Assembly (NCBI RefSeq): GCF_027622875.1 | Contig: NZ_JAPZVP010000003.1 | Coordinates: forward strand, 68,627-132,626 | From: Glycomyces luteolus | GTDB taxonomy: Bacteria; Actinomycetota; Actinomycetes; Mycobacteriales; Micromonosporaceae | DNA length: 64,000 nt | Reading direction: 5' to 3' | Program-made: the position numbers and the translations under genes | The notes under the pieces: model-generated | Database searches by the model: none | Seen by the model: the letters and a program-made list of their open reading frames with translations, nothing else | What the model was told of the DNA's origin: nothing | Shown here: positions 1-64,000 of the stretch, piece after piece | Numbering within the stretch: position 1 is the stretch's first letter | Layout of the letters: each line of letters begins with the position of its first letter

Positions 1-378
1 GCCGTCGAGGATGAGGCGCACGAGCGGGGCGACGACGTCCTCGATCGGCTCGTCGAACAGGCCGGTCTCGTGGAAGGCGGTGTCGAAGGCCGTGAGCAGC
101 GCGAGGTGCCGGTCGAAGACGCCGCACATGGTTTCGAGCGCCTGCCGCAGCCGCTCGCGCCCGGTGCCGGTGGCGGTCAGGACGGGCCACAGCGAGGCGC
201 GGTAGTCGAGGAGGAGGCGCCGGATGAGGGCGCGGCGCAGTTCCTCCTTGCCGCCGATCTGGCGCCAGAGGGTGGCGCGGGAGACGCCGGCGCGGTCGGC
301 GACGTCGCCCATGGTGAGCCGGTCCCAGCCGGTCGTTCCGAGCACGTCGGTGGCGGCGGCCAGCAGCTTCTCGTCCAT
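1..378 (-). CDS. TetR-family transcriptional regulator (C-terminus outside the window)
   Basis: The reading frame starts at an ATG whose first base is 378 and runs unbroken off the left edge, giving 126 residues. The N-terminus begins MDEKLLAAATDVLG and contains a TetR helix-turn-helix at about residues 22-45 (key run DVADRAGVSRATLWRQIGGK), followed by the start of the helical ligand-binding domain. It is divergently transcribed from the MFS exporter that starts at 462, with only 83 bp between the two starts, the usual arrangement for a drug-responsive repressor and its efflux pump. Repression of the pump is an inference from this context and from the palindrome at 416-432. The ligand cannot be guessed. 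Confidence 0.85.
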   Translation of the reverse strand, partial: MDEKLLAAATDVLGTTGWDRLTMGDVADRAGVSRATLWRQIGGKEELRRALIRRLLLDYRASLWPVLTATGTGRERLRQALETMCGVFDRHLALLTAFDTAFHETGLFDEPIEDVVAPLVRLILDG

Positions 379-415
379 CGTGGTCCCTCCGTGCGCGTGC
401 AGCGCGATCTTCCCA

Positions 416-432
416 TGAAACACCATGTTGCA
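416..432. promoter_or_regulatory. Candidate TetR operator overlapping the MFS promoter
   Basis: TGAAACA-CCA-TGTTGCA is an inverted repeat with 6 of 7 arm positions matching. It overlaps TTGCAC (428-433), which serves as a -35 with a 16-bp spacer to TATCAT (450-455). That -10 ends 6 bp before the MFS ATG at 462, so the mRNA is probably leaderless. An operator on the -35 fits simple repression by the divergent TetR protein. Confidence 0.5.
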
Positions 433-461
433 CCGATTGGAACGGTCGGTATCATCAGAGC

Positions 462-1724
462 ATGTCCCTTCGGCACCACCTGGTCGACACCACCCCCCTG
501 CGGATCAGCCGCGACTTCCGCTGGCTCTACATCGGACGCACCGGCCTCCTGGTGGGCGCCATGCTCACCGAGACCGCCCTGATCTGGCAGATCTACCAGC
601 TCAGCGGCTCCAACCTCGCCGTCGGCGCGGCCGCCGCCTCCGGCGGCATCGGCATCGTCGCCGGGCTCCTCGTCGGCGGCGTCCTCGCCGACCGCTTCGA
701 CCGGCGCCGCATCCTCGTCACCGTGCGGGTGCCGGGGCTCCTGGTCGCCTTGGCGCTCTTGGTGAACGCCCTCCAGGACGAGCCGCTGCTGTGGTTCCTG
801 TTCGCGGCCGTCGTCGCGGACACCTTCCTCGCCGGGCTCAGCATCCCCGCCTCGTTCGCGGCCGTCCCGTCCCTCGTCGGCCAGGAGAACGTCGCCAGCG
901 CCTCGGCCCTCAACGGCCTCACCGGCCAGCTGACGGGCGTCGCCGGTCCGGCCCTCGCGGGCGTCGTCATCGCCGCGGGCGGCACCGAATGGTGCTACGG
1001 CCTCAACGTGGTCGGGTTCGCGGTCTTCGCCGTGGCGATGATCTTCGTCGGCCCGATGCCGCCCGACCACGGCGGCGAGGAGGGCAAGGAGGCGGACTCG
1101 TACTCGCTGCGGGACGCGTTCGCCTTCGTGCGGCGCAACAAGATCGTGGCCGGGGTGCTGCTCATCGACATCATGCCGATGCTGTTCGCGTACCCGAAGG
1201 GCCTGTTCCCGGCGCTCGCGACGGAGCAGTTCCACGGCGGGGCGGTCGCGTTCGGCCTGCTCTCGGCGGCGGCCGGGGTCGGCGCGTTCCTCGCCGCCGC
1301 GTTCAGCGGGAAGGTCACCAAGACGAAGCGGCCCGGCTTCGTCGTGGTCATCGCGGCGAGCCTGTGGGGCGCGGCGATGGTCGGGCTCGCGCTGTCGCCC
1401 TGGCTCGCATTGGGACTGGTGTTCCTGGCGGTCTCGGGCGCGAGCGACCTCGTCTCGGAGGTGCTGCGCACGGGCCTGCTCCAGAACCACACGCCGGACC
1501 GGCTGCGCGGGCGCGTCACGAGCCTGTGGCTGGCGCAGGCGACGTTCTCACCGGCACTGGGCAACCTGCAGGCGGGGGCGCTCGCGGGGCCGCTGGGGCT
1601 CGGCGGCGCGATCCTCGCGGGAGGTGTCGCGTGCGTCGCCGGTGTGGCGGTCGTCGGCTGGCGGCTCCCGGCGTTCCGGCGCGCGACGATGGAGGCGCCG
1701 CGGCCGGAGCCCGCGGCGGTCTGA
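462..1724 (+). CDS. Major facilitator superfamily exporter (EntS/MFS_3-like)
   Basis: This 420-residue protein has about twelve hydrophobic segments and the MFS loop 2-3 signature (LADRFDRRRILV, about residues 80-91). Overall it resembles the MFS_3 group of proton-driven exporters, which includes EntS-like siderophore and drug pumps. The start is the ATG at 462. No Shine-Dalgarno is visible and the -10 lies 6 bp upstream, consistent with leaderless translation. Divergent pairing with a TetR gene points to inducible efflux of a toxic compound or metabolite. The substrate is unknown. A short 10-bp gap separates its stop from the convergent gene at 1735. Confidence 0.85.
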   Translation: MSLRHHLVDTTPLRISRDFRWLYIGRTGLLVGAMLTETALIWQIYQLSGSNLAVGAAAASGGIGIVAGLLVGGVLADRFDRRRILVTVRVPGLLVALALLVNALQDEPLLWFLFAAVVADTFLAGLSIPASFAAVPSLVGQENVASASALNGLTGQLTGVAGPALAGVVIAAGGTEWCYGLNVVGFAVFAVAMIFVGPMPPDHGGEEGKEADSYSLRDAFAFVRRNKIVAGVLLIDIMPMLFAYPKGLFPALATEQFHGGAVAFGLLSAAAGVGAFLAAAFSGKVTKTKRPGFVVVIAASLWGAAMVGLALSPWLALGLVFLAVSGASDLVSEVLRTGLLQNHTPDRLRGRVTSLWLAQATFSPALGNLQAGALAGPLGLGGAILAGGVACVAGVAVVGWRLPAFRRATMEAPRPEPAAV

Positions 1725-1734
1725 GGAGGCGGCC

Positions 1735-2745
1735 CTAGTACGGGTTGTCGCCGTTGCCGATGCCGAGTACCGGCAGGTACATGCGCTCGCCGTCGGCGGT
1801 GAACCCGTCGTAGACGATGTCGAACAGGTCTTGGATACCGAAGGCGCGCAGGGCGTCGACCATCATGTGCGCGGCCTGGTTGGTGGCGGTGCGGTCGGTG
1901 GAGTTGAAGCTCCGCGACCAGTTCGGCTGCGTGCCGCTGGGGGCGCGGAAGCCCATGCTCGGCAGGTTCGACAGGCCCGAGCGCCAGGCGCCGCTCACGG
2001 CGGCGCTCGCTTCGACGCGGAGACCGCCGTCGACGAACGCGGCCACGTACCGCGCCGACCAGTCGCCGGTGCGCAGGAGCACGGTGCCGGCGGTGTCGAC
2101 CACGGGCACGTCGGCGGCCATGTCGGCCAGGAGCGAGGAGAGCCGCTCGGTGAACTCGCCCATGTCCTGGCAGGCGGGTTCGGGCGGGCGCTGGCCGGTG
2201 CGGGCGTAGGCGGCCCAGCCGGAGATGTCGCCCTTGCCGACGGCGTGCGCCTCGAGCTGCTCGAAGAGCTCGGGCGAGAGGAGCCGGAGCGTGACGCCGC
2301 CGTGGAAGCGGCGCAGGTGCAGCTCGAAGATGAGGCCGTCGCGGTACCAGCGGATCCACGGGCCGCCGTCGCCGCCGCGGATCTCGGGGGCGCCGAGCTC
2401 GCTCATCATGGTGCGCAGCACTTCGCGGAAGATGAGGGTGCGGTGCTGCTCGCCTTGGCGGCCGCGTTCGGCGGAGCGCAGGACCATGACCTCGATGGAG
2501 TAGAAGTCGGCGCGTCCCGCGATCGGGGTCTGGGGCGGGACGGAGTCGGCGATGGCGTTGCCGGTGTCGTAGCCGGTCTCGGCCCGCCACATGCCGATGT
2601 CGACCTCTGCGGAGCGGACCTGCCAGCCGAGGTCGGTCATGGCCCGCTGCAGGTCCGCCTTGTTCCAGCGCCCGAAATCGGTCTTTCTCGCCCGGCGGAG
2701 CAGGTCGACGAGTTGCGCTTCACTGATCCGGTGTGTGCCGAGCAT
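1735..2745 (-). CDS. Conserved-looking protein of unknown function
   Basis: I do not recognise a family for this 336-residue soluble protein. It has no signal peptide and no membrane segment. The N-terminal 40 residues are charged and helical (SEAQLVDLLRRARKTDFGRW), the middle is mixed alpha/beta, and the C-terminus ends in a tyrosine-rich stretch (IGNGDNPY). Codon usage is strongly GC3-biased like the neighbours, so it is a real coding frame. It stands alone, convergent with the MFS gene and divergent from the DUF3159 gene, with 111 bp of upstream sequence that includes an iron-box-like palindrome at 2808-2826. Confidence 0.6.
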   Translation of the reverse strand: MLGTHRISEAQLVDLLRRARKTDFGRWNKADLQRAMTDLGWQVRSAEVDIGMWRAETGYDTGNAIADSVPPQTPIAGRADFYSIEVMVLRSAERGRQGEQHRTLIFREVLRTMMSELGAPEIRGGDGGPWIRWYRDGLIFELHLRRFHGGVTLRLLSPELFEQLEAHAVGKGDISGWAAYARTGQRPPEPACQDMGEFTERLSSLLADMAADVPVVDTAGTVLLRTGDWSARYVAAFVDGGLRVEASAAVSGAWRSGLSNLPSMGFRAPSGTQPNWSRSFNSTDRTATNQAAHMMVDALRAFGIQDLFDIVYDGFTADGERMYLPVLGIGNGDNPY

Positions 2746-2807
2746 CCGTTACCGTGCCAATCCGTCCGTAGGTGGGGCTGCGGGCGAAACCCGGCGTGCC
2801 ACTGCGG

Positions 2808-2826
2808 TTAGGGTAGCCTTGCCTGC
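2808..2826. promoter_or_regulatory. IdeR/DtxR-like iron box
   Basis: The 19-mer TTAGGGTAGCCTTGCCTGC matches about 13 of 19 positions of the actinobacterial IdeR/DtxR consensus TTAGGTTAGGCTAACCTAA; the left half-site is nearly perfect and the right one is weak. It lies 30 bp upstream of the DUF3159 start and about 60 bp upstream of the divergent gene ending at 1735. Iron control of either gene is an inference. Confidence 0.4.
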
Positions 2827-2856
2827 GGTAGCGGGTCGAGAGGTGAGGGTTGGCAG

Positions 2857-3540
2857 TTGTCCGATACTGTGCGGCAAGACACGCTCGTCAGCCTACTAGG
2901 CGGCAAGCGCGGCGCATTCGACGCCACCGCCCCAGTGGTGGTGTTCATCCTCACCTGGATGCTGTCCGGGAACTCGATCGCTTGGGCCGCAGCGGCGGCG
3001 CTCCTCTCTGCGGGGGTGATCGCGATCGTCCGGCTGCGGCAGCGCCAGAAGCCACGGGCGGTGATCCTCGGCCTTCTGAGCGTCGCGGTCGCGTGCCTGA
3101 TCGTCCTCTACACCGGACGCGCGCAGGACATCCTCCTCCCCCGCATCGTCTCCAACGCCGCCAGCGCCCTCGTCTGGGCGGGATTCATCGTCTTCCGCCG
3201 CCCGCTCCTCGGCCTCATCGTGGGCGGCCTCCTCGGCCAGAAGACCCGGTGGCGGCGCGACCCGGACCTGCTGCGCGCCTATAGCGCGGCGTCCTGGGTC
3301 TGGGTCGCGATGTACACCCTCCGCGTGGCGATCCTGACCCCGTTCTGGAACAGCGACGAGGAACGCCTAGCGGTCGTCGCGGGCGGCGTGGCCCAGGTGG
3401 CGCTCTCGTGGCCGCTGCTCGTCCTCTGCCTCATCGTGAGCGGCTGGGTCATCCGCGTGATCCTCCCGAAGGACCACCCGGGCATCAGGCACCCCGTGGA
3501 TCCGGCGGGGGCCCAAGCACCGGAGAAGTCCGCGCCGTAA
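2857..3540 (+). CDS. DUF3159-type integral membrane protein
   Basis: The 227-residue product is almost entirely hydrophobic, with six or so predicted membrane helices and a short charged tail. Its pattern (LVSLLGGKRGAFDATAPVVVF near the N-terminus, then a RRPLLG loop and a W-rich fifth helix) matches the actinobacterial DUF3159 family of unknown role. I chose the TTG at 2857 as start because the strong purine run GAGGTGAGGG lies about 8 bp upstream and the first residues (SDTVRQDTLVSLLGG) fit the family. It is monocistronic and preceded by the iron-box-like palindrome. Function unknown; the family is usually described only as membrane-spanning. Confidence 0.7.
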   Translation: MSDTVRQDTLVSLLGGKRGAFDATAPVVVFILTWMLSGNSIAWAAAAALLSAGVIAIVRLRQRQKPRAVILGLLSVAVACLIVLYTGRAQDILLPRIVSNAASALVWAGFIVFRRPLLGLIVGGLLGQKTRWRRDPDLLRAYSAASWVWVAMYTLRVAILTPFWNSDEERLAVVAGGVAQVALSWPLLVLCLIVSGWVIRVILPKDHPGIRHPVDPAGAQAPEKSAP

Positions 3541-3643
3541 CGCGGTTCCCTTCCGCCCCAACCGAAACGAATTCCGGTCGGTTTCGCGACAGAGCGCGTT
3601 TCGCTGACCCGGGCTCGTTGTGTGCACCAATACACTCAACTAC

Positions 3644-4354
3644 ATGGAATCCCGTAGTCAGGTTCTGTGGAATCCTCTATTGAGCGATGAGGACCAGGAC
3701 GCACTGAAACCGGAGGCGCACGCGGTCTCGTACCCGCGGGGCGCGACGCTCATGAAGATCAACGAGCATTCGGATTACGTGGTCTATCTCCGCTCGGGCC
3801 ATGTGAAGTCCTGCATTCCGGGAACGATCTTCGGCATCCACGGACCGGGCTCGATGATCGGCGAGCTGGCTCCGCTCACCGGCGAGCCGAGGGCCGCCGA
3901 TCTGGTCGCGCTGACGCCCATCGACGTCCTGCACATCCCCGGCGACGTCTTCCTCAAGCTCCTCCAGTCGAATCCCCGGATTCACCTTGCGTTGACGAGA
4001 CGGCTCGCGAAGCGGGTCCGCGAGCTGGGCGAGGTCCAGGAGGAATCATTCCTGACGAGCGAACGGCGACTCGCCCGGGCGATGCTCCGGATCATCGACT
4101 CAGGCCTCGGCACGGAGGGAGCCGACGGCCTCACGATCGCCGGCTTCAGCCAGGCGGACCTGGCTGATCTGGCTCGCATCTCCCGGGAATCGGTCTCCGG
4201 GGTGCTCAAGCAGTTCAAAGCCAGGGGCACCGTCTCAACGGGTAGGGAGCGGTTCATCATCCACGACACGGCGACGATCGAGGCGCTGGCCATGCGCCGG
4301 GATCGTTCCGTCATCTACACCCGAAACGGACTGATCCGCGATGTCGAACTTTGA
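3644..4354 (+). CDS. Crp/Fnr-family regulator with cyclic-nucleotide-binding domain
   Basis: The 236-residue protein has an N-terminal cNMP-binding beta-barrel (about residues 10-115) that keeps the phosphate-binding cassette pattern: G73-E74 in SMIGELAPLTGE followed by R83-A84-A85. A long dimerisation helix follows (about 120-150), then a Crp-type winged helix-turn-helix (FSQADLADLARISRESVSGVLKQFK, about 170-193). The cassette suggests it binds a cyclic or small nucleotide rather than an iron-sulfur cluster; no Fnr cysteines are present. Start: ATG 3644, with TACACT 7 bp upstream as a leaderless -10; an in-frame GTG at 3620 would add 8 residues. Its 3' end overlaps the next gene by 14 bp, so it heads a three-gene cassette whose G+C is lower than the surroundings. 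Confidence 0.8.
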   Translation: MESRSQVLWNPLLSDEDQDALKPEAHAVSYPRGATLMKINEHSDYVVYLRSGHVKSCIPGTIFGIHGPGSMIGELAPLTGEPRAADLVALTPIDVLHIPGDVFLKLLQSNPRIHLALTRRLAKRVRELGEVQEESFLTSERRLARAMLRIIDSGLGTEGADGLTIAGFSQADLADLARISRESVSGVLKQFKARGTVSTGRERFIIHDTATIEALAMRRDRSVIYTRNGLIRDVEL

Positions 4355-4517
4355 CCTCAACACACTCGAGCTCCTGGTGGCGATTGTCGGCTCGGTCGCC
4401 GCCGTCGTGGGTGTGGTAATTCAGTTCAGGTCGAACAGGCCGGAGAAGCAGCAAGCGCGACAACGTCAGGCCCTCCCGGAACCGACCGACCATGCAGATG
4501 GGAAACCTTCGAAGTGA
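4341..4517 (+). CDS. 58-aa single-pass membrane peptide
   Basis: ATG at 4341 lies inside the last codons of the Crp-type gene (14-bp overlap) and the stop at 4515-4517 overlaps the GTG start of the next gene. The product starts MSNFDLNTLELL, then has one hydrophobic helix (VAIVGSVAAVVGVVIQF, about residues 13-29), then a basic, glutamine-rich cytoplasmic tail (SNRPEKQQARQRQ...). Interlocking overlaps on both sides imply translational coupling and a fixed ratio with its neighbours. No family is recognised. A membrane anchor or small effector/partner protein is the simplest reading. Confidence 0.65.
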   Translation: MSNFDLNTLELLVAIVGSVAAVVGVVIQFRSNRPEKQQARQRQALPEPTDHADGKPSK

Positions 4518-5026
4518 ACCGCGCTCGAAGCGAGGTCTTGAACGGTTTCGAGCTGATCGAAATGCTTCACCGCCATGTCCCATCGGACTTCAGTCCCGAC
4601 GACTTCGTGATCGCGGGAAGCGCCCGCCTCGGCGCCGGCGGCATCACGACCCCGCGCTTCACCGACCTCGACCTGCTAGCCCGGCCTGGCAGCAAGACCT
4701 GGCAGAGAGCTCTTGAACTCGCATTCGAGCATGCCTCTGAATACGAGAACGCACCGCTGAGGATCAGCACCTACACCGGGGCGAAAATCGCCCTCCTCTA
4801 TGGCGGTGCAATTGAAGTAAGCGAGACCTGGGTGCTCCCTGGAAGCGATACGGACGAGCTCCTGGACACGGCGGAGCAGATCGATGGACTGAAGTACCTG
4901 CCGCTCAGAGAGGTCGTCGCCTACAAGCTCATCATGAACCGGCGCAAGGACTTCACCGACTTGGCGGCGATCTGCGGCCGCCCGCAGCCCAGCGATGGAA
5001 GGTTCCCGATCACCAGCGAACTATAG
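4514..5026 (+). CDS. Nucleotidyltransferase-like protein (AbiEii/MNT-type fold)
   Basis: The 170-residue protein has the hallmark of the polymerase-beta NTase fold: G35-S36 followed by D51-L52-D53 (key residues GS...TDLDLL), with E101 in the strand IEVS as a possible third carboxylate. The C-terminal segment VVAYKLIMNRRKDFTDLAAI resembles the K-x-x-RxKD-x-x-D region of AbiEii-like and related standalone nucleotidyltransferases. It starts at GTG 4514, overlapping the preceding stop (GTGA). Such proteins modify tRNA or proteins in some toxin-antitoxin systems, but the family is broad and no activity is proven here. The combination with a Crp-type sensor and a membrane peptide is unusual. Confidence 0.65.
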   Translation: MNRARSEVLNGFELIEMLHRHVPSDFSPDDFVIAGSARLGAGGITTPRFTDLDLLARPGSKTWQRALELAFEHASEYENAPLRISTYTGAKIALLYGGAIEVSETWVLPGSDTDELLDTAEQIDGLKYLPLREVVAYKLIMNRRKDFTDLAAICGRPQPSDGRFPITSEL

Positions 5027-5103
5027 AAACTGTTGTCCAGCAGCGGAACTGTCGATGCTGGCTGCGTTGGCTCTCGGGTGCGCGGGCAATGGCCTGCTTT
5101 GCC

Positions 5104-5121
5104 ATCGCCGCTCATGGCGAT
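5104..5121 (+). terminator. Weak hairpin after the nucleotidyltransferase gene
   Basis: ATCGCC-GCTCAT-GGCGAT forms a 6-bp stem with no following T-run. It sits in the 150-bp gap between the cassette and the convergent hydrolase gene, so it may end either transcript. Confidence 0.3.
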
Positions 5122-5176
5122 AGGCGCGTCCGGTTGAGCGGTGTCAGGCAGTGCTCCGCTCGGTGAGTGGGCTGAG

Positions 5177-5857
5177 CTAGGCGATGAACTCGGTGAGCTT
5201 CGCCGTGAAGAGGTCCGGGAACTGGAGGTTCCAGATGTGCCCCGCGTCGGGGATGACGTCGAGCTTGGCGCCCGGGATGGTGGCGGCGAGTTCTGCGGCG
5301 GGTTTGAGGTTCTCTTTGTCCGTGGCGCCGCAGAGGACGAGGGTGGGGATCGCGAGGTCGGCGAGGCGGGGGCGGAGGTCGAGGGCGCCGAGTTCGGTGA
5401 GGCCGGTGATGAAGGCCTGCTTGCCGGCGGTGCGGAGGTCGGCTTTGGCCTGGGGCTTGTGTTCGGGGCGGCCTCCGGCGTACATGCCTGACATGAGGGC
5501 GGTGATCATGCCGGTCGGCATGAGGCGCATGAGGTTGCGTTGGAGGCCGACGCCGGGCGCGTGGGCGGCGCCGCCGGAGAGGACGAGGGTCGCGACCCGG
5601 GAGGGGTCGTCGAGGGCCGCGAGCATGGCGACGGTGGCGCCGACGGAGATGCCCACGAGGTGGACCGGTTCGGGTTCGGCGGCGATGAGGTCGGCGACCG
5701 CGAAGGCCGCGGGTTCGAGGCCGAAGGGGCCGGGCGCGTCGCCGTGGCCCGGGAGGTCGGGGGCGAGCACCTTATAGCGCTCGCCGAGCGCCGCGACCTG
5801 GGGCTGCCAGGCGCGGGCGCTCGAACCGAGGGCGTGGACGAAGACGATCGTGGACAT
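5177..5857 (-). CDS. Alpha/beta-fold hydrolase
   Basis: This 226-residue protein is a small single-domain alpha/beta hydrolase. The oxyanion strand is VFVHALGSSARAW near the N-terminus, the nucleophile elbow is G69-I70-S71-V72-G73, an acidic residue lies in the LCGATDKENL segment, and H207 in DAGHIWNLQ completes the triad. The cap region is short. Relatives include 3-oxoadipate enol-lactonase-like and lipase-like enzymes, but the substrate cannot be read from the sequence. There is no signal peptide, so it is cytoplasmic. It lies 59 bp downstream of the GH42 gene start-side neighbour on the same strand and may be transcribed separately. Confidence 0.8.
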   Translation of the reverse strand: MSTIVFVHALGSSARAWQPQVAALGERYKVLAPDLPGHGDAPGPFGLEPAAFAVADLIAAEPEPVHLVGISVGATVAMLAALDDPSRVATLVLSGGAAHAPGVGLQRNLMRLMPTGMITALMSGMYAGGRPEHKPQAKADLRTAGKQAFITGLTELGALDLRPRLADLAIPTLVLCGATDKENLKPAAELAATIPGAKLDVIPDAGHIWNLQFPDLFTAKLTEFIA

Positions 5858-5916
5858 CAGGGGCTCCTCAGTGGGTGCTGTGGGATCCCTGTGACACTAG
5901 TCGATCCGTGCGACAT

Positions 5917-7908
5917 TCAGACTTCGCGAATCACCGCGCACTCGCCGGGTTTGAGGGAGAGCATCGGGGCCCAGGCCTTGCCGGTGAGGAGGTTGCGACC
6001 CGCGGCGGGGACCTTGGCGGGGACCTTGCCGTGGTTGATCGCGAAGACGTAGCTGCGGCCGTCCTCATGGGAGCGGCGGACCAGTTCGAGCTCGGCCGGG
6101 GCTCCCGGGAAGTCGGGCGCGACGCCGATGCGGTCGAAGAACGGGTCGAGCTCCGTGAGCCGCGTGGCGAGGTACCAGACGTCGCCCCGGCCGAGCTTGC
6201 GGCGGAAGACGGCCCCGGTCTCCGGGTAGCCCTTGAAGGAGGCGACCGTCTCGGCGTCCGTCGCGTGGGCGACCTCCGACCAGGTCGCACCCGCCCAGCC
6301 GTTGTCCAGGGCCGCGGTCTCGCCTTCCCAGAGCGGGAGGAACTCCTCGATGCGCACGCCCACAAGGTCCCCCAGCCCTCCGGGGAGGCCGGGGAGGACG
6401 CGGTCATTGCCGTCCACAATGCCCGAGTACGGGCCGACGACGAGGGTGCCGCCGCCTTCGACGTAGGCGCGGAGGTTCGCGTCGTCCTCGAGGAGGTACA
6501 GGTGCGGCGCGAAGACGTACTCGTAGCCGCTGAGGTCCCATCCGGGGTTCGCGAGGTCGGTGGCGACGCCGCGCCGCCAGAGCGATGCGTGCCAGCGCCG
6601 CAGCTCCGGGTAGGTGTCCATGTCGGAGGACGGCTGCCCGGGGGTCTTCGCGGCCCAGACCGAGTTGAAGTCGAGGAGGATCGCCGTCCGTGCGTCGACG
6701 GTGGAGCCCTTGACTTCGGCGAGGTCCCCCAGCCAGGCGCCGAGCTGCTTGATCTCGCGGAAGACCCTGGAGTCGGCGCCGCCGTGCGGCACCATCGCCG
6801 AGTGGTAGCGCTCGGCGCCGGAGTGGGAGGCCCGCCATTGGAAGAACATGGCGCCTTCGGAGCCGCGGGCGACGTAGGAGAGCGAGTGGCGCATCAGCTC
6901 GCCCGGTTGCTTGGGGAAGCCGCCGCGGCGCCAGGCCGAGGAGTTCGCTGCCTGCTCCATAAGGAGCCAGGGGCCGCCCGCGGCGAGGCCGCGGGAGGCG
7001 TCGGCGCCGAAGGCGGCCTGGATCGACCAGGGAATGCCGTCGACCTGTTCGGGGATGAGGTAGTGGTCGGTGGCGACGAGCCGGTTCGGGCCGGTCACGT
7101 GCTCGCCCCAGCGGTGGTAGTCGAGGTCGCTGAAGTTGCCGGTGACCATGAGGTTCGTGGTGATCGGCTTGTCGGGGCTGTGCTCGGCGATCGCGTCGGC
7201 CTCGGAGCGGAAGAGTTTCAGGAGCGCGTCGGAGCAGAACCGCTGCCAGTCGAGGACGAGGGCGGGGTTCGGGGTCTCGGCGCAGACGCGCGGGGGCAGC
7301 ACCTGCGACCAGTCGCTGTAGGTCTGGGACCAGAAGGTGGTGCCCCAGGCGCGGTTGAGGCCGTCGAGGGCGCCGTGGCGCTCCCGGAGCCAGTCGCGGA
7401 ACGCGGCGGCGGAGGCGTCGCAGAAGCAGGCCCGGTAGTACTCGTTGCCGACGTGCCACATGGCGAGCGCGGGGTGGTCCGCGTAGCGTTCGGCGAGCTT
7501 CGAGGCCATCTCGACGACGGCGGCCTGGTAGACCGGGGAGTTCGGGCAGTATTCGGCGCGGGCCCCGGAGTTCAGGGTGATGCCTTCGGCGTTGACCGGG
7601 AGGGTCTCGGGGTGGGCCTGCGAGAACCACGGCGGCGGCGACGCGGTCGAGGTGGCCAGGTCGGCCTTGATCCCGCCCGCCGCGAGGAGGTCCATGATGG
7701 CGTCGAGCCGCCCGAAATCCCACTCCCCCGGGCCGGGGTTGATGCTCGCCCAGGAGAAGACGTTGACGGTGGCGACATTGACGCCGGCCTCCTGCATGAG
7801 GCGGACGTCCTCGTCCCAGACCTCGCGTGGCCACTGCTCGGGGTTGTAGTCACCGCCGAAGGCGAGGCCTTCGACGGTGGGGATGATGTCGGTGTTCGGA
7901 TGTGCCAT
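5917..7908 (-). CDS. GH42 beta-galactosidase
   Basis: The 663-residue protein opens with the GH42 TIM barrel (FGGDYNPEQWP at about residues 18-27; SWASINPGPGEWDF at 52-65). The acid/base glutamate is E156 in WHVGNEYY, and the nucleophile is the glutamate of LLMEQAANSSAW near residue 316. After the barrel come the trimerisation domain and a small C-terminal beta domain. The length is normal for the family. It hydrolyses terminal beta-galactosides such as galacto-oligosaccharides or plant galactan fragments. No signal peptide is present, so it acts in the cytoplasm on imported sugar. A LacI-type palindrome lies about 50 bp upstream (7959-7971), suggesting sugar-responsive repression; no LacI gene is in the window. 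Confidence 0.92.
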   Translation of the reverse strand: MAHPNTDIIPTVEGLAFGGDYNPEQWPREVWDEDVRLMQEAGVNVATVNVFSWASINPGPGEWDFGRLDAIMDLLAAGGIKADLATSTASPPPWFSQAHPETLPVNAEGITLNSGARAEYCPNSPVYQAAVVEMASKLAERYADHPALAMWHVGNEYYRACFCDASAAAFRDWLRERHGALDGLNRAWGTTFWSQTYSDWSQVLPPRVCAETPNPALVLDWQRFCSDALLKLFRSEADAIAEHSPDKPITTNLMVTGNFSDLDYHRWGEHVTGPNRLVATDHYLIPEQVDGIPWSIQAAFGADASRGLAAGGPWLLMEQAANSSAWRRGGFPKQPGELMRHSLSYVARGSEGAMFFQWRASHSGAERYHSAMVPHGGADSRVFREIKQLGAWLGDLAEVKGSTVDARTAILLDFNSVWAAKTPGQPSSDMDTYPELRRWHASLWRRGVATDLANPGWDLSGYEYVFAPHLYLLEDDANLRAYVEGGGTLVVGPYSGIVDGNDRVLPGLPGGLGDLVGVRIEEFLPLWEGETAALDNGWAGATWSEVAHATDAETVASFKGYPETGAVFRRKLGRGDVWYLATRLTELDPFFDRIGVAPDFPGAPAELELVRRSHEDGRSYVFAINHGKVPAKVPAAGRNLLTGKAWAPMLSLKPGECAVIREV

Positions 7909-7958
7909 TACGGCTGGCCCTTCGGTGCTCGGATGGTCATCGCCGGACGATTGACAAC

Positions 7959-7971
7959 GGTTTCGGAAAGC
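7959..7971. promoter_or_regulatory. LacI-type operator candidate upstream of the GH42 gene
   Basis: GGTTTCGGAAAGC is an odd-centred inverted repeat (TTTC-G-GAAA core with outer G/C). It sits 51 bp upstream of the beta-galactosidase ATG, on the coding side of its probable promoter. The 293-bp gap 7909-8201 holds nothing else beyond the repeat motif at 8180-8202. Confidence 0.35.
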
Positions 7972-8179
7972 GCATTCAGGATTGTGCCCCGACTATCCCC
8001 CGCAAGTCAAGCTCTTCGGCGCGCACACAGCGCGAGCCGCCCGCCAACGGATCTCGCCGGTCTTGCAGCGGTCCTCGGGGCAGGCGCGGCGGCGCGCGAA
8101 CGCGCACGGCGGGTTCAGGATCCTGCCCTTGCGGCCATTCAGCGAAGGATCCGGGATCGGCACCGCCGCCTCGATATAC

Positions 8180-8202
8180 CGATCGACACATATCGATGTG
8201 AC
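8180..8202. repeat. First copy of a 22-23-bp dispersed motif
   Basis: The motif CGATCGACACA-T-ATCGATGTGAC directly abuts the stop codon of the gene ending at 8202. A second copy, one base shorter, is at 18312-18333. It contains the inner inverted repeat CACAT-ATCG-ATGTG. Role unknown; it could be a protein-binding site or part of a small hairpin. Confidence 0.4.
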
Positions 8203-8720
8203 TAGGGGCACTGGCGGTAGGGCGGCAGGCCCCGCTTGTACGCGTCCCACAGGCTGCGGATCACGAAGATCTTCTCGTCGAGCTCGTCGTCGGTCGAGAG
8301 CGCGCGGCCCGAGTACGGGGCCTGGAGCCGCCAGGGCTTCTGCTCGGGATCGAGCAGGTACACCACCGGGACGGTTCGGCTCGCGCGGCGCTCGGCCCGG
8401 ATGTCCGCGATATCGGTCCAAGCGGCGAACCGCTCCGTGTGCTTCTGGGAGGCAACGGCTTTGAGCGGATGGACCCCGCGCTCGTCGAGCACGACCCCGC
8501 GATTGCGGGCCCCCGCGTACGCGACGCCCAGCGCGACGCCGATCGCGACGAGGAAGAGGGCGAGCAGCGTGTAGTGGTACCAGTGGCCCACGGCGAGCAT
8601 GTACGCCACGGCGGGGACGAGGGCGGCGAAGAGCGAGAGGCCGGAGAGGAACAGCGCCCGACCGAGCACCTGGCGCGTCGTCGGACGGAATGTGATCTTG
8701 ACGGCCACGTCCACCCCCAC
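8202..8720 (-). CDS. Two-helix membrane protein with PH-like cytoplasmic domain
   Basis: The 172-residue product has a short basic N-terminus, two hydrophobic segments (about residues 20-68) and a C-terminal beta-rich domain (VVLDERGVHPLKA...WTDIADIRAER) typical of bacterial PH-like domains. The start is a GTG at 8718-8720; two in-frame GTG codons follow within 15 bp, so the exact start is uncertain. It faces a divergent gene of the same architecture at 8845, suggesting an old duplication of a membrane-anchored PH module. Function unknown. Confidence 0.6.
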   Translation of the reverse strand: MGVDVAVKITFRPTTRQVLGRALFLSGLSLFAALVPAVAYMLAVGHWYHYTLLALFLVAIGVALGVAYAGARNRGVVLDERGVHPLKAVASQKHTERFAAWTDIADIRAERRASRTVPVVYLLDPEQKPWRLQAPYSGRALSTDDELDEKIFVIRSLWDAYKRGLPPYRQCP

Positions 8721-8844
8721 CAGGCTTTTGCCGCTGCTGTTCAGGTGATCGTGCCACGTTCGGCGGCCACGTCAAGCGACAATCCGACAGAAACCGGACC
8801 GGCCACTTTGCGTACCCCGTGGCCGGGTGTGTCAGGCTGGTGGC

Positions 8845-9300
8845 ATGACGAGTACCGATGCCTCCACCGGACCGATCCCAGGTGCCCGGCGCGGCGGGCG
8901 CAAGCTGCGGGTCCGCCGACCGGCGGCGGTCACCGGCGCGGCCTTCGTCGCCTGGCTGACGGTGACGCCGCTGTCCGTGGCACTCATGGTCGAGCGGCCC
9001 GTCTGGGGCGCGTTCTCGGCGATCGTCGGCCTCGCGCTCCTCCTCGCGCCGGTCGCGGTCTCCATGTGGGCTTGGCGCTCCGGCATCGACGTCACGAGCG
9101 AGGGCATCGCGGTCCGCGGCCTCTTCACCAGCCGCACCATCGCGTGGAAGCACATCGACGGCTTCGCCACCGGCAACGAAGGCGTGGCGGCCATATTGGA
9201 CGATCAGTCGCAGGTCCGGCTCGACCCGCTCAAGCCCGAGAACCTCCCCCAGGTCCTCGCCATCGGCGGCCAGGAGCTGAAGGAAGCGGACGGCGACTAG
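8845..9300 (+). CDS. Two-helix membrane protein with PH-like domain
   Basis: A 151-residue protein with a basic, proline-containing N-terminus, two membrane helices (about residues 33-80) and a C-terminal PH-like domain (IDVTSEGIAVRGLFTSRTIAWKHIDGF). The ATG at 8845 is preferred over a GTG at 8827 because CAGGCT at 8833-8838 could be the -10 of a leaderless mRNA. It pairs with the divergent, similarly built gene at 8202-8720. Its stop TAG (9298-9300) overlaps the stop of the convergent dehydrogenase gene. Such proteins are common in actinobacteria and have no assigned role. Confidence 0.6.
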   Translation: MTSTDASTGPIPGARRGGRKLRVRRPAAVTGAAFVAWLTVTPLSVALMVERPVWGAFSAIVGLALLLAPVAVSMWAWRSGIDVTSEGIAVRGLFTSRTIAWKHIDGFATGNEGVAAILDDQSQVRLDPLKPENLPQVLAIGGQELKEADGD

Positions 9301-10214
9301 TAGCCGTCGCTGACCACGTTCGCCAAAGGTTCACCCGCCGCGAAGCGGCGGATCTGGGCACCGATCGGCGCGTAGGCGCGATCGAGCGTGCCGTCGACCG
9401 AAGCGCCCGCGTGCGGAGTGATGAGGGCGCCTTCGAGGTCCCAGAGCGGGTGGTCCGCGGGCAGCGGCTCGGGGTCGACGACGTCGACGGCGCAGCGCAG
9501 GCGCCCCGAGGCCACCTCGGCGACGAGCGCATCGGTGTCGACGATCGGGCCGCGCGCGGCGTTGACCAGCAGGGCGCCGTCCTTCATGCGGGACAGGAAC
9601 TTCGCGTCCACCAGACCGCGCGTGGCGTCGGTGAGCGGCAGGATCAGGATGACCACGTCGAACTCCGGCAGCAGCGAGTCGATCCTGTCGATCGGGTGCA
9701 CGCCCGGGCGTTCGCGGCGCGCCACCTTCTCGACCTCGACGCCGAGCACCGTGAGCACCTCGGCGACCTTCTCGCCGATGTCGCCCGCGCCGACGATGAG
9801 GGCCCGCTTGCCCACCGCCGTAGTGGTCCACTCGACCTTCCACTCGTGTCGGGCCTGCTTGCGCGCGAAGACATCGAAGCCGCGCATCGAGGCGATGACC
9901 GCGCCGAGCGTCCATTCGGCCGTCACCCCGGTGTGCACGCCCCGCGCGTCGCACAGGACCACGCCCGGCGGCACGGCCGGGACCCAGACCTCGGCGCCGG
10001 CGCTGAGGAGCTGGATCGCCTTGAGGGAGGTCATGTCCCGCAGCGGGGTCGTGACCTTCGACTGCGCGAGGAACGGCGGCACCCAGAAGTCGAGCGTCGC
10101 CGGATCGGAGGGGTAGTCGCCGCGCCCGTCGTAGACCTCGACCTCGACGCCCGCAGGGAGCGGGCCGAGCAGGGCCCGGCCCTCCTCGTGCGCGATCCAC
10201 ACCTTCACGGCCAC
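9297..10214 (-). CDS. D-isomer-specific 2-hydroxyacid dehydrogenase
   Basis: The 305-residue protein has the family's split substrate-binding domain around a central NAD-binding Rossmann fold (ALIVGAGDIGEKVAEVL). The catalytic trio is visible as the arginine in NAARGPIVD, the glutamate in VVDPEPLP and the histidine in ITPHAGAS. It reduces or oxidises a 2-keto/2-hydroxy acid with NAD(P)H; the substrate is not predictable. I place the start at GTG 10214 (VAVKVWIAHEEG) because GGAGG lies 8 bp upstream at 10223-10227 and the longer frame upstream looks non-coding. A perfect 12-bp palindrome lies at 10252-10263 in its promoter. Its stop overlaps that of the convergent PH-like gene. Confidence 0.85.
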   Translation of the reverse strand: MAVKVWIAHEEGRALLGPLPAGVEVEVYDGRGDYPSDPATLDFWVPPFLAQSKVTTPLRDMTSLKAIQLLSAGAEVWVPAVPPGVVLCDARGVHTGVTAEWTLGAVIASMRGFDVFARKQARHEWKVEWTTTAVGKRALIVGAGDIGEKVAEVLTVLGVEVEKVARRERPGVHPIDRIDSLLPEFDVVILILPLTDATRGLVDAKFLSRMKDGALLVNAARGPIVDTDALVAEVASGRLRCAVDVVDPEPLPADHPLWDLEGALITPHAGASVDGTLDRAYAPIGAQIRRFAAGEPLANVVSDGY

Positions 10215-10251
10215 GGCGCTTCCCTCCGGTCGGTCGTCCTCCGCGACGGCT

Positions 10252-10263
10252 ATCCTATAGGAT
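10252..10263. promoter_or_regulatory. Perfect 12-bp palindrome, candidate GntR-type operator
   Basis: ATCCTATAGGAT is fully self-complementary and lies 38-49 bp upstream of the dehydrogenase start. Short AT-centred palindromes of this form are typical of GntR/FadR-like operators. No such regulator is encoded next to it. Confidence 0.45.
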
Positions 10264-10369
10264 CTCGCATTTCGGCTCGAAGGGGTTAGGCGCGCCCGAA
10301 TCGGGGAACCGGTGGGGCGTGGAAAACTGCGCCGATCCGACGTCACCCGCGGCCTATAGTCTTGGGGCC

Positions 10370-11521
10370 ATGCGCAGGTTGCTCTCGGCCGCGGCGGCCA
10401 CCGCCGCCGCACTCACGCTCGCGTCGTGCTCATTCGGCGAGCCGCCCGAACCCGAGACCGGCGAACCCCCGAACCTCCCCACTCCCAGCGGCGCACCCGA
10501 AGAGCAGACCTCGTTCATGGACGTCGTCGCCGAAGGCCTCGAAGTCCCCTGGGGCCTCGACTTCCTCCCCGACGGCACCGCCATCGTCGGCGAGCGCACC
10601 ACCGGACGCCTGCTCGCCATCCCCCTCGCCGAAGACGGCACCGCCGGCGAACCCGAGGAACTGCGCACCATCGACGTCGCGGACAGCGGCGAAGGCGGCC
10701 TCCTCGGCCTCGCCGTCTCCCCCGACTACGCCACCGACTCCACCGTGTTCGCCTACTACACCACCGGCACCGACAACCGCATCGCCGCGATCGACACCGG
10801 CTCCGACGCCGCCCCCCAACCCGTCCTCACCGGCATCCCCGCCGGACCCAACCACAACGGCGGCGCCCTCGAGTTCGGTCCCGACGGCTTCCTCTACGCC
10901 GCCACCGGCGACGCCGGCGACGGGAACAACGCCCAGGACCCCGAATCCCTCGGCGGCAAGATCCTCCGCATCACCCCCGAAGGCCGGCCCGCCGAAGGCA
11001 ACCCCGACCCCGACTCCCCCGTCTACACCCTCGGCCACCGCAACGTCGAAGGCCTCGCCTGGAACCCCGCGGGCCAGCTCTACGCCACCGAATTCGGCCA
11101 GGACATCGCCGACGAGATCAACCTCATCGAACCCGGCGGCAACTACGGCTGGCCCTACTTCGAGGGCACCGACACCGACGACGCCTACACCGACCCCGCC
11201 CTCGTCTGGGAGCCCTTCGAGGCCTCCTGCGCCGGAGCCGTCTTCCTCGACGACACCCTCGTCACCGCCTGCCTGCGCGGCCAACGCCTCTGGACCGTCC
11301 AATTCGATCAGTCGGGCACTCCCGCGGCCGAGCCGCGAGCGACCGTCGTCAACGAGTTCGGTCGGCTACGATCGGTCGCCATGGGCCCCGACGGCATGCT
11401 CTGGGTGACGACCTCCAACCGCGACGGCCGGTGCACCGAAGACCGCGGCTGCACCCCGGACGACGCCGACGACCGGATCATCCGCTTCTCCACCAGCTAC
11501 GCGGCCCAGGGAAGAGTCTGA
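10370..11521 (+). CDS. PQQ-dependent glucose/sorbosone dehydrogenase-like lipoprotein
   Basis: The 383-residue protein starts with a lipoprotein signal (MRRLLSAAAATAAALTLASC; lipobox cysteine C20), then a low-complexity linker rich in P and E, then a six-bladed beta-propeller of the GSDH family. Diagnostic blade motifs are VPWGLDFLPDG, GEGGLLGLAVSPDY, AGPNHNGGALEFGPDG and TLGHRNVEGLAWNP, which carry the catalytic histidine and sugar/PQQ contacts. It is likely anchored to the outer face of the membrane and oxidises an aldose. ATG 10370 is chosen because TATAGT lies 9 bp upstream and gives a clean signal peptide. Internal codon choice is extremely C-ending from 10440 to 11300. Confidence 0.88.
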   Translation: MRRLLSAAAATAAALTLASCSFGEPPEPETGEPPNLPTPSGAPEEQTSFMDVVAEGLEVPWGLDFLPDGTAIVGERTTGRLLAIPLAEDGTAGEPEELRTIDVADSGEGGLLGLAVSPDYATDSTVFAYYTTGTDNRIAAIDTGSDAAPQPVLTGIPAGPNHNGGALEFGPDGFLYAATGDAGDGNNAQDPESLGGKILRITPEGRPAEGNPDPDSPVYTLGHRNVEGLAWNPAGQLYATEFGQDIADEINLIEPGGNYGWPYFEGTDTDDAYTDPALVWEPFEASCAGAVFLDDTLVTACLRGQRLWTVQFDQSGTPAAEPRATVVNEFGRLRSVAMGPDGMLWVTTSNRDGRCTEDRGCTPDDADDRIIRFSTSYAAQGRV

Positions 11522-11562
11522 ACCGCGACGACCACCGCCACCCCGCGCGAGAAAGGCACTAG

Positions 11563-13140
11563 ATGAACGACCGGCTCGCCGCCGCACTGCACCGCATCGA
11601 GGACGCCCTTCGACCCGCCGGGAGACGCGCGAACTCCTTGTGGCGCAGATCGAGAGCGGGCTGGTCGCGGCTGCGCCGCTCCGAACGGGCCAAACGGTTC
11701 GCCGTGGTCGCCGCGATCCTGCTCGTCGGCACCGGGGCGGCCGCCGGAGGCCTCGCGCTCGTCGGCGGCACCAAAGCCGACATCGGCCCCTTCGACACCA
11801 CCGTCTCGCTCCACCCCGACCTCTCCGGCGAGACCATCGTGACCATCCCGCCCCTCGGGGACGTCATCTTCGACAGCCACGACGGCCCCATCGGCCTCAA
11901 CCTCAGCCTCGACTCCGTCGACCCGATCGAAGCCCAGGACATCATCAACACCCCCGGCGGCGTCACCAGCGCCTCCAAGAGCCTCGCCTCCGACGTCACC
12001 GACGCGGTGGTCCGGGTCGTCGTCGAGGCGCTCGCGATCGTGACCCTGTGCGGGCTGCTCGTGGGCGCGCTCGCGTTCCGGACCATGCGGCGGGCACTGC
12101 TCACCGGGGTCACGTCGCTCGCGGTGACGGCGGCGCTCATGGGGTACGCGGCCACGACGCTGCGCGCCGAGTCGATCTCGCAGCCGCGCTACGAGGGCCT
12201 GCTCGCCTACGCGCCCAGCGTGGTCGGCAACGCCGAGGACATCGCGGTGAATTACGAGGAGTACGTCGCGAACCTGCAGAAGTTCGTCACGAACATCTCC
12301 GAGTTCTACGCGCTCGCGATGGACATGCCGCAGCTGGGCATCAACGACGACTCGATCCGGGTCCTGCACGTCTCCGACATCCACCTGAACCCGTCGGCCT
12401 GGCACCTCATGGAGTCGGTGGTCGACCAGTTCGACATCAACGCGGTCGCCGACACCGGCGACATGAACGACTGGGGCTCTGAGCAGGAGGCCGAGATCTT
12501 CTCGCGGGGCGTCGAGCAGATCAACGTGCCGTACGTGTTCGTCAAGGGCAACCACGACTCGGTCACGACGGTGGCGGCGCTTTCGGCCTACGACAACGTG
12601 GTCGTGCTCGACGGCGAGGTGCAGGAGATCGCCGGCCTGCGCTTCGGCGGGGTCGCGGACCCGCGGTTCACGCCGGACAAGGGCGCCCAGCCGTCGAGCG
12701 AGTACGCGCAGCAGATGCTCACCGAGTCCGGTGAGCGGCTGGAGCAGGCGATCGTCGACGCGGGCGGGGCCGACGTGGCGATGGTCCACGAGCCGCCGAT
12801 GGCGGTCCCGCTCACGGGCGCCGTGCCGCTGGTCCTGGCCGGGCACACGCACGAGCGGGCGGTGCAGGACCTCGGCGAGGGCACGACGCTCATGGTCGAG
12901 GGTTCGACCGGCGCGGCCGGGCTGCGGAACTTCCAGTCCGAGGAGCCGATGCGGATGGAGATGGACGTCCTCTACTTCGATCCGACGACGAAGGCGCTCA
13001 CCGCGTACGACTCGATCTCGGTGGGTTCGGGTACGGAGACCGACGTGACGCTCGACCGCACGGTGATCCCCACCGAGGACCAGGTCGACGACACCGAGAT
13101 CCAGAACGGCACCGAATCCCCTGCGCCGCAGCGAGACTGA
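11563..13140 (+). CDS. Membrane-anchored metallophosphoesterase
   Basis: The 525-residue protein has a basic N-terminus, one membrane helix near residues 47-67, an extracytoplasmic segment, two further helices (about 148-200), and a C-terminal calcineurin-like phosphoesterase domain. All metal-site motifs are present: VSDIHL, ADTGDMND, KGNHDS, MVHEPP and AGHTHE. It probably hydrolyses a phosphoester outside the membrane with a dinuclear metal centre; lipid or nucleotide phosphodiesters are possible substrates. It follows the sugar dehydrogenase gene by 41 bp with an SD-like GAAAGG, so the two may form an operon. A strong terminator (13144-13171) follows its stop at once. Confidence 0.82.
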   Translation: MNDRLAAALHRIEDALRPAGRRANSLWRRSRAGWSRLRRSERAKRFAVVAAILLVGTGAAAGGLALVGGTKADIGPFDTTVSLHPDLSGETIVTIPPLGDVIFDSHDGPIGLNLSLDSVDPIEAQDIINTPGGVTSASKSLASDVTDAVVRVVVEALAIVTLCGLLVGALAFRTMRRALLTGVTSLAVTAALMGYAATTLRAESISQPRYEGLLAYAPSVVGNAEDIAVNYEEYVANLQKFVTNISEFYALAMDMPQLGINDDSIRVLHVSDIHLNPSAWHLMESVVDQFDINAVADTGDMNDWGSEQEAEIFSRGVEQINVPYVFVKGNHDSVTTVAALSAYDNVVVLDGEVQEIAGLRFGGVADPRFTPDKGAQPSSEYAQQMLTESGERLEQAIVDAGGADVAMVHEPPMAVPLTGAVPLVLAGHTHERAVQDLGEGTTLMVEGSTGAAGLRNFQSEEPMRMEMDVLYFDPTTKALTAYDSISVGSGTETDVTLDRTVIPTEDQVDDTEIQNGTESPAPQRD

Positions 13141-13143
13141 GAA

Positions 13144-13171
13144 AGGCCCGGAAACCGCGGTTTCCGGGCCT
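13144..13171. terminator. Perfect bidirectional terminator hairpin
   Basis: AGGCCCGGAAAC and its exact complement GTTTCCGGGCCT flank CGCG, forming a 12-bp stem between convergent phosphoesterase and mgtE genes. Confidence 0.85.
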
Positions 13172-13184
13172 CCGACGTTGCGCT

Positions 13185-14531
13185 TCAGCCGGTGAGGGCC
13201 GGGCCGAGGACCAGCGCGGCGACCGAGAAGTAGATGAGCAGGCCGGTCGCGTCGCACAGGGTCGAGACCATCGGCGCCGAGACGAGCGCGGGGTCGATGC
13301 CCACTTTCTTCGCCAGGAGCGGCAGGAGCGAGCCGACGAACGTGGACCAGGTGCAGATGACCAGGAGTGTCGCCGCGATGATGAACCCGATGTCCCAGCC
13401 GTAGACGAAGCCGACCACGGGCCCGCCGACGACGGCGAGCATCGCCCCGAGCAGGAAGCCCACCCGCGATTCGCGCCAGGTGATCCGGAAGGCGTCGGAG
13501 AAGCGGACCTCGCCGACTGCCATGGCGCGGATGATCGTCACCGACGCCTGCGAGCCGGAGTTGCCGCCGGTGCCCGTGAGCAGCGAGATGAAGACCGCGA
13601 GGACGGTGACGTTCGCGAGGTAGGTCTCGTAGTAGTTGAGCACGGTCACCGTGAGCGAGGCCGAGACGGCGAGGATGAGCAGCCACACCGCGCGCTTGCG
13701 CGCCAGCATGAACACGCCCGCCGAGAGGTAGGGCCGTTCGAGCGGCTCGGCGGCACCGGCGCGGGCCGCGTCCTCGGTGTCCTCGGCTTCGAGGATCTCC
13801 ATGGCGTCGTCCCAGGTGATGAGGCCGACGAGGCGTTCCTCGTGGTCGACCACGGAGAGCGCGATGAGGTTGGCCTCCTGGATGAGGCGGGCCGCCTCCT
13901 CCTGGTCGGTGTCGGTCGAGACCTGGTAGTGCTCGTCCGCGATGAGCTCGTGGACCGGCGTGTCGGGGTCGGCGCTCACGAGGTCGGCGAGGGTGACGGT
14001 GCCGAGGAGCTTGCGGTGCCCGTCGGTCACCGGCAGCACGTCGAGGTGCCGGGGGCGTTCGCGCAGGTGCCGGATGCGCTCGATCGCGGCGGCCGCCGTC
14101 ATCGAGGCGCGCAGCGACACGTAGTCGGGCGTCATGATGCGCCCGGCGGACTCGGGCTCGTAGCCGAGGAGCTGCGCGGTGATGCGCCGGTCTGCGGCGC
14201 TCAGCTGGGATTGGAACCGGGTCGCGACCTTGGCGGGCATCTCGTCGAAGAGCTTGGCCCGGTCGTCGGCCTCCATCGAGTCGAGCAGCTCGCGGACGGT
14301 GTCGGTCTTGAGCCCGTCGATGAGCTCCTGCTGGTGGACGGTGTCGAGCTCTTCGAAGACCGCGAGCGCGCGGTCCTTGGGGAGCAGCCGGAACCGGAGG
14401 GCCTGTTCGGCCAGGTCCATGCGGGGCAGCTCTTCGGCGAGTACGACGGTCGAGGTGTCGGCGAGTTCCAGGCGGAGCGCCGCGAGCTCGTCTACCGCCG
14501 CGGGCGAAATGGGCTGGATGACCTGAGCCAT
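13185..14531 (-). CDS. mgtE: Magnesium transporter MgtE
   Basis: The 448-residue protein has the complete MgtE layout: an N-terminal helical domain (residues 1-130, with repeated LLDSMEADDRAKLFDEMP-type motifs), two CBS domains (about 135-255), a linking plug helix and five membrane helices (about 285-448, including the pore segment TGTGGNSGSQAS). It conducts Mg2+ inward and is gated by cytosolic Mg2+ bound to the N and CBS domains. I choose ATG 14531 (MAQVIQPIS) because GGAGGTGG lies 7 bp upstream; the frame is open to 14546. A 32-aa leader ORF and two hairpins precede it (14549-14716), suggesting control of expression by Mg2+ at the mRNA level. Confidence 0.95.
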   Translation of the reverse strand: MAQVIQPISPAAVDELAALRLELADTSTVVLAEELPRMDLAEQALRFRLLPKDRALAVFEELDTVHQQELIDGLKTDTVRELLDSMEADDRAKLFDEMPAKVATRFQSQLSAADRRITAQLLGYEPESAGRIMTPDYVSLRASMTAAAAIERIRHLRERPRHLDVLPVTDGHRKLLGTVTLADLVSADPDTPVHELIADEHYQVSTDTDQEEAARLIQEANLIALSVVDHEERLVGLITWDDAMEILEAEDTEDAARAGAAEPLERPYLSAGVFMLARKRAVWLLILAVSASLTVTVLNYYETYLANVTVLAVFISLLTGTGGNSGSQASVTIIRAMAVGEVRFSDAFRITWRESRVGFLLGAMLAVVGGPVVGFVYGWDIGFIIAATLLVICTWSTFVGSLLPLLAKKVGIDPALVSAPMVSTLCDATGLLIYFSVAALVLGPALTG

Positions 14532-14548
14532 AGCAGCCACCTCCATTA

Positions 14549-14579
14549 CATGAGGAAAGGGCCGTGCCCCGACCTCATG
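14549..14579 (-). promoter_or_regulatory. Composite stem-loop just before the mgtE ribosome site
   Basis: On the mRNA strand CATGAGG (14579-14573) pairs with CCTCATG (14555-14549), enclosing a second stem GGGC-ACG-GCCC. It ends 2-3 nt before the mgtE Shine-Dalgarno. A neighbouring hairpin GCGGCG-AACG-CGCCGC (14597-14582) abuts it. The pair fits a translation-dependent switch downstream of the leader peptide. Confidence 0.6.
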
Positions 14580-14600
14580 CGGCGGCGCGTTCGCCGCAGG

Positions 14601-14699
14601 TCAGGCTGCCCGCTTCAATGTAAGAGGACGCGGAGCACGGTAAAAGGGAAATGGGAAGAACACGTCGGTATCTCGACTAGATCCGGGGTCGTCGCCCAT
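14601..14699 (-). CDS. Leader peptide of mgtE (32 aa)
   Basis: A short ORF starts at ATG 14699 behind an unusually strong ribosome site (GGAGGAGGTGAGG) and stops at 14601, 69 bp before mgtE. The peptide begins MGDDP, then has a phenylalanine/proline-rich middle (VFFPFPFYRAPRP) and a basic end (LKRAA). Acidic residues followed by proline at the extreme N-terminus are the hallmark of sequences that destabilise ribosomes when Mg2+ is low, as known for MgtL of Salmonella mgtA. Together with the downstream hairpins this points to a Mg2+-sensing attenuator. Function is inferred, not shown; the peptide has no homology that I can recognise. Confidence 0.6.
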   Translation of the reverse strand: MGDDPGSSRDTDVFFPFPFYRAPRPLTLKRAA

Positions 14700-14831
14700 G
14701 GCCCTCACCTCCTCCGGTCGCGGGTGAGCCTTGCGCGGTCAAGGGTAGCAATCATGTGTGAACAACATCGCCTTCTGGGGTGCCCAAAGACTCGCGGCTC
14801 ACACCAGGATTGAACGGACAGTGAACGCGAA

Positions 14832-14861
14832 AGGGCCGGACAGCGGACGCTGCCCGGCCCT
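14832..14861 (-). terminator. Terminator of the gatCAB operon
   Basis: AGGGCCGG...CCGGCCCT with an inner CAGC/GCTG pair forms a long GC hairpin 11 bp past the gatB stop. The 341-bp stretch 14532-14872 is otherwise the mgtE leader described separately. Confidence 0.75.
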
Positions 14862-14872
14862 GAGTTCGCTTG

Positions 14873-16360
14873 TCAGCTCAGCTTGTCCAGGATGATCTGG
14901 CGGACTGTACCGGCGTCGGCCTGGCCCTTGGTGGCTTTCATGACCGCGCCGATGAGGACGCCGGCGGCGGCGTGGGTGCCGCCGCGGATCTTGTCGGCGA
15001 CGGCCGGGTTGGCGGCGATGGCCTCCTCGACGGCGGCTTCGAGCGCGCCCGTGTCGGAGACGACCTCGAGGCCGCGCTTGGCGGCGACGTCGGCCGGGTC
15101 GCCTTCACCGGCGAGCACGCCGTCGATGACCTGGCGGGCCAGCTTGTCGTTCAGGCGGCCGTCGTCGACCATGCCCTGCAGCTCGGCGACCTGCTTCGGC
15201 GTGATGGCGAGCGCGGCGAGTTCCTCGCCGGACTCGTTGGCGCGGCGGGAGAGCTCGCCGAGCCACCATTTGACGGCGCCGGAGGGCGTGGTCCCGGCGT
15301 CGACGGTGGCCTGGATGAGGTCGACGGCGTCGGCGTTGACGACCGACTGCATCTCCTTGTCGCCCAGGGACCATTCGGCCTGGAGGCGTTCGCGCCGCTT
15401 GCGCGGGAGTTCGGGGAGCGTCGCGCGGAGCTCCTCGACCCATTCGCGGGAGGGTTCCATGACGGCGAGGTCGGGTTCGGGGAAGTACCGGTAGTCGGTG
15501 GCCTCCTCTTTGGAGCGTCCGGCGCGGGTCTCGCCGGTGGTCTCCTGGAAGTGGCGGGTCTCCTGGAAGATCCGCTCGCCGGCGTCGAGGAGCGCGGACT
15601 GGCGGCGCACCTCGTAGCGGACGGCGCGTTCGACAGAGCGCAGGGAGTTCACGTTCTTGGTCTCGGTGCGGGTGCCCCACTCCTCGCCGGGGAGGTTGAG
15701 CGAGAGGTTGACGTCGCAGCGCAGGGACCCCTGCTCCATGCGGACGTCGGAGACGCCGAGGGAGCGGACGATGTCGCGCAGTTCGGCGGTGTAGGCCTTG
15801 GCGACCTCGGGGGCCAGCGCGCCGGTTCCGGGGACGGGCTTGGTGACGATCTCCACGAGGGGGATGCCTGCGCGGTTGTAGTCCACGAGGGATTCGGTGG
15901 CGCCGTGGATGCGGCCCGTGGCGCCGCCGACGTGGAGGGTCTTGCCGGTGTCCTCCTCGAGGTGGACCCGCTCGATCTCGACGCGGTACTCCTTGCCGTC
16001 CACGACCACGTCGACGTAGCCGTTCTCGCAGAGCGGCTCTTCGTACTGGCTGGTCTGGAAGTTCTTCGGCATGTCCGGGTAGAAGTAGTTCTTCCGGGCG
16101 AAGCGGGTCCATTCGGCGATGTGGCAGTTGAGGGCCAGGCCGATCTTGATGGTCGCTTCGATGGCGGCCCTGTTGGCGACGGGGAGGGCGCCGGGCAGGG
16201 CCAGGCAGACCGGGCAGGTCTGGGTGTTGGGCTCGGCGCCGAAGGCGGTCGAGCAGCCGCAGAACATCTTGGTGTTCGTGTCGAGTTCGATGTGGGTCTC
16301 GAGGCCGAGGACGGGCTCGTAGGTCTCGACGGCCTTGTCGTAGTCGTTCAACTTGGTCAT
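14873..16360 (-). CDS. gatB: Aspartyl/glutamyl-tRNA amidotransferase subunit B
   Basis: The 495-residue protein matches GatB over its whole length. The N-terminal kinase/amidase-coupling domain carries the zinc-type cysteines (MFCGC and QTCPVC, about residues 33-52), then [14 protein letters not shown] with substrate contacts, and the C-terminal helical and YqeY-like tRNA-binding domain (from about residue 300). GatB phosphorylates the tRNA-bound Glu or Asp and channels ammonia from GatA. It is the third gene of gatCAB, 4 bp after gatA, so all three subunits are co-translated. Normal length; no anomalies. Confidence 0.97.
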
Positions 16361-16364
16361 CGGA

Positions 16365-17864
<1,500 letters not shown>

Positions 17865-17867
17865 GGT

Positions 17868-18167
17868 CTAGGCCTCCTCGTCCAGGATGCGCGGGACGCG
17901 GAAGCGGTCCTCGGCGGTGTCGGGCGCGCCCGCGAGGACGGCGTCGCGGGGCAGGGAGGGCTGGGGCTGGTCTTCCCGGAACACGTTCACCAACGGCACC
18001 GCGTGCGAGGTCGGCTGGACGCCGTCCGTGTTCACTTCGGCGAGCGTCTTCATCGATTCGAGGATGACGTCGAGCTGGCCGGCGAAGGCGTCGAGCTCGT
18101 CATCGGTGACTTCGAGGCGGGCCAGTCGCGCCAAGTGCGCGACTTCCTCGCGTGAAATCGTACTCAC
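17868..18167 (-). CDS. gatC: Aspartyl/glutamyl-tRNA amidotransferase subunit C
   Basis: The 99-residue protein has the canonical GatC start (STISREEVAHLARLARLEV), the amphipathic middle helix (ELDAFAGQLDVILESMKTLAEV) and the C-terminal PSLPRDAVLAGAPDTAEDRFRVP motif that wraps around GatA. It stabilises the GatAB complex. Start: GTG 18167. It is the promoter-proximal gene of gatCAB. Confidence 0.97.
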   Translation of the reverse strand: MSTISREEVAHLARLARLEVTDDELDAFAGQLDVILESMKTLAEVNTDGVQPTSHAVPLVNVFREDQPQPSLPRDAVLAGAPDTAEDRFRVPRILDEEA

Positions 18168-18311
18168 GACAGGTGTTTCCTAACGGTTACTAGCTGCGGG
18201 AAGACCAGTCGAGTCTAGGCCGTGCGCGGCCGGGGCCCGAAGCGGGCACCGCCCAGTGTGGGACGCTCGGGAAGCGGCTTCCCGGAGGTGTGACGGACGG
18301 ATCGCGAAATT

Positions 18312-18333
18312 CGATCGACACAGATCGAGTGAC
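18312..18333. repeat. Second copy of the 22-23-bp dispersed motif
   Basis: CGATCGACACA-G-ATCGAGTGAC differs from the copy at 8180-8202 by one substitution and one missing base. It lies in the 351-bp gene-free stretch 18168-18518 between gatC and the ABC exporter genes. Confidence 0.4.
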
Positions 18334-18359
18334 CTGGATATGACCCCCTAGCCAGTGGA

Positions 18360-18510
18360 CATGTGACGTGATACTCTTTCGTCACTGGTTCGGAACGGGT
18401 TTCCTGGTTTCCTTTCTGTTTCCTTGCTAAGAACGAGTCGGTGGGTGTTCCGACTTGTGGTGGTGTTCTCGAGCCAGTACAGGCCCCGGGCGAAAGCCCG
18501 GGGCCTGATT
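18360..18510 (+). ncRNA. Possible small structured RNA in the gatC/ABC intergenic region
   Basis: The region contains three successive stems on the plus strand: GTGACG/CGTCAC (18363-18368 with 18380-18385; CCAGTG at 18352-18357 can pair alternatively with CACTGG), AGTCGG/CCGACT around 18430-18460, and the very strong hairpin 18481-18506 followed by GATTCTGTT. No protein frame with plausible codon use is present. This is only a candidate; the last hairpin may simply end the opposite-strand ABC operon. Confidence 0.25.
18481..18506. terminator. Strong GAAA-loop terminator
   Basis: AGGCCCCGGGC-GAAA-GCCCGGGGCCT is an 11-bp perfect stem with a stable tetraloop, 12 bp beyond the stop of the exporter operon. 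Confidence 0.8.
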
Positions 18511-18518
18511 CTGTTCGG

Positions 18519-20363
18519 CTACAGGGTGTTCGCGCTCGAAGCGAACGCGCCCTGCTCATCCGTCTCGGTCGCCGCCTCCTCGCCGTCCTCAGCAAATTTA
18601 CGGCTCGTGTCCTCGCCGTGCCAGGCTCGCCAGAGCGCCGCATAGTGCCCGTCGAGCGCGATCAGCTCGTCGTGGTTCCCCAGTTCGGCGACCCGGCCGT
18701 CCTCGACCACCGCGATGCGGTCGGCGTCGTGCGCGGTGTGGAGCCGGTGCGCGATCGCGATCACGGTGCGGCCCTCCAGGACCGCCCCGAGGGCGCGTTC
18801 GGTGTCGCGGGCCGCGCGCGGGTCGAGCATCGCCGTGGCCTCGTCGAGGATCACCACATCGGGGTCGGCCAGGATGATCCGCGCCAGCGCGATCTGCTGC
18901 GCGCTCGCCGCGTCCAGCTCCCGGTTCTTGCCGCCCAGCGGCGTGTCGAGGCCCTCGGGAAGGTCGAAGGCCCAGTCGGCGCCGACCGCGGCGAGGGCTT
19001 CGCGCAGTTCGTCGTCCGTGGCCTCGGCCTTGGCGAGGATCAGGTTGTCGCGCAAGGAGGCCGTGAAGACGTGGTGCTCCTGGGTGACGAGGGTGACGCG
19101 CTTGCGGCGCTCGTCGAGCGGCAGGGCCGCCACGTCGACGCCGCCGATCGCGGCGCGGCCCTCGCGGGGCACGTCGGAGCCGGAGATGAGGCGCGCGAGC
19201 GTGGACTTGCCTGCGCCGGAAGGGCCGACGACGGCGAGGCGCTGACCCGCGGGGACGCTGAGGGTGACGCCGTGGAGCACGTCGCGGGGGCTGGTCGGGT
19301 AGGCGTAGCGGACCTCGGTGAGGTCGACGGTGCCGTCGGTCGGGCGCTCGGTGGTGGCGTTCGCTTCGGCGTCCTCGGCTTCCGCGACGCCTTCGATGCG
19401 GGACATGGCCGCGAAGCCGCGCTGGACCTTCTCGACCCACATGAGGATGTGGTCGATCGGGAACATGATCTGGCGGGTGAGGACCGCGCAGGAGGCGACG
19501 GTGCCGAGGGTGACTTCGCCGTTGAAGTAGAACGCGCCGCCGACGAGCAGCACGGCCGCGGTCGGCAGCGCGTACGCGCCGTCGAGGAACGGGAAGTAGA
19601 CGCTGCGCAGGAACAGCGTGTAGCGGGCGGCCTTCCAGTGCTTGGCGACCGTGGCGTCCCCGGCGGCGTCGCGCTGGGCGCGGAGCCGGTAGGCCTCGGT
19701 GGTGCGGGCGCCGTCGGCTGAGGCGCCGATGGTGTCGCCGATGCTCGATTCGGCCTCGCGCTCGGCGAGGTAGCCGTCGCGTCCTCGTTTGAGGTACCAG
19801 CGGGTGCCGACCCAAAGCGGTGGGACGACGACGAGCATGCAGAGGCCCAGCAGGGGGCTGGCGATGAGCATGGCGCCGAAGAAGACCAGGACCTTGAGGA
19901 TCGAGACGGTGACCTGCGGGAGGCCGTCGCGGAACAGGACGCCGGCTTCGGGGACGTCGGCCGAGGAGCGGGTCATGAGGTCGCCGGAGCCGGCCTGCTC
20001 GACGACGGGCATCGGCAGGCGCAGTGCGCGTTCGACGAACTGGACGCGCATGCGGGCGGAGAGTCGTTCGCCGAGCTTGTAGGACACGTACGTGCCCGCC
20101 CAGGTGAAGGCCACGACCGCGACGATGGCGGCGACGATGCCGAGCGCGAGCTTGTCGATCTGGCCTGTGCCGGAGCCGGTGGACAGCTCGTCGAGCATGT
20201 CCCCCAGCAGGATCGGGGCGACGGCCGCGGCGACGGCGGCGATCAGGTGGAGGCCGACGGCGATCACGGCTCGGCGCTTCTCGGAGCCGAGGAGCCGGAA
20301 GAACGCGCGGCGGACCGTCCGGGTGTCGGCGATCGGCAGCTGGTTCGTCCTCTTGTCGGTCAT
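18519..20363 (-). CDS. ABC exporter half-transporter, subunit with functional Walker motifs but degenerate signature
   Basis: The 614-residue protein has six membrane helices (about residues 35-320) fused to an ATPase domain. Walker A (GPSGAGKST, about 378-386), Walker B plus catalytic glutamate (VVILDEAT, about 502-509) and the switch histidine (AIAHRLHT, about 536) are intact. The ABC signature, normally LSGGQ, reads DAASAQ (about 482-487). Its partner gene ends in an ATGA overlap with this start (20360-20363), so the two are made together. In a heterodimer this subunit supplies nucleotide binding while the partner supplies the signature. It likely exports a peptide, lipid or drug; the substrate is unknown. 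Confidence 0.9.
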   Translation of the reverse strand: MTDKRTNQLPIADTRTVRRAFFRLLGSEKRRAVIAVGLHLIAAVAAAVAPILLGDMLDELSTGSGTGQIDKLALGIVAAIVAVVAFTWAGTYVSYKLGERLSARMRVQFVERALRLPMPVVEQAGSGDLMTRSSADVPEAGVLFRDGLPQVTVSILKVLVFFGAMLIASPLLGLCMLVVVPPLWVGTRWYLKRGRDGYLAEREAESSIGDTIGASADGARTTEAYRLRAQRDAAGDATVAKHWKAARYTLFLRSVYFPFLDGAYALPTAAVLLVGGAFYFNGEVTLGTVASCAVLTRQIMFPIDHILMWVEKVQRGFAAMSRIEGVAEAEDAEANATTERPTDGTVDLTEVRYAYPTSPRDVLHGVTLSVPAGQRLAVVGPSGAGKSTLARLISGSDVPREGRAAIGGVDVAALPLDERRKRVTLVTQEHHVFTASLRDNLILAKAEATDDELREALAAVGADWAFDLPEGLDTPLGGKNRELDAASAQQIALARIILADPDVVILDEATAMLDPRAARDTERALGAVLEGRTVIAIAHRLHTAHDADRIAVVEDGRVAELGNHDELIALDGHYAALWRAWHGEDTSRKFAEDGEEAATETDEQGAFASSANTL

Positions 20364-22114
20364 GACTCTCCTCTGGTGACGAGGGCGCGGTAGTCGGCGT
20401 GTTCGGCGATCAGCTCGCGGTGGGTGCCGTGGGCGATGACCTTGCCGCCCTGGACGAACGCGACCTTGTCGGCGCGGCCGAGCCACAGCGGCGAGGTGGT
20501 GGCGACGGCGGTGGCGCGGCCGCCGCGGGTCTCGGCGAGGCGCTCGACGATGCGGGCCTCGGTGTGGGAGTCGACGGCCGAGGTCGGCTCGTGCAGGAGC
20601 AGCGCTTCGGGATCGGCGGCGATGGCCCGCGCGAGGCGGAGCCGCTGGCGCTGGCCGCCGGAGAGGGTGCGGGCCTGGTTGTCGACCTCGGTGTCGAGGC
20701 CGTCGGGGAGCGCTTCGATGACGTCGTGCGCGGAGGCCGCCTCGACGGCGGCGTCCACGCGGTCGCGGCCGTCGCGCGCGGCGACGGCGGCGGCCACGGT
20801 CCCGGCGAACAGGTACGCGTCGTGGTCGGCGACGAGCACGCGGCGGCGCAGCTCGTCGCGGTCCAATCGGGACACGGGCACGGCGCCGAAGCGGGCTTCG
20901 GACTCGGTGAACCCGCCGAGGCGGTCGAAGACGGCGGCGACCTGCTCGGAGTCGGCGGACGCGACGGCGAGGAGCTCGCCGCCCGCGACGGTGAGGCCGG
21001 ACTCGGGATCGTGGAGCTCGGCGCCGTCGCGCGGGCCGGGCAGGACCTCGGCCGCGGTCTCGCGTTCGGGCGTGTTGAGCAGTTCGCAGACCTTGCCGGC
21101 GGCGACGCGCCCCTCGATGATGCGGTAAGTGCAGCCGATGAGCCAGTGCACGGGCAGCAGCAGCGCGCCGGTGTACCCGAACGCGGCGACCATCTGGCCG
21201 GGCGTCAGGTCCCCCGCGGCCACTTGGCGTGCGGCGATCCAGATGACGACGCCGAGGAGGATGGCGGGCGTGCCCTCGCCGAGCGAATTCAGCCAGGCGG
21301 TGGGCCCGGCGACTTTGTAACCGGCGGAGCGGAGGGCGTCCGAGTCGCGGCGGTAGGAGGCGTTGAACCGGGCCTCGCCGCCGATGCCGCGCAGCACGCG
21401 CAGGCCGGAGACGATGTCGGAGGCGCGCTCGGTGATGTCGCCGACGCGTTCGCGGTACTGCTCTTGGCGGTCTTGCAGGCGGGTGAGCAGCGGGCCGGTG
21501 ACGAGGCCGACGACGAACACGCCGATGAAGATGGTGAGGCCCAAGGCGACCGAGGTGTTGAACAGGAGCACGCCGACCGCGATGAGCCCGACGAGGCAGC
21601 CCGCGGTGGGGGCGAGCGAGTCGACCGCCCACGAGATCCGGTTGATGTCGGTGGCGCCGACGCTCACGACCTCGCCGGTGGTGAGCTTCTTCCGCAGGTC
21701 GTCGCCGAGCCGGTTCACCTTGCGGGTGGCGAGCTGCAGGACCCGGTAGGAGGCGTCCGCGCGCCAGAACACGGTCAGGCGGTGCGACCAGACGATCATC
21801 CCGGCGGTGAAGAACCCGGCGAGGACCATGCCGAGGGACCAGAAGGCGAGCGCGCTCCAATCCCGTTCGCGCAGACCGTTGTCGACGGCGCCGGTGAGGA
21901 AGAACGGGAGCACGGGCAGCGCGCCGAGCGCGACGCCGGAGGTGACGAGCGCCGCGGCGGTCAGGCCCTTGCGGCGCGTGGCCAACCATGCGAGGAGCAG
22001 CCAGGGGGTGGTCGGCGGCTGCTTCGCCGACGCGGAGGACGACGGGTCGCCCCTGGTCCCTTCGGGGAGCAGCGGATCGTCGAGCGGCAGCACGGGGGCA
22101 CGGAGGAACCTCAC
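20360..22114 (-). CDS. ABC exporter half-transporter, subunit with lost Walker A/B but intact signature
   Basis: The 584-residue partner has the same six-helix plus ATPase layout. Its P-loop is replaced by AVASADSEQV (about residue 378), Walker B reads LLLHEP instead of LLLDEP (about 505), and the switch histidine region reads ATTSPLW. The signature LSGGQRQRLRLARAI (about 483) is perfect. Only the composite site formed by its signature and the other subunit's Walker motifs can hydrolyse ATP. GTG 22114 is the chosen start: TACGCT lies 6 bp upstream with TTGCCG 18 bp before it, giving a leaderless promoter, whereas the open frame to 22150 has no better start. Confidence 0.88.
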   Translation of the reverse strand: MRFLRAPVLPLDDPLLPEGTRGDPSSSASAKQPPTTPWLLLAWLATRRKGLTAAALVTSGVALGALPVLPFFLTGAVDNGLRERDWSALAFWSLGMVLAGFFTAGMIVWSHRLTVFWRADASYRVLQLATRKVNRLGDDLRKKLTTGEVVSVGATDINRISWAVDSLAPTAGCLVGLIAVGVLLFNTSVALGLTIFIGVFVVGLVTGPLLTRLQDRQEQYRERVGDITERASDIVSGLRVLRGIGGEARFNASYRRDSDALRSAGYKVAGPTAWLNSLGEGTPAILLGVVIWIAARQVAAGDLTPGQMVAAFGYTGALLLPVHWLIGCTYRIIEGRVAAGKVCELLNTPERETAAEVLPGPRDGAELHDPESGLTVAGGELLAVASADSEQVAAVFDRLGGFTESEARFGAVPVSRLDRDELRRRVLVADHDAYLFAGTVAAAVAARDGRDRVDAAVEAASAHDVIEALPDGLDTEVDNQARTLSGGQRQRLRLARAIAADPEALLLHEPTSAVDSHTEARIVERLAETRGGRATAVATTSPLWLGRADKVAFVQGGKVIAHGTHRELIAEHADYRALVTRGES

Positions 22115-22384
22115 TAGCCGAGCGTAAAGGGCGGGTCCGACAGCCGGCAATCGATTAACCGCTCGAATGGGTGCCTACCAGGACATTCGCTGAGCGTACC
22201 GGGTTGGTGAGAGATCAATATCGCACTGATCAGAAGGGACGAAACGGACCCTCGGAGAAATTGCCTCACGTCGCCTCGTAGACTCTGCGCGCCGCATCCG
22301 TTGCGGTGCCCCGTTGTTCTATCCTGCCCGGCCGACGACTTCGCCCACGACCTTTTCGCCGACCACCCGACAGGAGCCTCCGCC

Positions 22385-22966
22385 ATGCCGGCGCTGCGTT
22401 TCGAAGACCTCCTCCAAGACCCCGACCGCCGGTACGACGCCGACCGCTGGGGCGCCGACGGCCGTCCCGTCCTGCTCCTCAACGACACCGGTGCCGACCG
22501 CTCGACCTGGTGGCCGGTCGCCGCCCGCCTCGCCGACGAACACGCGGTCGCCGTCCTCGACCTCCCGGAGGACCGCTCGATCCGCGACCAGGCCGAAGCC
22601 CTCGCCGAATACGTCGCGGCCATGGGCACCCGGGCACCGGTCATCGCGGGACACGGCCGCGCGGCACTGGTCGCCTCGCTCTTCGCGGCCCGCTACCTCG
22701 CGCACGCCGTGGTCAACATCGAACAGCGCCTTGACGAACCGCACGTCGACCCCGAGCACGCCCTCCGCGAGATCACCGAAGGACCCCGCCGCATCCGCTG
22801 CCGCTACCTCGCCATCTTCACCAGCGCCCCCGGACCCGACTACGAAGCCTGGCTGCGCGAGCGCATCCCCGAAGCGGTCTGCGCGACCTACCGCACCGGC
22901 GGCGGCTTCCCCCACCTGAGCGACCCGAAGCGCTTCAGCGACGACATCCGCGAACTCGCCTCCTGA
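22385..22966 (+). CDS. Alpha/beta-hydrolase-like protein lacking the nucleophile
   Basis: The 193-residue protein has the fold pattern of small alpha/beta hydrolases: an early strand ending in VLLLNDTGADRSTWW, a nucleophile elbow position VIAGHGRAALVA, and a C-terminal histidine segment GGGFPHLSDPKRF. At the elbow the expected Ser of G-x-S-x-G is a glycine (GHGRA), so classical hydrolase activity is unlikely. It could be a binding protein, a decarboxylase-like relative, or inactive. Start ATG 22385 with GGAG nine bases upstream; the frame is open further upstream but lacks a good start. Convergent with the GNAT gene, 8 bp apart. Confidence 0.65.
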   Translation: MPALRFEDLLQDPDRRYDADRWGADGRPVLLLNDTGADRSTWWPVAARLADEHAVAVLDLPEDRSIRDQAEALAEYVAAMGTRAPVIAGHGRAALVASLFAARYLAHAVVNIEQRLDEPHVDPEHALREITEGPRRIRCRYLAIFTSAPGPDYEAWLRERIPEAVCATYRTGGGFPHLSDPKRFSDDIRELAS

Positions 22967-22974
22967 GGAGAGGG

Positions 22975-23532
22975 TCAAGCGGTCGCGACGTACCGGTCCG
23001 ACGACAACTCGAACACCCGCACCGGCCGAGCAGCGGTCGGGCTGACGGTCTCGCGGAACAGATGCATCCCAAGTTTGGCCATGATCCGTTCGGAGGCGTC
23101 GTTGCCCACTTGAGCGATGCTGACGATCCGCTCCAGCCCCCGCTCCTCGAATGCGAACCGCACGGCGGCTTCAGCGGCCTCGGTGGCCAGACCCTGGCCC
23201 CAATGGGACCGCCCCAACCGCCAGCCGACCTCGACCGCGGGCAGCACTTCCGGCAGAAAGTAGGGCACCGCAAGGCCAGTGAACCCGGCCAGCTCACCAG
23301 TGGACCGCAGCTCTGCGGCGAACAGGCCGAAACCGTGCGACTCCCATTCGCTCTCCCACGCCCGGATCCCGTCGCGCGTCTGCTGCTCATCCCGAACGCC
23401 GCCGTCGCGGATCCACCGCATGACCTCAGGGTCGGCGTTGATGGCGGCCATGGGTGCGACGTCCGCCTCCCGCCAACGGCGCAGGATCAAACGAGGCGTC
23501 TCGAGCACGACCATCCTCTGATTCTCGATCAC
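22975..23532 (-). CDS. GNAT-family N-acetyltransferase (RimJ/RimL-like)
   Basis: The 185-residue protein has the typical RimJ/RimL opening (LETPRLILRRWREADVAPM) and the acetyl-CoA binding motif A (VEVGWRLGRSHWGQGLATEAAEAAVRFAF), followed by the conserved N-D/E pair near QVGNDASERIMAKLGM. It transfers an acetyl group to an amine, either a protein N-terminus or a small molecule. Start is GTG 23532, or the ATG at 23514 (MVVLETPRL), which matches the family start better but lacks a spaced Shine-Dalgarno. G+C is a little lower than the housekeeping genes. Confidence 0.82.
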   Translation of the reverse strand: MIENQRMVVLETPRLILRRWREADVAPMAAINADPEVMRWIRDGGVRDEQQTRDGIRAWESEWESHGFGLFAAELRSTGELAGFTGLAVPYFLPEVLPAVEVGWRLGRSHWGQGLATEAAEAAVRFAFEERGLERIVSIAQVGNDASERIMAKLGMHLFRETVSPTAARPVRVFELSSDRYVATA

Positions 23533-23784
23533 CGATCGACAATCGCGGACGCCGCCTCCTGTCGCGCTACATCCCTCCGATCACCAGCGCCATGGCGAGG
23601 AACAGCACCAGCTGATAAGCGCTGTTGAGGAAGGTCGGCTTCGGCGGGCGGCCAACCAGTCGAATTCCATGGCAGCCCTCTACGACAATCCGCCCCAACC
23701 ACGCGGACCGCCGTTCCCCGGCATCGGCGCACTGGCGGAATAGAAGGCGGTCGCGGCATCATGGACCCCCGAGGAAGGCAGGAC
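23533..23784. other. Intergenic stretch with a possible short membrane remnant
   Basis: The minus strand holds an open frame ending at 23567 whose last residues (FLNSAYQLVLFLAMALVIGGM) look like the end of a membrane helix, but the only in-frame start is TTG at 23698 with no ribosome site. It may be a gene remnant. Nothing else is seen apart from the methyltransferase ribosome site. Confidence 0.25.
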
Positions 23785-24582
23785 ATGACCGCATTGCACG
23801 CCCGCGAGACCTTCAATGACGATCCCGAGGCATACCACCAGGCCCGTCCGGGCTACCCGAGCGGGCTCTACTCGATCCTCGCCGAGCGCTGCGGTCTGGC
23901 GGCAGGCTCCCGGGTCCTGGAGATCGGCCCGGGAACGGGGCAGGCGACACGCGATCTGCTCGCATACGGGGTGGAGATCACCGCGGTCGAACTCGGTGCG
24001 GGACTTGCCGAGACGCTGCGGTCGTCGCTGCCCGATCCGCGCCTCGACGTCATCGTGGGCGACATCGCCCGGACGCCGCTACCGCGCGGCGCCTTCGATC
24101 TGGCCGTATGCGCCACGGCGTTCCACTGGCTCGAACCGGCCGAGGTCATACCGGCGCTGGCGAAGTCGCTCCGGCCTGGCGGAGCGCTCGCTGTCTGGTG
24201 GAACATCGTCGGCGATCCTGAACGGCCGACCCCGATTCAGGCCCGGTTGCGGGAGCTTTGGGCGGAGTGGGGGCCCGAACCGTCCGCGAACGAACTGGCT
24301 TCCCCAGGGCCGCATGGCCTTCACATCGAACAGCGCATCGCCGATCTGCGGTCCGGCGGCCATTTCGGTGATGTCGCGGCCGACGAGCTCAGGTGGGAGC
24401 ATCGCTTCACCGCGACCGGCGTCCGTCGGCTCTTCTCGACCTTCTCCAACCTCAAGCGGCTCACCGCTGAGGAGCGGGATCGTTTTCTCGACCGCATCGC
24501 GGAAATGGTCGAGCGGGAATTCGGCGGCGAGGTCGCTCATCCCTACGTGACTGCGCTCTACACGGCCCGGAAGGCCGCCTGA
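23785..24582 (+). CDS. Class I SAM-dependent methyltransferase
   Basis: The 265-residue protein has the SAM-binding Rossmann motif I (VLEIGPGTGQATRDLL, about residues 45-60), an acidic loop (ITAVELG) and the motif IV-like LAVCATAFHWLEPAE. The C-terminal region is helical. It belongs to the Methyltransf_11/25-type small-molecule methyltransferases; the acceptor is unknown. ATG 23785 is preferred over 23761 because AGGAAGGCAGGAC precedes it. G+C is somewhat lower than the average here, and it is flanked by gene-poor DNA, so it may be a recent arrival. Confidence 0.82.
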   Translation: MTALHARETFNDDPEAYHQARPGYPSGLYSILAERCGLAAGSRVLEIGPGTGQATRDLLAYGVEITAVELGAGLAETLRSSLPDPRLDVIVGDIARTPLPRGAFDLAVCATAFHWLEPAEVIPALAKSLRPGGALAVWWNIVGDPERPTPIQARLRELWAEWGPEPSANELASPGPHGLHIEQRIADLRSGGHFGDVAADELRWEHRFTATGVRRLFSTFSNLKRLTAEERDRFLDRIAEMVEREFGGEVAHPYVTALYTARKAA

Positions 24583-24613
24583 CCCGGCGACGCCAGCTCT
24601 CGCTTGCCGTCGG

Positions 24614-25255
24614 CTAGCGGGCGAAGGTCACGTGGATGGTGCCGCTCGGGGCGACCTCGCTCGTGACCTCGTAGTTCTGTTCGAACTCGCGGAGGCCCGC
24701 CCATAGGTTCTCGCCGCGGCCGAGCAGGATCGGTGCGACCGCGACGTGGAGGCGGTCGACCAGGCCCGCTTTGAGGTAGGCCTTCGCGACCCTGGCGCCG
24801 CCGCCGATGCGGACGTCGAGGTCGCCCGCGGCCTCGCGTGCGCTGGCGAGGGTCTCCTCGATGGAGGTCTGGACGAAGTGGAATGTGGTGCCGCCCTCCA
24901 TCTCGAGTGTCGGGCGCTGCTCGTGGGTGAGCACGAAGACCGGGACGCCGAAGGGCGGGTTGGGTCCCCACCAGCCCTTCCAGTCCGGGTCGCCGGGGTG
25001 GGCGTGCAGGCCGAACATGCCCGCGCCCATGATCTCGGCGCCGATGCCTTCGAAGTACGCCTCGGCGTAGTCGTTGTCCATGCCGGTGGAGCCCTCCCCG
25101 GGCCGGCCCATGACGCGCTCCTGCATGGTCTTGGTCGCGACGTACGCCGCGACCAGGCGGCCCCAGTCCTGTCCGAAAGGGTCCTCCGGGGTCTGGTCGG
25201 TGGTCGTCGCGTACCCGTCGAGGGAGATGTTGAGATCGACTCGTACCCGGCCCAT
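24614..25255 (-). CDS. RibD C-terminal/dihydrofolate-reductase-like protein
   Basis: The 213-residue protein starts with the family pattern VRVDLNISLDGYATT, which forms the nucleotide-binding strand and loop of the RibD_C/DHFR fold. It continues with GAGMFGLH, a VLTHEQRP turn and the glycine-rich IGGGARVAKAYLKAGLVDRLHVAVAPILLGRGENL signature. These proteins are NADPH-dependent reductases of uncertain substrate. ATG 25255 has GGAG seven bases upstream. It is divergent from an HxlR regulator at 25330, with a palindrome at 25271-25291 between them, the usual set-up in which HxlR controls a nearby reductase. Confidence 0.85.
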   Translation of the reverse strand: MGRVRVDLNISLDGYATTTDQTPEDPFGQDWGRLVAAYVATKTMQERVMGRPGEGSTGMDNDYAEAYFEGIGAEIMGAGMFGLHAHPGDPDWKGWWGPNPPFGVPVFVLTHEQRPTLEMEGGTTFHFVQTSIEETLASAREAAGDLDVRIGGGARVAKAYLKAGLVDRLHVAVAPILLGRGENLWAGLREFEQNYEVTSEVAPSGTIHVTFAR

Positions 25256-25270
25256 TGCCGTCTCCTCAAA

Positions 25271-25291
25271 GTGGTTGTAAAATGCAATCAC
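25271..25291. promoter_or_regulatory. Candidate HxlR operator
   Basis: GTGGTTGTA-AAA-TGCAATCAC is an inverted repeat with seven of nine arm positions matching. It lies between the divergent reductase and HxlR genes, where it could control both promoters. Confidence 0.5.
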
Positions 25292-25329
25292 TATCGTAGT
25301 TCGGGGTGCCGACGATGTCAAGGAGGGAC

Positions 25330-25830
25330 ATGGAACCGAGATCCGGGTGCGCGATCAACGCGGCGGTGGAGGCACTGGGAGACCACTGGTCGCTCCTGGT
25401 GCTGCGGGACATGATCTTCGGTGACCGCCGGTACTTCCGCGAGCTGCTGAACGGGTCGATCGAGGGCATCGCGTCGAACATCCTCAGCGACCGGCTGAAG
25501 AAGCTCGTCGCCGCCGGAATCCTGACCAAGGAGGCCGCCCTGCGCGGCCAGCGCTCCCGCTACAGCCTCACCGAGGCCGGCGTCCAGACGCTGCCGATCC
25601 TCTTCGCGCTGGGCAACTGGGGCCTGGACTGGCGAACGGGCACAACGGAACTGCGCACGCGGCAGGAGCTGATGCGCGCCGAGGGCGTGCCGTTCGTCGA
25701 AGAGCTCATGGATGAGCTGCGCGTCCGCCACCTCGGCGCCGCACCGGTCGAACGCGAGGGACCCGGCCCCTTGGAACGGCTCGAAGCCGCGTATCAGGCA
25801 GTGGCCGGCGGTGAAACCGCCGGGGACTGA
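25330..25830 (+). CDS. HxlR-family transcriptional regulator
   Basis: The 166-residue protein has the compact winged helix of HxlR: a cysteine near the N-terminus (SGCAINAAVEALGDHWSLLVLRD), the recognition region GIASNILSDRLKKLVAAGIL and the wing QRSRYSLTEAG. A C-terminal helix of about 50 residues extends beyond the minimal family. ATG 25330 follows AGGAGG by three bases. Members sense aldehydes, quinones or redox state through the cysteine. The divergent RibD-like gene is the likely target. Its last 37 bp overlap the 3' end of the convergent XRE gene. Confidence 0.87.
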   Translation: MEPRSGCAINAAVEALGDHWSLLVLRDMIFGDRRYFRELLNGSIEGIASNILSDRLKKLVAAGILTKEAALRGQRSRYSLTEAGVQTLPILFALGNWGLDWRTGTTELRTRQELMRAEGVPFVEELMDELRVRHLGAAPVEREGPGPLERLEAAYQAVAGGETAGD

Positions 25831-26618
25831 CCCGAGCGCCCGCCCAGGGCCGCAGCGGTTTCGGGGTCGGCCGGGAAGAAGGATTCGATGGCGAGTTCGG
25901 CGAGGGTGACGTCCATCGGCGTGCCGAAGACCGTGGTGGTGCTGAAGAACGAGAGGACGCCGCCGCCGGTGTCGATGCGCAGCGGGACGACGAGGCTGTG
26001 GGGCGGGGCGGTGTCGATGCCGCCGGGGTACTTGCGCAGTTCTTCGCGCAGCCGGTCGAGTTCGGGGTCGCCGGTGGCTCGGATCTGGTGGTCGAGGCGG
26101 GAGAGGAGGTGGCCCCGCCATTGCGGGAGGTTGCGGATGCGGGGCGCGACGCCCTTGGGGTGCAGGCTGAGTCGCAGTACGTTGACCGGGGGTTCGAGGA
26201 GCTCTGGGGCGCAGCCGTCGATGAGCCGGTCGACGGCGGGGTTCGCGTCGACCATGGTCCATTGTCGATCGACCACGATTGCGGGATACGGCATGTGGCC
26301 GTCGAGGATCTGGATGAGGGCTTTGCTGATGCTGCTCATCGAGGGCTGGTCGAGTGCGGTTTCGCTGTAGGCCGGAGCGTGCCCCGCGGCCATGAGGATG
26401 TCGTTGCGGTGGCGCAATGGGACGTCCAGTTCCTCGCAGACCTTGACGACCATCGCGGCGGTCGGGCGGGAACGCCCGGTCTCGATGAAGCTCAGGTGCC
26501 TGGAGGAGATGCGGCACTGGAGGGCGAGTTCCTGCTGGGTCAGGTGGCGCTGCCTGCGCCAGTGCCGGATCAGGTCCCCCGGGGCTTGCCGGGCGGTCTC
26601 GGTGAGCGGTGCTGCCAT
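25794..26618 (-). CDS. XRE-family regulator with MmyB-like ligand domain
   Basis: The 274-residue protein has an N-terminal helix-turn-helix (LTQQELALQCRISSRHLSFIETGRSRPTAAMV, about residues 25-58) and a C-terminal PAS-like MmyB-type domain (YPAIVVDRQWTMVDANPAVDRLIDG...). ATG 26618 is preceded by TAGGCT seven bases upstream, a leaderless -10. The divergent NTF2-like gene at 26746 shares the intergenic region with a perfect 17-bp palindrome (26653-26669). By family precedent it represses or activates that gene in response to a small, probably fatty or aromatic, ligand. The 3' end overlaps the convergent HxlR gene by 37 bp. Confidence 0.87.
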   Translation of the reverse strand: MAAPLTETARQAPGDLIRHWRRQRHLTQQELALQCRISSRHLSFIETGRSRPTAAMVVKVCEELDVPLRHRNDILMAAGHAPAYSETALDQPSMSSISKALIQILDGHMPYPAIVVDRQWTMVDANPAVDRLIDGCAPELLEPPVNVLRLSLHPKGVAPRIRNLPQWRGHLLSRLDHQIRATGDPELDRLREELRKYPGGIDTAPPHSLVVPLRIDTGGGVLSFFSTTTVFGTPMDVTLAELAIESFFPADPETAAALGGRSGQSPAVSPPATA

Positions 26619-26652
26619 GCGGCCCAGCCTAAACCGACAGGTAGCGCGGCCC

Positions 26653-26669
26653 ATTACCTCCGAGGTAAT
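26653..26669. promoter_or_regulatory. Perfect 17-bp palindrome, likely XRE/MmyB operator
   Basis: ATTACCTC-C-GAGGTAAT has two fully complementary 8-bp arms. It is centred 43 bp upstream of the XRE gene start and about 85 bp upstream of the NTF2-like gene start, so one regulator could control both directions. Confidence 0.7.
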
Positions 26670-26745
26670 CGACGGGCGCCGTCATCGCGGCGAAGCTGGT
26701 GCCGTTCCCCGGAACCGCCGGGGCAGTGAGAGACGGGAAACCGAC

Positions 26746-27111
26746 ATGAACGACTTCAACGCCATCGCCGCCGCCTACATCGAGGCCTTCAACGCGACCG
26801 GCGCGGTCGAGCGCAAGCGCCTCGTGTCCGACGTGTTCACGCCCGAGGTCGCCTACACCGACCCCATGGCGGCCGTTGCGGGCCATGGCGGGATCGAGGC
26901 CTTCATCGCCGGTGCGCACCAGCAGTTCCCCGGCTGGGTCTTCACGCTCGTCGGGCCGGTCGACGGTCACGGGCGGCAGGCCCGCTTCGCGTGGGGCCTC
27001 GGTCCCGAGGGCGCCGAGCCGCCGGTCGTGGGCTTCGACGTGGTCGTGCTCGACGATGACGGGCGGATCGCCCAGGTGCTGGGTTTCCTCGACAAGGTCC
27101 CGAGCGCCTGA
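26746..27111 (+). CDS. NTF2-like/SnoaL-type small protein
   Basis: The 121-residue protein has the cone-shaped NTF2 fold pattern: N-terminal helix (FNAIAAAYIEAFNATG), FTPEVAYTDPMAAVAGHGGIEAFI, then beta strands ending in VGFDVVVLDDDGRIAQVLGFLDKV. Members are polyketide cyclases, ketosteroid isomerases or ligand carriers. It is divergent from the XRE regulator and ends at a strong terminator. ATG 26746 follows AGACGGGAAACCGAC; no strict SD is present. Confidence 0.8.
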   Translation: MNDFNAIAAAYIEAFNATGAVERKRLVSDVFTPEVAYTDPMAAVAGHGGIEAFIAGAHQQFPGWVFTLVGPVDGHGRQARFAWGLGPEGAEPPVVGFDVVVLDDDGRIAQVLGFLDKVPSA

Positions 27112-27117
27112 CCGCCA

Positions 27118-27149
27118 CCGGGGACGGGCGCGAGAGCGCCCGTCCCCGG
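27118..27149. terminator. 14-bp-stem terminator
   Basis: CCGGGGACGGGCGC-GAGA-GCGCCCGTCCCCGG begins 6 bp after the NTF2-like gene stop; it can also serve the convergent gene that stops at 27182. Confidence 0.85.
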
Positions 27150-27181
27150 CTGCGGGACAGCCCTTACGGGCCGGACCTCAC

Positions 27182-27595
27182 TCAGACTCTGGTGGTCCAC
27201 CAGTCGGAGAAGTCCCATCCGTTGGCGGAGTTCCAGCCGAGGGACCACCTGATGTCGTGGCCCTCGGGGAAGTCCTTGTTGCAGACGGTCCACGCCTTGG
27301 CCTGGCCGAGGGTGTCGATGCATTCGCCGGAGCGGTCGCCGTCCATGTCGTACCAGCGGAGCTTGACGGAGTAGCCGTTGGCCGCGTTGTCCTTGATCCA
27401 CAGGATGTCGCCGCCGGGTTGGACGCAGCCGTCGACCTGGGGGAGGTAGCGGCGGTCCGTGCAGTCACCGCTCCAGTCGGCGTCCACGGCGTAGTTGATC
27501 TCCGCGGCGGCCGCGGCCGGGGAGGCGATCCCCAGGACGGCGACCAGGGTCACGGTGAACGCCGCCAAGACGGCGGCGATGCGATTTCGCGTCAT
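27182..27595 (-). CDS. Secreted cysteine-containing protein of unknown function
   Basis: The 137-residue protein has a classical Sec signal peptide (basic MTRNR, hydrophobic core, cleavage near SPAAAAA-EINY at about residue 31). The mature part is about 105 residues, rich in Trp, Asp and Gly, with four cysteines (45, 57, 92, 105) likely to form two disulfides. No family is recognised. The aromatic, acidic mature region is compatible with a small carbohydrate- or surface-binding protein. It has its own ribosome site (AGAAAGGAA before ATG 27595) and shares a terminator region with the convergent gene. Monocistronic. Confidence 0.7.
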   Translation of the reverse strand: MTRNRIAAVLAAFTVTLVAVLGIASPAAAAAEINYAVDADWSGDCTDRRYLPQVDGCVQPGGDILWIKDNAANGYSVKLRWYDMDGDRSGECIDTLGQAKAWTVCNKDFPEGHDIRWSLGWNSANGWDFSDWWTTRV

Positions 27596-27789
27596 TGCGT
27601 TCCTTTCTGCACACTAAAGGCGCCCCGCTCCAGTCCATTACGGAGCGGGTTGCCGAGGACACGCTGCACAGCAGGGGGATCCGCGTCGCACGACGAAGCC
27701 ACACTGTGGACGCGGGAGCGGCACCGCGCGGTTGCCTGCCTCAGGAAGTTTTTGGGATCGGTCCCACGGCTGCCCGTCCGGACGGAGCG

Positions 27790-28917
27790 CTAGTTCCCGG
27801 CGAGGCGGTCAAACCAGCTCGAGCCGCTGTTGGACGGCTGGTCGCGGCGGTCGCCGACGAACTCGACCACGATGTCCACCAGCTGCTCCGGACTGTTCGT
27901 GGCGGTGATCGCGCGCGGGTGGAGGGCAGTCTGCGCACTCGGGTGGTCGGAGAAGAACACGGCGGGTGTGGGGATGCCCGCCGCGATCATGCGGTCGAGC
28001 AGCCGCGTGCCGGCCGCATCGCCGTCGGGTTCGTACTCGCGGCGCATGTCGGTGATCACGAGGTCATAGGTGCGCTTCTCGAAGGCGCGCATCGCCTCGT
28101 CGGTGGAGACGACCGGGTCCACAGTGATCCCGGCGGTGCGGAACAGCCGGATCAGCGGCTCGTTCCACTCCTGGTGGTCGTCGACCCACAGGATCGCGCC
28201 GCCTTGCAGGTCGCCGGCGGCGAGCGCGAGTTTCGTCGCGGCGCGCAGGCTCCGGTTGTCGGACCGGGCGGGCTGGAACGCGGGCGGCTGCTGGTACGCC
28301 GCCGGCAGCGGCTGGTTCCAGTAGGGCGCGTGCTGGTTCGGCGGCATCGGGGCGTAGTAGGCGTTGCCGTTGCCCGGCGGCGCTGCGAGCACCGGGTACG
28401 TGGGCGGAATGTTCGGGATCTGCTGGTTGGGAGCGGTCACAGTGGCGTGGGGGTCGGTCTCGGGCGGGGCGGTGGCGTCGACGGGCGCGTCCGCGGGAGG
28501 CGTGGCGGCGTGGTTCGGCTCGGCGGGCGGTCGGGTGTGGACGGTGTTCTCGTCCGCGGGATCGAGGTCCTCGTCGGCGGCGTCCACGGGCGGTGAGGGT
28601 TCGGGCGGGGCGGTCGCGACGCCGTAGACCGCCCCGTTCCCGGGCCGGACCTGCTGGGCGGGCAGCGGGTACAGCGCGGCCCAGTCCGTTTCGACGGGCG
28701 GCGGTTGGAGTTGCTGCGGCGACGGGCCGCGCACCGCGGCCTGCTCGATGGCCTGCTGAGCGAGTTCGACGGTGACCCAAGGAGTTTCGACCTTGGTCAT
28801 GCGAGGGGCCTGCGCGGTGAAGATGCGCTTGGCGATCGCCAGAGCGATGAAGCCGAAGCCGATCCACAGGAATGCGGGCAGCACCTTGATCAGTTCGATC
28901 CAGATGGCTTCGCTCAT
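27790..28917 (-). CDS. Membrane-tethered receiver-domain protein
   Basis: The 375-residue protein has one membrane helix at the very N-terminus (VLPAFLWIGFGFIALAIAKRIF), then a long disordered Pro/Ala/Gln-rich linker (about residues 60-240), then a response-regulator-like receiver domain (GGAILWVDDHQEWNEPLI with an Asp pair, the phospho-acceptor position in DLVITDMRRE, and PAVFFSDH). No DNA-binding output domain and no kinase are encoded nearby. The second ATG of the ATGATG pair (28917) is 6 bp from GGAG and is preferred. It could scaffold signalling at the membrane. I recognise no named family. Confidence 0.65.
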   Translation of the reverse strand: MSEAIWIELIKVLPAFLWIGFGFIALAIAKRIFTAQAPRMTKVETPWVTVELAQQAIEQAAVRGPSPQQLQPPPVETDWAALYPLPAQQVRPGNGAVYGVATAPPEPSPPVDAADEDLDPADENTVHTRPPAEPNHAATPPADAPVDATAPPETDPHATVTAPNQQIPNIPPTYPVLAAPPGNGNAYYAPMPPNQHAPYWNQPLPAAYQQPPAFQPARSDNRSLRAATKLALAAGDLQGGAILWVDDHQEWNEPLIRLFRTAGITVDPVVSTDEAMRAFEKRTYDLVITDMRREYEPDGDAAGTRLLDRMIAAGIPTPAVFFSDHPSAQTALHPRAITATNSPEQLVDIVVEFVGDRRDQPSNSGSSWFDRLAGN

Positions 28918-28991
28918 CATGGGCTCCAAAGAGGGTACCGGGGCCGGGCATCTCTACCTTAATCGGCCATTGCCCCGGTACCGCCGCTGGC

Positions 28992-29810
28992 TCAACGGGT
29001 GAGCGTGCGGAACAGGGCGATCCAGCGGTCCGGCGGGACGCGGCCCACCGCCTGGTCCCGTGCGATCCCGGCTTCGGCGCAGGCCCGGTGCGCGAGCCGT
29101 CGTGGCACGGCCCTGCACAGGGACGCGGCGAGCGAGCCGCCGACGCCGGAGAAGCCGAGGTCCACGAGGTCGCGGTAGTCGGCCGCGGCCGCTTTGGGCA
29201 GCAAGGGCTTCAGGCGGCGGCGCAGGTGGATCGCGGCCGCGTCGACCCGCGGGACGGGCCGGAACTCGCTCCGGTCGATGCGCATCCCGAGCGCGAAGTC
29301 GAACTCGGGCCAGTGCTCCACGGTGAGGCGGCTCCAGCGGCCGTAGTCGCCGGTGTGCTTGCGGGCGAATTCGAGCTGCGTGACGAGGGAGGCCGAGGTG
29401 AGCGCGCGGGCATTGAGGCACCACCGGACGATGTCCGTGGTGATCCCGAAGGGCGCGTTGGACACCACGGAGAACGGCTCGCGTGGCGGCACCACGTCGC
29501 GGAAGTCGGCTTGGCGGCAGCGGAAGTGCTCGTGGTGGCCGAGCCGGGAGCGCAGGCGTTCGACGAAGTGGCGGTCCTTCTCGTAGGCGATCACGCGGCG
29601 GGCGCGGTCGAGCAGGGCCCTGGTGACCATGCCGTCGCCGGGACCGGCCTCGATCACGAGGTCGCCGGGGCCGACGCCGGCGGCGTCGACGAACGCACGT
29701 GCGGTGTGCGGGTCGCGGAGGAGGTTCTGGGAGAGGGCCTTGCGGGTAGAGACGTTCCGGACGCTATTGGCATGCGGAGTTCGGGCGCGCGGGAATTGGC
29801 TGCGGGACAT
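28992..29810 (-). CDS. Erm-type 23S rRNA adenine-N6 methyltransferase
   Basis: The 272-residue protein has the Erm/KsgA-type SAM fold with SQNLL (residues 27-31), motif I E54-A-G-P-G-D-G, an acidic loop (AYEKD) and the catalytic motif N118-A-P-F-G. The basic, long N-terminus and arginine-rich C-terminus are like actinobacterial Erm proteins (ErmE/ErmX-like). Dimethylation of A2058 of 23S rRNA gives resistance to macrolides, lincosamides and streptogramin B. No biosynthetic cluster is visible, so this looks like intrinsic resistance. ATG 29810 has GGAG 8 bp upstream, and both can fold into a small hairpin. A 24-aa leader ORF precedes it. Confidence 0.88.
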   Translation of the reverse strand: MSRSQFPRARTPHANSVRNVSTRKALSQNLLRDPHTARAFVDAAGVGPGDLVIEAGPGDGMVTRALLDRARRVIAYEKDRHFVERLRSRLGHHEHFRCRQADFRDVVPPREPFSVVSNAPFGITTDIVRWCLNARALTSASLVTQLEFARKHTGDYGRWSRLTVEHWPEFDFALGMRIDRSEFRPVPRVDAAAIHLRRRLKPLLPKAAAADYRDLVDLGFSGVGGSLAASLCRAVPRRLAHRACAEAGIARDQAVGRVPPDRWIALFRTLTR

Positions 29811-29922
29811 GGGAAGGCTCCATGAGGACGAGTCGAATCAGGACGATCGATTCGCCTAGGCCCGCGCAGGGGCGCAACGCCGTGAAGACGGCGGTCGAAA
29901 GAAGCGCGTGCGGGGCCTAGGC
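29811..29922 (-). promoter_or_regulatory. erm attenuator region with competing stems
   Basis: On the mRNA, GCCTAGGCCCCGC (29922-29910, spanning the leader stop) can pair with GCGGGCCTAGGC (29865-29854) with one bulged base. Between and after them lie local hairpins CGCCGT-CTTC-ACGGCG (29893-29878) and CGAATC...GATTCG (29854-29834). CATGG/CCATG around the erm start can hide its ribosome site. This resembles classical drug-inducible erm attenuators. Confidence 0.6.
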
Positions 29923-29991
29923 CGCCGCGCGCAGCCGAATGAAGCTCGGGCCGAACGCGGCGCACGCGTTCAACCCCGGTGATCCTGCCAT
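29917..29991 (-). CDS. erm leader peptide with RLR stalling motif (24 aa)
   Basis: A 24-codon ORF begins at ATG 29991 and ends at TAG 29917, 106 bp before erm. The peptide starts MAGSPGLNACAAFGP and ends SFIRLRAAA; R19-L20-R21 is the +X+ (Arg-x-Arg) signature at which macrolide-bound ribosomes stall in known leader peptides such as ErmDL. A promoter fits exactly: TGGACG, 17 bp, TAATCT, then 7 bp to the ATG, so the leader mRNA is probably leaderless. The promoter lies inside the 3' end of the upstream symporter gene. Stalling is predicted from precedent and needs proof. Confidence 0.65.
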   Translation of the reverse strand: MAGSPGLNACAAFGPSFIRLRAAA

Positions 29992-30001
29992 GCCCGCGAG
30001 A

Positions 30002-31531
30002 TTATCCGGTTTCGTCCGTAGCGTCCACCCGGTTATCGAGCCTCGCGCGCGGGATCGCCCCGGAGTCGCCGGTCGAGTAGCGGCCGGGCACGTGGAGCCG
30101 CAGGACCGCCTCGCTGGCCCATTCGGGCACCGATCCGGGCCGCGACGCCGCGATCATGACGAGGAACGCGAGCGGGACCGTCCATAGTGCAGGCTGGGCG
30201 AGGAGCACTGCGACGGTGCCGGGCTCCAGTTCGATGACCACCGAGGCGAGCGCCGCGCCTGTGGAGGTGCCCGCGCCCACGAGCAGGCCCGCCGTCGCGC
30301 CAGTCGCGGTGAGGCCGCGCCACCAGATGCCGAGGGTGAGCAGCGGGCAGAACGTGGAGGCGGCCACCGCGAAGGCCCAGCCGACGAGCACATTGATGTC
30401 CACATCGGCCGCCGGGAGCGACAGCGCGACCGCGAGGGCCGTACCGACCACGACCCCGAGGCGCAGCCGCGAGAGCGAGCCGCCGAACAGGTCGTGTGAG
30501 AGGCCGCCCGCCAGCGCGAGGAGCAGTCCCGAGGAGGTGGAGAGGAACGCGGCGAACGCACCCGCGGCGACCAGCGCGGTCAGGACCGCGCCCGCCGTGC
30601 CCGGGACGATCGCGCCGGGGACGAGGAGCGGCACCACGTCGGTCTCCTCGGGGGTGGGGGTGGCGACGCGGCCGAGGAGTCCGTAGACGACCGGCCACAG
30701 GTAGAAGAGGCTGAGCAGGACGATCACCGAGACGGCGACGCGGCGGGCCGCGCGGGCTCCGGCGACGGTGTGGAAGCGCATCACGACGTGCGGGAGACCC
30801 ATGGCGCCCAACGTGGTCGCGACCAGGACCGAGACGGTGGCGAGGATCGGGTGGCCGGAGCCGTCGAGGTCGAGGAGCGGGCGCGACCAGTCGGGGTCGG
30901 CGCTCAGGTCGAGCGCCGCGTCGCGCCGTTCGGGCCCGGCGAGGGCGATGAGGAAGACGGCGGGTCCGGCGATGAACGCGAGTTTCACCAGGTAGTGGAA
31001 GGCCTGCACGTACGTGGCGGAGCGCATGCCGCCGACGGCGATCGTCGAGGAGACCACCAGTCCCGCACCGACCACGCCGACCCAGTAGGGGATGCCGGAG
31101 ACGAGTTCGAGCACGACTCCGGCCGCTTTGAACTGCGGCAGCAGGTAGAGCAGCATGATGACGAGCACGACGAGCCCGCACATGCGGCGGATGCGCGGCG
31201 ATCCGAGCCGGTACTCGGCGAAGTCGGGCACCGTGTACGCGCCGCTGCGGCGCATCGGTCCGGCCGCGAGCGCGGCGACGAGCACGTACCCGGCGGTGAA
31301 GCCCACGGCGTACCACATCGCGCCCACGCCGTTCTTGACGAGGAGCCCGGCGAGCCCGAGAACCGAAGCGGCCGAGACGTATTCGCCCGCGATGGCGAGG
31401 GCGTTCCAGCCGGGCACGATGCTGCGGGAGGCGACCAGGAAGTCCGGTGTGGAGCGTGCGGCGCGCACCCCCCAGACGCCGATGACGACGCTTGCGGCGA
31501 GCACCAGGCTGATCGCGGCCAGGCCGAGCAT
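30002..31531 (-). CDS. Sodium:solute symporter (SSS family)
   Basis: The 509-residue protein has about thirteen membrane helices and the SSS pattern: VASRSIVPGWNALAIAGEYVSAASVLGLAGL near the N-terminus, FAEYRLGSPRIRRMCGLV, the sodium-site helix TLGAMGLPHVVMRFHTV and AAFLSTSSGLLLALAGGLSHDL. It resembles the ActP/monocarboxylate branch. Its ATG overlaps the preceding small-protein stop (TGATG at 31529-31533). A shorter version of the same pair lies at 34087-36125, so the two operons look like paralogues. Likely substrate: acetate, pyruvate or another small carboxylate. Confidence 0.85.
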   Translation of the reverse strand: MLGLAAISLVLAASVVIGVWGVRAARSTPDFLVASRSIVPGWNALAIAGEYVSAASVLGLAGLLVKNGVGAMWYAVGFTAGYVLVAALAAGPMRRSGAYTVPDFAEYRLGSPRIRRMCGLVVLVIMLLYLLPQFKAAGVVLELVSGIPYWVGVVGAGLVVSSTIAVGGMRSATYVQAFHYLVKLAFIAGPAVFLIALAGPERRDAALDLSADPDWSRPLLDLDGSGHPILATVSVLVATTLGAMGLPHVVMRFHTVAGARAARRVAVSVIVLLSLFYLWPVVYGLLGRVATPTPEETDVVPLLVPGAIVPGTAGAVLTALVAAGAFAAFLSTSSGLLLALAGGLSHDLFGGSLSRLRLGVVVGTALAVALSLPAADVDINVLVGWAFAVAASTFCPLLTLGIWWRGLTATGATAGLLVGAGTSTGAALASVVIELEPGTVAVLLAQPALWTVPLAFLVMIAASRPGSVPEWASEAVLRLHVPGRYSTGDSGAIPRARLDNRVDATDETG

Positions 31532-31881
31532 CAGCGGTCCTCGAGGTATTCGGCTTCGATGCGCTCCGCCAGGCGCACGTGGATCGCGGCGAGGGCCAGC
31601 AGGATCGGGTAGGGCGCGAAGAAGAGCACGGCCCAGCCGAGCCGCCCGGGGGTGAACACGGCGGCGGTGAGCAGGGCTGCCAGGGCGAAGAGGAGCGCGG
31701 CGGCCGTGCGGACGGCGAGGCGGCGCTGGCGGTGGAGGGCGCGTTCGGCGTGGTCGAGGTCGATCGCGCTGCGGTCCACCGGGGGACGGCCCGAGAGGCG
31801 GCTGAGGCGGCGTGTGGCGTCGGACCGGCGACGCAGGGCGAGCCGGGTCTGGGGGCTGGTGACGCGCACGCGCTGATTCAT
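31531..31881 (-). CDS. DUF485-like small membrane subunit of the symporter operon
   Basis: The 116-residue protein has an arginine-rich, soluble N-terminal half (residues 1-52), then two membrane helices (about 56-100) and an acidic tail. Position and topology match DUF485 proteins that accompany ActP-type symporters, although the sequence is more divergent than the one at 35766. It is translationally coupled to the symporter through TGATG. Start ATG 31881. Confidence 0.65.
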   Translation of the reverse strand: MNQRVRVTSPQTRLALRRRSDATRRLSRLSGRPPVDRSAIDLDHAERALHRQRRLAVRTAAALLFALAALLTAAVFTPGRLGWAVLFFAPYPILLALAAIHVRLAERIEAEYLEDR

Positions 31882-32000
31882 CGGCGAACGCTCCGCACCG
31901 AACGGAAGCGGCTGCACGCCAGGGCATTACGGCGCGGATGCGCCAGGGGGTCGCGGTGGTCGAGCGCGGTCGCCGCCTTCGTCGACGTCGGCCGGGCCAG

Positions 32001-32022
32001 GGCGCGCACGGCCGTGCGCGCC
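32001..32022. terminator. Perfect 22-nt palindrome after the LytTR regulator gene
   Basis: GGCGCGCACGG and its exact complement CCGTGCGCGCC adjoin, giving a 9-bp stem with a GGCC loop. It lies 40 bp downstream of the response-regulator stop (32063) and probably ends that operon. The rest of 31882-32062 shows nothing convincing. Confidence 0.6.
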
Positions 32023-32062
32023 GGCTCGCGACTTGCCGCCGCCGCTCCCCCGTTCCCGTGCC

Positions 32063-32812
32063 TCACCGCTGCGCCCCGCCTTCCCTCGCCGCCTGGAGGA
32101 GTCGTTCGCGCAGGAGCCGGGAGTGCCGGCGGCTCACCGGGACTTCGCCGGGTTCGGTGACGGCCACGAGTCCGGCCGTGGAGGTCACGCGCAGTTCGGT
32201 GACGTGAGCGAGGTTGATCAGGAAGGAGCGGTGCGCGCGCACGAAACCCGCTGCGTCCCATACCTGTTCGAGGTAGGTGAGGGACTGGCGGAGCAGGTGG
32301 GAGCCCTGGTTCGAGTGGAGGCGCACGTAGTCGCCGTGGGCTTCGGCGTAGGCGATGTCGTCGCGGCGCACGAACACGGTGCGGCCGGCGAGTTCGACCT
32401 GGACGACGGCGAGGTCGTCGGCCTTGTCCCCCACCACGGGCGCGGAGCGGCGCCCGCCGATGCGGGCCACCGCTTCGGCGAGGCGCTCGGGCCGAAAGGG
32501 TTTCAGCAGGTAGTCGGCCGCGCCGAGGCCGAAGGCCTCGACGGCGTGGTTGTCGTAGGCGGTGACGAACACGATCTCGGGCGGGTTCGAGAGCCGCCTG
32601 AGGATGCGGGCCACGTCCATGCCGGTGAGGCCGGGCATCGCGATGTCGAGGAACGCGGCGTCGAACGAGCCGGAGCCGAGGAGCCGCACCGCCTCGTCGC
32701 CTCCGCCGGCGGCCACGACCTCGCCGACGGCGGGCAGCTCGGCGAGCTGCCCGGCGAGTTCGGTGCGGGTGGACGGCTCGTCTTCGACGACGAGCACGCG
32801 CAGGAGACTCAT
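32063..32812 (-). CDS. LytTR-family response regulator
   Basis: The 249-residue protein combines a receiver domain (acidic pair E10-D11, phospho-acceptor D56 in AFLDIAMPG, Lys in LLKPF) with a C-terminal LytTR DNA-binding domain (about residues 135-245; DIAYAEAHGDYVRLHS, VRAHRSFLINLAHV, VPVSRRHSRLLRE). It partners the upstream LytS-like kinase. Its start overlaps the stop of a 39-aa ORF (TGATG). By analogy with BtsSR and YpdAB of E. coli, which sense pyruvate and switch on transporters, it probably controls the flanking symporter operons. Confidence 0.92.
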   Translation of the reverse strand: MSLLRVLVVEDEPSTRTELAGQLAELPAVGEVVAAGGGDEAVRLLGSGSFDAAFLDIAMPGLTGMDVARILRRLSNPPEIVFVTAYDNHAVEAFGLGAADYLLKPFRPERLAEAVARIGGRRSAPVVGDKADDLAVVQVELAGRTVFVRRDDIAYAEAHGDYVRLHSNQGSHLLRQSLTYLEQVWDAAGFVRAHRSFLINLAHVTELRVTSTAGLVAVTEPGEVPVSRRHSRLLRERLLQAAREGGAQR

Positions 32813-32931
32813 CAGCGTTCACTCCGGTTCGGGGCGGGGCTCGCGGGGCGGGCCGGCTTGGCGGGGCGGGGGGGCGGTGCCGCCGCCGTCGGGTGGAGGC
32901 GGGCGGCGCGCGCCAGGGTGCGGGCGTTCAT
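32812..32931 (-). CDS. 39-aa Pro/Ala/Arg-rich micro-ORF coupled to kinase and regulator
   Basis: The ORF starts at ATG 32931 inside the kinase stop (ATGA) and ends with a TGA that shares a base with the regulator ATG (TGATG). It encodes a basic peptide, MNARTLARAARLHPT followed by a run of prolines and alanines and ending NRSER. Coupling on both sides implies translation, though it may serve mainly to carry ribosomes from kinase to regulator. No homologue is recognised. Confidence 0.5.
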   Translation of the reverse strand: MNARTLARAARLHPTAAAPPPRPAKPARPASPAPNRSER

Positions 32932-34013
32932 GCGTGCACTCCTCGGGCGTATCTGGGAATCCTCACGGTGGCCTTGGTTCCGGCTCCTGGAGCGGTGTCG
33001 AGCCACAGGCCGTACTCGGGCCCGTAGACGGCGCGCAATCGCCGGTCCACATTGGCTAGCCCAATGCGGCCGGCGCCTTGGCGGCTGCCCGTGAGGATCG
33101 CCTTGGCCGTCTCGGGTTCCATGCCGGCGCCGTCGTCCTCGACCTCGATGACGCACAGCGCGCCCTCGGAGAAGCCGCGCACGGCGATGTGGCCGGTGCC
33201 GGGCTTGGACTCGAAGCCGTGGCGCACGGCGTTCTCCACGATCGGCTGCACGACCAGGAACGGGATCGGCACGGGCAGGACCTCCGGGGCGATGCGGACG
33301 GTGATGTCGAGGCGGTCGTCGAACCGGGCCCGCTGCAGTTCGAGGTAGGTCTGCACCGCCTGCAGCTCGTCCGCGACGGTGGCGTAGTCGCCGGTGTTCG
33401 CGAACGAGTAGCGCAGGTAGTCCGAGAAGTCGGTGAGCAGTTCGCGGGCGCGCTCGGGGTCGGTGCGGGTGTGGGCGCTGATGGCGGCGAGCGCGTTGTG
33501 CATGAAGTGCGGCGAGATCTGGGCCCGGAGGGTGCGCAGGTCGGCCGCCGCGATGCGCTCGCGCGCCCGGTCCAGGTCGGCGTGGTCGAGCGCGGTCGCC
33601 ACGAGGTGGACGGCCTCGGCGAGCTCGGCGTCGCTCACGTCCCCCGCCACGAGGAGGCACCCGGCGAGGTCGCCCGAGACGATGAGCGGCGCGGCCCGCA
33701 GCGGCGGGGCCGTGACCGGCTCGAGCACGTCCAGCGTCTCGACCAGCAGGTTCTGGGCGGCGGCCGGATCGAGCCGCCCGGCGACCGTGATGACCCGGTC
33801 GCAGTCGGCCAGCGCCACCGCGTCGGCCCCGAGGAGCTTCGCGAGGCGGCGGGCCGCCACCGGCGCGCCCTTGCCGCTGAGGCCGTCGGTGAGGGATTCG
33901 CCGATCTGGCGGGAGAGCCGCAGGGCGGCCAGCGTCCCGGAGCCCAGCGCGCGTCGGCGCGTCGAAGCGAGCTTCGACGCGCGGAACGAGGCGGAGAGGC
34001 GACCGGGGATCAC
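32928..34013 (-). CDS. LytS/YpdA-type sensor histidine kinase, cytoplasmic
   Basis: The 361-residue protein has an N-terminal GAF-like sensory region (LGADAVALADCDRVITVAGRL ... AAPLIVSGDLAGCLLVAG), then the His_kinase motif LRTLRAQISPHFMHNALAAIS (phospho-histidine near residue 169), and an HATPase domain (VVQPIVENAVRHGF, EVEDDGAGM, GRIGLANVDRRL). The five-helix membrane domain of LytS is absent, so the signal must be cytoplasmic. GTG 34013 is preferred: TACAGT lies 6 bp upstream (leaderless). The gene overlaps the following micro-ORF, which in turn overlaps the LytTR regulator. Confidence 0.9.
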   Translation of the reverse strand: MIPGRLSASFRASKLASTRRRALGSGTLAALRLSRQIGESLTDGLSGKGAPVAARRLAKLLGADAVALADCDRVITVAGRLDPAAAQNLLVETLDVLEPVTAPPLRAAPLIVSGDLAGCLLVAGDVSDAELAEAVHLVATALDHADLDRARERIAAADLRTLRAQISPHFMHNALAAISAHTRTDPERARELLTDFSDYLRYSFANTGDYATVADELQAVQTYLELQRARFDDRLDITVRIAPEVLPVPIPFLVVQPIVENAVRHGFESKPGTGHIAVRGFSEGALCVIEVEDDGAGMEPETAKAILTGSRQGAGRIGLANVDRRLRAVYGPEYGLWLDTAPGAGTKATVRIPRYARGVHA

Positions 34014-34042
34014 GTGTTCACTGTAACGGGGCCCACAGAAAT

Positions 34043-34075
34043 GGGCGGGGAGGGCTGCCCCAGCCCTCCCCGCCC
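34043..34075. terminator. 14-bp-stem terminator of the ActP-like operon
   Basis: GGGCGGGGAGGGCT-GCCCC-AGCCCTCCCCGCCC is perfect and lies just past the symporter stop at 34087 on the minus strand. Confidence 0.85.
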
Positions 34076-34086
34076 CCTGGGGCTGC

Positions 34087-35769
34087 TTAGTGCGTGCTGG
34101 CCTTCTCAGCCCCCGCACCGGTGAGCGCCCGCACTTGCATGGACGCGAACCGGGTCGGGTTCGATTCGGAGCTCATCAACGTGCCGACCACGGCGCAGAT
34201 GAGACCCAGCGGAATGGACACCAAGCCGGGGTTCGACAACGGGAACCATGCGATGTCGACCCCTTCACCGAGCAGCGAAGTCGGAGTGCTCGAGAACGTC
34301 GGCGAGAAGATCACCAGGCCGATCGAGCTGATGAGGCCGCCGTAGATGCCGGCGACGGCCCCGGCCGTGTTGAACCGCTTCCAGAAGAGGCTGAACAGCA
34401 GGGTCGGGAGGTTGGCGGAGGCGGCCACCGCGAAGGCGAGCGCCACCAGGAACGCGACGTTGAGGTCCTGCGCGAAGACCGCGATGACGACGGCGATCGC
34501 GCCGACCCCGACCGCCGCGAACTTCGCGAAGATGACCTCCTCGTGCCCGCTGGCCTTGCCGCGTTTGAAGACCCCGTTGTAGAGGTCGTGGGCGAGCGAG
34601 GACGAGCAGGCGATGATGAGCCCCGCGACCACCGACAGGATCGCCGCGAACGCCGCCGAGGCGATGAGCGCCAGCATGATCGCCCCGCCCGTGGACCCGG
34701 CGAGGTTCTCGCCGATGACCTGGGACAGCTGCGGTGCGGCCGAGTTGCCCGCCGGGTTCTCGGCGATGATCGCCTCCTGGCCGACCATCGCGGCGGCGCC
34801 GAAGCCGAGCACGAGGGTGAGCAGGTAGAACATGCCGATGAGGCCGATGGCCCAGTTGACCGACTTGCGGGCGGTCTTGCCGTCCGGGGTGGTGTAGAAG
34901 CGGATGAGCACGTGCGGCAGGCCCGCGGTGCCCAGCACCAGGGCGAGCCCGAGGCTGATGAGGTCGAGCTTGTTCCACAGCGTCTGGAGGGAGTCCCCTG
35001 CCACCTCCGTGCCGTAGCGCAGCCCCGGTTCGAGGAAGGCCGCGCCCTGGCCCGAGGCCTGAGCGGCGTCGCCCAGGAGCGTCGAGAGGTTGAAGTTGTA
35101 CTCGGCGAGCACGAGGATCGCCAGGACGAACGCGAGCCCGATCTTGACGCAGGCCTGAAAGATCTGGACCCAGGTCGTGCCCTTCATGCCGCCGAAGGCG
35201 ACGTAGGCGACCATGAGCAGCCCGGTGACGACGATGCCGGCCACCTTCGCCGCGCCCGAGTCCATGCCGAGGAAGGTCTCGCCCTCCTTGATGCCCAGGA
35301 GGAGCGTGACCAGCGCGCCGGTGCCGACCATCTGGGCGAGCAGGTAGAAGATCGAGACGCTCAGCGTCGAGACGGCGGCCGCGGTGCGGACGGGCCGCTG
35401 CTTCATGCGGTACGAGAGGGCGTCGGCGACGGTGAACCGGCCGGAGTTGCGCAGCGACTCGGCGACGAGCAGCAGCGCGACGAGCCACGCGACGAGGAAG
35501 CCGATCGAGTACAGGAAGCCGTCGTAGCCGTAGAGGGCGATGGTGCCCGCGATGCCGAGGAACGAAGCCGCCGAGACGTAGTCGCCCGCCACCGCGAAGC
35601 CGTTCTGCCACGCGGAGAAGCCGCGCCCGCCGGAGTGGAAGTCCGTGGCGGTCCGGGTCGTGCGGCCGCCCTGGATGGTGATGCCGATGGTGACGAGGAC
35701 CATGACCATGAAGAGGGCGATGGTCAGAATGCGGTTGGAGTCGCTCATCTCCTGCGCGAGCGTGTTCAT
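34087..35769 (-). CDS. ActP-like cation/acetate symporter
   Basis: The 560-residue protein has thirteen or so membrane helices and the ActP pattern: TATDFHSGGRGFSAWQNGFAVAGD near the N-terminus, then YVSAASFLGIAG, YRMKQRPVRTAAAVSTLSVSIFYLL, GTAGLPHVLIRFYTTPDGKTARKS, ASAAFAAILSVVAGLIIACSSSLAHDLYN and VALAFAVAASANLPTLLFSLFWKRFN. It takes up acetate, pyruvate or similar acids with Na+. The start overlaps the DUF485 gene (35766-35769, ATGA). Together with the paralogue at 30002 and the sensor pair between them, it forms a carbon-acid uptake region. Confidence 0.9.
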   Translation of the reverse strand: MNTLAQEMSDSNRILTIALFMVMVLVTIGITIQGGRTTRTATDFHSGGRGFSAWQNGFAVAGDYVSAASFLGIAGTIALYGYDGFLYSIGFLVAWLVALLLVAESLRNSGRFTVADALSYRMKQRPVRTAAAVSTLSVSIFYLLAQMVGTGALVTLLLGIKEGETFLGMDSGAAKVAGIVVTGLLMVAYVAFGGMKGTTWVQIFQACVKIGLAFVLAILVLAEYNFNLSTLLGDAAQASGQGAAFLEPGLRYGTEVAGDSLQTLWNKLDLISLGLALVLGTAGLPHVLIRFYTTPDGKTARKSVNWAIGLIGMFYLLTLVLGFGAAAMVGQEAIIAENPAGNSAAPQLSQVIGENLAGSTGGAIMLALIASAAFAAILSVVAGLIIACSSSLAHDLYNGVFKRGKASGHEEVIFAKFAAVGVGAIAVVIAVFAQDLNVAFLVALAFAVAASANLPTLLFSLFWKRFNTAGAVAGIYGGLISSIGLVIFSPTFSSTPTSLLGEGVDIAWFPLSNPGLVSIPLGLICAVVGTLMSSESNPTRFASMQVRALTGAGAEKASTH

Positions 35770-36125
35770 CGCCGGCCCCCGTTCATGATGTCGTCGCGCA
35801 GGTCGGCGGACTGCTGGTCGAACTTCCGCGCGGTGAACCGCGAGTAGGCGATGGTGACCCAGAACGTGACGACGAACTGGGTGAGGCCGAGGACGAGCCC
35901 GAGGTTGATGTTGCCGAAGAGGACGATGCCCATGACGCCGCGCGCGTACGCCGAGAGGAGCACGTAGACGAGGTACCAGGCGAGCGCGGCGAGCAGGACC
36001 GGCACGGTGAAGCGGAAGAGGGTGCGCTTGAGCTCGACGAAGCGGGGGTCGTCGTGCATCGCGGCGATCTGGTCGTCGGTGACTTCGGGCGGGGCTGGGC
36101 CGTCACTGTCGGGGGTCGTAGCCAT
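35766..36125 (-). CDS. DUF485 membrane protein
   Basis: The 119-residue protein has the DUF485 pattern: an acidic N-terminus, then PRFVELKRTLFRFTVPVLLAALAWYLVYVLLSAYA and a second helix (LGLVLGLTQFVVTFWVTIAYSRFTARKFD). It accompanies ActP-type symporters in operons (YjcH in E. coli) and may stabilise them. ATG 36125, with GGAGG-like AAGGAGGAACGGCCC upstream. It is the first gene of the operon. Confidence 0.9.
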   Translation of the reverse strand: MATTPDSDGPAPPEVTDDQIAAMHDDPRFVELKRTLFRFTVPVLLAALAWYLVYVLLSAYARGVMGIVLFGNINLGLVLGLTQFVVTFWVTIAYSRFTARKFDQQSADLRDDIMNGGRR

Positions 36126-36430
36126 CGGGCCGTTCCTCCTTGAAGGGCTTACTGGGCGGAGCCTCGTGCTGGCCGTGTCGACGGGATAACTGGCGCATGT
36201 CGACGCGGTGACGGGTTTACAAGGAACCTAGGAGACCCCGGTGGCCTTGAGAAGTATTGGTGTGACGCGTGTCGCTAGGGGGTCTGCATCCTGCGTTGAG
36301 GGCGTCGACGAGCGGTCGGCGAACGGTTCATGAGCGGTCGCGGCGGGTTTCTTTCACGCGAACGATGAATCCCGCGGGGCGATCTCGTCTGTACTGGTGA
36401 AGGCACCCGAACACCGAAAGGACCGAGACG
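36126..36430. other. 305-bp divergent promoter region
   Basis: This stretch holds the start regions of the DUF485/actP operon (minus) and of the VOC gene (plus). The direct repeat GAGCGGTC occurs twice near 36311-36337. I see no clear LytTR direct-repeat operator, terminator or small ORF. Confidence 0.4.
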
Positions 36431-36850
36431 ATGGCGAACAAGATGATCTTCCTGAACCTGCCCGTGAACGACCTGGACGCGTCGAAGGCGTTCTACCAGG
36501 CGCTCGGCTGGAGCATCAATCCCGACTTCACCGACGAGAACGCCGCCTGCGTCGTCGTGGACGACAACATCTGCCTGATGCTCCTGACCAAGGAGTTCTA
36601 CACGACCTTCGCCGAGCGTCCGGTCGCCGACACCGCGAAGTTCTCGGCCGCCGCGTACGCGCTGGCGCTCCCGGACCGCGAGGCCGTCGACGAGCTCACC
36701 GACGCCGCGATCAAGGCCGGCGGCACCGAGGAGACCTCGAAGCAGGACCGCCGCGCCCAGGAGGCCGAGGTCGGCATGTACGGCCGAACGTTCCTCGACC
36801 TGGACGGCCACCAGTGGGAGCCGTTCTACATGCCCTATCCCCAGCAGTAA
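36431..36850 (+). CDS. VOC-superfamily protein (glyoxalase/bleomycin-resistance fold)
   Basis: The 139-residue protein starts MANKMIFLNLPVNDLDASKAFY, a typical VOC module, with a second half ending GRTFLDLDGHQWEPFYM. The C-terminal D/H/E residues (DLDGHQWE) could bind metal. This subgroup resembles YyaH/PhnB-like cytoplasmic VOC proteins that are often of unknown activity. ATG 36431 has GAAAGGACCGAGACG upstream. A strong hairpin follows at 36878. Confidence 0.85.
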   Translation: MANKMIFLNLPVNDLDASKAFYQALGWSINPDFTDENAACVVVDDNICLMLLTKEFYTTFAERPVADTAKFSAAAYALALPDREAVDELTDAAIKAGGTEETSKQDRRAQEAEVGMYGRTFLDLDGHQWEPFYMPYPQQ

Positions 36851-36877
36851 ATCCCGCAAGGAAACCGGGAACCCAGT

Positions 36878-36906
36878 GGGCCGCTTCGCCATCGGCGAAG
36901 CGGCCC
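36878..36906. terminator. 13-bp-stem terminator between convergent genes
   Basis: GGGCCGCTTCGCC and its exact complement GGCGAAGCGGCCC flank ATC. It serves the VOC gene and the convergent gene ending at 36925. Confidence 0.8.
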
Positions 36907-36924
36907 TTGGTCGCGCTCGGTGGT

Positions 36925-37226
36925 TCATTGCGGCTGCGGCGGGTTCCCCGGAGGGCTCCCGGGCTGCTGCAGGGGTTGCTGCGGCGCGTGGCCCGGCGGG
37001 GCTTGCTGCGGCGGATAGCCTTGCGGCGGTTGGGGACCGCCCGGCGGCGGATATCCCTGCCATTGCTGCGGTCCGCCGGGCGGCGGGTACATCTGCGGCG
37101 GATAAGGGGCTGCTGCAGCTTCTTCCTGGAGTTGTACGTGACGAGCACGATCGTCAGGACGACGGCGGCGATCACCGCCAGCAGGCAGAGCACGGCGAGG
37201 ATATGCCAGGGTTTCAAGGCGCCCAA
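36925..37226 (-). pseudogene. Frameshifted membrane protein with PPxY/Q-rich tail
   Basis: The first 44 codons from TTG 37226 (GGAGGT six bases upstream) encode MGALKPWHILAVLCL and a complete membrane helix, ending NSRKKLQQP. The remaining 55 codons lie in the -1 frame and encode a Pro/Gln/Gly/Tyr-rich tail (YPPQMYPPPGGPQQWQGYPP) that stops at 36925. The frames meet at a run of four G (plus strand 37106-37109); one extra base there would give a single 100-residue protein of a type common in actinobacteria. Either a real mutation or a sequencing/assembly error. Confidence 0.6.
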
Positions 37227-37365
37227 GTCGATACCTCCACCAGTGGGCTACGGCAGGTTGGGGCTTTCATCAGGTTCCTCCACATCGGGGCCTCCGTTCG
37301 GGCGTGGGCCCAGTGCGCCCCATCATGTCAGCTGCGAGGCACGGGGTGGGGCCGCCGGCCGCCCG

Positions 37366-37821
37366 TCAGGAGTGGACGCAGAATTCATTGCCTTCGGGGT
37401 CCTGCATGACGATCCACTGGGCGGGGCCTTCGCTGAGGCGGTCGCTGGCGCGGGCGGCGCCGAGGCCCTCGAGGCGCTCGGTCTCGGCGTCGATGTTGTC
37501 GAGCCCGACGTGGAGGTCGAGGTGCATGCGGTTCTTCACGGTCTTCGGCTCGGGCACCTGCTGGAAGAGGATCCGCATGCCCTGGCCCGCGTCGGAGGCC
37601 GGGTCGAAGGGGTCGTCGGGGTTGCGGATCGCGGCGAGGGTCTTCCAGGCGTGATGGCCGTCGACCTCGGTGAGGAGGTCTTCGGTGATGACGCCCTGGG
37701 AGAGGAGCCCGGCGATGAACGGCGAGTGGTCCTCGAGCTTGTAGTCCATGGCCTCGGCCCAGAAGGCGGCGAGGCGGTGGGGGTCGGCGCAGTCGATGAC
37801 GATCTTGAAGTGGACGGGCAT
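37366..37821 (-). CDS. VOC-family protein (Glyoxalase_6-like)
   Basis: The 151-residue protein has the pattern HFKIVIDCADPHRLAAFWAEAMDY and, in the second half, NRMHLDLHVGLDNIDAETERLEGLGA and MQDPEGNEFCV. H in MHLDLH and E in PEGNEF are the usual metal-site positions. It is a stand-alone single VOC unit of unknown substrate. ATG 37821. It is followed by 139 bp (37227-37365) without a gene. Confidence 0.85.
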   Translation of the reverse strand: MPVHFKIVIDCADPHRLAAFWAEAMDYKLEDHSPFIAGLLSQGVITEDLLTEVDGHHAWKTLAAIRNPDDPFDPASDAGQGMRILFQQVPEPKTVKNRMHLDLHVGLDNIDAETERLEGLGAARASDRLSEGPAQWIVMQDPEGNEFCVHS

Positions 37822-37876
37822 ACCGCGAGCGTAGGCGCGGGGTACGACAGCGTCTTTGAAACTGTCCCGAAACGAC

Positions 37877-37904
37877 GACCGCCCCGCGCGGGGGCGGGGC
37901 GGTC
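37877..37904. terminator. 11-bp-stem terminator
   Basis: GACCGCCCCGC and GCGGGGCGGTC flank a GCGGGG loop just downstream of the sigma-factor stop (37911). Confidence 0.8.
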
Positions 37905-37910
37905 ACGAGG

Positions 37911-38882
37911 CTATTCGCGGTATTCGGGCGGGAGGCCGAAGAACGGGAAGAGCTTCGGGGTGTCCAGGAAGTAGTTGAGGCCCGAGATCTTGCCGCCCGC
38001 GAGTTCGAGGACGGTGATCGACCAGGGCTCCCAGAGGCCGGGCGTGCCGCTCGGCTTGTAGTGGCCGAAGGCCGGGAGGCCGTTGGCGGCGACCGGGACG
38101 AGCTTGGAGCCCTCGCAGCCCTTGCCCGAGGTGAGCATGAACTGGGCGACGCTCGCGTGGCCCTGGACCCACAGCGGGATCGGCGGCATCGAGAGGGCCA
38201 CGTCCTGCGTGCACAGGGCGGTGAGCGCGTCCATGTCGTACGCCTCGAAGGCGCTCACGTAACCGTCGACGAGCTTGCGGAGCTCGGCGTCGTCGATCGT
38301 GTAGGACTCGTCCGGCTTCGCGTGGACCTGCTCCATCGTGGCCTTGGCCCGCTGGAGCGCGGAGTTGACGCTCGCGGGGCTGAGCTGGAGCGCCTCGGCG
38401 GTCTCGGCGGCCGAGAAGCGCAGCACCTCGCGCATCAGCATCACCGCCCGCTGCTTGGCGGGGAGGTGCTGGACGGCGGCGACGAACGCGAGCCGGAGCG
38501 TGTCCTTGGCCTCGGCGGCCGCAGCAGGGTCGGCCCCGAACGCCATGGAGTCGGGGATCGGCTCGACCCACAGGTAGTCGGGCTCGGGCGCGGGCAGGGG
38601 CGTGCCCGCGTCGGAGGCGGGGGCGAGGTCCATCGGGCGGGCCCGGCGCTGCGGGCCCTTGAGCATGTCGAGGCACACGTTCGTGGTGATCTTGTACAGC
38701 CACGAGCGGAGCGAGGAGCGGCCCTCGAAGGACTCGTGGGACTTCCACGCCCGGGTGAAGGCCTCCTGCACGGCGTCCTCGGCCTCGAAGGAGGAGCCGA
38801 GCATCCGGTAGGCGTACGCGCAGAGTTCCCGCCGGTGGGGTTCGAACTCGGCGAGGACGTCTTCTCTGATCGCAACGTTCAT
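37911..38882 (-). CDS. ECF-type sigma factor with C-terminal SnoaL-like domain
   Basis: The 323-residue protein has sigma region 2 (FEPHRRELCAYAYRMLGSSFEAEDAVQEAFTRAW, with the -10 recognition and core-binding residues) and region 4 (LPAKQRAVMLMREVLRFSAAETAEALQLSPASVNSALQRAKA), followed by a 120-residue SnoaL/NTF2-like domain (from about residue 205). The fusion is the TIGR02960 type of actinobacterial ECF factors. These factors usually lack a dedicated anti-sigma gene; the tail may act as a built-in control or ligand pocket. ATG 38882 has GAGG 8 bp upstream; a GTG lies six bases earlier. No anti-sigma gene is adjacent. Confidence 0.9.
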   Translation of the reverse strand: MNVAIREDVLAEFEPHRRELCAYAYRMLGSSFEAEDAVQEAFTRAWKSHESFEGRSSLRSWLYKITTNVCLDMLKGPQRRARPMDLAPASDAGTPLPAPEPDYLWVEPIPDSMAFGADPAAAAEAKDTLRLAFVAAVQHLPAKQRAVMLMREVLRFSAAETAEALQLSPASVNSALQRAKATMEQVHAKPDESYTIDDAELRKLVDGYVSAFEAYDMDALTALCTQDVALSMPPIPLWVQGHASVAQFMLTSGKGCEGSKLVPVAANGLPAFGHYKPSGTPGLWEPWSITVLELAGGKISGLNYFLDTPKLFPFFGLPPEYRE

Positions 38883-38989
38883 GGGCACAGCCTCGCACAG
38901 GCCACCGACATTCGCCGCGACGGTTTCGGAAATCTGATTCGCCAGGCCGCAAGGCGGTCCGAATACGCCCTTGCGGTGCAGTCAAAGTC

Positions 38990-41017
38990 CTATTTGTGCC
39001 GTTGGTGGTCGCTCATCCAGCGCTCGAACGCGTCCGCGTCCATCGGCCGCGCGAAGTGCCAGCCCTGCCCGGCGTGGCAGCCCCAGCCCTCGAGCTGCTT
39101 GCGGACCTTCTCGTCCTCCACGCCTTCGGCGACGACCTCCACGTCGAGGGCCCGGCCCAGGTCGATCGTGGTCGACACGATCGCGGCGTTGTCCGGGTCG
39201 TCGATCAGCGTGGTCACGAAGGACTTGTCGATCTTGATCTCGGTGACGGGCAGGCGGCGCAGGTGCTGCATCGAGGAGAAGCCGGTGCCGAAGTCGTCGA
39301 GGCTGATCCCCACGCCGAGGTCGGAGAGGCGCTGCACGTTGACGACCACGCGGCGCGGGTCGGCCATGAGGGCGGACTCGGTGATCTCCAGCTGCAGCTT
39401 CCGGGCGTTCACCCCGTAGGCGTCGATCCGCTCGGTCAGGAAGTCCGTGAACTCGGGCGACTGCAGGTCGCGCACCGAGACGTTCACGGCCATGCGCAGG
39501 TCGTAGCCCGATTCGTTCCAGGACCGGAGCTGGCGCAGGGCGATGTCGACGACCCGCTCGGTGAGCATCCGCATCACCGAGGAGTGCTCGGCGGTCTCGA
39601 TGATCTCGGCCGGGTTGACGATCCCGCGCTCGGGGTGGTGGTAGCGCAGCAGGGCCTCGGCGCCGATGACCTCGCCGTCGACCAGCCGCACCTGCGGCTG
39701 GTAGTAGAGGTTCACGCCGGGCGAGTCCGGGTGGTCGAGGGTGCGGCGGACGTCGCCGAGGAGCAGGAGCCGCTCGGGCGAGTTGTGGTCGAACTCGGGC
39801 GCGTAGCGCGCGAACGAGGAGGCGCGCTGCTTCGACTCGTACATCGCGATGTCCGCGTGGCGGAAGAGGGTCTGGAAGTCGGAGCCGTCGTCGGGGTAGA
39901 CCGCGATGCCGACCGAGCCGTCCACTTCGACGCTGGCGTCGCCGAGGACGATCGGGGCGTCCAGGCGGGCGCGGATCTCGCGGGCGCACTCCATCGGGTC
40001 GGTCATGCCGTCCAGTTCGGACCACATGAACGCGAACTCGTCGCCGCCGAGGCGCGCGATCGCCTTGCCCTTCGGCTTGTCGGCCTCGAAGCGGTGCGCG
40101 AGCTCGGCGAGCAGCTGGTCGCCGACCGCGTGGCCGAGCGCCGAGTTGACGTCGGCGAAGCGGTCCAGGTCGAGGATGAGGACCGCGACGGCGGTGCCGG
40201 TCTCGGCGGCGTCCGTGAGCTTCCCGTCGACGGCCTGCTGGAAGCCCTTGCGGTTGAGCAGGCCCGTGAGCGGGTCGTGGTCGGCCTCGCGCTCGCGGTC
40301 GGCGGCGGTCTGCAGGATGCGGTACACGGCGAAGATGGGGACCGCCGAGGCCGCCACCAGCCACCAGGAGGACATCGCGGCGGTCGCGACGATGGGCGCG
40401 ATCGCGATCTGCGTGGCGCGCAGCGCCCACTCGCTCTTGAACCACTGCCAGAACAGAGCGATCCACCCTTCCCCGGTGCGGAGGCTGTGGCGGGCCGCGA
40501 CGAGCGCGAAGCTCGTCAGCGTCCAGACGGTTCCGGCGGCGAAGATGGCGAGCAGCTGGGCGGCCCCGCCGTTCCAGACCGCGCCCTCGGCGACCGAGTC
40601 CCACACGTACCAGGCGAGGACGAGCGCGGCCGCCTGCTGGGAGATGTTGAAGACCGCCCGCCACGTGGAGGCCTTGAGCTGGATCATCAGCATGCCGATG
40701 GCCGCCGACTGGACGATCAGCGCGGGCAGGAAGCCCCAGGTGATCATGGTGGCGAGGGCGTATACAAGGTAGATCGACGCCATCGGCGACATCCACAGCC
40801 CGCCCCAGCGGGTCGGGCGCAGCTCGGCGACCATGGCCAGGCCGGCGGTGAGCCAGAAGGCGAAGGGCACGCCGAACCAGCCGCCCTCGGGCGCGCTGCT
40901 CGTAACGGTCACGGCTACGCTGCCGGCGATCGCGAATATCGCGACCGCCGCCATGAAGCCGAAGTACCGGCCCGGATGCTCTCTCGGCGCAGTGTTGCGC
41001 ATGAGCGTCGTGGCCAT
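38990..41017 (-). CDS. GGDEF-EAL membrane protein (cyclic di-GMP turnover)
   Basis: The 675-residue protein has about eight N-terminal membrane helices (residues 15-235), a GGDEF domain (DHDPLTGLLNRKGF ... ARLGGDEFAFMW) and an EAL domain (GAEALLRYHHPERG, LEITESALM, DDFGTGFSSMQHL, IDKSFV, VAEGVE). Both active-site motifs are intact. The inhibitory RxxD site five residues before GGDEF is absent (KPKGKAIARL), so product feedback is unlikely. ATG 41017 has GGAGG six bases upstream; the open frame to 41281 is probably untranslated leader. A 336-bp stretch upstream holds mutually exclusive stems. Confidence 0.92.
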   Translation of the reverse strand: MATTLMRNTAPREHPGRYFGFMAAVAIFAIAGSVAVTVTSSAPEGGWFGVPFAFWLTAGLAMVAELRPTRWGGLWMSPMASIYLVYALATMITWGFLPALIVQSAAIGMLMIQLKASTWRAVFNISQQAAALVLAWYVWDSVAEGAVWNGGAAQLLAIFAAGTVWTLTSFALVAARHSLRTGEGWIALFWQWFKSEWALRATQIAIAPIVATAAMSSWWLVAASAVPIFAVYRILQTAADREREADHDPLTGLLNRKGFQQAVDGKLTDAAETGTAVAVLILDLDRFADVNSALGHAVGDQLLAELAHRFEADKPKGKAIARLGGDEFAFMWSELDGMTDPMECAREIRARLDAPIVLGDASVEVDGSVGIAVYPDDGSDFQTLFRHADIAMYESKQRASSFARYAPEFDHNSPERLLLLGDVRRTLDHPDSPGVNLYYQPQVRLVDGEVIGAEALLRYHHPERGIVNPAEIIETAEHSSVMRMLTERVVDIALRQLRSWNESGYDLRMAVNVSVRDLQSPEFTDFLTERIDAYGVNARKLQLEITESALMADPRRVVVNVQRLSDLGVGISLDDFGTGFSSMQHLRRLPVTEIKIDKSFVTTLIDDPDNAAIVSTTIDLGRALDVEVVAEGVEDEKVRKQLEGWGCHAGQGWHFARPMDADAFERWMSDHQRHK

Positions 41018-41214
41018 TTCGCTCCTCCCACTGCCGCGCCGTCTCCGGGAGACGCGCCAGAATCTCCCGGGGTCGGTCGCGGCCGACTCCTCTGTCATAT
41101 CGCGAATTCCGCTCCCAGACAACGCCGGGAGCACATGCGGCACACTTGTGACCAGGCGCGACATGCCAATTACAGAAACCGTTATCCGGTGTTCACTGCA
41201 GCGTCTCCCGTGGT

Positions 41215-41258
41215 CGGTTCCGGGCTCGGCGGCCCTTTCGGGCGATGGGAACCGAGCC
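41215..41258 (-). promoter_or_regulatory. Mutually exclusive stem-loops in the GGDEF-EAL leader
   Basis: CGGTTCC (41215-41221) with GGAACCG (41248-41254) and GGCTCGG (41223-41229) with CCGAGCC (41252-41258) share three bases, so only one stem can form at a time; an inner GCCC-GAAA-GGGC hairpin lies between. The 336-bp region 41018-41353 has no gene. Structure resembles a switch, but it matches no riboswitch consensus that I know. Confidence 0.4.
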
Positions 41259-41353
41259 GTTGGTACGACAGGGGCAAGCATCCACGAGATGACTCTGCCC
41301 TGAACTAACGAGTCTCCCCCCGTAGAGGAATACGGATCGTTACCGACTTGTGA

Positions 41354-43576
<2,223 letters not shown>

Positions 43577-43621
43577 TCAGCTGGGTCCGACGTTTCGGGG
43601 AGGCCGAAGCCTTATGCAACC

Positions 43622-43643
43622 GGTCACCCCCCGTTCACGTCGT
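43622..43643 (+). promoter_or_regulatory. PHO-box-like tandem 11-mers before phoX
   Basis: GGTCACCCCCC and GTTCACGTCGT are adjacent 11-bp direct repeats that fit the actinobacterial PhoP consensus GTTCACC. They lie 90-111 bp upstream of the PhoX start. Confidence 0.5.
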
Positions 43644-43732
43644 GATTGCCTGACTCACCCCGAGGAACGGAAGGATCAGCCGCGTACGGCCCGTACAGCC
43701 CTCTTTACGCCCCCGTCTCAAAGGAGCCAGGT

Positions 43733-45169
43733 ATGGCGATCCTCTCGACCGGCGGTTCGAACCGCCGCAGTTTCCTGCGCCGCGGCGCCGCCGCCGCCGG
43801 CGCGAGCCTCTTCGCGGTCGCCGCGATGGAGGGGCTCTCGATCCGCGCGGCCCACGCGAAGGACGGCGAGAAGGACCGCGACTGCCCCGACAACGGCGGT
43901 TACGGCGAGCTGCGCGAGCTCACGCGCGCCGACCCGGAGACCGGGTTCGAGCAGACCCTGTGGCTCCCCGAAGGCTTCGACTTCAAGGTGTTCGCGCTGG
44001 CCGCGTCGCCGATGCGGGACGGCTTCCGCACGCCGCTCGCGCACGACGGCATGGCCTGCTTCCCGACCGGGCGGCGCGGCGAATGGCGCCTCGTGCGCAA
44101 CCACGAGGAGCGCAACGAGCCCGGCGTCGGCATCCCGGCCGGAAGCCCCGAGCACCGCTACGACGCGCTCGCGGGCGGCGGCACGACCACGATGAGCGTC
44201 CGCTGGGACGACGGCGAGCCGCACTTCACGGAGGCCTGGCAGTCGCTGTCGGGCACGATCGTCAACTGCGCCGGCGGGCCCACCCCCTGGGGTTCGTGGC
44301 TCTCGTGCGAGGAGACGACGGCGGGCACGGGCGCCGGCTGGGCGGCCGAGCACGGGTACGTGTTCGAAGTGCCGTCCGCCGAGAACGGCGAGACGGTTCC
44401 GGTGCCGCTCAAGGAGATGGGCCGGTTCGTGCACGAGGCCGTGGCCGTGGACCCGCGCTCGGGCGTGGTCTACGAGACCGAGGACCAGAACACGTCCGGG
44501 TTCTACCGGTTCCTGCCGAACGTGCCCGGCGACCTCGCCGAGGGCGGGCAGCTGCAGATGCTCAAGATCGCGGACGAGTGGAACTACGACACCCGCACCG
44601 GCCAGCGCGCCGGGAGGGGCCTGTACGTGGAGTGGGTGGACATCGAGGACCCGGATCCGGCCGATGCCGAGGAGGACCCGCTCGCCGTGTTCAACCAGGG
44701 CTGGGCGCGGGGAGCGGCGGTCTTCGGGCGGCTCGAGGGCTGCTTCTACGGCGACGGCGCGGTCTACATCGCGTCCACTTCGGGTGGTGACGAGGGCGAG
44801 GGCCAGCTGTGGGAGTACCGGCCGCGCGGCCACAAGGGCGGCACGATCAAGCTGGTGTTCGAATCGCCCGACGCGGAGCTCCTGTCCTATCCGGACAACA
44901 TCACGGTCTCGCCGGGCGGGAACCTGATCCTGTGCGAGGACACGAGCCGCGACCTGCCCGCGATGCGGGGCCTGACGCGCGACGGCGAGATCTTCCCGCT
45001 GGTCTACCACGAGGGCAAGACGGAGTGGTGCGGCGCGACGTTCTCGCCTGACGGCAAGGTGCTGTTCGCGAACATGCAGGGCGCGACGCGGGGCCTGCTG
45101 GGCGATCCGGCGCTGGAGCCCGGCCGGACGGTCGCGATCTGGGGGCCCTGGAGCAAGGGCGTCCTCTAG
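43733..45169 (+). CDS. phoX: PhoX-family Tat-exported alkaline phosphatase
   Basis: The 478-residue protein has a twin-arginine signal (N10-R11-R12-S-F-L-R-R followed by a hydrophobic stretch and an AxA cleavage site at about residue 44). The mature part is a PhoX/DUF839 propeller with CAGGPTPWGSWLSCEETT, RFVHEAVAVDP, YETEDQNTSGFYRF and AYHEGKTE-like ligands that bind iron and calcium. It releases phosphate from esters outside the cell. ATG 43733 follows AAGGAG. A PHO box at 43622 and a long terminator at 45187 frame it as a single-gene unit of the phosphate-starvation response. Confidence 0.93.
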   Translation: MAILSTGGSNRRSFLRRGAAAAGASLFAVAAMEGLSIRAAHAKDGEKDRDCPDNGGYGELRELTRADPETGFEQTLWLPEGFDFKVFALAASPMRDGFRTPLAHDGMACFPTGRRGEWRLVRNHEERNEPGVGIPAGSPEHRYDALAGGGTTTMSVRWDDGEPHFTEAWQSLSGTIVNCAGGPTPWGSWLSCEETTAGTGAGWAAEHGYVFEVPSAENGETVPVPLKEMGRFVHEAVAVDPRSGVVYETEDQNTSGFYRFLPNVPGDLAEGGQLQMLKIADEWNYDTRTGQRAGRGLYVEWVDIEDPDPADAEEDPLAVFNQGWARGAAVFGRLEGCFYGDGAVYIASTSGGDEGEGQLWEYRPRGHKGGTIKLVFESPDAELLSYPDNITVSPGGNLILCEDTSRDLPAMRGLTRDGEIFPLVYHEGKTEWCGATFSPDGKVLFANMQGATRGLLGDPALEPGRTVAIWGPWSKGVL

Positions 45170-45186
45170 GACTGATCCTCCCGAGT

Positions 45187-45233
45187 GGCGAATCCGGCTG
45201 CGCACATCGTCCCCGTGCGCGGCCGGATTCGCC
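45187..45233 (+). terminator. Terminator after phoX
   Basis: GGCGAATCCGGC (45187) pairs exactly with GCCGGATTCGCC (45222) around an inner GCGCAC/GTGCGC stem, followed by TTATCC. Confidence 0.85.
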
Positions 45234-45243
45234 TTATCCGGCT

Positions 45244-45542
45244 GTGAGGGACGATGCCGGGCGTCTGACCGACCTCCTCGACGCAGCGGAGAAGATCGCG
45301 CGGAGGGTCGCCGAGGGACGGGACGCATTCTGGCGACCGTCCACCTGATCCTGATCCTCGGCGAAGCCGTGAACCGCCTCTCCCCGGAGGTCACCGGGGC
45401 GCACCCGGAAATTCCTCGGCGTCAGATCGTCGCGCGAAACCGGGTCGTTCACAGCTACTTCGATGTCGATCTCCGCCTTCCTGGGTTTTGCCGTGCCTCG
45501 GCGGGGTACCGGCTTCCGGCAACGGATTTCACCATGCGATGA
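45244..45542 (+). pseudogene. Decayed HepT-like (DUF86) toxin gene
   Basis: Frame 1 from GTG 45244 encodes RDDAGRLTDLLDAAEKIARRV and then EGRDAFWRP before a stop, which matches the N-terminal half of HepT. A different frame from about 45327 encodes ILGEAVNRLSPEVTGAHPEIP and RRQIVARNRVVHSYFDV, containing the HepT active-site motif R-x4-H-x-Y (RNRVVHSY). Bases between the halves are missing and the C-terminus is shortened, so the gene is dead. No MntA antitoxin partner gene is next to it. Confidence 0.75.
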
Positions 45543-45577
45543 ATTCATGGTACGGTGAATTCGTCAACCGTTGAATT
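45540..45577. promoter_or_regulatory. Three TGAATT repeats at 16-bp spacing before the ABC operon
   Basis: TGAATT occurs at 45540, 45556 and 45572, exactly 16 bp apart. The first two are centred on palindromes ATGAATTCAT and GTGAATTCGT. They overlap the promoter region of the ABC-2 operon and are a plausible operator for the TetR protein encoded at its end. Confidence 0.5.
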
Positions 45578-45591
45578 ATTGGAGGCTCCGA

Positions 45592-46338
45592 ATGCCACCG
45601 AACGCGACCGCCAGCACCCCCGCGACCGCCATCGCGGTCGACGACCTCGTCGTCCACCGCGGCGGGCAGCCGGTCCTCAACAGCGTCTCCACCCGCATCG
45701 CCGCCGGGTCCGTCACCGGCCTGCTCGGCCCCTCGGGCTCGGGCAAGACCACGTTCATCCGCGCGATCGTCGGCACCCAGAAAGTGCGGTCCGGCACTGT
45801 CGAGGTGCTCGGCCACCCGGCCGGGACGAAGCCGCTGCGCCGCCGCGTCGCCTACGTGACGCAGGACGCCTCGATCTACCCCGACCTTTCGGTCAAGGCC
45901 AACGTCGCCTACTTCGCGGCCCTCTACGGCCGCAGCCGATCCGAGGCCATGACCGCCATCGAGCGGGTCGGCATGGGCGACCACGCGCACAAGCTCGCCG
46001 CGAACCTTTCCGGCGGCCAGAAGACCCGCACCTCGCTCGCGTGCGCGCTCGTCATCGAACCCGAGGTGCTCGTGCTCGACGAGCCGACCGTCGGCCTCGA
46101 CCCGGTGATCCGCGAGGAGCTGTGGGACCAGTTCCGCACCCTCGCGAAGCAGGGGGCGACGCTGCTCGTCTCCAGCCACGTGATGGACGAGGCCGACCGC
46201 TGCGACCGGCTCCTGCTGCTGCGCGAGGGCCGCTTCATCGCCGACGACACCCCCGCCGACCTGCGCGCCTCCACCGGCACCGCGAACCTCGAAGCGGCGT
46301 TCCTCCACCTCATCCGCGAACTCGAGAAGGCGAACTGA
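45592..46338 (+). CDS. ABC-2 exporter ATP-binding protein
   Basis: The 248-residue protein has Walker A (GLLGPSGSGKTTF), Q-loop, signature LSGGQKTRTSLA, Walker B LVLDEPTVGLDP and switch histidine SSHVMDEADRC, all intact. The N-terminus has a poorly conserved 15-residue extension. It energises the permease encoded two bases later. ATG 45592 has GGAGG 5-6 bp upstream, in preference to a TTG at 45571. The operon ABC-permease-TetR and the operator-like repeats suggest a drug or toxic-metabolite exporter under local repression. Confidence 0.9.
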   Translation: MPPNATASTPATAIAVDDLVVHRGGQPVLNSVSTRIAAGSVTGLLGPSGSGKTTFIRAIVGTQKVRSGTVEVLGHPAGTKPLRRRVAYVTQDASIYPDLSVKANVAYFAALYGRSRSEAMTAIERVGMGDHAHKLAANLSGGQKTRTSLACALVIEPEVLVLDEPTVGLDPVIREELWDQFRTLAKQGATLLVSSHVMDEADRCDRLLLLREGRFIADDTPADLRASTGTANLEAAFLHLIRELEKAN

Positions 46339-46339
46339 C

Positions 46340-47077
46340 ATGTCGCTGCGCATCACCTTCATCACCGCCGGGCGCATCCTCCGGCAGCTGCTGGGCGACC
46401 GCCGCACCGTGGTGCTCATCCTGGCCGTACCGAGCCTGATGATCGCGCTCATCAGCGCCATCATGGACGCCGCGCCGGAGGCCTTCAACTCGGTCGGGCT
46501 GATCCTGCTGGCGTTCTTCCCGTTCATGATGATGTTCATGATCACCTCGATCACGCTGCTGCGAGAGCGCACCGGCGGGACGCTGGAGCGGCTCATGACG
46601 ACGCCGACCGGGAAGCTCGACCTGGTCGGCGGCTACGCGATCGCGTTCGGTGTGGCGGCCGCGAGCCAGACCGCCATCGCCGCCTCGGTCGCGTACCTCT
46701 TCCTCGGCCTGGAGACGGCGGGTCCGGCGTGGGCGGTGTTCCTCATCGCGATCATCGCCTCGCTGTTCGGGATGGCGCTGGGGCTCTTCGTCTCCGCGTT
46801 CGCCACCACCGAGTTCCAGGCGATCCAGTTCATGCCCGTGTTCGTCGTCCCGCAGCTCCTGCTGTGCGGCCTGATCTGGCCGCGCGACCAGATGGCCGGC
46901 TGGCTGCAGGGGGTCTCGGACGCGCTGCCGATCACCTACGCGGTCAAGGCGCTCACCGAAGTGCAGGTCAACGCCGAGATCACGTCCGCGATGTGGGGTG
47001 ACGTCGCGGTCGTGGCCGCTGCGGCGCTCGTCGCAACCGCCCTCGGAGCCGCGACGCTGCGGCGGCGCACGAACTAG
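46340..47077 (+). CDS. ABC-2-type permease
   Basis: The 245-residue protein has six membrane helices in the ABC-2 order: one near residues 24-45, a pair around 55-75 (FFPFMMMFMITSITLLRERTGGTLERLMTTP with the cytoplasmic coupling helix), then SLFGMALGLFVSAFATTEFQAIQFMPVFVVPQLLLCGLIWPRDQMAGWLQ. It forms the channel with the preceding ATPase. The gap between the two genes is one base, so expression is coupled. Substrate unknown. Confidence 0.9.
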   Translation: MSLRITFITAGRILRQLLGDRRTVVLILAVPSLMIALISAIMDAAPEAFNSVGLILLAFFPFMMMFMITSITLLRERTGGTLERLMTTPTGKLDLVGGYAIAFGVAAASQTAIAASVAYLFLGLETAGPAWAVFLIAIIASLFGMALGLFVSAFATTEFQAIQFMPVFVVPQLLLCGLIWPRDQMAGWLQGVSDALPITYAVKALTEVQVNAEITSAMWGDVAVVAAAALVATALGAATLRRRTN

Positions 47078-47086
47078 GGTTCACCC

Positions 47087-47701
47087 GTGGCCAGAACGAA
47101 GCGCGCCGGAAGGCGGTCAGGCAATCCCGACACGAGAGCCGAGATCCTGGCCGCCGCCCGGCGGCTGTTCGCCGAGGAGGGCTTCGAATCGGTCTCCATG
47201 CGGCGCATCGCTTCTGAGGCCGAGGTGGACCCGTCGCTGATCCACCACTACTTCGGTTCGAAGGACGACCTGTTCCTCGCCGCGATCGAACTGCCGCTGG
47301 ACCCGGCCCCGGAGGTCGCGGCCGTCCTGAAGGCGGGCGGGGTCGAGGGCGCGGGAGAGCGGCTCATGCACGCGTTCGTGAGCATCTGGGACGGCCCCCA
47401 CCAGGACAAGCTCCTCGCTGTGGTGCGCACGAGCCTGTCGAAGCCCGCGATGTCGTTCGTGCTGCGGCAGCTCTTCGAGCACCGGATCGTCAAGACGGTG
47501 GAGAGCGTCCTGGGCGGCGAGGTCGACCGCATTCCCGTGCGCGCCAGCTTCATCGCCAGCCAGGTGTTCGGGCTCGTGGTGGCCCGGTACATCCTCAAGC
47601 TCGAGCCGGTCGCGTCCCTGAGCGCCGACCAGCTCGCCGAGACGATCGGGCCGACCATCGACCGGTACCTCACGATGCCGGTGGACCAGTTCGAAACATG
47701 A
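47087..47701 (+). CDS. TetR-family regulator of the ABC-2 operon
   Basis: The 204-residue protein has the TetR helix-turn-helix at about residues 35-58 (SMRRIASEAEVDPSLIHHYFGSKDDLFLAAI) and a helical ligand domain of the TetR_C subtype (HQDKLLAVVRTSLSKPAM). It starts at GTG 47087, nine bases after the permease, as third gene of the operon. Probably represses its own operon through the TGAATT repeats. Confidence 0.88.
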   Translation: MARTKRAGRRSGNPDTRAEILAAARRLFAEEGFESVSMRRIASEAEVDPSLIHHYFGSKDDLFLAAIELPLDPAPEVAAVLKAGGVEGAGERLMHAFVSIWDGPHQDKLLAVVRTSLSKPAMSFVLRQLFEHRIVKTVESVLGGEVDRIPVRASFIASQVFGLVVARYILKLEPVASLSADQLAETIGPTIDRYLTMPVDQFET

Positions 47702-47741
47702 GCGGAAGGAGCCCTTCGCGGGCCGCCCCTAGACTGGTCGC

Positions 47742-48758
47742 ATGCCGATCGTCGACAGCGCCATCTACCGCAAGGGCGTGCGCGAGTCGCACCACGTGAC
47801 CCTCGACCAGACCTTCGAGGACCTCCACGAGCACGGCGGCTTCGCCTGGATCGGGCTCTACCGGCCGACCGAGGCCGAGCTCGCCGCCGTCGCCGAGGAG
47901 TTCGAGCTGCACCACCTCGCGATCCACAACGCCACCATCGGGCACCAGCGCCCGAAGCTGGAGCGCTTCGGCGACAGCACCTTCGTGGCCCTGCGCCCCG
48001 CCCGCTATCTCGAGGAGACCGAGCAGGTCGAGTTCGGCGAAGTGCACCTGTTCATCGGCCCGAACTTCGCGATCACCGTCCGCCATGCCGAGTCCCCCGA
48101 CCTCGCGCAGGTCCGCCGGCGGCTCGAAGCCGACCCGGAGCTGCTGGCACTCGGGCCGCAGGCGGTCCTCTACGCGGTGCTCGACGTGATCGTGGACGGC
48201 TACAACCCGGTCGTCGACGGCATGGAGGACGACATCGACGAGATCGAGGACGAGCTGTTCTCCGGCGATCCCGACGTCGCCCGGCGCATCTACGAGCTCG
48301 CCCGCGAGGCCATGGCGTTCCAGCGGGCCACCCATCCGCTCGTGCGGATCTTCCGCTCCCTGGAGGCCGGGTACGACAAGTTCGACGTCGACATCGAGCT
48401 GCGCCGCGACATGCGGGACGTGCTCGACCACGTGCTGCGCATCGTCGAACGCGCCGACACCTTCCGGGCCCTGCTGGAGAACGCGCTCACCGTGCACTCG
48501 ACCCTGGTCACGCAGGCGCAGAACGAGGAGATGCGGCAGCTCTCCCACGCGAGCATCGAGCAGGGCGACCAGGTCAAGAAGATCTCGTCCTGGGCGGCGA
48601 TCATGTTCACGCCGGGCCTCGTGGCCGGGGTCTACGGCATGAACTTCACGCACATGCCCGAGCTCTCGTGGGTCCTCGGCTACCCGATGGCGATGGGGCT
48701 GATGCTGCTCTCGGCCGGGCTGCTGTACGTGGTCTTCAAGCGCCACAACTGGCTTTAA
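47742..48758 (+). CDS. corA: CorA-type magnesium/cobalt channel
   Basis: The 338-residue protein has the CorA alpha/beta N-terminal domain, the long stalk helix, and two C-terminal helices with the selectivity signature YGMNF (GVYGMNFTHMPE). The C-terminus is basic (KRHNWL). It conducts Mg2+ and possibly Co2+ or Ni2+. TAGACT lies 6 bp upstream of ATG 47742 (leaderless). With mgtE at 13185 the window has two unrelated Mg2+ systems. The stop TAA overlaps the stop of the convergent VIT-family gene. Confidence 0.93.
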   Translation: MPIVDSAIYRKGVRESHHVTLDQTFEDLHEHGGFAWIGLYRPTEAELAAVAEEFELHHLAIHNATIGHQRPKLERFGDSTFVALRPARYLEETEQVEFGEVHLFIGPNFAITVRHAESPDLAQVRRRLEADPELLALGPQAVLYAVLDVIVDGYNPVVDGMEDDIDEIEDELFSGDPDVARRIYELAREAMAFQRATHPLVRIFRSLEAGYDKFDVDIELRRDMRDVLDHVLRIVERADTFRALLENALTVHSTLVTQAQNEEMRQLSHASIEQGDQVKKISSWAAIMFTPGLVAGVYGMNFTHMPELSWVLGYPMAMGLMLLSAGLLYVVFKRHNWL

Positions 48759-49495
48759 GCCGTGGCGATGTCGAACGCGGAGCCGATCGCGTAGGTCGCG
48801 ACCATCGTCGCCGCGCCGACCCCCATGACCCGCAGCATCGCCCTGCCGGTCGGCGCGCCGCCGAGCCTGGCGGAGGTGAAGCCGGTGAGCGCCAGCGCCG
48901 CGATCACCGCGATCGCGCAGCCGATCACGCGGATGCCCGCGGGCAGCAGGGTGATCGCGAGCAGCGGGAGCAGCGCGCCGCACGTGAACGCGAGGAACGA
49001 GGAGAGCGCGGCCTGCCAGGGGTTGGTGAGCTCGTCGGGGTCGAGGCCGTATTCGACCACGGCGTGGGCCCGCAGCGGGTTGCGCTTGGACAGCTCGCGG
49101 GCCGCGTTCTGGGCGGTCTCATCGGAGAGGCCGCGGTCGCGCAGGCTCGTCGCGAGTTCGGCCTCGGCGTCCTCGGGCCGCTCGTCGAGTTCGCGCCGCT
49201 CGGCCTCGACGAGGCTCGCCTCGGTGTCGCGCTGGGTCGAGACCGAGGTGTACTCGCCGCCGGCCATCGAGAACGCGCCCGCGACCAGCCCGGCGACGCC
49301 GGAGACGAGGATCGTGGACCGGTCGGAGGTGGCACCGGCGACGCCGATGACGATCCCCGCGACCGAGACGATGCCGTCGTTCGCGCCGAGCACGCCCGCC
49401 CGGAGCCAGTTGAGCCGGTTGCCGATCGAACCGGGACCGCCGCCGTCGTGCATCCCGGGTTCGTGCTCGTGGTCGTCGTGTCCGCTCTGCACCAT
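48755..49495 (-). CDS. VIT1/CCC1-family iron/manganese transporter
   Basis: The 246-residue protein has a histidine-rich N-terminus (SGHDDHEHEPGMHDGGG), the VIT signature LNWLRAGVLGANDGIVSVAG, two helices, a cytoplasmic metal-binding region (EAELATSLRDRGLSDETAQNAARELS) and three further helices. It exports Fe2+ or Mn2+ from the cytoplasm. ATG 49495 is preferred; the frame is open to 49612. It ends tail-to-tail with corA with overlapping stop codons (48755-48758). Confidence 0.85.
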   Translation of the reverse strand: MVQSGHDDHEHEPGMHDGGGPGSIGNRLNWLRAGVLGANDGIVSVAGIVIGVAGATSDRSTILVSGVAGLVAGAFSMAGGEYTSVSTQRDTEASLVEAERRELDERPEDAEAELATSLRDRGLSDETAQNAARELSKRNPLRAHAVVEYGLDPDELTNPWQAALSSFLAFTCGALLPLLAITLLPAGIRVIGCAIAVIAALALTGFTSARLGGAPTGRAMLRVMGVGAATMVATYAIGSAFDIATA

Positions 49496-49673
49496 CACGA
49501 TTTCCAGTGAACCACAAGGTTGCACGCGGTGGGAGTTCTCACAGGAGACCGGAAATTGCGGAGGCTTGGGGGAATTGTCCGGCGCAGGACCGCGACGCTC
49601 TGTAATGGACACTTCCGCTGGTTGACGACTACCGCTATTGTCGGCACTCCCTCCGAAACGAAGGGGCTCTTCG

Positions 49674-52124
49674 ATGAGCGATCCCGCTGACTCCCCAGCT
49701 CCGCGGCCCGAGAACGCCGAAGCGACTCGAGACGAGACGCCGAGTGATCCACCCCAGGACCCGGCACCGGCCGAACCGCACGGGCCTGAGACGCCGATGG
49801 GCGATTCCCGGCCCGACGCCGAGCCGGCACCCGCACAGCAGCCTTCCCCCGAGTCCGGAACGGTTCCCGTGCAAGCGCCCGAACCCGAAGCATCACCGGA
49901 CGCCGCCTCCGGTACCCCTAAGGCCGAGCCCGCTCCCGCGCAGGCCGCCGCGTCGCCCGCACCGAGCGTCGGCGCCCAGGTGACGCGAGCGCCCGCAGCG
50001 GTCCCCGCGCCGCCCCGGCCGCAGCCTCCCGCCGCGCCGCTGACCGCCGCCGAATACCAGCGGCAGGCCGCCTACTACCACCAGCAGATGAACCAGCAGC
50101 GGTACACGCCGCCGCCCAACCCGCGATGGCATCGGCCCGGGGAGATCCCCAAGCCGGCCATCGTGGTCCTGGTCATCGCCGTCGCCCTGTTCGGCGGCTG
50201 GGCCGCGTTCCACTCCACCGGCGTCGGCATCGGCCTGTCGCTCACCGGCATCGCCCTGCTGGCGATCCCGCTGGCCGCCGGCGACACCCGGGACCTGGTG
50301 CCGCGGCTGCCGGGCGCGATCCTGGTCGCCGCCCTCTGGTCGGTCCCCGCGATCCGCGACGCCGGCTGGGTCGTGTTCCTGTGCACGTCCGCCGCGTTCC
50401 TCCTGACGCCGCTGGTGCTCGCCCGGCAGGTGCGGTTCAGCGGCACCGCCGTCATGCTGCTCCAGGGCTGGCTCGAAGGCCTCGCCGAATCGTTCCGCTG
50501 GGCCAAGCGCGGCCGCAGCGCGGGCAAGGACGGCAATGGCGAGGGCAACGCCACCGGCATGCGCAACCTGTGGGTCGTGCTCATCACCGCCGCGCTGCTC
50601 CTCGTCTTCGGCGGGCTCTTCGCCGCCGCCGACAGCACGTTCGCCGACCTCATCGTGCGGCTCATGCCCGAGGTCAACGCGGGCGAGTTCATCCTGCGGA
50701 TCCTCCTCGCCGCGATCCTGTTCCCCATGGCGCTCACGTGGGCCTACACCGCGGTCGCGAAGCCGAGCTTCGACTCCGTGCAGCCCGAGGGCGAGCACCG
50801 CACGGTCTCGCGCTTCGAGCTCTCGATCCCGCTGGGCGCGTTGAACCTCCTGTTCGTCGCGTTCATCGCGGTGCAGCTGCGGGTGTTCCTCGGCGGCGAG
50901 GACTACGTCATGGAGACCGCCGGGCTCACCTTCGCCGAATACGCCCGCAAGGGCTTCTGGCAGTTGAGCTTCGTCGCGGCGCTGTCCCTCGGGGTCATCG
51001 CCGTCGCGGCCTGGCTCGCGCCGAAGCGCGCGAAGGCCGACCGGCTGGCGGCCCGCATCCTGCTCGGCACCCTCTGCGCCCTGTCCATGGTGGTCATCGC
51101 CTCGGCGCTGTACCGCATGTTCACGTACGCCGACACGTACGGCCTCACCCGGATGCGAGTGTGGATCTTCACCGTCGAGATCTGGCTCGCGGTCCTGTTC
51201 GCGATGGTCATCGTCTGCTGCTGGAAGCTGCGGGCCACGTGGCTGCCGCGCGCCGTGCTCGCCTCGGGCGCGCTGGCGCTCCTCGGTCTGGCCGCCGCGA
51301 ACCCGGACGCGCTCATCGCCCGCTACAACCTCGAGCACGACCACACGCTCGACCTCGACTACCTGGAGGACCTCTCCGACGACGCGGTGCCCGAGTTCGC
51401 CTCGCTCCCCGATGAGGATCTCGACTGCATGCTCGACGACCCGGTCGAGCGCGACCTCATGGCCTGGAACCTCGGCCACCAGCGCGCGGCGGGGCTCCTG
51501 GAGGAGCACGAGGAGCACGAGGAGCACTCGGACTACTGCGACTGGGGCGACGACCGGTACATGGGCGCGGAGGAGTTCGGCGACCCGCCGCCCGAGGACC
51601 TCCAGGAGACCGAGGACGCACAGGAGACCGTCGGGGCGGACGACGCGGCAGCGCCGCCCGCCGCCGCGTTCTTCCAGGTCGAGACCTGCGATGCGCTCGA
51701 CGCCACCTCGACGAGCGAGTGGTTCGGCAGCGAGGTGGACGAACTCGGTCTCGAGCCCGGCGCCTCGGACGCGTTCCTCTCCGAGGAGCCTCCGGTGACG
51801 GCATGGCTCTCCTGCGGGTACTTCAACAGCGGCGTCACCATCGAAGGGCAGCTCCGGTACACGGAGTCCTCAGCGGCCGCGAGCGGCCACATCGCGGACG
51901 CCGTCGACGCCTACTCCGGCGGCGACTGGCTCGTCCAGGAGCGCTCGGACGGCTATTGCCTCTCGTACGGCGACGGCGCCGAGCGCCAGTTCCAGTACTA
52001 CCGCGCCAGCGGGAACCTGGTGTTCTACGCGCTGGTCACGGGCGTCTCGCGGGACGTGGTGTCCGAGGCCGCCGCCGACGAGCTGACCGACCAGATGGAA
52101 GGCCTGTACGGGACGTTCGCCTGA
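49674..52124 (+). CDS. Large DUF4173-type membrane protein
   Basis: The 816-residue protein has a 170-residue disordered N-terminus rich in Pro, Ala and Glu, then about eleven membrane helices with DUF4173/4153 signatures (FAAADSTFADLIVR, RMFTYADTYGLTRMRVWIFTVEIWLA), then an acidic cytoplasmic or extracellular tail with a short EEHEEHEEH repeat (about residue 611) and a C-terminal 150-residue domain with three cysteines. Such proteins are common in actinobacteria and have no known role; the acidic histidine repeat could bind metal. ATG 49674 follows AAGGGG by 8 bp. Confidence 0.75.
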   Translation: MSDPADSPAPRPENAEATRDETPSDPPQDPAPAEPHGPETPMGDSRPDAEPAPAQQPSPESGTVPVQAPEPEASPDAASGTPKAEPAPAQAAASPAPSVGAQVTRAPAAVPAPPRPQPPAAPLTAAEYQRQAAYYHQQMNQQRYTPPPNPRWHRPGEIPKPAIVVLVIAVALFGGWAAFHSTGVGIGLSLTGIALLAIPLAAGDTRDLVPRLPGAILVAALWSVPAIRDAGWVVFLCTSAAFLLTPLVLARQVRFSGTAVMLLQGWLEGLAESFRWAKRGRSAGKDGNGEGNATGMRNLWVVLITAALLLVFGGLFAAADSTFADLIVRLMPEVNAGEFILRILLAAILFPMALTWAYTAVAKPSFDSVQPEGEHRTVSRFELSIPLGALNLLFVAFIAVQLRVFLGGEDYVMETAGLTFAEYARKGFWQLSFVAALSLGVIAVAAWLAPKRAKADRLAARILLGTLCALSMVVIASALYRMFTYADTYGLTRMRVWIFTVEIWLAVLFAMVIVCCWKLRATWLPRAVLASGALALLGLAAANPDALIARYNLEHDHTLDLDYLEDLSDDAVPEFASLPDEDLDCMLDDPVERDLMAWNLGHQRAAGLLEEHEEHEEHSDYCDWGDDRYMGAEEFGDPPPEDLQETEDAQETVGADDAAAPPAAAFFQVETCDALDATSTSEWFGSEVDELGLEPGASDAFLSEEPPVTAWLSCGYFNSGVTIEGQLRYTESSAAASGHIADAVDAYSGGDWLVQERSDGYCLSYGDGAERQFQYYRASGNLVFYALVTGVSRDVVSEAAADELTDQMEGLYGTFA

Positions 52125-52142
52125 CGGAATGTCGTCACCCTG

Positions 52143-52176
52143 GGCGGCGCGGCGGCCACTGAGCTGCCGCGCCGCC
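52143..52176. terminator. 11-bp-stem terminator after the DUF4173 gene
   Basis: GGCGGCGCGGC and GCCGCGCCGCC are exact complements separated by 12 bases, starting 19 bp past the stop. Confidence 0.75.
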
Positions 52177-52179
52177 ACG

Positions 52180-52581
52180 ATCTTCAAGGCTTTCGGCCCC
52201 GAGGCGGATTTCGGCGGCTCGGACTGGCAGCCCATGATCGACGGTCTCTGGAAGAAGACCTTCGGCGACGCCGAGCGCTCGGACCCTGAAACCGTCGAGG
52301 CGGCCTACCGCCGCTACCTCGACCGGGTGCGCGAGACGATCCCCGCATCGCGGCTCGTCGAATTCGAGACCGGCGCGGGCTAGCAGCCGCTGTGCGACGC
52401 GCTCGGCCTGCCGATCCCGGACGAGCCGTTCCCCCACCTGAACTCGACCGCCGAGTTCAACAGCCGGACGGCCGAAGAGCTGACCGCGGCGTCGGCCGAG
52501 GCCGAGCAGTCCTCAGCAGAGCGTCAGCCGCGGAGCCGCTCGGCGGCTTCGCGGCTCGCCTCCATCGCGAACCGCGCGTAG
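52180..52581 (+). pseudogene. Sulfotransferase-family pseudogene (C-terminal half)
   Basis: The in-frame translation IFKAFGPEADFGGSDWQPM...YRRYLDRVRETIPASRLVEFETGAG, then an amber stop (52381), then QPLCDALGLPIPDEPFPHLNS matches the C-terminal half of the actinobacterial sulfotransferase family. The stop replaces the Trp of the conserved GW-PL segment (TGG to TAG). The N-terminal PAPS-binding half is absent. The remnant runs into the 3' end of the convergent MetE-like gene. Confidence 0.75.
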
Positions 52582-53537
52582 TCGGGGCTCGCCCCGGCCA
52601 TGCCGCACGTAGTCGCGATGCTCACCTGCCGCGGCAGCTGCTCGGCGCTGAAACCGAGCCGGTTCCACAGGGCCTGAACGCGTTCGGCCGCTTCCTTGCC
52701 GACGCCGGGCCGGGGCTGCCCGAGCGGCGGCACCACGCCGGCGATGAGGCGCCCGCCGCCGTCGAGGTACTCCCCCAGGGCGTCGACCTTCGGCACGTCG
52801 TCGAGGTCCAGCAGGGTGAGGTCGACTGAGAGCGCCTGCACTCCGGCTTCTTCCAGCAGTCGCACCGGCACGTCCGGGGCGCAGCAATGCACGGTCACGG
52901 GTACGCCGACCTGCTCGGTGAGCTCGCGCAGCCGCTCGCGCGCGACCTCGACGGGCACGCGCCGGTAGAAGTCGAGCCCCGATTCGGTGTTCACGCGGCC
53001 CGCCAGCGCCGCCGGGAGGCTCGGTTCGTCGAGTTGAATCGACAAGGCGGCCTTGGGCATTCGCGCCTGCGCGGCGGCGATGTGGTTGCGGAGTCCTTCG
53101 GCCAGCGAAGCGGTCAGGTCCGCGACCGCGCCCGGATCGGCGAGCATCGCGCCGCCGGTGCGCCGCCAGAGGTTGGCGGCGAGGGTGAAGGGGCCGACGG
53201 CGGTCAGGCGGACCGGTCCGGCGGTGTCCACTTCGTGGAGGGCGTCGAGGTCGCGTTCGAGGAAGTCGAGGGCGCGGCGGGCGTCGCGGCCGGGAAGGTC
53301 GGCCAGTTCCCAGCGGAAGGCCCACCATTGGACGGGCAGGCCTTCGAGGAGGGCTGCGCCGCGGCCGATCATGTCGGCGCCGAGGCCGCGGTCGGGCAGT
53401 TCGGGCAGGTACGGCCATTCGGGGAGTTCCCCGAAGACGATGTTGACGGCCTCCTGGACGTCGGTCCCGGGCAGGGAGCCGACGCCGGTGGCGACGCCCA
53501 TCGGCAGGGCGTCGATGTCCTTCGCGAGGTCAGGCAC
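52524..53537 (-). CDS. MetE-like methionine-synthase-fold protein
   Basis: The 337-residue protein matches the C-terminal, cobalamin-independent methionine synthase fold: [30 protein letters not shown]-like [22 protein letters not shown] (zinc-type cysteine pair) and GVVPPL. It lacks the N-terminal half of MetE. Orthologues (Rv3015c in M. tuberculosis) sit beside mnmA/ligA. It probably transfers a methyl group from a non-folate donor; activity unknown. GTG 53537 overlaps the mnmA stop by 8 bp. Confidence 0.82.
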
Positions 53538-54660
53538 CGGCCGCCTCGGCGGATTCGCTGACGCCCGCTTCGGCGTACGCCTGGGTCGAGTCGATGGTGC
53601 CGGAGGCGAGGACCGCGTCGCCTTCCGGGGCGGGGCCGTAGACCACGAGGGCCTGCCCGGCGGCGACGCCGAACGCGGGCGTGTGGAGCTTCGCGGTGAG
53701 GCCGCCGTCCTCGGGGGTGACGGTGGCCGGGTAGACCTCGCCGTGGGCGCGGAGCTGGATCTCGGCCTCGAACGGCGCGGTGCGCTCGGCGGCGAGCCAC
53801 ACCGGCTTGCCGGTGCGGATGCGGTCGACGCGCAGGGCCTCGCGGGGGCCGACCTCGACGCGGTTGTCGACGGGCGTGATCGAGAGGACGTAGCGGGGCC
53901 TGCCGTCGGCGGCGGGGCGCTTGAGGCCGAGGCCGTGGCGCTGGCCGATGGTGAACTGGTGGGAGCCGTCGTGGCTGCCGAGGACTTCCCCGGAGGCGGC
54001 GTCGACGATCTCGCCTTCCTTCGTGCCGAGCTTGTTCTTGAGGAAGCCGGAGGTGTCGCCGTCGGCGATGAAGCAGATGTCGTGGCTGTCGGGCTTGCGG
54101 GCGACGGCGAGGCCGCGGGTCTCGGCTTCGACGCGGACCTGGTCCTTGGGGGTGTCGCCGAGCGGGAACATCGACCCGGCGAGCTGGGTCGGGGTGAGCA
54201 CGGCGAGGACGTACGACTGGTCCTTGCCGGGGTCGACGGCGCGGCGCAGGAGGCCGTCGTCGCCCTTGCGGGCGTAGTGGCCGGTGACGACGGCGTCGAA
54301 GCCGAGGGCCAGCGCGCGGTCGAGGACCGCGGCGAACTTGATCTTCTCGTTGCAGCGCAGGCAGGGGTTCGGGGTGCGCCCGGCCGCGTATTCGGCGTAG
54401 AAGTCCTCGACGACGTCCTCGTGGAAGCGCTCGGCCATGTCCCAGACGTAGAAGGGGATGCCGATGACGTCGGCGGCGCGGCGGGCGTCGCGGGAGTCCT
54501 CGATGGTGCAGCAGCCGCGGGCCCCGGTCCGGTAGGTCTGGGGGTTCTTGGACAGCGCCAGGTGGACGCCGGTGACGTCGTGCCCGGCCTCGACGGCGCG
54601 GGCGGCGGCGACGGCCGAGTCGACTCCGCCGCTCATGGCGGCCAGTACTCGCAGTTTCAC
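53530..54660 (-). CDS. mnmA: tRNA 2-thiouridylase
   Basis: The 376-residue protein has the PP-loop [14 protein letters not shown], a catalytic cysteine pair in [13 protein letters not shown] and [13 protein letters not shown], and the C-terminal beta-barrel ([10 protein letters not shown]...). It adds the 2-thio group to U34 of Lys, Glu and Gln tRNAs using sulfur from a cysteine desulfurase. GTG 54660. It lies between the MetE-like gene (8-bp overlap) and the desulfurase gene, the usual actinobacterial order. Confidence 0.95.
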
Positions 54661-54692
54661 GTGGTCCAGCTTAGGCCCGTTTTCTGTACCGG

Positions 54693-55850
54693 CTAGGACA
54701 GCCCGGCGGTCTTCGCGCGCCGCACGGCTTCGGGCAGGGCCCCGATGAGCGCGTCGGTCTCGGCCTTGGTGGTGGGCCAGCCGAGCGTGAAGCGCAGGGA
54801 GGAGCGGGCGTCGTCGGCGTCGGTGCCCATGGCGAGGAGGACGTGCGAGGGCTGCGCGATCCCGGCCGAGCAGGCGGAGCCTGTGGCGCATTCGACACCG
54901 GCGGCGTCGAGGAGCATGAGGAGGGCGTCGCCTTCGCAGCCGGGGAACGAGAAGTGGGCGTTGCCGGGCAGGCGCGATTCGGGGTCGCCGTTGTAGATCG
55001 CCTCGGGGACGATCGCGCGGATGCGGGCGACGAGGTCGTCGCGCAGGAGCACCAGCCGCTGGGACTCGGTCTCCTGCGTGCGGACGGCGTGAGCGACCGC
55101 TTCGGCGAGTGCGGCGATGCCGGGCACGTCGAGGGTGCCGGAGCGGATCTCGCGTTCCTGGCCGCCGCCGTGGAGGAGCGGGACGGCCTTCACGTCGCGG
55201 CGCAGGATGAGCGCGCCGGTGCCGGTGGGTCCGCCGAGCTTGTGGCCGGAGAGGGCGAGGGAGGCGGCGCCGGAGGCGGCGAAGTCGACGGGGACGTGGC
55301 CGACGGCCTGGATGGCGTCGGTGTGCACGGGGATGCCGTGGGCGGCGGCGAGTTCGGCGATCTCGGGGATGGGTTGGAGGGTGCCGACCTCGTTGTTCGC
55401 CCACATGCAGGTGAGCAGGGTGATCTCGGCGCCGCGCTCGTCGAGGATTTCGGCGAGGGCGCCGGTGTCGACGCGGCCGAGCTTGTCGACGGGGAGCTCG
55501 GTGACGTCGGCCTTCTCGTGGTCGCCGAGCCAGGCGACGGCGTCGGCGACGGCGTGGTGCTCGATCGCGGTGGTGACCACGCGGTTGCGGTGCTCGGTGC
55601 GGCGGTGCCAGTGGACGCCTTTGACGGCGAGGTTGTCGGCCTCGGTGCCGGAGCCGGTGAAGATGACCTCGCCGGGTTTGGCGCCCAGGGCTTCGGCGAT
55701 GCGCTCGCGGGCCTCCTCGACCGTGCGGCGGGCGGCGCGCCCGGAACCGTGGAGGGAGGAGGCGTTGCCGAGGGCGCGGGCGGTGCGCACGTAGGCGTCG
55801 AGCGCCTGGGGGAGCATCGGCGTGGTCGCGGCGTGATCGAGATAGGCCAT
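54693..55850 (-). CDS. Cysteine desulfurase (NifS/IscS-like)
   Basis: The 385-residue PLP enzyme starts [11 protein letters not shown] and has the PLP-binding loop [15 protein letters not shown] (Schiff-base lysine) and the catalytic cysteine in ATGSACSAG. It removes sulfur from cysteine for tRNA thiolation by the adjacent mnmA and possibly for iron-sulfur clusters. Start ATG 55850 with TAGAAT nine bases upstream (short leader). Normal length. Confidence 0.95.
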
Positions 55851-55960
55851 GGCCCGTCCATTCTACGGCGCGTCCCGGCTCACTCAGGCGGGCCGCGGCG
55901 GCGCTGCCGAGGCGGGGTCTGCGCCGTTCCGAGGGGTGGGATTCCGGTGCCGGGATCTTC

Positions 55961-55981
55961 CGCATTAGTCGGCGTAATGCG
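55961..55981. promoter_or_regulatory. 7-7-7 palindrome in the promoter of the XRE gene
   Basis: CGCATTA-GTCGGCG-TAATGCG is a perfect inverted repeat ending 17 bp before a TAGAAT -10 (55999-56004), at the -35 position. It may bind the XRE protein itself or another regulator. Confidence 0.4.
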
Positions 55982-56124
55982 TCGTGGTGCGCGCGAGATA
56001 GAATCTGACGAATCCTCCTACCTTTCCGATCGTGAGGGGTCACCGCCCCGAGACCGGGCCGCGGAAACTGGTGTCCTAGGAAGCCGGAGCCTTCGCCGCC
56101 CGAGTCGAGAGAAAGTGTGTGCCG

Positions 56125-57036
56125 ATGACGCCTGAGCTCGCCGAAGCGCTTCGCGCCGGGCCGTTCCACACCGCCCTGCGCGTGGCCATCCAGACCAGCG
56201 GGCTCGGTCTCGACCGCATCCGCCACCGCCTCGCCATGCGGGGCATCACCGTGTCGACCACGAGCCTGAGCTACTGGCAGTCGGGCCGGTCCCGGCCCGA
56301 GCGCGCCGAGTCACTCGCCGCCGTGACTGCCCTCGAAGACCTCCTCGAACTGCCCGCGGGGTCCCTGCGGGTCCTCTTGGGCCCCAAGCGGGCCCGCGGG
56401 CCGCGCTCGATCCGGGGGCAGCTCCCCCGGCCCGACGCGGTGCTCGGCGGCGACGCCGTCCGCGAACTGTGCGACCAGGTGCCCGCCTCGCGCGAGCACA
56501 CCCTGGACATCCTCAGCCAGCAGGTGATCGTGCACGTCGACTCCGAATGGCAGGAGTCGGTGTTCGAGCTGTCGATGCTCGTGCGCGCCAGGCGCGACGA
56601 CGTGGACCGCTACATCCTGCTGTACCGCGGCGACGAGGGCTGCGACATCGACGACATCGAGTTCAAGCCCGTACGCGACTGCACGGTGCCGAACATCCTG
56701 CGCCACCCCGAGGCGCCGGTCGCCTTGGCGGAGATCGTGTTCGACACGCCGCTGCCGCGCGGGGCGACGCACCTGTTCGAGATCGTCGTGCAGGGCAACG
56801 GAGGCACCTCCAGCGGGCACGGGAACGCGTTCCGGTACCCGGTGGACCAGTACTCGCTCCAGGTGCGCTTCGCACCGGATGCGATCCCGAAGCGCGTGTA
56901 CCGCTTCGCGCAGTCGAGCCTGCAGCGCGAGAAGCGCGAGACCGGGGACCTCCAGCTGGGCCCGAACCGGACCGTGGCGCTGGCGGAGCCGGTCCCGAGG
57001 CCGGGCGCGCTGGGCATCGGCTGGGAGATCGAATAG
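56125..57036 (+). CDS. XRE-type helix-turn-helix protein with unknown C-terminal domain
   Basis: The 303-residue protein has an N-terminal helix-turn-helix ([32 protein letters not shown], about residues 25-57) and a long beta-rich C-terminal domain (from about residue 115: [27 protein letters not shown], then [13 protein letters not shown]). I recognise no named family for the C-terminal part. Such proteins occur across actinobacteria. ATG 56125 has GAGAGAAAG upstream; a GTG six bases earlier is possible. A palindrome lies 144 bp upstream. Confidence 0.65.
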
Positions 57037-57047
57037 ACGAGCAAAGC

Positions 57048-57077
57048 GAAGGGCCCCACTGGAAACGGTGGGGCCCT
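57048..57077. terminator. Terminator between XRE gene and repeats
   Basis: AAGGGCCCCAC and GTGGGGCCCTT flank TGGAAACG, 11 bp past the stop. Confidence 0.85.
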
Positions 57078-57120
57078 TCAGCTCTCGCTACTTCGTGTCG
57101 CTAGCGCTCGCTGCGCTTCC

Positions 57121-57229
57121 GATTCCGCGCCTCGCTGGCGCTCGCTACGACTGCGCTTCCGATTCCGCGCCTCGCTGGCGCTCGCTACGACTGCGCTTCC
57201 GATTCCGCGCCTCGCTGGCGCTCGCTACG
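57121..57229. repeat. 40-bp tandem repeat, 2.7 copies
   Basis: The unit begins GATTCCGCGCCTCGCTGG and is repeated at 57121-57160, 57161-57200 and, in part, 57201-57229; a degenerate copy lies at about 57080-57120. It covers the last codons and stop of bioY (57185) and the space beyond. Copy identity is complete over the shared bases, so it is recent. Confidence 0.9.
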
Positions 57230-57826
57230 GAAGCGGTCCACTGCCGCCCAGGCTCCGGGCAGGAGCAGCGCCGCGACGACGAGCTTGACGGCGTCACCGG
57301 CGAGGAACGGCAGGACGCCCTTCTCGATGGTCGTGGCGGCGTCCATGCCGGTCGCCAGGGCGAGGTAGGGGGCGCCGAAGGCGTACATGAGCACGTTGCC
57401 GACGACCATGAGCCCCACGGTCTTCAGGATGGTGCGGTCGCCGCCGCGCTTGGCGAGGTAGCCGACCGCGACGGAGGCGGCCAGGAAGCCGATGATGTAG
57501 CCGAAGCTCGGCATGGCGTAGCCGGAGGTGCCGTCGGTGAACCACGGGACGCCCGCGGCCCCGGCGGCGAGGTAGAGCGCGAGGGTGATCCCCGCCCTGA
57601 GCGGCCCGTAGGCGGCGCCCAGGAGCAGCACGGTGAACGTGGTGAGCACGAACGGGACCGGGGTGATCTGCGGGATGGTGATCGCGATCTGCGCCGAAGC
57701 GCCGACGGCGGCGGCACCGCCGAGCACGAGCACGGCGTCGCGCGCGTACGCGGCGGCCTTCGTGCGGGCGGGCAGGAGATCTGCGAGCACGCTTGGCGCG
57801 GCGATCGCGGCAGCTGGGGCGGCCAT
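57185..57826 (-). CDS. bioY: BioY biotin transporter S-component
   Basis: The 213-residue protein has six membrane helices and the BioY pattern (AVGASAQIAITIPQITPVPFVLTTFTVLLLGAAYGPLRA and GYAMPSFGYIIGFLAASVAVGYLAKRGGD). It captures biotin, with or without the ECF ATPase module, which is not in the window. ATG 57826 has GGAGG 8 bp upstream. The last 15 residues (RSERQRGAESEAQS) and the stop are encoded by the tandem repeat, so the C-terminus may vary between strains. Confidence 0.9.
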   Translation of the reverse strand: MAAPAAAIAAPSVLADLLPARTKAAAYARDAVLVLGGAAAVGASAQIAITIPQITPVPFVLTTFTVLLLGAAYGPLRAGITLALYLAAGAAGVPWFTDGTSGYAMPSFGYIIGFLAASVAVGYLAKRGGDRTILKTVGLMVVGNVLMYAFGAPYLALATGMDAATTIEKGVLPFLAGDAVKLVVAALLLPGAWAAVDRFRSERQRGAESEAQS

Positions 57827-58010
57827 AGCGGATTCCTCCAACATCGTATGTAGGTTCTATATAACGAGAGGCTCCGGGAAGCCTAACGCACCCTTGTTAC
57901 GGCAACGTGACGCCCCCGGCGAGCGCCCGTCGAAACCGGCCCGCCAACCCTGCCCGAGCCCATCGAAAACGGGGCGGCATCGGACGCGAGCCCCGCTCGG
58001 CTTCCAACGC

Positions 58011-58051
58011 CCGCGGCCCGGCCCCCCCCCTCCGGGCGGGCCGGGCCGCGG
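58011..58051. terminator. Terminator of the fixAB operon
   Basis: CCGCGGCCCGGCC and GGCCGGGCCGCGG (13-bp stem) flank a C-rich loop, starting 11 bp past the fixB stop. The 218 bp between fixB and bioY hold no other feature. Confidence 0.8.
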
Positions 58052-58062
58052 CTCGTCTTCGC

Positions 58063-58992
58063 TTACTTCCGCTTCTCGATCTCCTCGAGCGCCTGCGGGA
58101 GCACCTGGAACAGGTCGCCCACGATGCCGAGGTCGGCCATGCCGAAGATCGGCGCGTCCGCGTCCTTGTTGACCGCCACGATGACCCGTGAGGTCTGCAT
58201 GCCCGCGCGGTGCTGGATCGCGCCCGAGATGCCCGCCGCGACGTACAGCTGCGGGCTCACCGTCGTGCCGGTCTGGCCGACCTGGAACTTGTGCGGGTAG
58301 AACCCCGAGTCGGTCGCCGCGCGCGAGGCGCCGACCGCGCCGCCCAGGGCGTCGGCCATGCGCTCGATGAGCGCGAAGTCCTCCGCCGAGCCCACACCGC
58401 GCCCGCCGGAGACCACGACTCTGGCCTCGGCCAGGCCCGGGCGGTCACCTGCGGGCTCGTCGACCCGCTCGGTGATCCGCACGCGCTGGTCGGTTTCGGC
58501 GACGCTCGCCGTCACGGCCTCCACGGTCGGCGAGCCCGGAGCCGGAGCGGGCTCGGTCGAGCCGGCCTTCACCGTTGCGAGCGTGAAGCCCTTGGTGGCC
58601 TTGGACTTCACGATCGTGCCGCCCGCGAACGCGTCCTGCGTCGCGGTGCCGTCGGACTCCAGTCCCGTCACGTCGGTCAGCAGGCCGTTCTCCAGCGCCA
58701 CCGCCACGCGGGCGGCGAGGGCCTTGCCCTCGTCGGTGCTCGGCAGCAGGAAGCAGCTCGGAGCGGCCGAGCGGGCCAGGTCGATGAGGACGGTCGCCTT
58801 CGGATCCACGAAGTAGTCGTCAGCACCGGCGGCGTCGACACGGTAGACCTTCGCCGCGCCGTATTCGCCCGCCAGCGAGGCCGAGGCGTCGTCGAAGGCG
58901 ATGGCCGAGACGTCGCCGAGCGAGCGTCCAAGAGTGAGGACCTCAGCGGCGTGCTTGCCCGAGTTCGGTACGTACACAAGGATGTCAGTCAT
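58063..58992 (-). CDS. fixB: Electron transfer flavoprotein alpha subunit
   Basis: The 309-residue protein has the ETF-alpha N-terminal domain and the FAD-binding C-terminal signature ([42 protein letters not shown] ... [25 protein letters not shown]). It binds FAD and passes electrons from acyl-CoA dehydrogenases to the quinone pool. The second ATG (58992) is 6 bp from AGGAG. It follows fixA by 9 bp. Confidence 0.95.
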
Positions 58993-59001
58993 CATCGGCT
59001 C

Positions 59002-59772
59002 CTAGATGAACTTCTCGACGGCGAGGAATTCGGCGAGCGCGACGCCGCCCTGGCCTTCGTCCGTGACGATCTGGCCGGCGGTGCGGGCGGGACGCTCGGC
59101 GGCGCTCAGCACCTCGTTGCCCGCGGCGGCGGGCCCGGCCTCGGTCACTCCGAGGTCGGCGAGGCTCAGCGTCTCGACGGGCTTGCGCTTGGCGGCCATG
59201 ATGCCCTTGAGGGACGGGTAGCGCGGAGTGTTGATGGTGTCCCAGACGGACACGATCGCCGGAAGGTTCGCGCTGAGCACGTCGTATCCGTTGGTCCTCT
59301 GGTGCTCGACGGTGATGGCGGTGCCGTCGGTGTCGATCTTGCGGGCGCCGGTGAGCGCGGGGGCGCCGGTGCGAGCGGCGAGCAGGTGCGGCATGACGCC
59401 CATGCCGGAGTCGGTGGACTCGGCGCCCGCGATCACGAGGTCCCATTCGAGGCGGCCGAGTGCCGCGGCGAGGATCGCGGAAGTGGTGAGCGCGTCGGAG
59501 CCGCCGACGGCGTCGTCCTCGATGTGCACGGCCTTGTCGGCGCCCATCGCGAGGACCTTGCGCACGGTCTCCATGGCCTGGCTGGGGCCGAGGTTGAGGA
59601 CGGTGACCTCGCCGCCGTGGGCCTCTTTGAGCTGGAGGGCGGCTTCGACGGCGTATTCGTCGAGCTCCCCCATGACGTTGTTGGCGCCGTTGCGGTCGAC
59701 CCGCAGCTGGGCGTCCAGCTGTCTCGCGAGTCCCGAGTCCGGGACCTGCTTGACCAGAACCACGATGTTCAT
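59002..59772 (-). CDS. fixA: Electron transfer flavoprotein beta subunit
   Basis: The 256-residue protein starts MNIVVLVKQVPDSGLARQ and has the ETF-beta adenine-nucleotide site (AGAESTDSGMGVMPHLLAARTGAPALTG) and C-terminal ALAEFLAVEKFI. It forms a heterodimer with FixB for electron transfer in fatty-acid and amino-acid oxidation. ATG 59772 follows GGAGG by six bases. A perfect palindrome sits near its promoter. Confidence 0.95.
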   Translation of the reverse strand: MNIVVLVKQVPDSGLARQLDAQLRVDRNGANNVMGELDEYAVEAALQLKEAHGGEVTVLNLGPSQAMETVRKVLAMGADKAVHIEDDAVGGSDALTTSAILAAALGRLEWDLVIAGAESTDSGMGVMPHLLAARTGAPALTGARKIDTDGTAITVEHQRTNGYDVLSANLPAIVSVWDTINTPRYPSLKGIMAAKRKPVETLSLADLGVTEAGPAAAGNEVLSAAERPARTAGQIVTDEGQGGVALAEFLAVEKFI

Positions 59773-59821
59773 CGACAACCTCCGAGGTCGTACTAGAGGA
59801 CGCTTGTTGGCCTTAGTTTTC

Positions 59822-59843
59822 GTTCAGGCGTCTCGGCCTGAAC
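59822..59843. promoter_or_regulatory. 8-6-8 palindrome at the fixA promoter
   Basis: GTTCAGGC-GTCTCG-GCCTGAAC is a perfect 22-bp inverted repeat about 50 bp upstream of fixA, immediately after the -10-like TATAGT on the minus strand (59849-59844). It is a likely operator for a regulator of ETF expression. Confidence 0.55.
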
Positions 59844-59921
59844 TATATCCTACGAAGTTACTTACGGGTAACCACCCGAGGCGTTGTTGTCCCCGGCGCG
59901 GCGGACAGGCATGATTGGATC

Positions 59922-60239
59922 ATGATCCGCGCGTTCGTCTTCCTGGTCCTGGCACACCTGGCGCTGGTCATCGCAGCGGTCGCAGACTGCCTCGGCGGTG
60001 AACACGCCCCCAGGAAGCTCACACGCGCCTGGTGGGTGCTCATCATCGTGCTCGTCCCCATCGCCGGCGGCATCCTGTGGTTCACCATAGGCCGTGCCAG
60101 GCCCCCGCGCCCGCAACCGGGGCCGCGCCACGGCAGCGCCGGGCCGCGGAATCCGAATGGCCCGGTCGCGCCCGACGACGACCCCGACTTCCTGCGGGAC
60201 ATCGACCGCCGCCTGCGCGACGACAACAAGGAGGACTGA
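59922..60239 (+). CDS. Small PLDc_N-type membrane protein
   Basis: The 105-residue protein has two membrane helices (about residues 3-22 and 36-57) joined by a charged loop (GGEHAPRKLTRAWWV), the pattern of the phospholipase D N-terminal (PLDc_N) family, and a Pro/Arg/Asp-rich tail. These proteins lack the catalytic phospholipase domain. Function unknown. It is convergent with clpX, 3 bp apart. Confidence 0.75.
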   Translation: MIRAFVFLVLAHLALVIAAVADCLGGEHAPRKLTRAWWVLIIVLVPIAGGILWFTIGRARPPRPQPGPRHGSAGPRNPNGPVAPDDDPDFLRDIDRRLRDDNKED

Positions 60240-60242
60240 CCT

Positions 60243-61544
<1,302 letters not shown>

Positions 61545-61861
61545 CGCGGTAACTCCCTTCCTCGGCGCACCCGTGGGCTCGTGCCGAGCGTGCTTTCTTG
61601 CTCCATTGCTGAAAGGTCAACCCGTGCCACCGATCCGGCTCCGTTGATTCAGGACGAACCGGTGTCTCGATCCAGTATTTCGCATTTGCCGTCACCGCGC
61701 CACCCTTGCGGGGCTCGGGGCCGGCCTCGGCCACGGTATCGCGGCCGGGCGACATCGGGGGGCGGATCGATCGGAGGTGAGGCTCCGTCGGATGGCGGTG
61801 CGGAGGCGGCGGGCCGGGCGTGCCGCGGGCTGGACGCCGGCCCGCCGCTCCTGGGGCTTGC
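61545..61861. other. Gap between clpP2 and clpX
   Basis: It contains the clpP terminator (61806-61848) and the clpX leader. A 76-codon open frame (61525-61755, minus) overlaps clpX but has mixed codon use and no ribosome site, so I do not call it a gene. Confidence 0.5.
61806..61848 (-). terminator. Terminator of the clpP1P2 operon
   Basis: GCGGCGGGCC and GGCCCGCCGC (10-bp stem) enclose an inner GGCGT/ACGCC stem, 14 bp beyond the clpP2 stop. Confidence 0.7.
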
Positions 61862-62524
61862 TTACGCCGCGGCCTCGGCGGGCAGGGCGTTCTTCTTGCG
61901 GTAGGTCAGGACGTTGTCGACGATGCCGTACGCGACGGCCTCCTCGGCGGTGAAGATCTTGTCGCGCTCGATGTCGCGGCGGACCTTGTCCACGGGCTGA
62001 CCGGTGTGGCGGGCGAGAATCTTCTCCAGCTGGTCGCGCATGCGCATGATCTCGCGGGCCTGGATCTCCATGTCGGAGGCCTGGCCGAAGGTGCCCTCGG
62101 TGGCGGGCTGGTGGACGATCACGCGGGAGTTCGGCAGCGCGGTGCGCTTGCCGGGGGTCCCGGCCGCGAGCAGCACGGCGGCGGCCGAGGCGGCCTGGCC
62201 CATGCACACGGTCTGGATGTCCGGGCGCACGTACTGCATCGTGTCGTAGATGGCCATCAGCGCGGTGAGCGAACCGCCAGGCGAGTTGATGTACATGATG
62301 ATGTCCCGGTCGGGGTCGTTGCCCTCGAGGACGATCAGCTGGCTCATGATGTCGTTCGCCGAGGTGTCGTCGACCGGGGACCCGAGGAAGATGATCCGGT
62401 CCTCGAACATCTTGTTGTACGGGTTCATCTCCTTGATCCCGTACGAGGTCTTCTCCGTGAACGACGGGACGATGTAGCGGGCGCGCGGGTCGTAGCCGCC
62501 GGCCTGGGCGTGGATGTCCATCAT
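61862..62524 (-). CDS. clpP2: ClpP protease subunit 2
   Basis: The 220-residue protein has the catalytic triad serine S113 (GQAASAAA), H138 (VIVHQP) and an Asp near 188, and the ClpP2-like N-terminus (QAGGYDPRARYIVPSFTEKTSYGIKEMNPYNKMFEDRII). It forms the hetero-tetradecamer with ClpP1. It overlaps no gene but follows clpP1 by 20 bp. Confidence 0.96.
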   Translation of the reverse strand: MMDIHAQAGGYDPRARYIVPSFTEKTSYGIKEMNPYNKMFEDRIIFLGSPVDDTSANDIMSQLIVLEGNDPDRDIIMYINSPGGSLTALMAIYDTMQYVRPDIQTVCMGQAASAAAVLLAAGTPGKRTALPNSRVIVHQPATEGTFGQASDMEIQAREIMRMRDQLEKILARHTGQPVDKVRRDIERDKIFTAEEAVAYGIVDNVLTYRKKNALPAEAAA

Positions 62525-62544
62525 CTGGTTCCCCTATTCCTTAC

Positions 62545-63213
62545 TTAGTTGGCCTCGGCGGGGACGTCGGCCACCCGCTTGACGACGTGGTCGATGAAGC
62601 CGTAGTCCTTCGCCTCGGCGGCGGTGAACCAGCGGTCGCGGTCGGAGTCGCGCTCGATCTCTTCGATCGTGCGGCCGGTGTGCTCGGCGACGCGCTCCTG
62701 GAACATCTGCTTGGTGTAGAGCATCTGCTCGGCGAGGATCGCGACGTCGGAGGCGGTGCCGCCGATGCCGCCGGAGGGCTGGTGCATCATGATGCGCGCG
62801 TGCGGGAGCGCGTAGCGCTTGCCCGCGGTGCCGGCGCACAGGAGCAGCTGGCCCATGGAGGCGGCCATGCCCATGCCGACAGTGGCGACGTCGTTCTTGA
62901 TGTACTGCATGGTGTCGTAGATGGCCATGCCGTCGTAGACCGAGCCGCCGGGCGAGTTGATGTAGAGCTTGATGTCGCGCTGGTCGTCCTCGGCCTCGAG
63001 CAGGAGGAGCTGGGCGCACAGGCGGTTGGCGATCTCGGAGTTGACGTCCGAGCCGAGGAACAGGATGTGCTCCTTCAGCAGGCGGTCGAAGACCATGCTG
63101 TCCAGGCCGATTGAGTTGGAGTCGCCGCCGCCCCGGCGAGCCACCGCGCTGACGACGTCCTTCTCCAGCTGCGAGGAGAATGGAATCGAACGGTCCATGT
63201 CTTGCACCTTCAT
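62545..63213 (-). CDS. clpP1: ClpP protease subunit 1
   Basis: The 222-residue protein has S119 (GMAASMGQ), H144 (IMMHQPSGG) and an Asp near residue 195, and an N-terminal propeptide-like extension (about 40 residues, more than in E. coli ClpP). ATG 63213 or 63198 (the latter behind GAAGGTG) is the start. It is the first gene of the clpP1P2 operon; a ClgR-like box lies about 90 bp upstream. Confidence 0.96.
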   Translation of the reverse strand: MKVQDMDRSIPFSSQLEKDVVSAVARRGGGDSNSIGLDSMVFDRLLKEHILFLGSDVNSEIANRLCAQLLLLEAEDDQRDIKLYINSPGGSVYDGMAIYDTMQYIKNDVATVGMGMAASMGQLLLCAGTAGKRYALPHARIMMHQPSGGIGGTASDVAILAEQMLYTKQMFQERVAEHTGRTIEEIERDSDRDRWFTAAEAKDYGFIDHVVKRVADVPAEAN

Positions 63214-63300
63214 TCTGTCTCGGCGATATGCACTCGGCGTTGCGGTTACCAATCCAGACCTTAGCCCGTCGGGGCGACGATCGGACGCGCCTGGGCTCCG

Positions 63301-63318
63301 TGTTCGCTGCGAGCGGAG
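63301..63318. promoter_or_regulatory. ClgR-box-like motif upstream of clpP1
   Basis: TGTT-CGC-TGCGA-GCG-GAG fits the actinobacterial ClgR pattern CGC-N5-GCG with a matching left flank and a weaker right flank. ClgR activates clp genes in several actinobacteria. Confidence 0.45.
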
Positions 63319-63425
63319 CGCCCCGCGTCGCCCCGCCCGTCCTGGATCCCGGGCCGCCGCGGCGAGCGCACGGGATGACCGGCCTCCGAAGGAGCGGAAG
63401 CGCAGCCGGTGCCCGGAAACGCGAT

Positions 63426-63452
63426 CGGGGCCCGGCCGCAGCGGCCGGGCCC
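63426..63452. terminator. 12-bp-stem terminator after the subtilase gene
   Basis: GGGGCCCGGCCG-CAG-CGGCCGGGCCCC is perfect and lies 17 bp past the subtilase stop. Confidence 0.85.
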
Positions 63453-63468
63453 CTCACCGTCGCATCGG

Positions 63469-64000
63469 TCAGTCCGTCACTTGCAGGAGCAGGTTCGGGC
63501 TGCCCTGGACGTCGCTGATCGCACCGGAGACGGCCGCGCCCGTGAGCGCGTCCGAGACCTCGGCGGGGGACGCGTCAGGGTGGGCCGAGAGGTACACCGC
63601 GGCGGCCCCGGCCACGTGCGGCGAGGCCATCGAGGTGCCGCTCAGCGAGCTGGGCTGGCCGAGCAGGTAGGGCGAGGTGATGTTCTCGCCGGGCGCGAAG
63701 AGGTCGACGCAGTCGCCGAAGTTGGAGAAGTCGGCGCGGGCGTCGGCCTCGGTCGAGGCGGCGACGGTGATCGCCTCCGGGGTGCGGGCCGGGGAGACGC
63801 CGCACGCGTCGGCGGTCTCGTTGCCCGCCGCCACCGCGTAGGTGACGCCCGAGTCGATCGAGGCGGCGATGGCCGCGTCCAGGGCGTCGCTCACGCCCCC
63901 GCCGAGGCTCATGTTCGCCACGGCGGGCTTGACGGCGTTCTCGGTCACCCAGTTCACCCCTTGGATGACCCCGGCGGTGGTGCCGGAGCCGAGGCAGTTG
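63469..64000 (-). CDS. S8 subtilisin-like serine protease (N-terminal part outside the window)
   Basis: The visible 176 residues are the C-terminal part of the peptidase domain. They include [19 protein letters not shown], the oxyanion-hole asparagine in [14 protein letters not shown] and the catalytic serine in [19 protein letters not shown]. The gene continues past the right edge. It resembles secreted aqualysin-like actinobacterial proteases with a C-terminus that ends directly after the domain. Confidence 0.92.

Follow-up and report, generated by a model that had tools for sequence, protein, structure and literature searches.

What kind of system is encoded where a Crp-type regulator gene, a small membrane-peptide gene, and a nucleotidyltransferase (NTase) gene interlock on the chromosome of Glycomyces luteolus, and is it a stray insertion or a resident of its site? 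A preliminary description of the window (i.e., the whole stretch of 64,000 nucleotides that was analyzed) had reported three interlocked open reading frames (ORFs). We confirmed both their coordinates and their overlaps, which are 14 bp between the Crp-type ORF and the small ORF, and GTGA between the small ORF and the NTase ORF, the latter beginning at the GTG within that overlap. Judged by these reading frames, the three genes form one overlapping unit. The Crp-type ORF starts at ATG 3644 (236 aa), and an in-frame GTG at 3620 would extend it to 244 aa. The features of the region are as follows:

2857..3540, + strand: left border, gene for a DUF3159 membrane protein (PF11361, E 1.2e-48), at the site in 19/20 Glycomyces NTase loci
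3577..3590, palindrome with no strand assigned: GTCG-N6-CGAC, about 55-70 bp upstream of the Crp start
3617-3640, + strand: imperfect inverted repeat GTTGTGTGCACCAATACACTCAAC, wider than GTG-N8-CAC
3622..3635, + strand: predicted operator-like GTG-N8-CAC, conserved at the matching place
3631..3636, + strand: -10-like TACACT, with the start codon 13 nt past its first T
3644..4354, + strand: Crp/Fnr-type regulator, 236 aa, with a cNMP-binding domain, a Crp helix-turn-helix, and a GE...R phosphate cassette
4341..4517, + strand: single-pass membrane peptide, 58 aa, an ORF with one hydrophobic stretch and a basic C-terminal tail
4514..5026, + strand: minimal NTase, 170 aa, with motifs GS-x14-DxD, IEV, K138, and R-x-KD
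5177-5857: alpha/beta-hydrolase gene (PF12697), between the cassette and the GH42 gene in the window
5917..7908, - strand: right border, beta-galactosidase gene (cluster c8; presumably GH42, a name that we give from its sequence), at the site in 18/20 loci

The surroundings were inspected over up to 20 kb around the NTase in all 38 NTase-bearing genomes of the family, with the weak NTase matches L101-L104 left out of the neighbor table; genes were called with a simple script, by which some were missed. In addition to the two borders listed above, a TY-Chap gene (c3) was found around the NTase in 20/20 Glycomyces loci. Among 22 Glycomyces genomes, 18 carried Crp plus NTase. The Crp-less sites took several forms, namely, an NTase with PycTM (L065), a frameshifted NTase lacking both Crp and peptide (L066), PycTM with no cassette match and with the downstream CDP-alcohol transferase-like and VTT-like genes of other loci, as identified by eye (L139, genome G132), and an empty site, in which DUF3159 and GH42 lie about 90 bp apart (L140, genome G160). 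Rearranged versions were observed as well, the cassette being inverted relative to its flanks in L069 and L073, and a Crp-peptide pair being followed by a second Crp-NTase pair in L074.

Low G+C had been taken in the preliminary description as a sign of transfer. The cassette is indeed lower in G+C (62.8% for 3644-5026 vs 70.1% for the whole window), as is the Crp-to-NTase stretch relative to the flanking genes in all 18 Glycomyces loci with Crp (mean 64.7% vs 70.6%). However, this does not imply a stray transfer into the strain; the location is constant throughout the genus, and the alleles are what is exchanged. A defense island around the cassette was likewise not supported, as the neighboring genes read as core genes. 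PADLOC models scanned against 51 of the 63 called genes of the window returned 19 families at E ≤ 1e-5, several of which were matches to the Crp cNMP domain; the SspA/DndA match probably corresponds to the gene at 54693-55850, which looks like a cysteine desulfurase.

The cassette and its flanks were compared by identity, distance correlation, and phylogeny. Mean pairwise identity was 90% (TY-Chap), 79% (DUF3159), and 74% (GH42) for the flanks, and 45% (Crp), 46% (NTase), and 28.5% (peptide, the most variable of the three) for the cassette proteins. More specifically, the flanks of L071 are 99, 89, and 82% identical to those of the window, and its Crp and NTase are 41% and 40% identical, respectively. 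Flank distances correlated with one another (r 0.84-0.91), and correlations with flank distances were r 0.16-0.20 for the NTase (Mantel p 0.07-0.11), 0.10-0.25 for the peptide (p 0.02-0.14), and 0.37-0.45 for Crp (p ≤ 0.0004); by this measure, Crp carries a weaker but real vertical signal. Within the cassette, Crp distances correlated with those of the NTase (0.66) and the peptide (0.64; p 0.0002 for both), and peptide distances with those of the NTase (0.41, p 0.002). Maximum-likelihood trees, covering the 14 of 20 loci that have all genes and leaving out the first Crp of L074, gave L071, L072, and L074 one position by their flanks and another by their Crp and NTase. AU tests, whose groups were defined once the trees were known, rejected the exchanged groupings in both directions. 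The Crp and NTase trees agreed strongly on L070 as the new neighbor of L074; they both placed L072 near L067 and L068 (strongly for NTase, weakly for Crp) and agreed on the exit of L071 from the window group, its new place differing between them. Some NTase placements lie on long branches, above all that of L064. As these trees and distances demonstrate, one version of the unit has taken the place of another at a constant position on the chromosome. The highly divergent versions of related species appear to be swapped as a block, which would be expected of a fast-evolving conflict or defense system.

An NTase match was detected in 38 of 200 genomes of the family, the window's included. A Crp gene of the same family lay directly upstream in 25 of these 38 (18 Glycomyces and 7 others, with or without a small ORF between), and a small membrane ORF lay between Crp and NTase in 21, indicating that the unit proposed in the preliminary description has been kept and moved together rather than assembled by chance. 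A small ORF of the same kind occupied the same place in 16/18 Glycomyces Crp-NTase cassettes. In nine loci (L033, L086, L087, L091, L117, L118, L119, L121, and L122, a total that includes three loci of the family and L033), the NTase is instead directly preceded by c19, a 241-319-aa membrane protein, without Crp; L119, the one member scanned, had no Pfam match at E ≤ 0.01. By gene order, c19 plus NTase is a second, two-gene form of the module. Wider searches, which scored up to nine candidates per genome and thus give lower bounds, yielded an NTase match in at least 12/394 genomes of the class and at least 20/396 of the phylum. Nine further strong loci from the class had Crp in one case and c19 instead in five, and none of the 10 loci inspected from the phylum had a cassette-family Crp. 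These neighbor counts therefore indicate that, among the genomes searched, the NTase is more widespread than the cassette, a membrane protein is its frequent companion, and Crp is the partner of one branch.

Both domains expected of the Crp/Fnr regulators were found in the Crp protein, i.e., a cNMP-binding domain (PF00027, E 4.4e-17, 62.3 bits) and HTH_Crp_2 (PF13545, E 4.7e-12, 46.1 bits), each above its cut-off, so that the earlier assignment as a cNMP-binding regulator with a phosphate cassette was borne out. Within the GE...R phosphate cassette of 26 cassette Crp proteins, G and R are invariant and E is nearly so. The matching Gly, Glu, and Arg touch ribose and phosphate in PycTIR and CRP according to PMC11224242, which also describes the base as being read at the CRP S128 position, by Ser or Thr when the ligand is cAMP, by Asn when it is cUMP, and by Glu when it is cGMP. 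Alleles other than that of the window carry S, D, E, T, or N at the second position of this base-reading slot, with a one-residue indel there in some aligned rows. The slot of the window Crp itself is L-G, as aligned through the genome's own T-N paralogue, which we take to be GlxR-like; the genome encodes three further, more distant Crp-family genes. The ligand of the cassette Crp is likely something other than cAMP, or none. Compared with Crp/Fnr regulators such as GlxR, the cassette Crp is alike in domain order, in the GE...R cassette, and in the GTG-N8-CAC half-site spacing, which is the rule for Crp/Fnr half-sites, but it differs in its L-G pair (T-N in the GlxR-like paralogue) and in apparently having one predicted target.

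That target lies at the cassette's own promoter. We found TTGTGTG-N6-TACACTCAA, or a variant of it, upstream of the cassette Crp genes. At the expected place, GTG-N8-CAC was exact in 18 of the 26 scored Crp genes, 3 more had one mismatch and 5 had two or three (among them L062, which would be exact if the second ATG were the start), compared with a background pass rate of 0.15% of positions; the 27th Crp gene (L120) lacked the motif. The extended pattern GTG-N8-CACT-Y-A stood before 16/27 Crp genes and had just two further occurrences in 962 kb, each of them one of these operators on the opposite strand, and the looser GTG-N8-CACT-Y stood before 18/27 Crp genes but at 17 other places. The window genome contained one zero-mismatch copy of the 19-base pattern, and 5 matches with ≤2 mismatches, versus 2 for a reversed control. 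Both GTG-N8-CAC and TACACT were missing in the stretches examined at four Crp-less sites. Taken together, the conservation of the operator, its rarity elsewhere, and its absence at Crp-less sites point to the cassette Crp as a dedicated autoregulator that would bind this site. In 21/26 genes as printed, the start codon lies 13 nt past the first T of the -10-like element, a count for which our script used the earliest in-frame start downstream of the element, with a pattern set that included by-eye variants for L079, L083, L084, and L094, L068 being unmatched. This distance implies a leaderless transcript with a presumed transcription start, and the GTG-N8-CAC site overlaps the -10-like element of an apparently leaderless promoter. 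Palindromes similar to GTCG-N6-CGAC were seen by eye upstream of most Glycomyces cassette Crp genes and accompany the cassette even where it is inverted. This palindrome is probably not the Crp operator, because it was also found near the Crp-less site in L065, L066, and L139; it was not found at the empty site L140. The lone PycTM gene of L139 seems to have a leaderless start of its own (5979-5994; TAGGCT, with ATG 13 nt on), from which the Crp operator is missing.

The NTase motif noted in the preliminary description is real, reading GS-x14-DLD in the window, and G35, S36, D51, and D53 are invariant across 27 aligned NTase members. Alignment A1 leaves out the window (L001), the frameshifted L010, L031 and L032 (same match as L004), L025, L026, and L029. 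At E ≤ 1, neither Pfam nor NCBIfam matched the window NTase, and against PADLOC it had a single, sub-significant match, AbiEi (E 0.042); among the 27 members, the PADLOC matches at E ≤ 0.1 were PDC-M02B (0.0079) and AbiEi (0.042), with none to CD-NTase. The AbiEii family (PF08843) matched 0/27 members at E ≤ 0.1 and appeared only as a distant match in profile comparison. DUF6036 (PF19502) matched 2/27 members (best E 0.0095), and profile comparison with it aligned just 33 C-terminal columns (E 3e-4, probability 40%). Sequence-based profile searching against solved structures gave nothing meaningful for the NTase. Among predicted folds, the best match was MenT1 (from a low-confidence fold), the closest folds being those that transfer nucleotides to tRNA or drugs, and CdnE/CdnD were weak Foldseek matches lower down the list (E about 0.02). 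Its motifs, the weak profile match, and the low-confidence fold suggest that the NTase is distantly related to AbiEii/MenT-type enzymes, in line with the AbiEii likeness suggested earlier.

The combination of Crp, membrane peptide, and NTase was not described in the literature searched, including PMC11224242, PMC7159879, PMC11375011, and PMC7725324. The known systems each resemble it in part. AbiE/MenAT may share with the cassette the fold, for which MenT1 was the best match, together with GS...DxD and conserved Lys and Asp motifs, and it is alike in having a regulator gene placed first in the operon with a predicted site at its own promoter; AbiEi autoregulates according to PMC7725324. In contrast, the cassette NTase is unmatched by PF08843 and has 170 residues versus about 290 in MenT3, there is an extra membrane peptide, and a Crp-type protein carrying a cNMP domain takes the place of AbiEi as regulator, no AbiEi/COG5340-type or MenA antitoxin gene having been found beside the NTase. 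HEPN/MNT (HepT-MntA) is alike in pairing a minimal NTase within a two- or three-gene unit, but HEPN had no match among the window's cassette proteins. CBASS likewise places an NTase gene beside possible effectors; however, the cassette proteins have neither a CD-NTase model match nor a Cap partner, and CBASS membership, which the preliminary description had suggested, was not supported, since none of the 27 members (140-170 aa) matched a CD-NTase model. Its broader idea of nucleotide signaling or defense survives to the extent that PF18967 (PycTM) sits at the cassette site in 9/22 Glycomyces genomes, in 7 of the 9 beside a Crp cassette; the window genome has 0 PF18967 matches. Pycsar (PycC with PycTM or PycTIR) is alike in this shared site, in a cNMP-binding domain, and in a membrane partner. 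It differs in that the cassette has no cyclase, its cNMP domain is fused to a DNA-binding domain, its enzyme is a minimal NTase, and the window genome is without PycTM. No cyclase domain was found in the three cassette proteins, the sole PycC match lying between the Crp cNMP domain and the corresponding segment of the model, and PycTIR models match the cassette through the cNMP domain only. The 22 genomes hold 21 PycTM matches (9 at the cassette site, 12 elsewhere), which link the site to nucleotide-gated immunity only by association; any copies that were inherited together do not count as independent.

From these comparisons, the cassette is no stray insertion: its site is fixed, its alleles are polymorphic, and its predicted self-operator is conserved. 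The reading we prefer, with a probability of roughly 45%, is that it would act as a polymorphic, self-regulated conflict module, either toxin-antitoxin-like or abortive-defense-like, gated by Crp and with the NTase as its effector. Crp would be the dedicated autoregulator, binding its one site and blocking the promoter. A nucleotide-like ligand, or the loss of one, during phage attack or rivalry with other elements would change the shape of Crp and release the operon; the NTase may then place a nucleotide onto RNA (the tRNA end, as MenT does) or onto protein, while the membrane peptide could tether, restrain, or assist it at the membrane. Rapid allele change would be the trace of an arms race.

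Three other readings were weighed against this conflict module. That the NTase makes a nucleotide signal, which the Crp cNMP domain reads and the membrane peptide (or PycTM where present) executes as effector, in an immunity of the Pycsar/CBASS kind, would fit the conserved sugar-phosphate contacts that the cassette Crp shares with PycTIR and CRP, the differences in the base-reading slot among alleles, and the location at the site of 9 of the 21 PycTM matches. We nevertheless consider it unlikely, given the short NTase without a CD-NTase match, the ranking of tRNA- or drug-modifying folds ahead of CD-NTases, the DNA-binding domain and operator-like site of Crp, the 12 PycTM matches that lie elsewhere, and the lack of any PycTM match in the window genome; moreover, the three cassette genes include no cyclase (the remaining genes at the sites were scanned in part), and most NTase relatives outside the genus have no cassette-family Crp nearby. 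It also seems improbable that the membrane protein is a toxin and the NTase an antitoxin modifying it, as MntA modifies HepT, with Crp only timing expression. A membrane protein is a usual upstream partner (the peptide in 21/38 loci, c19 without Crp in 9), and NTases lacking the peptide (L072, L079, L120) fit a harmless antitoxin, yet the Crp-peptide pair retained in L074 has no NTase of the corresponding type (another kind lies nearby), and the peptide varies more than either of the other two proteins.

An ordinary physiological regulator operon, in which an NTase of metabolic role diverges fast for lack of constraint, would account for the occurrence of the unit across most of the genus at a single core location flanked by apparent housekeeping genes, and for its not having been found on plasmids or phages. 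The repeated replacement of the unit, the empty and broken sites, the tandem and inverted copies, the occurrence of PycTM at this location, and the conserved operator spacing are at odds with neutral drift, however, and we regard this reading as quite unlikely. A bolder form of the conflict module is rather doubtful as a whole, namely, that the locus represents a new class of polymorphic immunity cassette in which a dedicated Crp-type receptor governs a leaderless operon releasing a membrane-linked minimal NTase effector, the base-reading residues differing among alleles so that each allele may recognize its own nucleotide ligand, whole alleles being swapped between species and PycTM joining or replacing parts of the module. 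If true, Crp with a cNMP pocket would be an added regulator class for NTase conflict modules, an actinobacterial NTase family without a Pfam/NCBIfam model match would become linked to membrane partners, and the site would both provide a compact locus for following allele exchange across a genus and make it possible to test directly whether Crp-type receptors that do not belong to the cAMP world sense other nucleotides when phages attack.

Among relatives of the NTase, those named for the window protein were two Glycomyces algeriensis loci (60% identity) and one from Nonomuraea harbinensis (41%). In Glycomyces algeriensis, the cassette region occurs on two scaffolds with identical match coordinates (L031 and L032), reflecting either a real duplication or an assembly artefact. 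With the window NTase and L023 as queries, plasmids and phages yielded no close relatives, and neither did viral contigs with these two and L011. The distant member L023:1444-1917 matched phrog_12854 (function unknown; E 4.1e-6), and phage-encoded NTase relatives may therefore exist. In another NTase branch (L078, L088, L089, L090, L092, L124, and L125), an FtsK/Tra-like ATPase (c20) was nearby in 7/7 loci and a membrane protein (c27) in 4/7, with DUF3307 and a NUDIX-RapZ_C protein in the surroundings of L124/L125; we take the neighbors of this branch to resemble an actinomycete integrative conjugative element.
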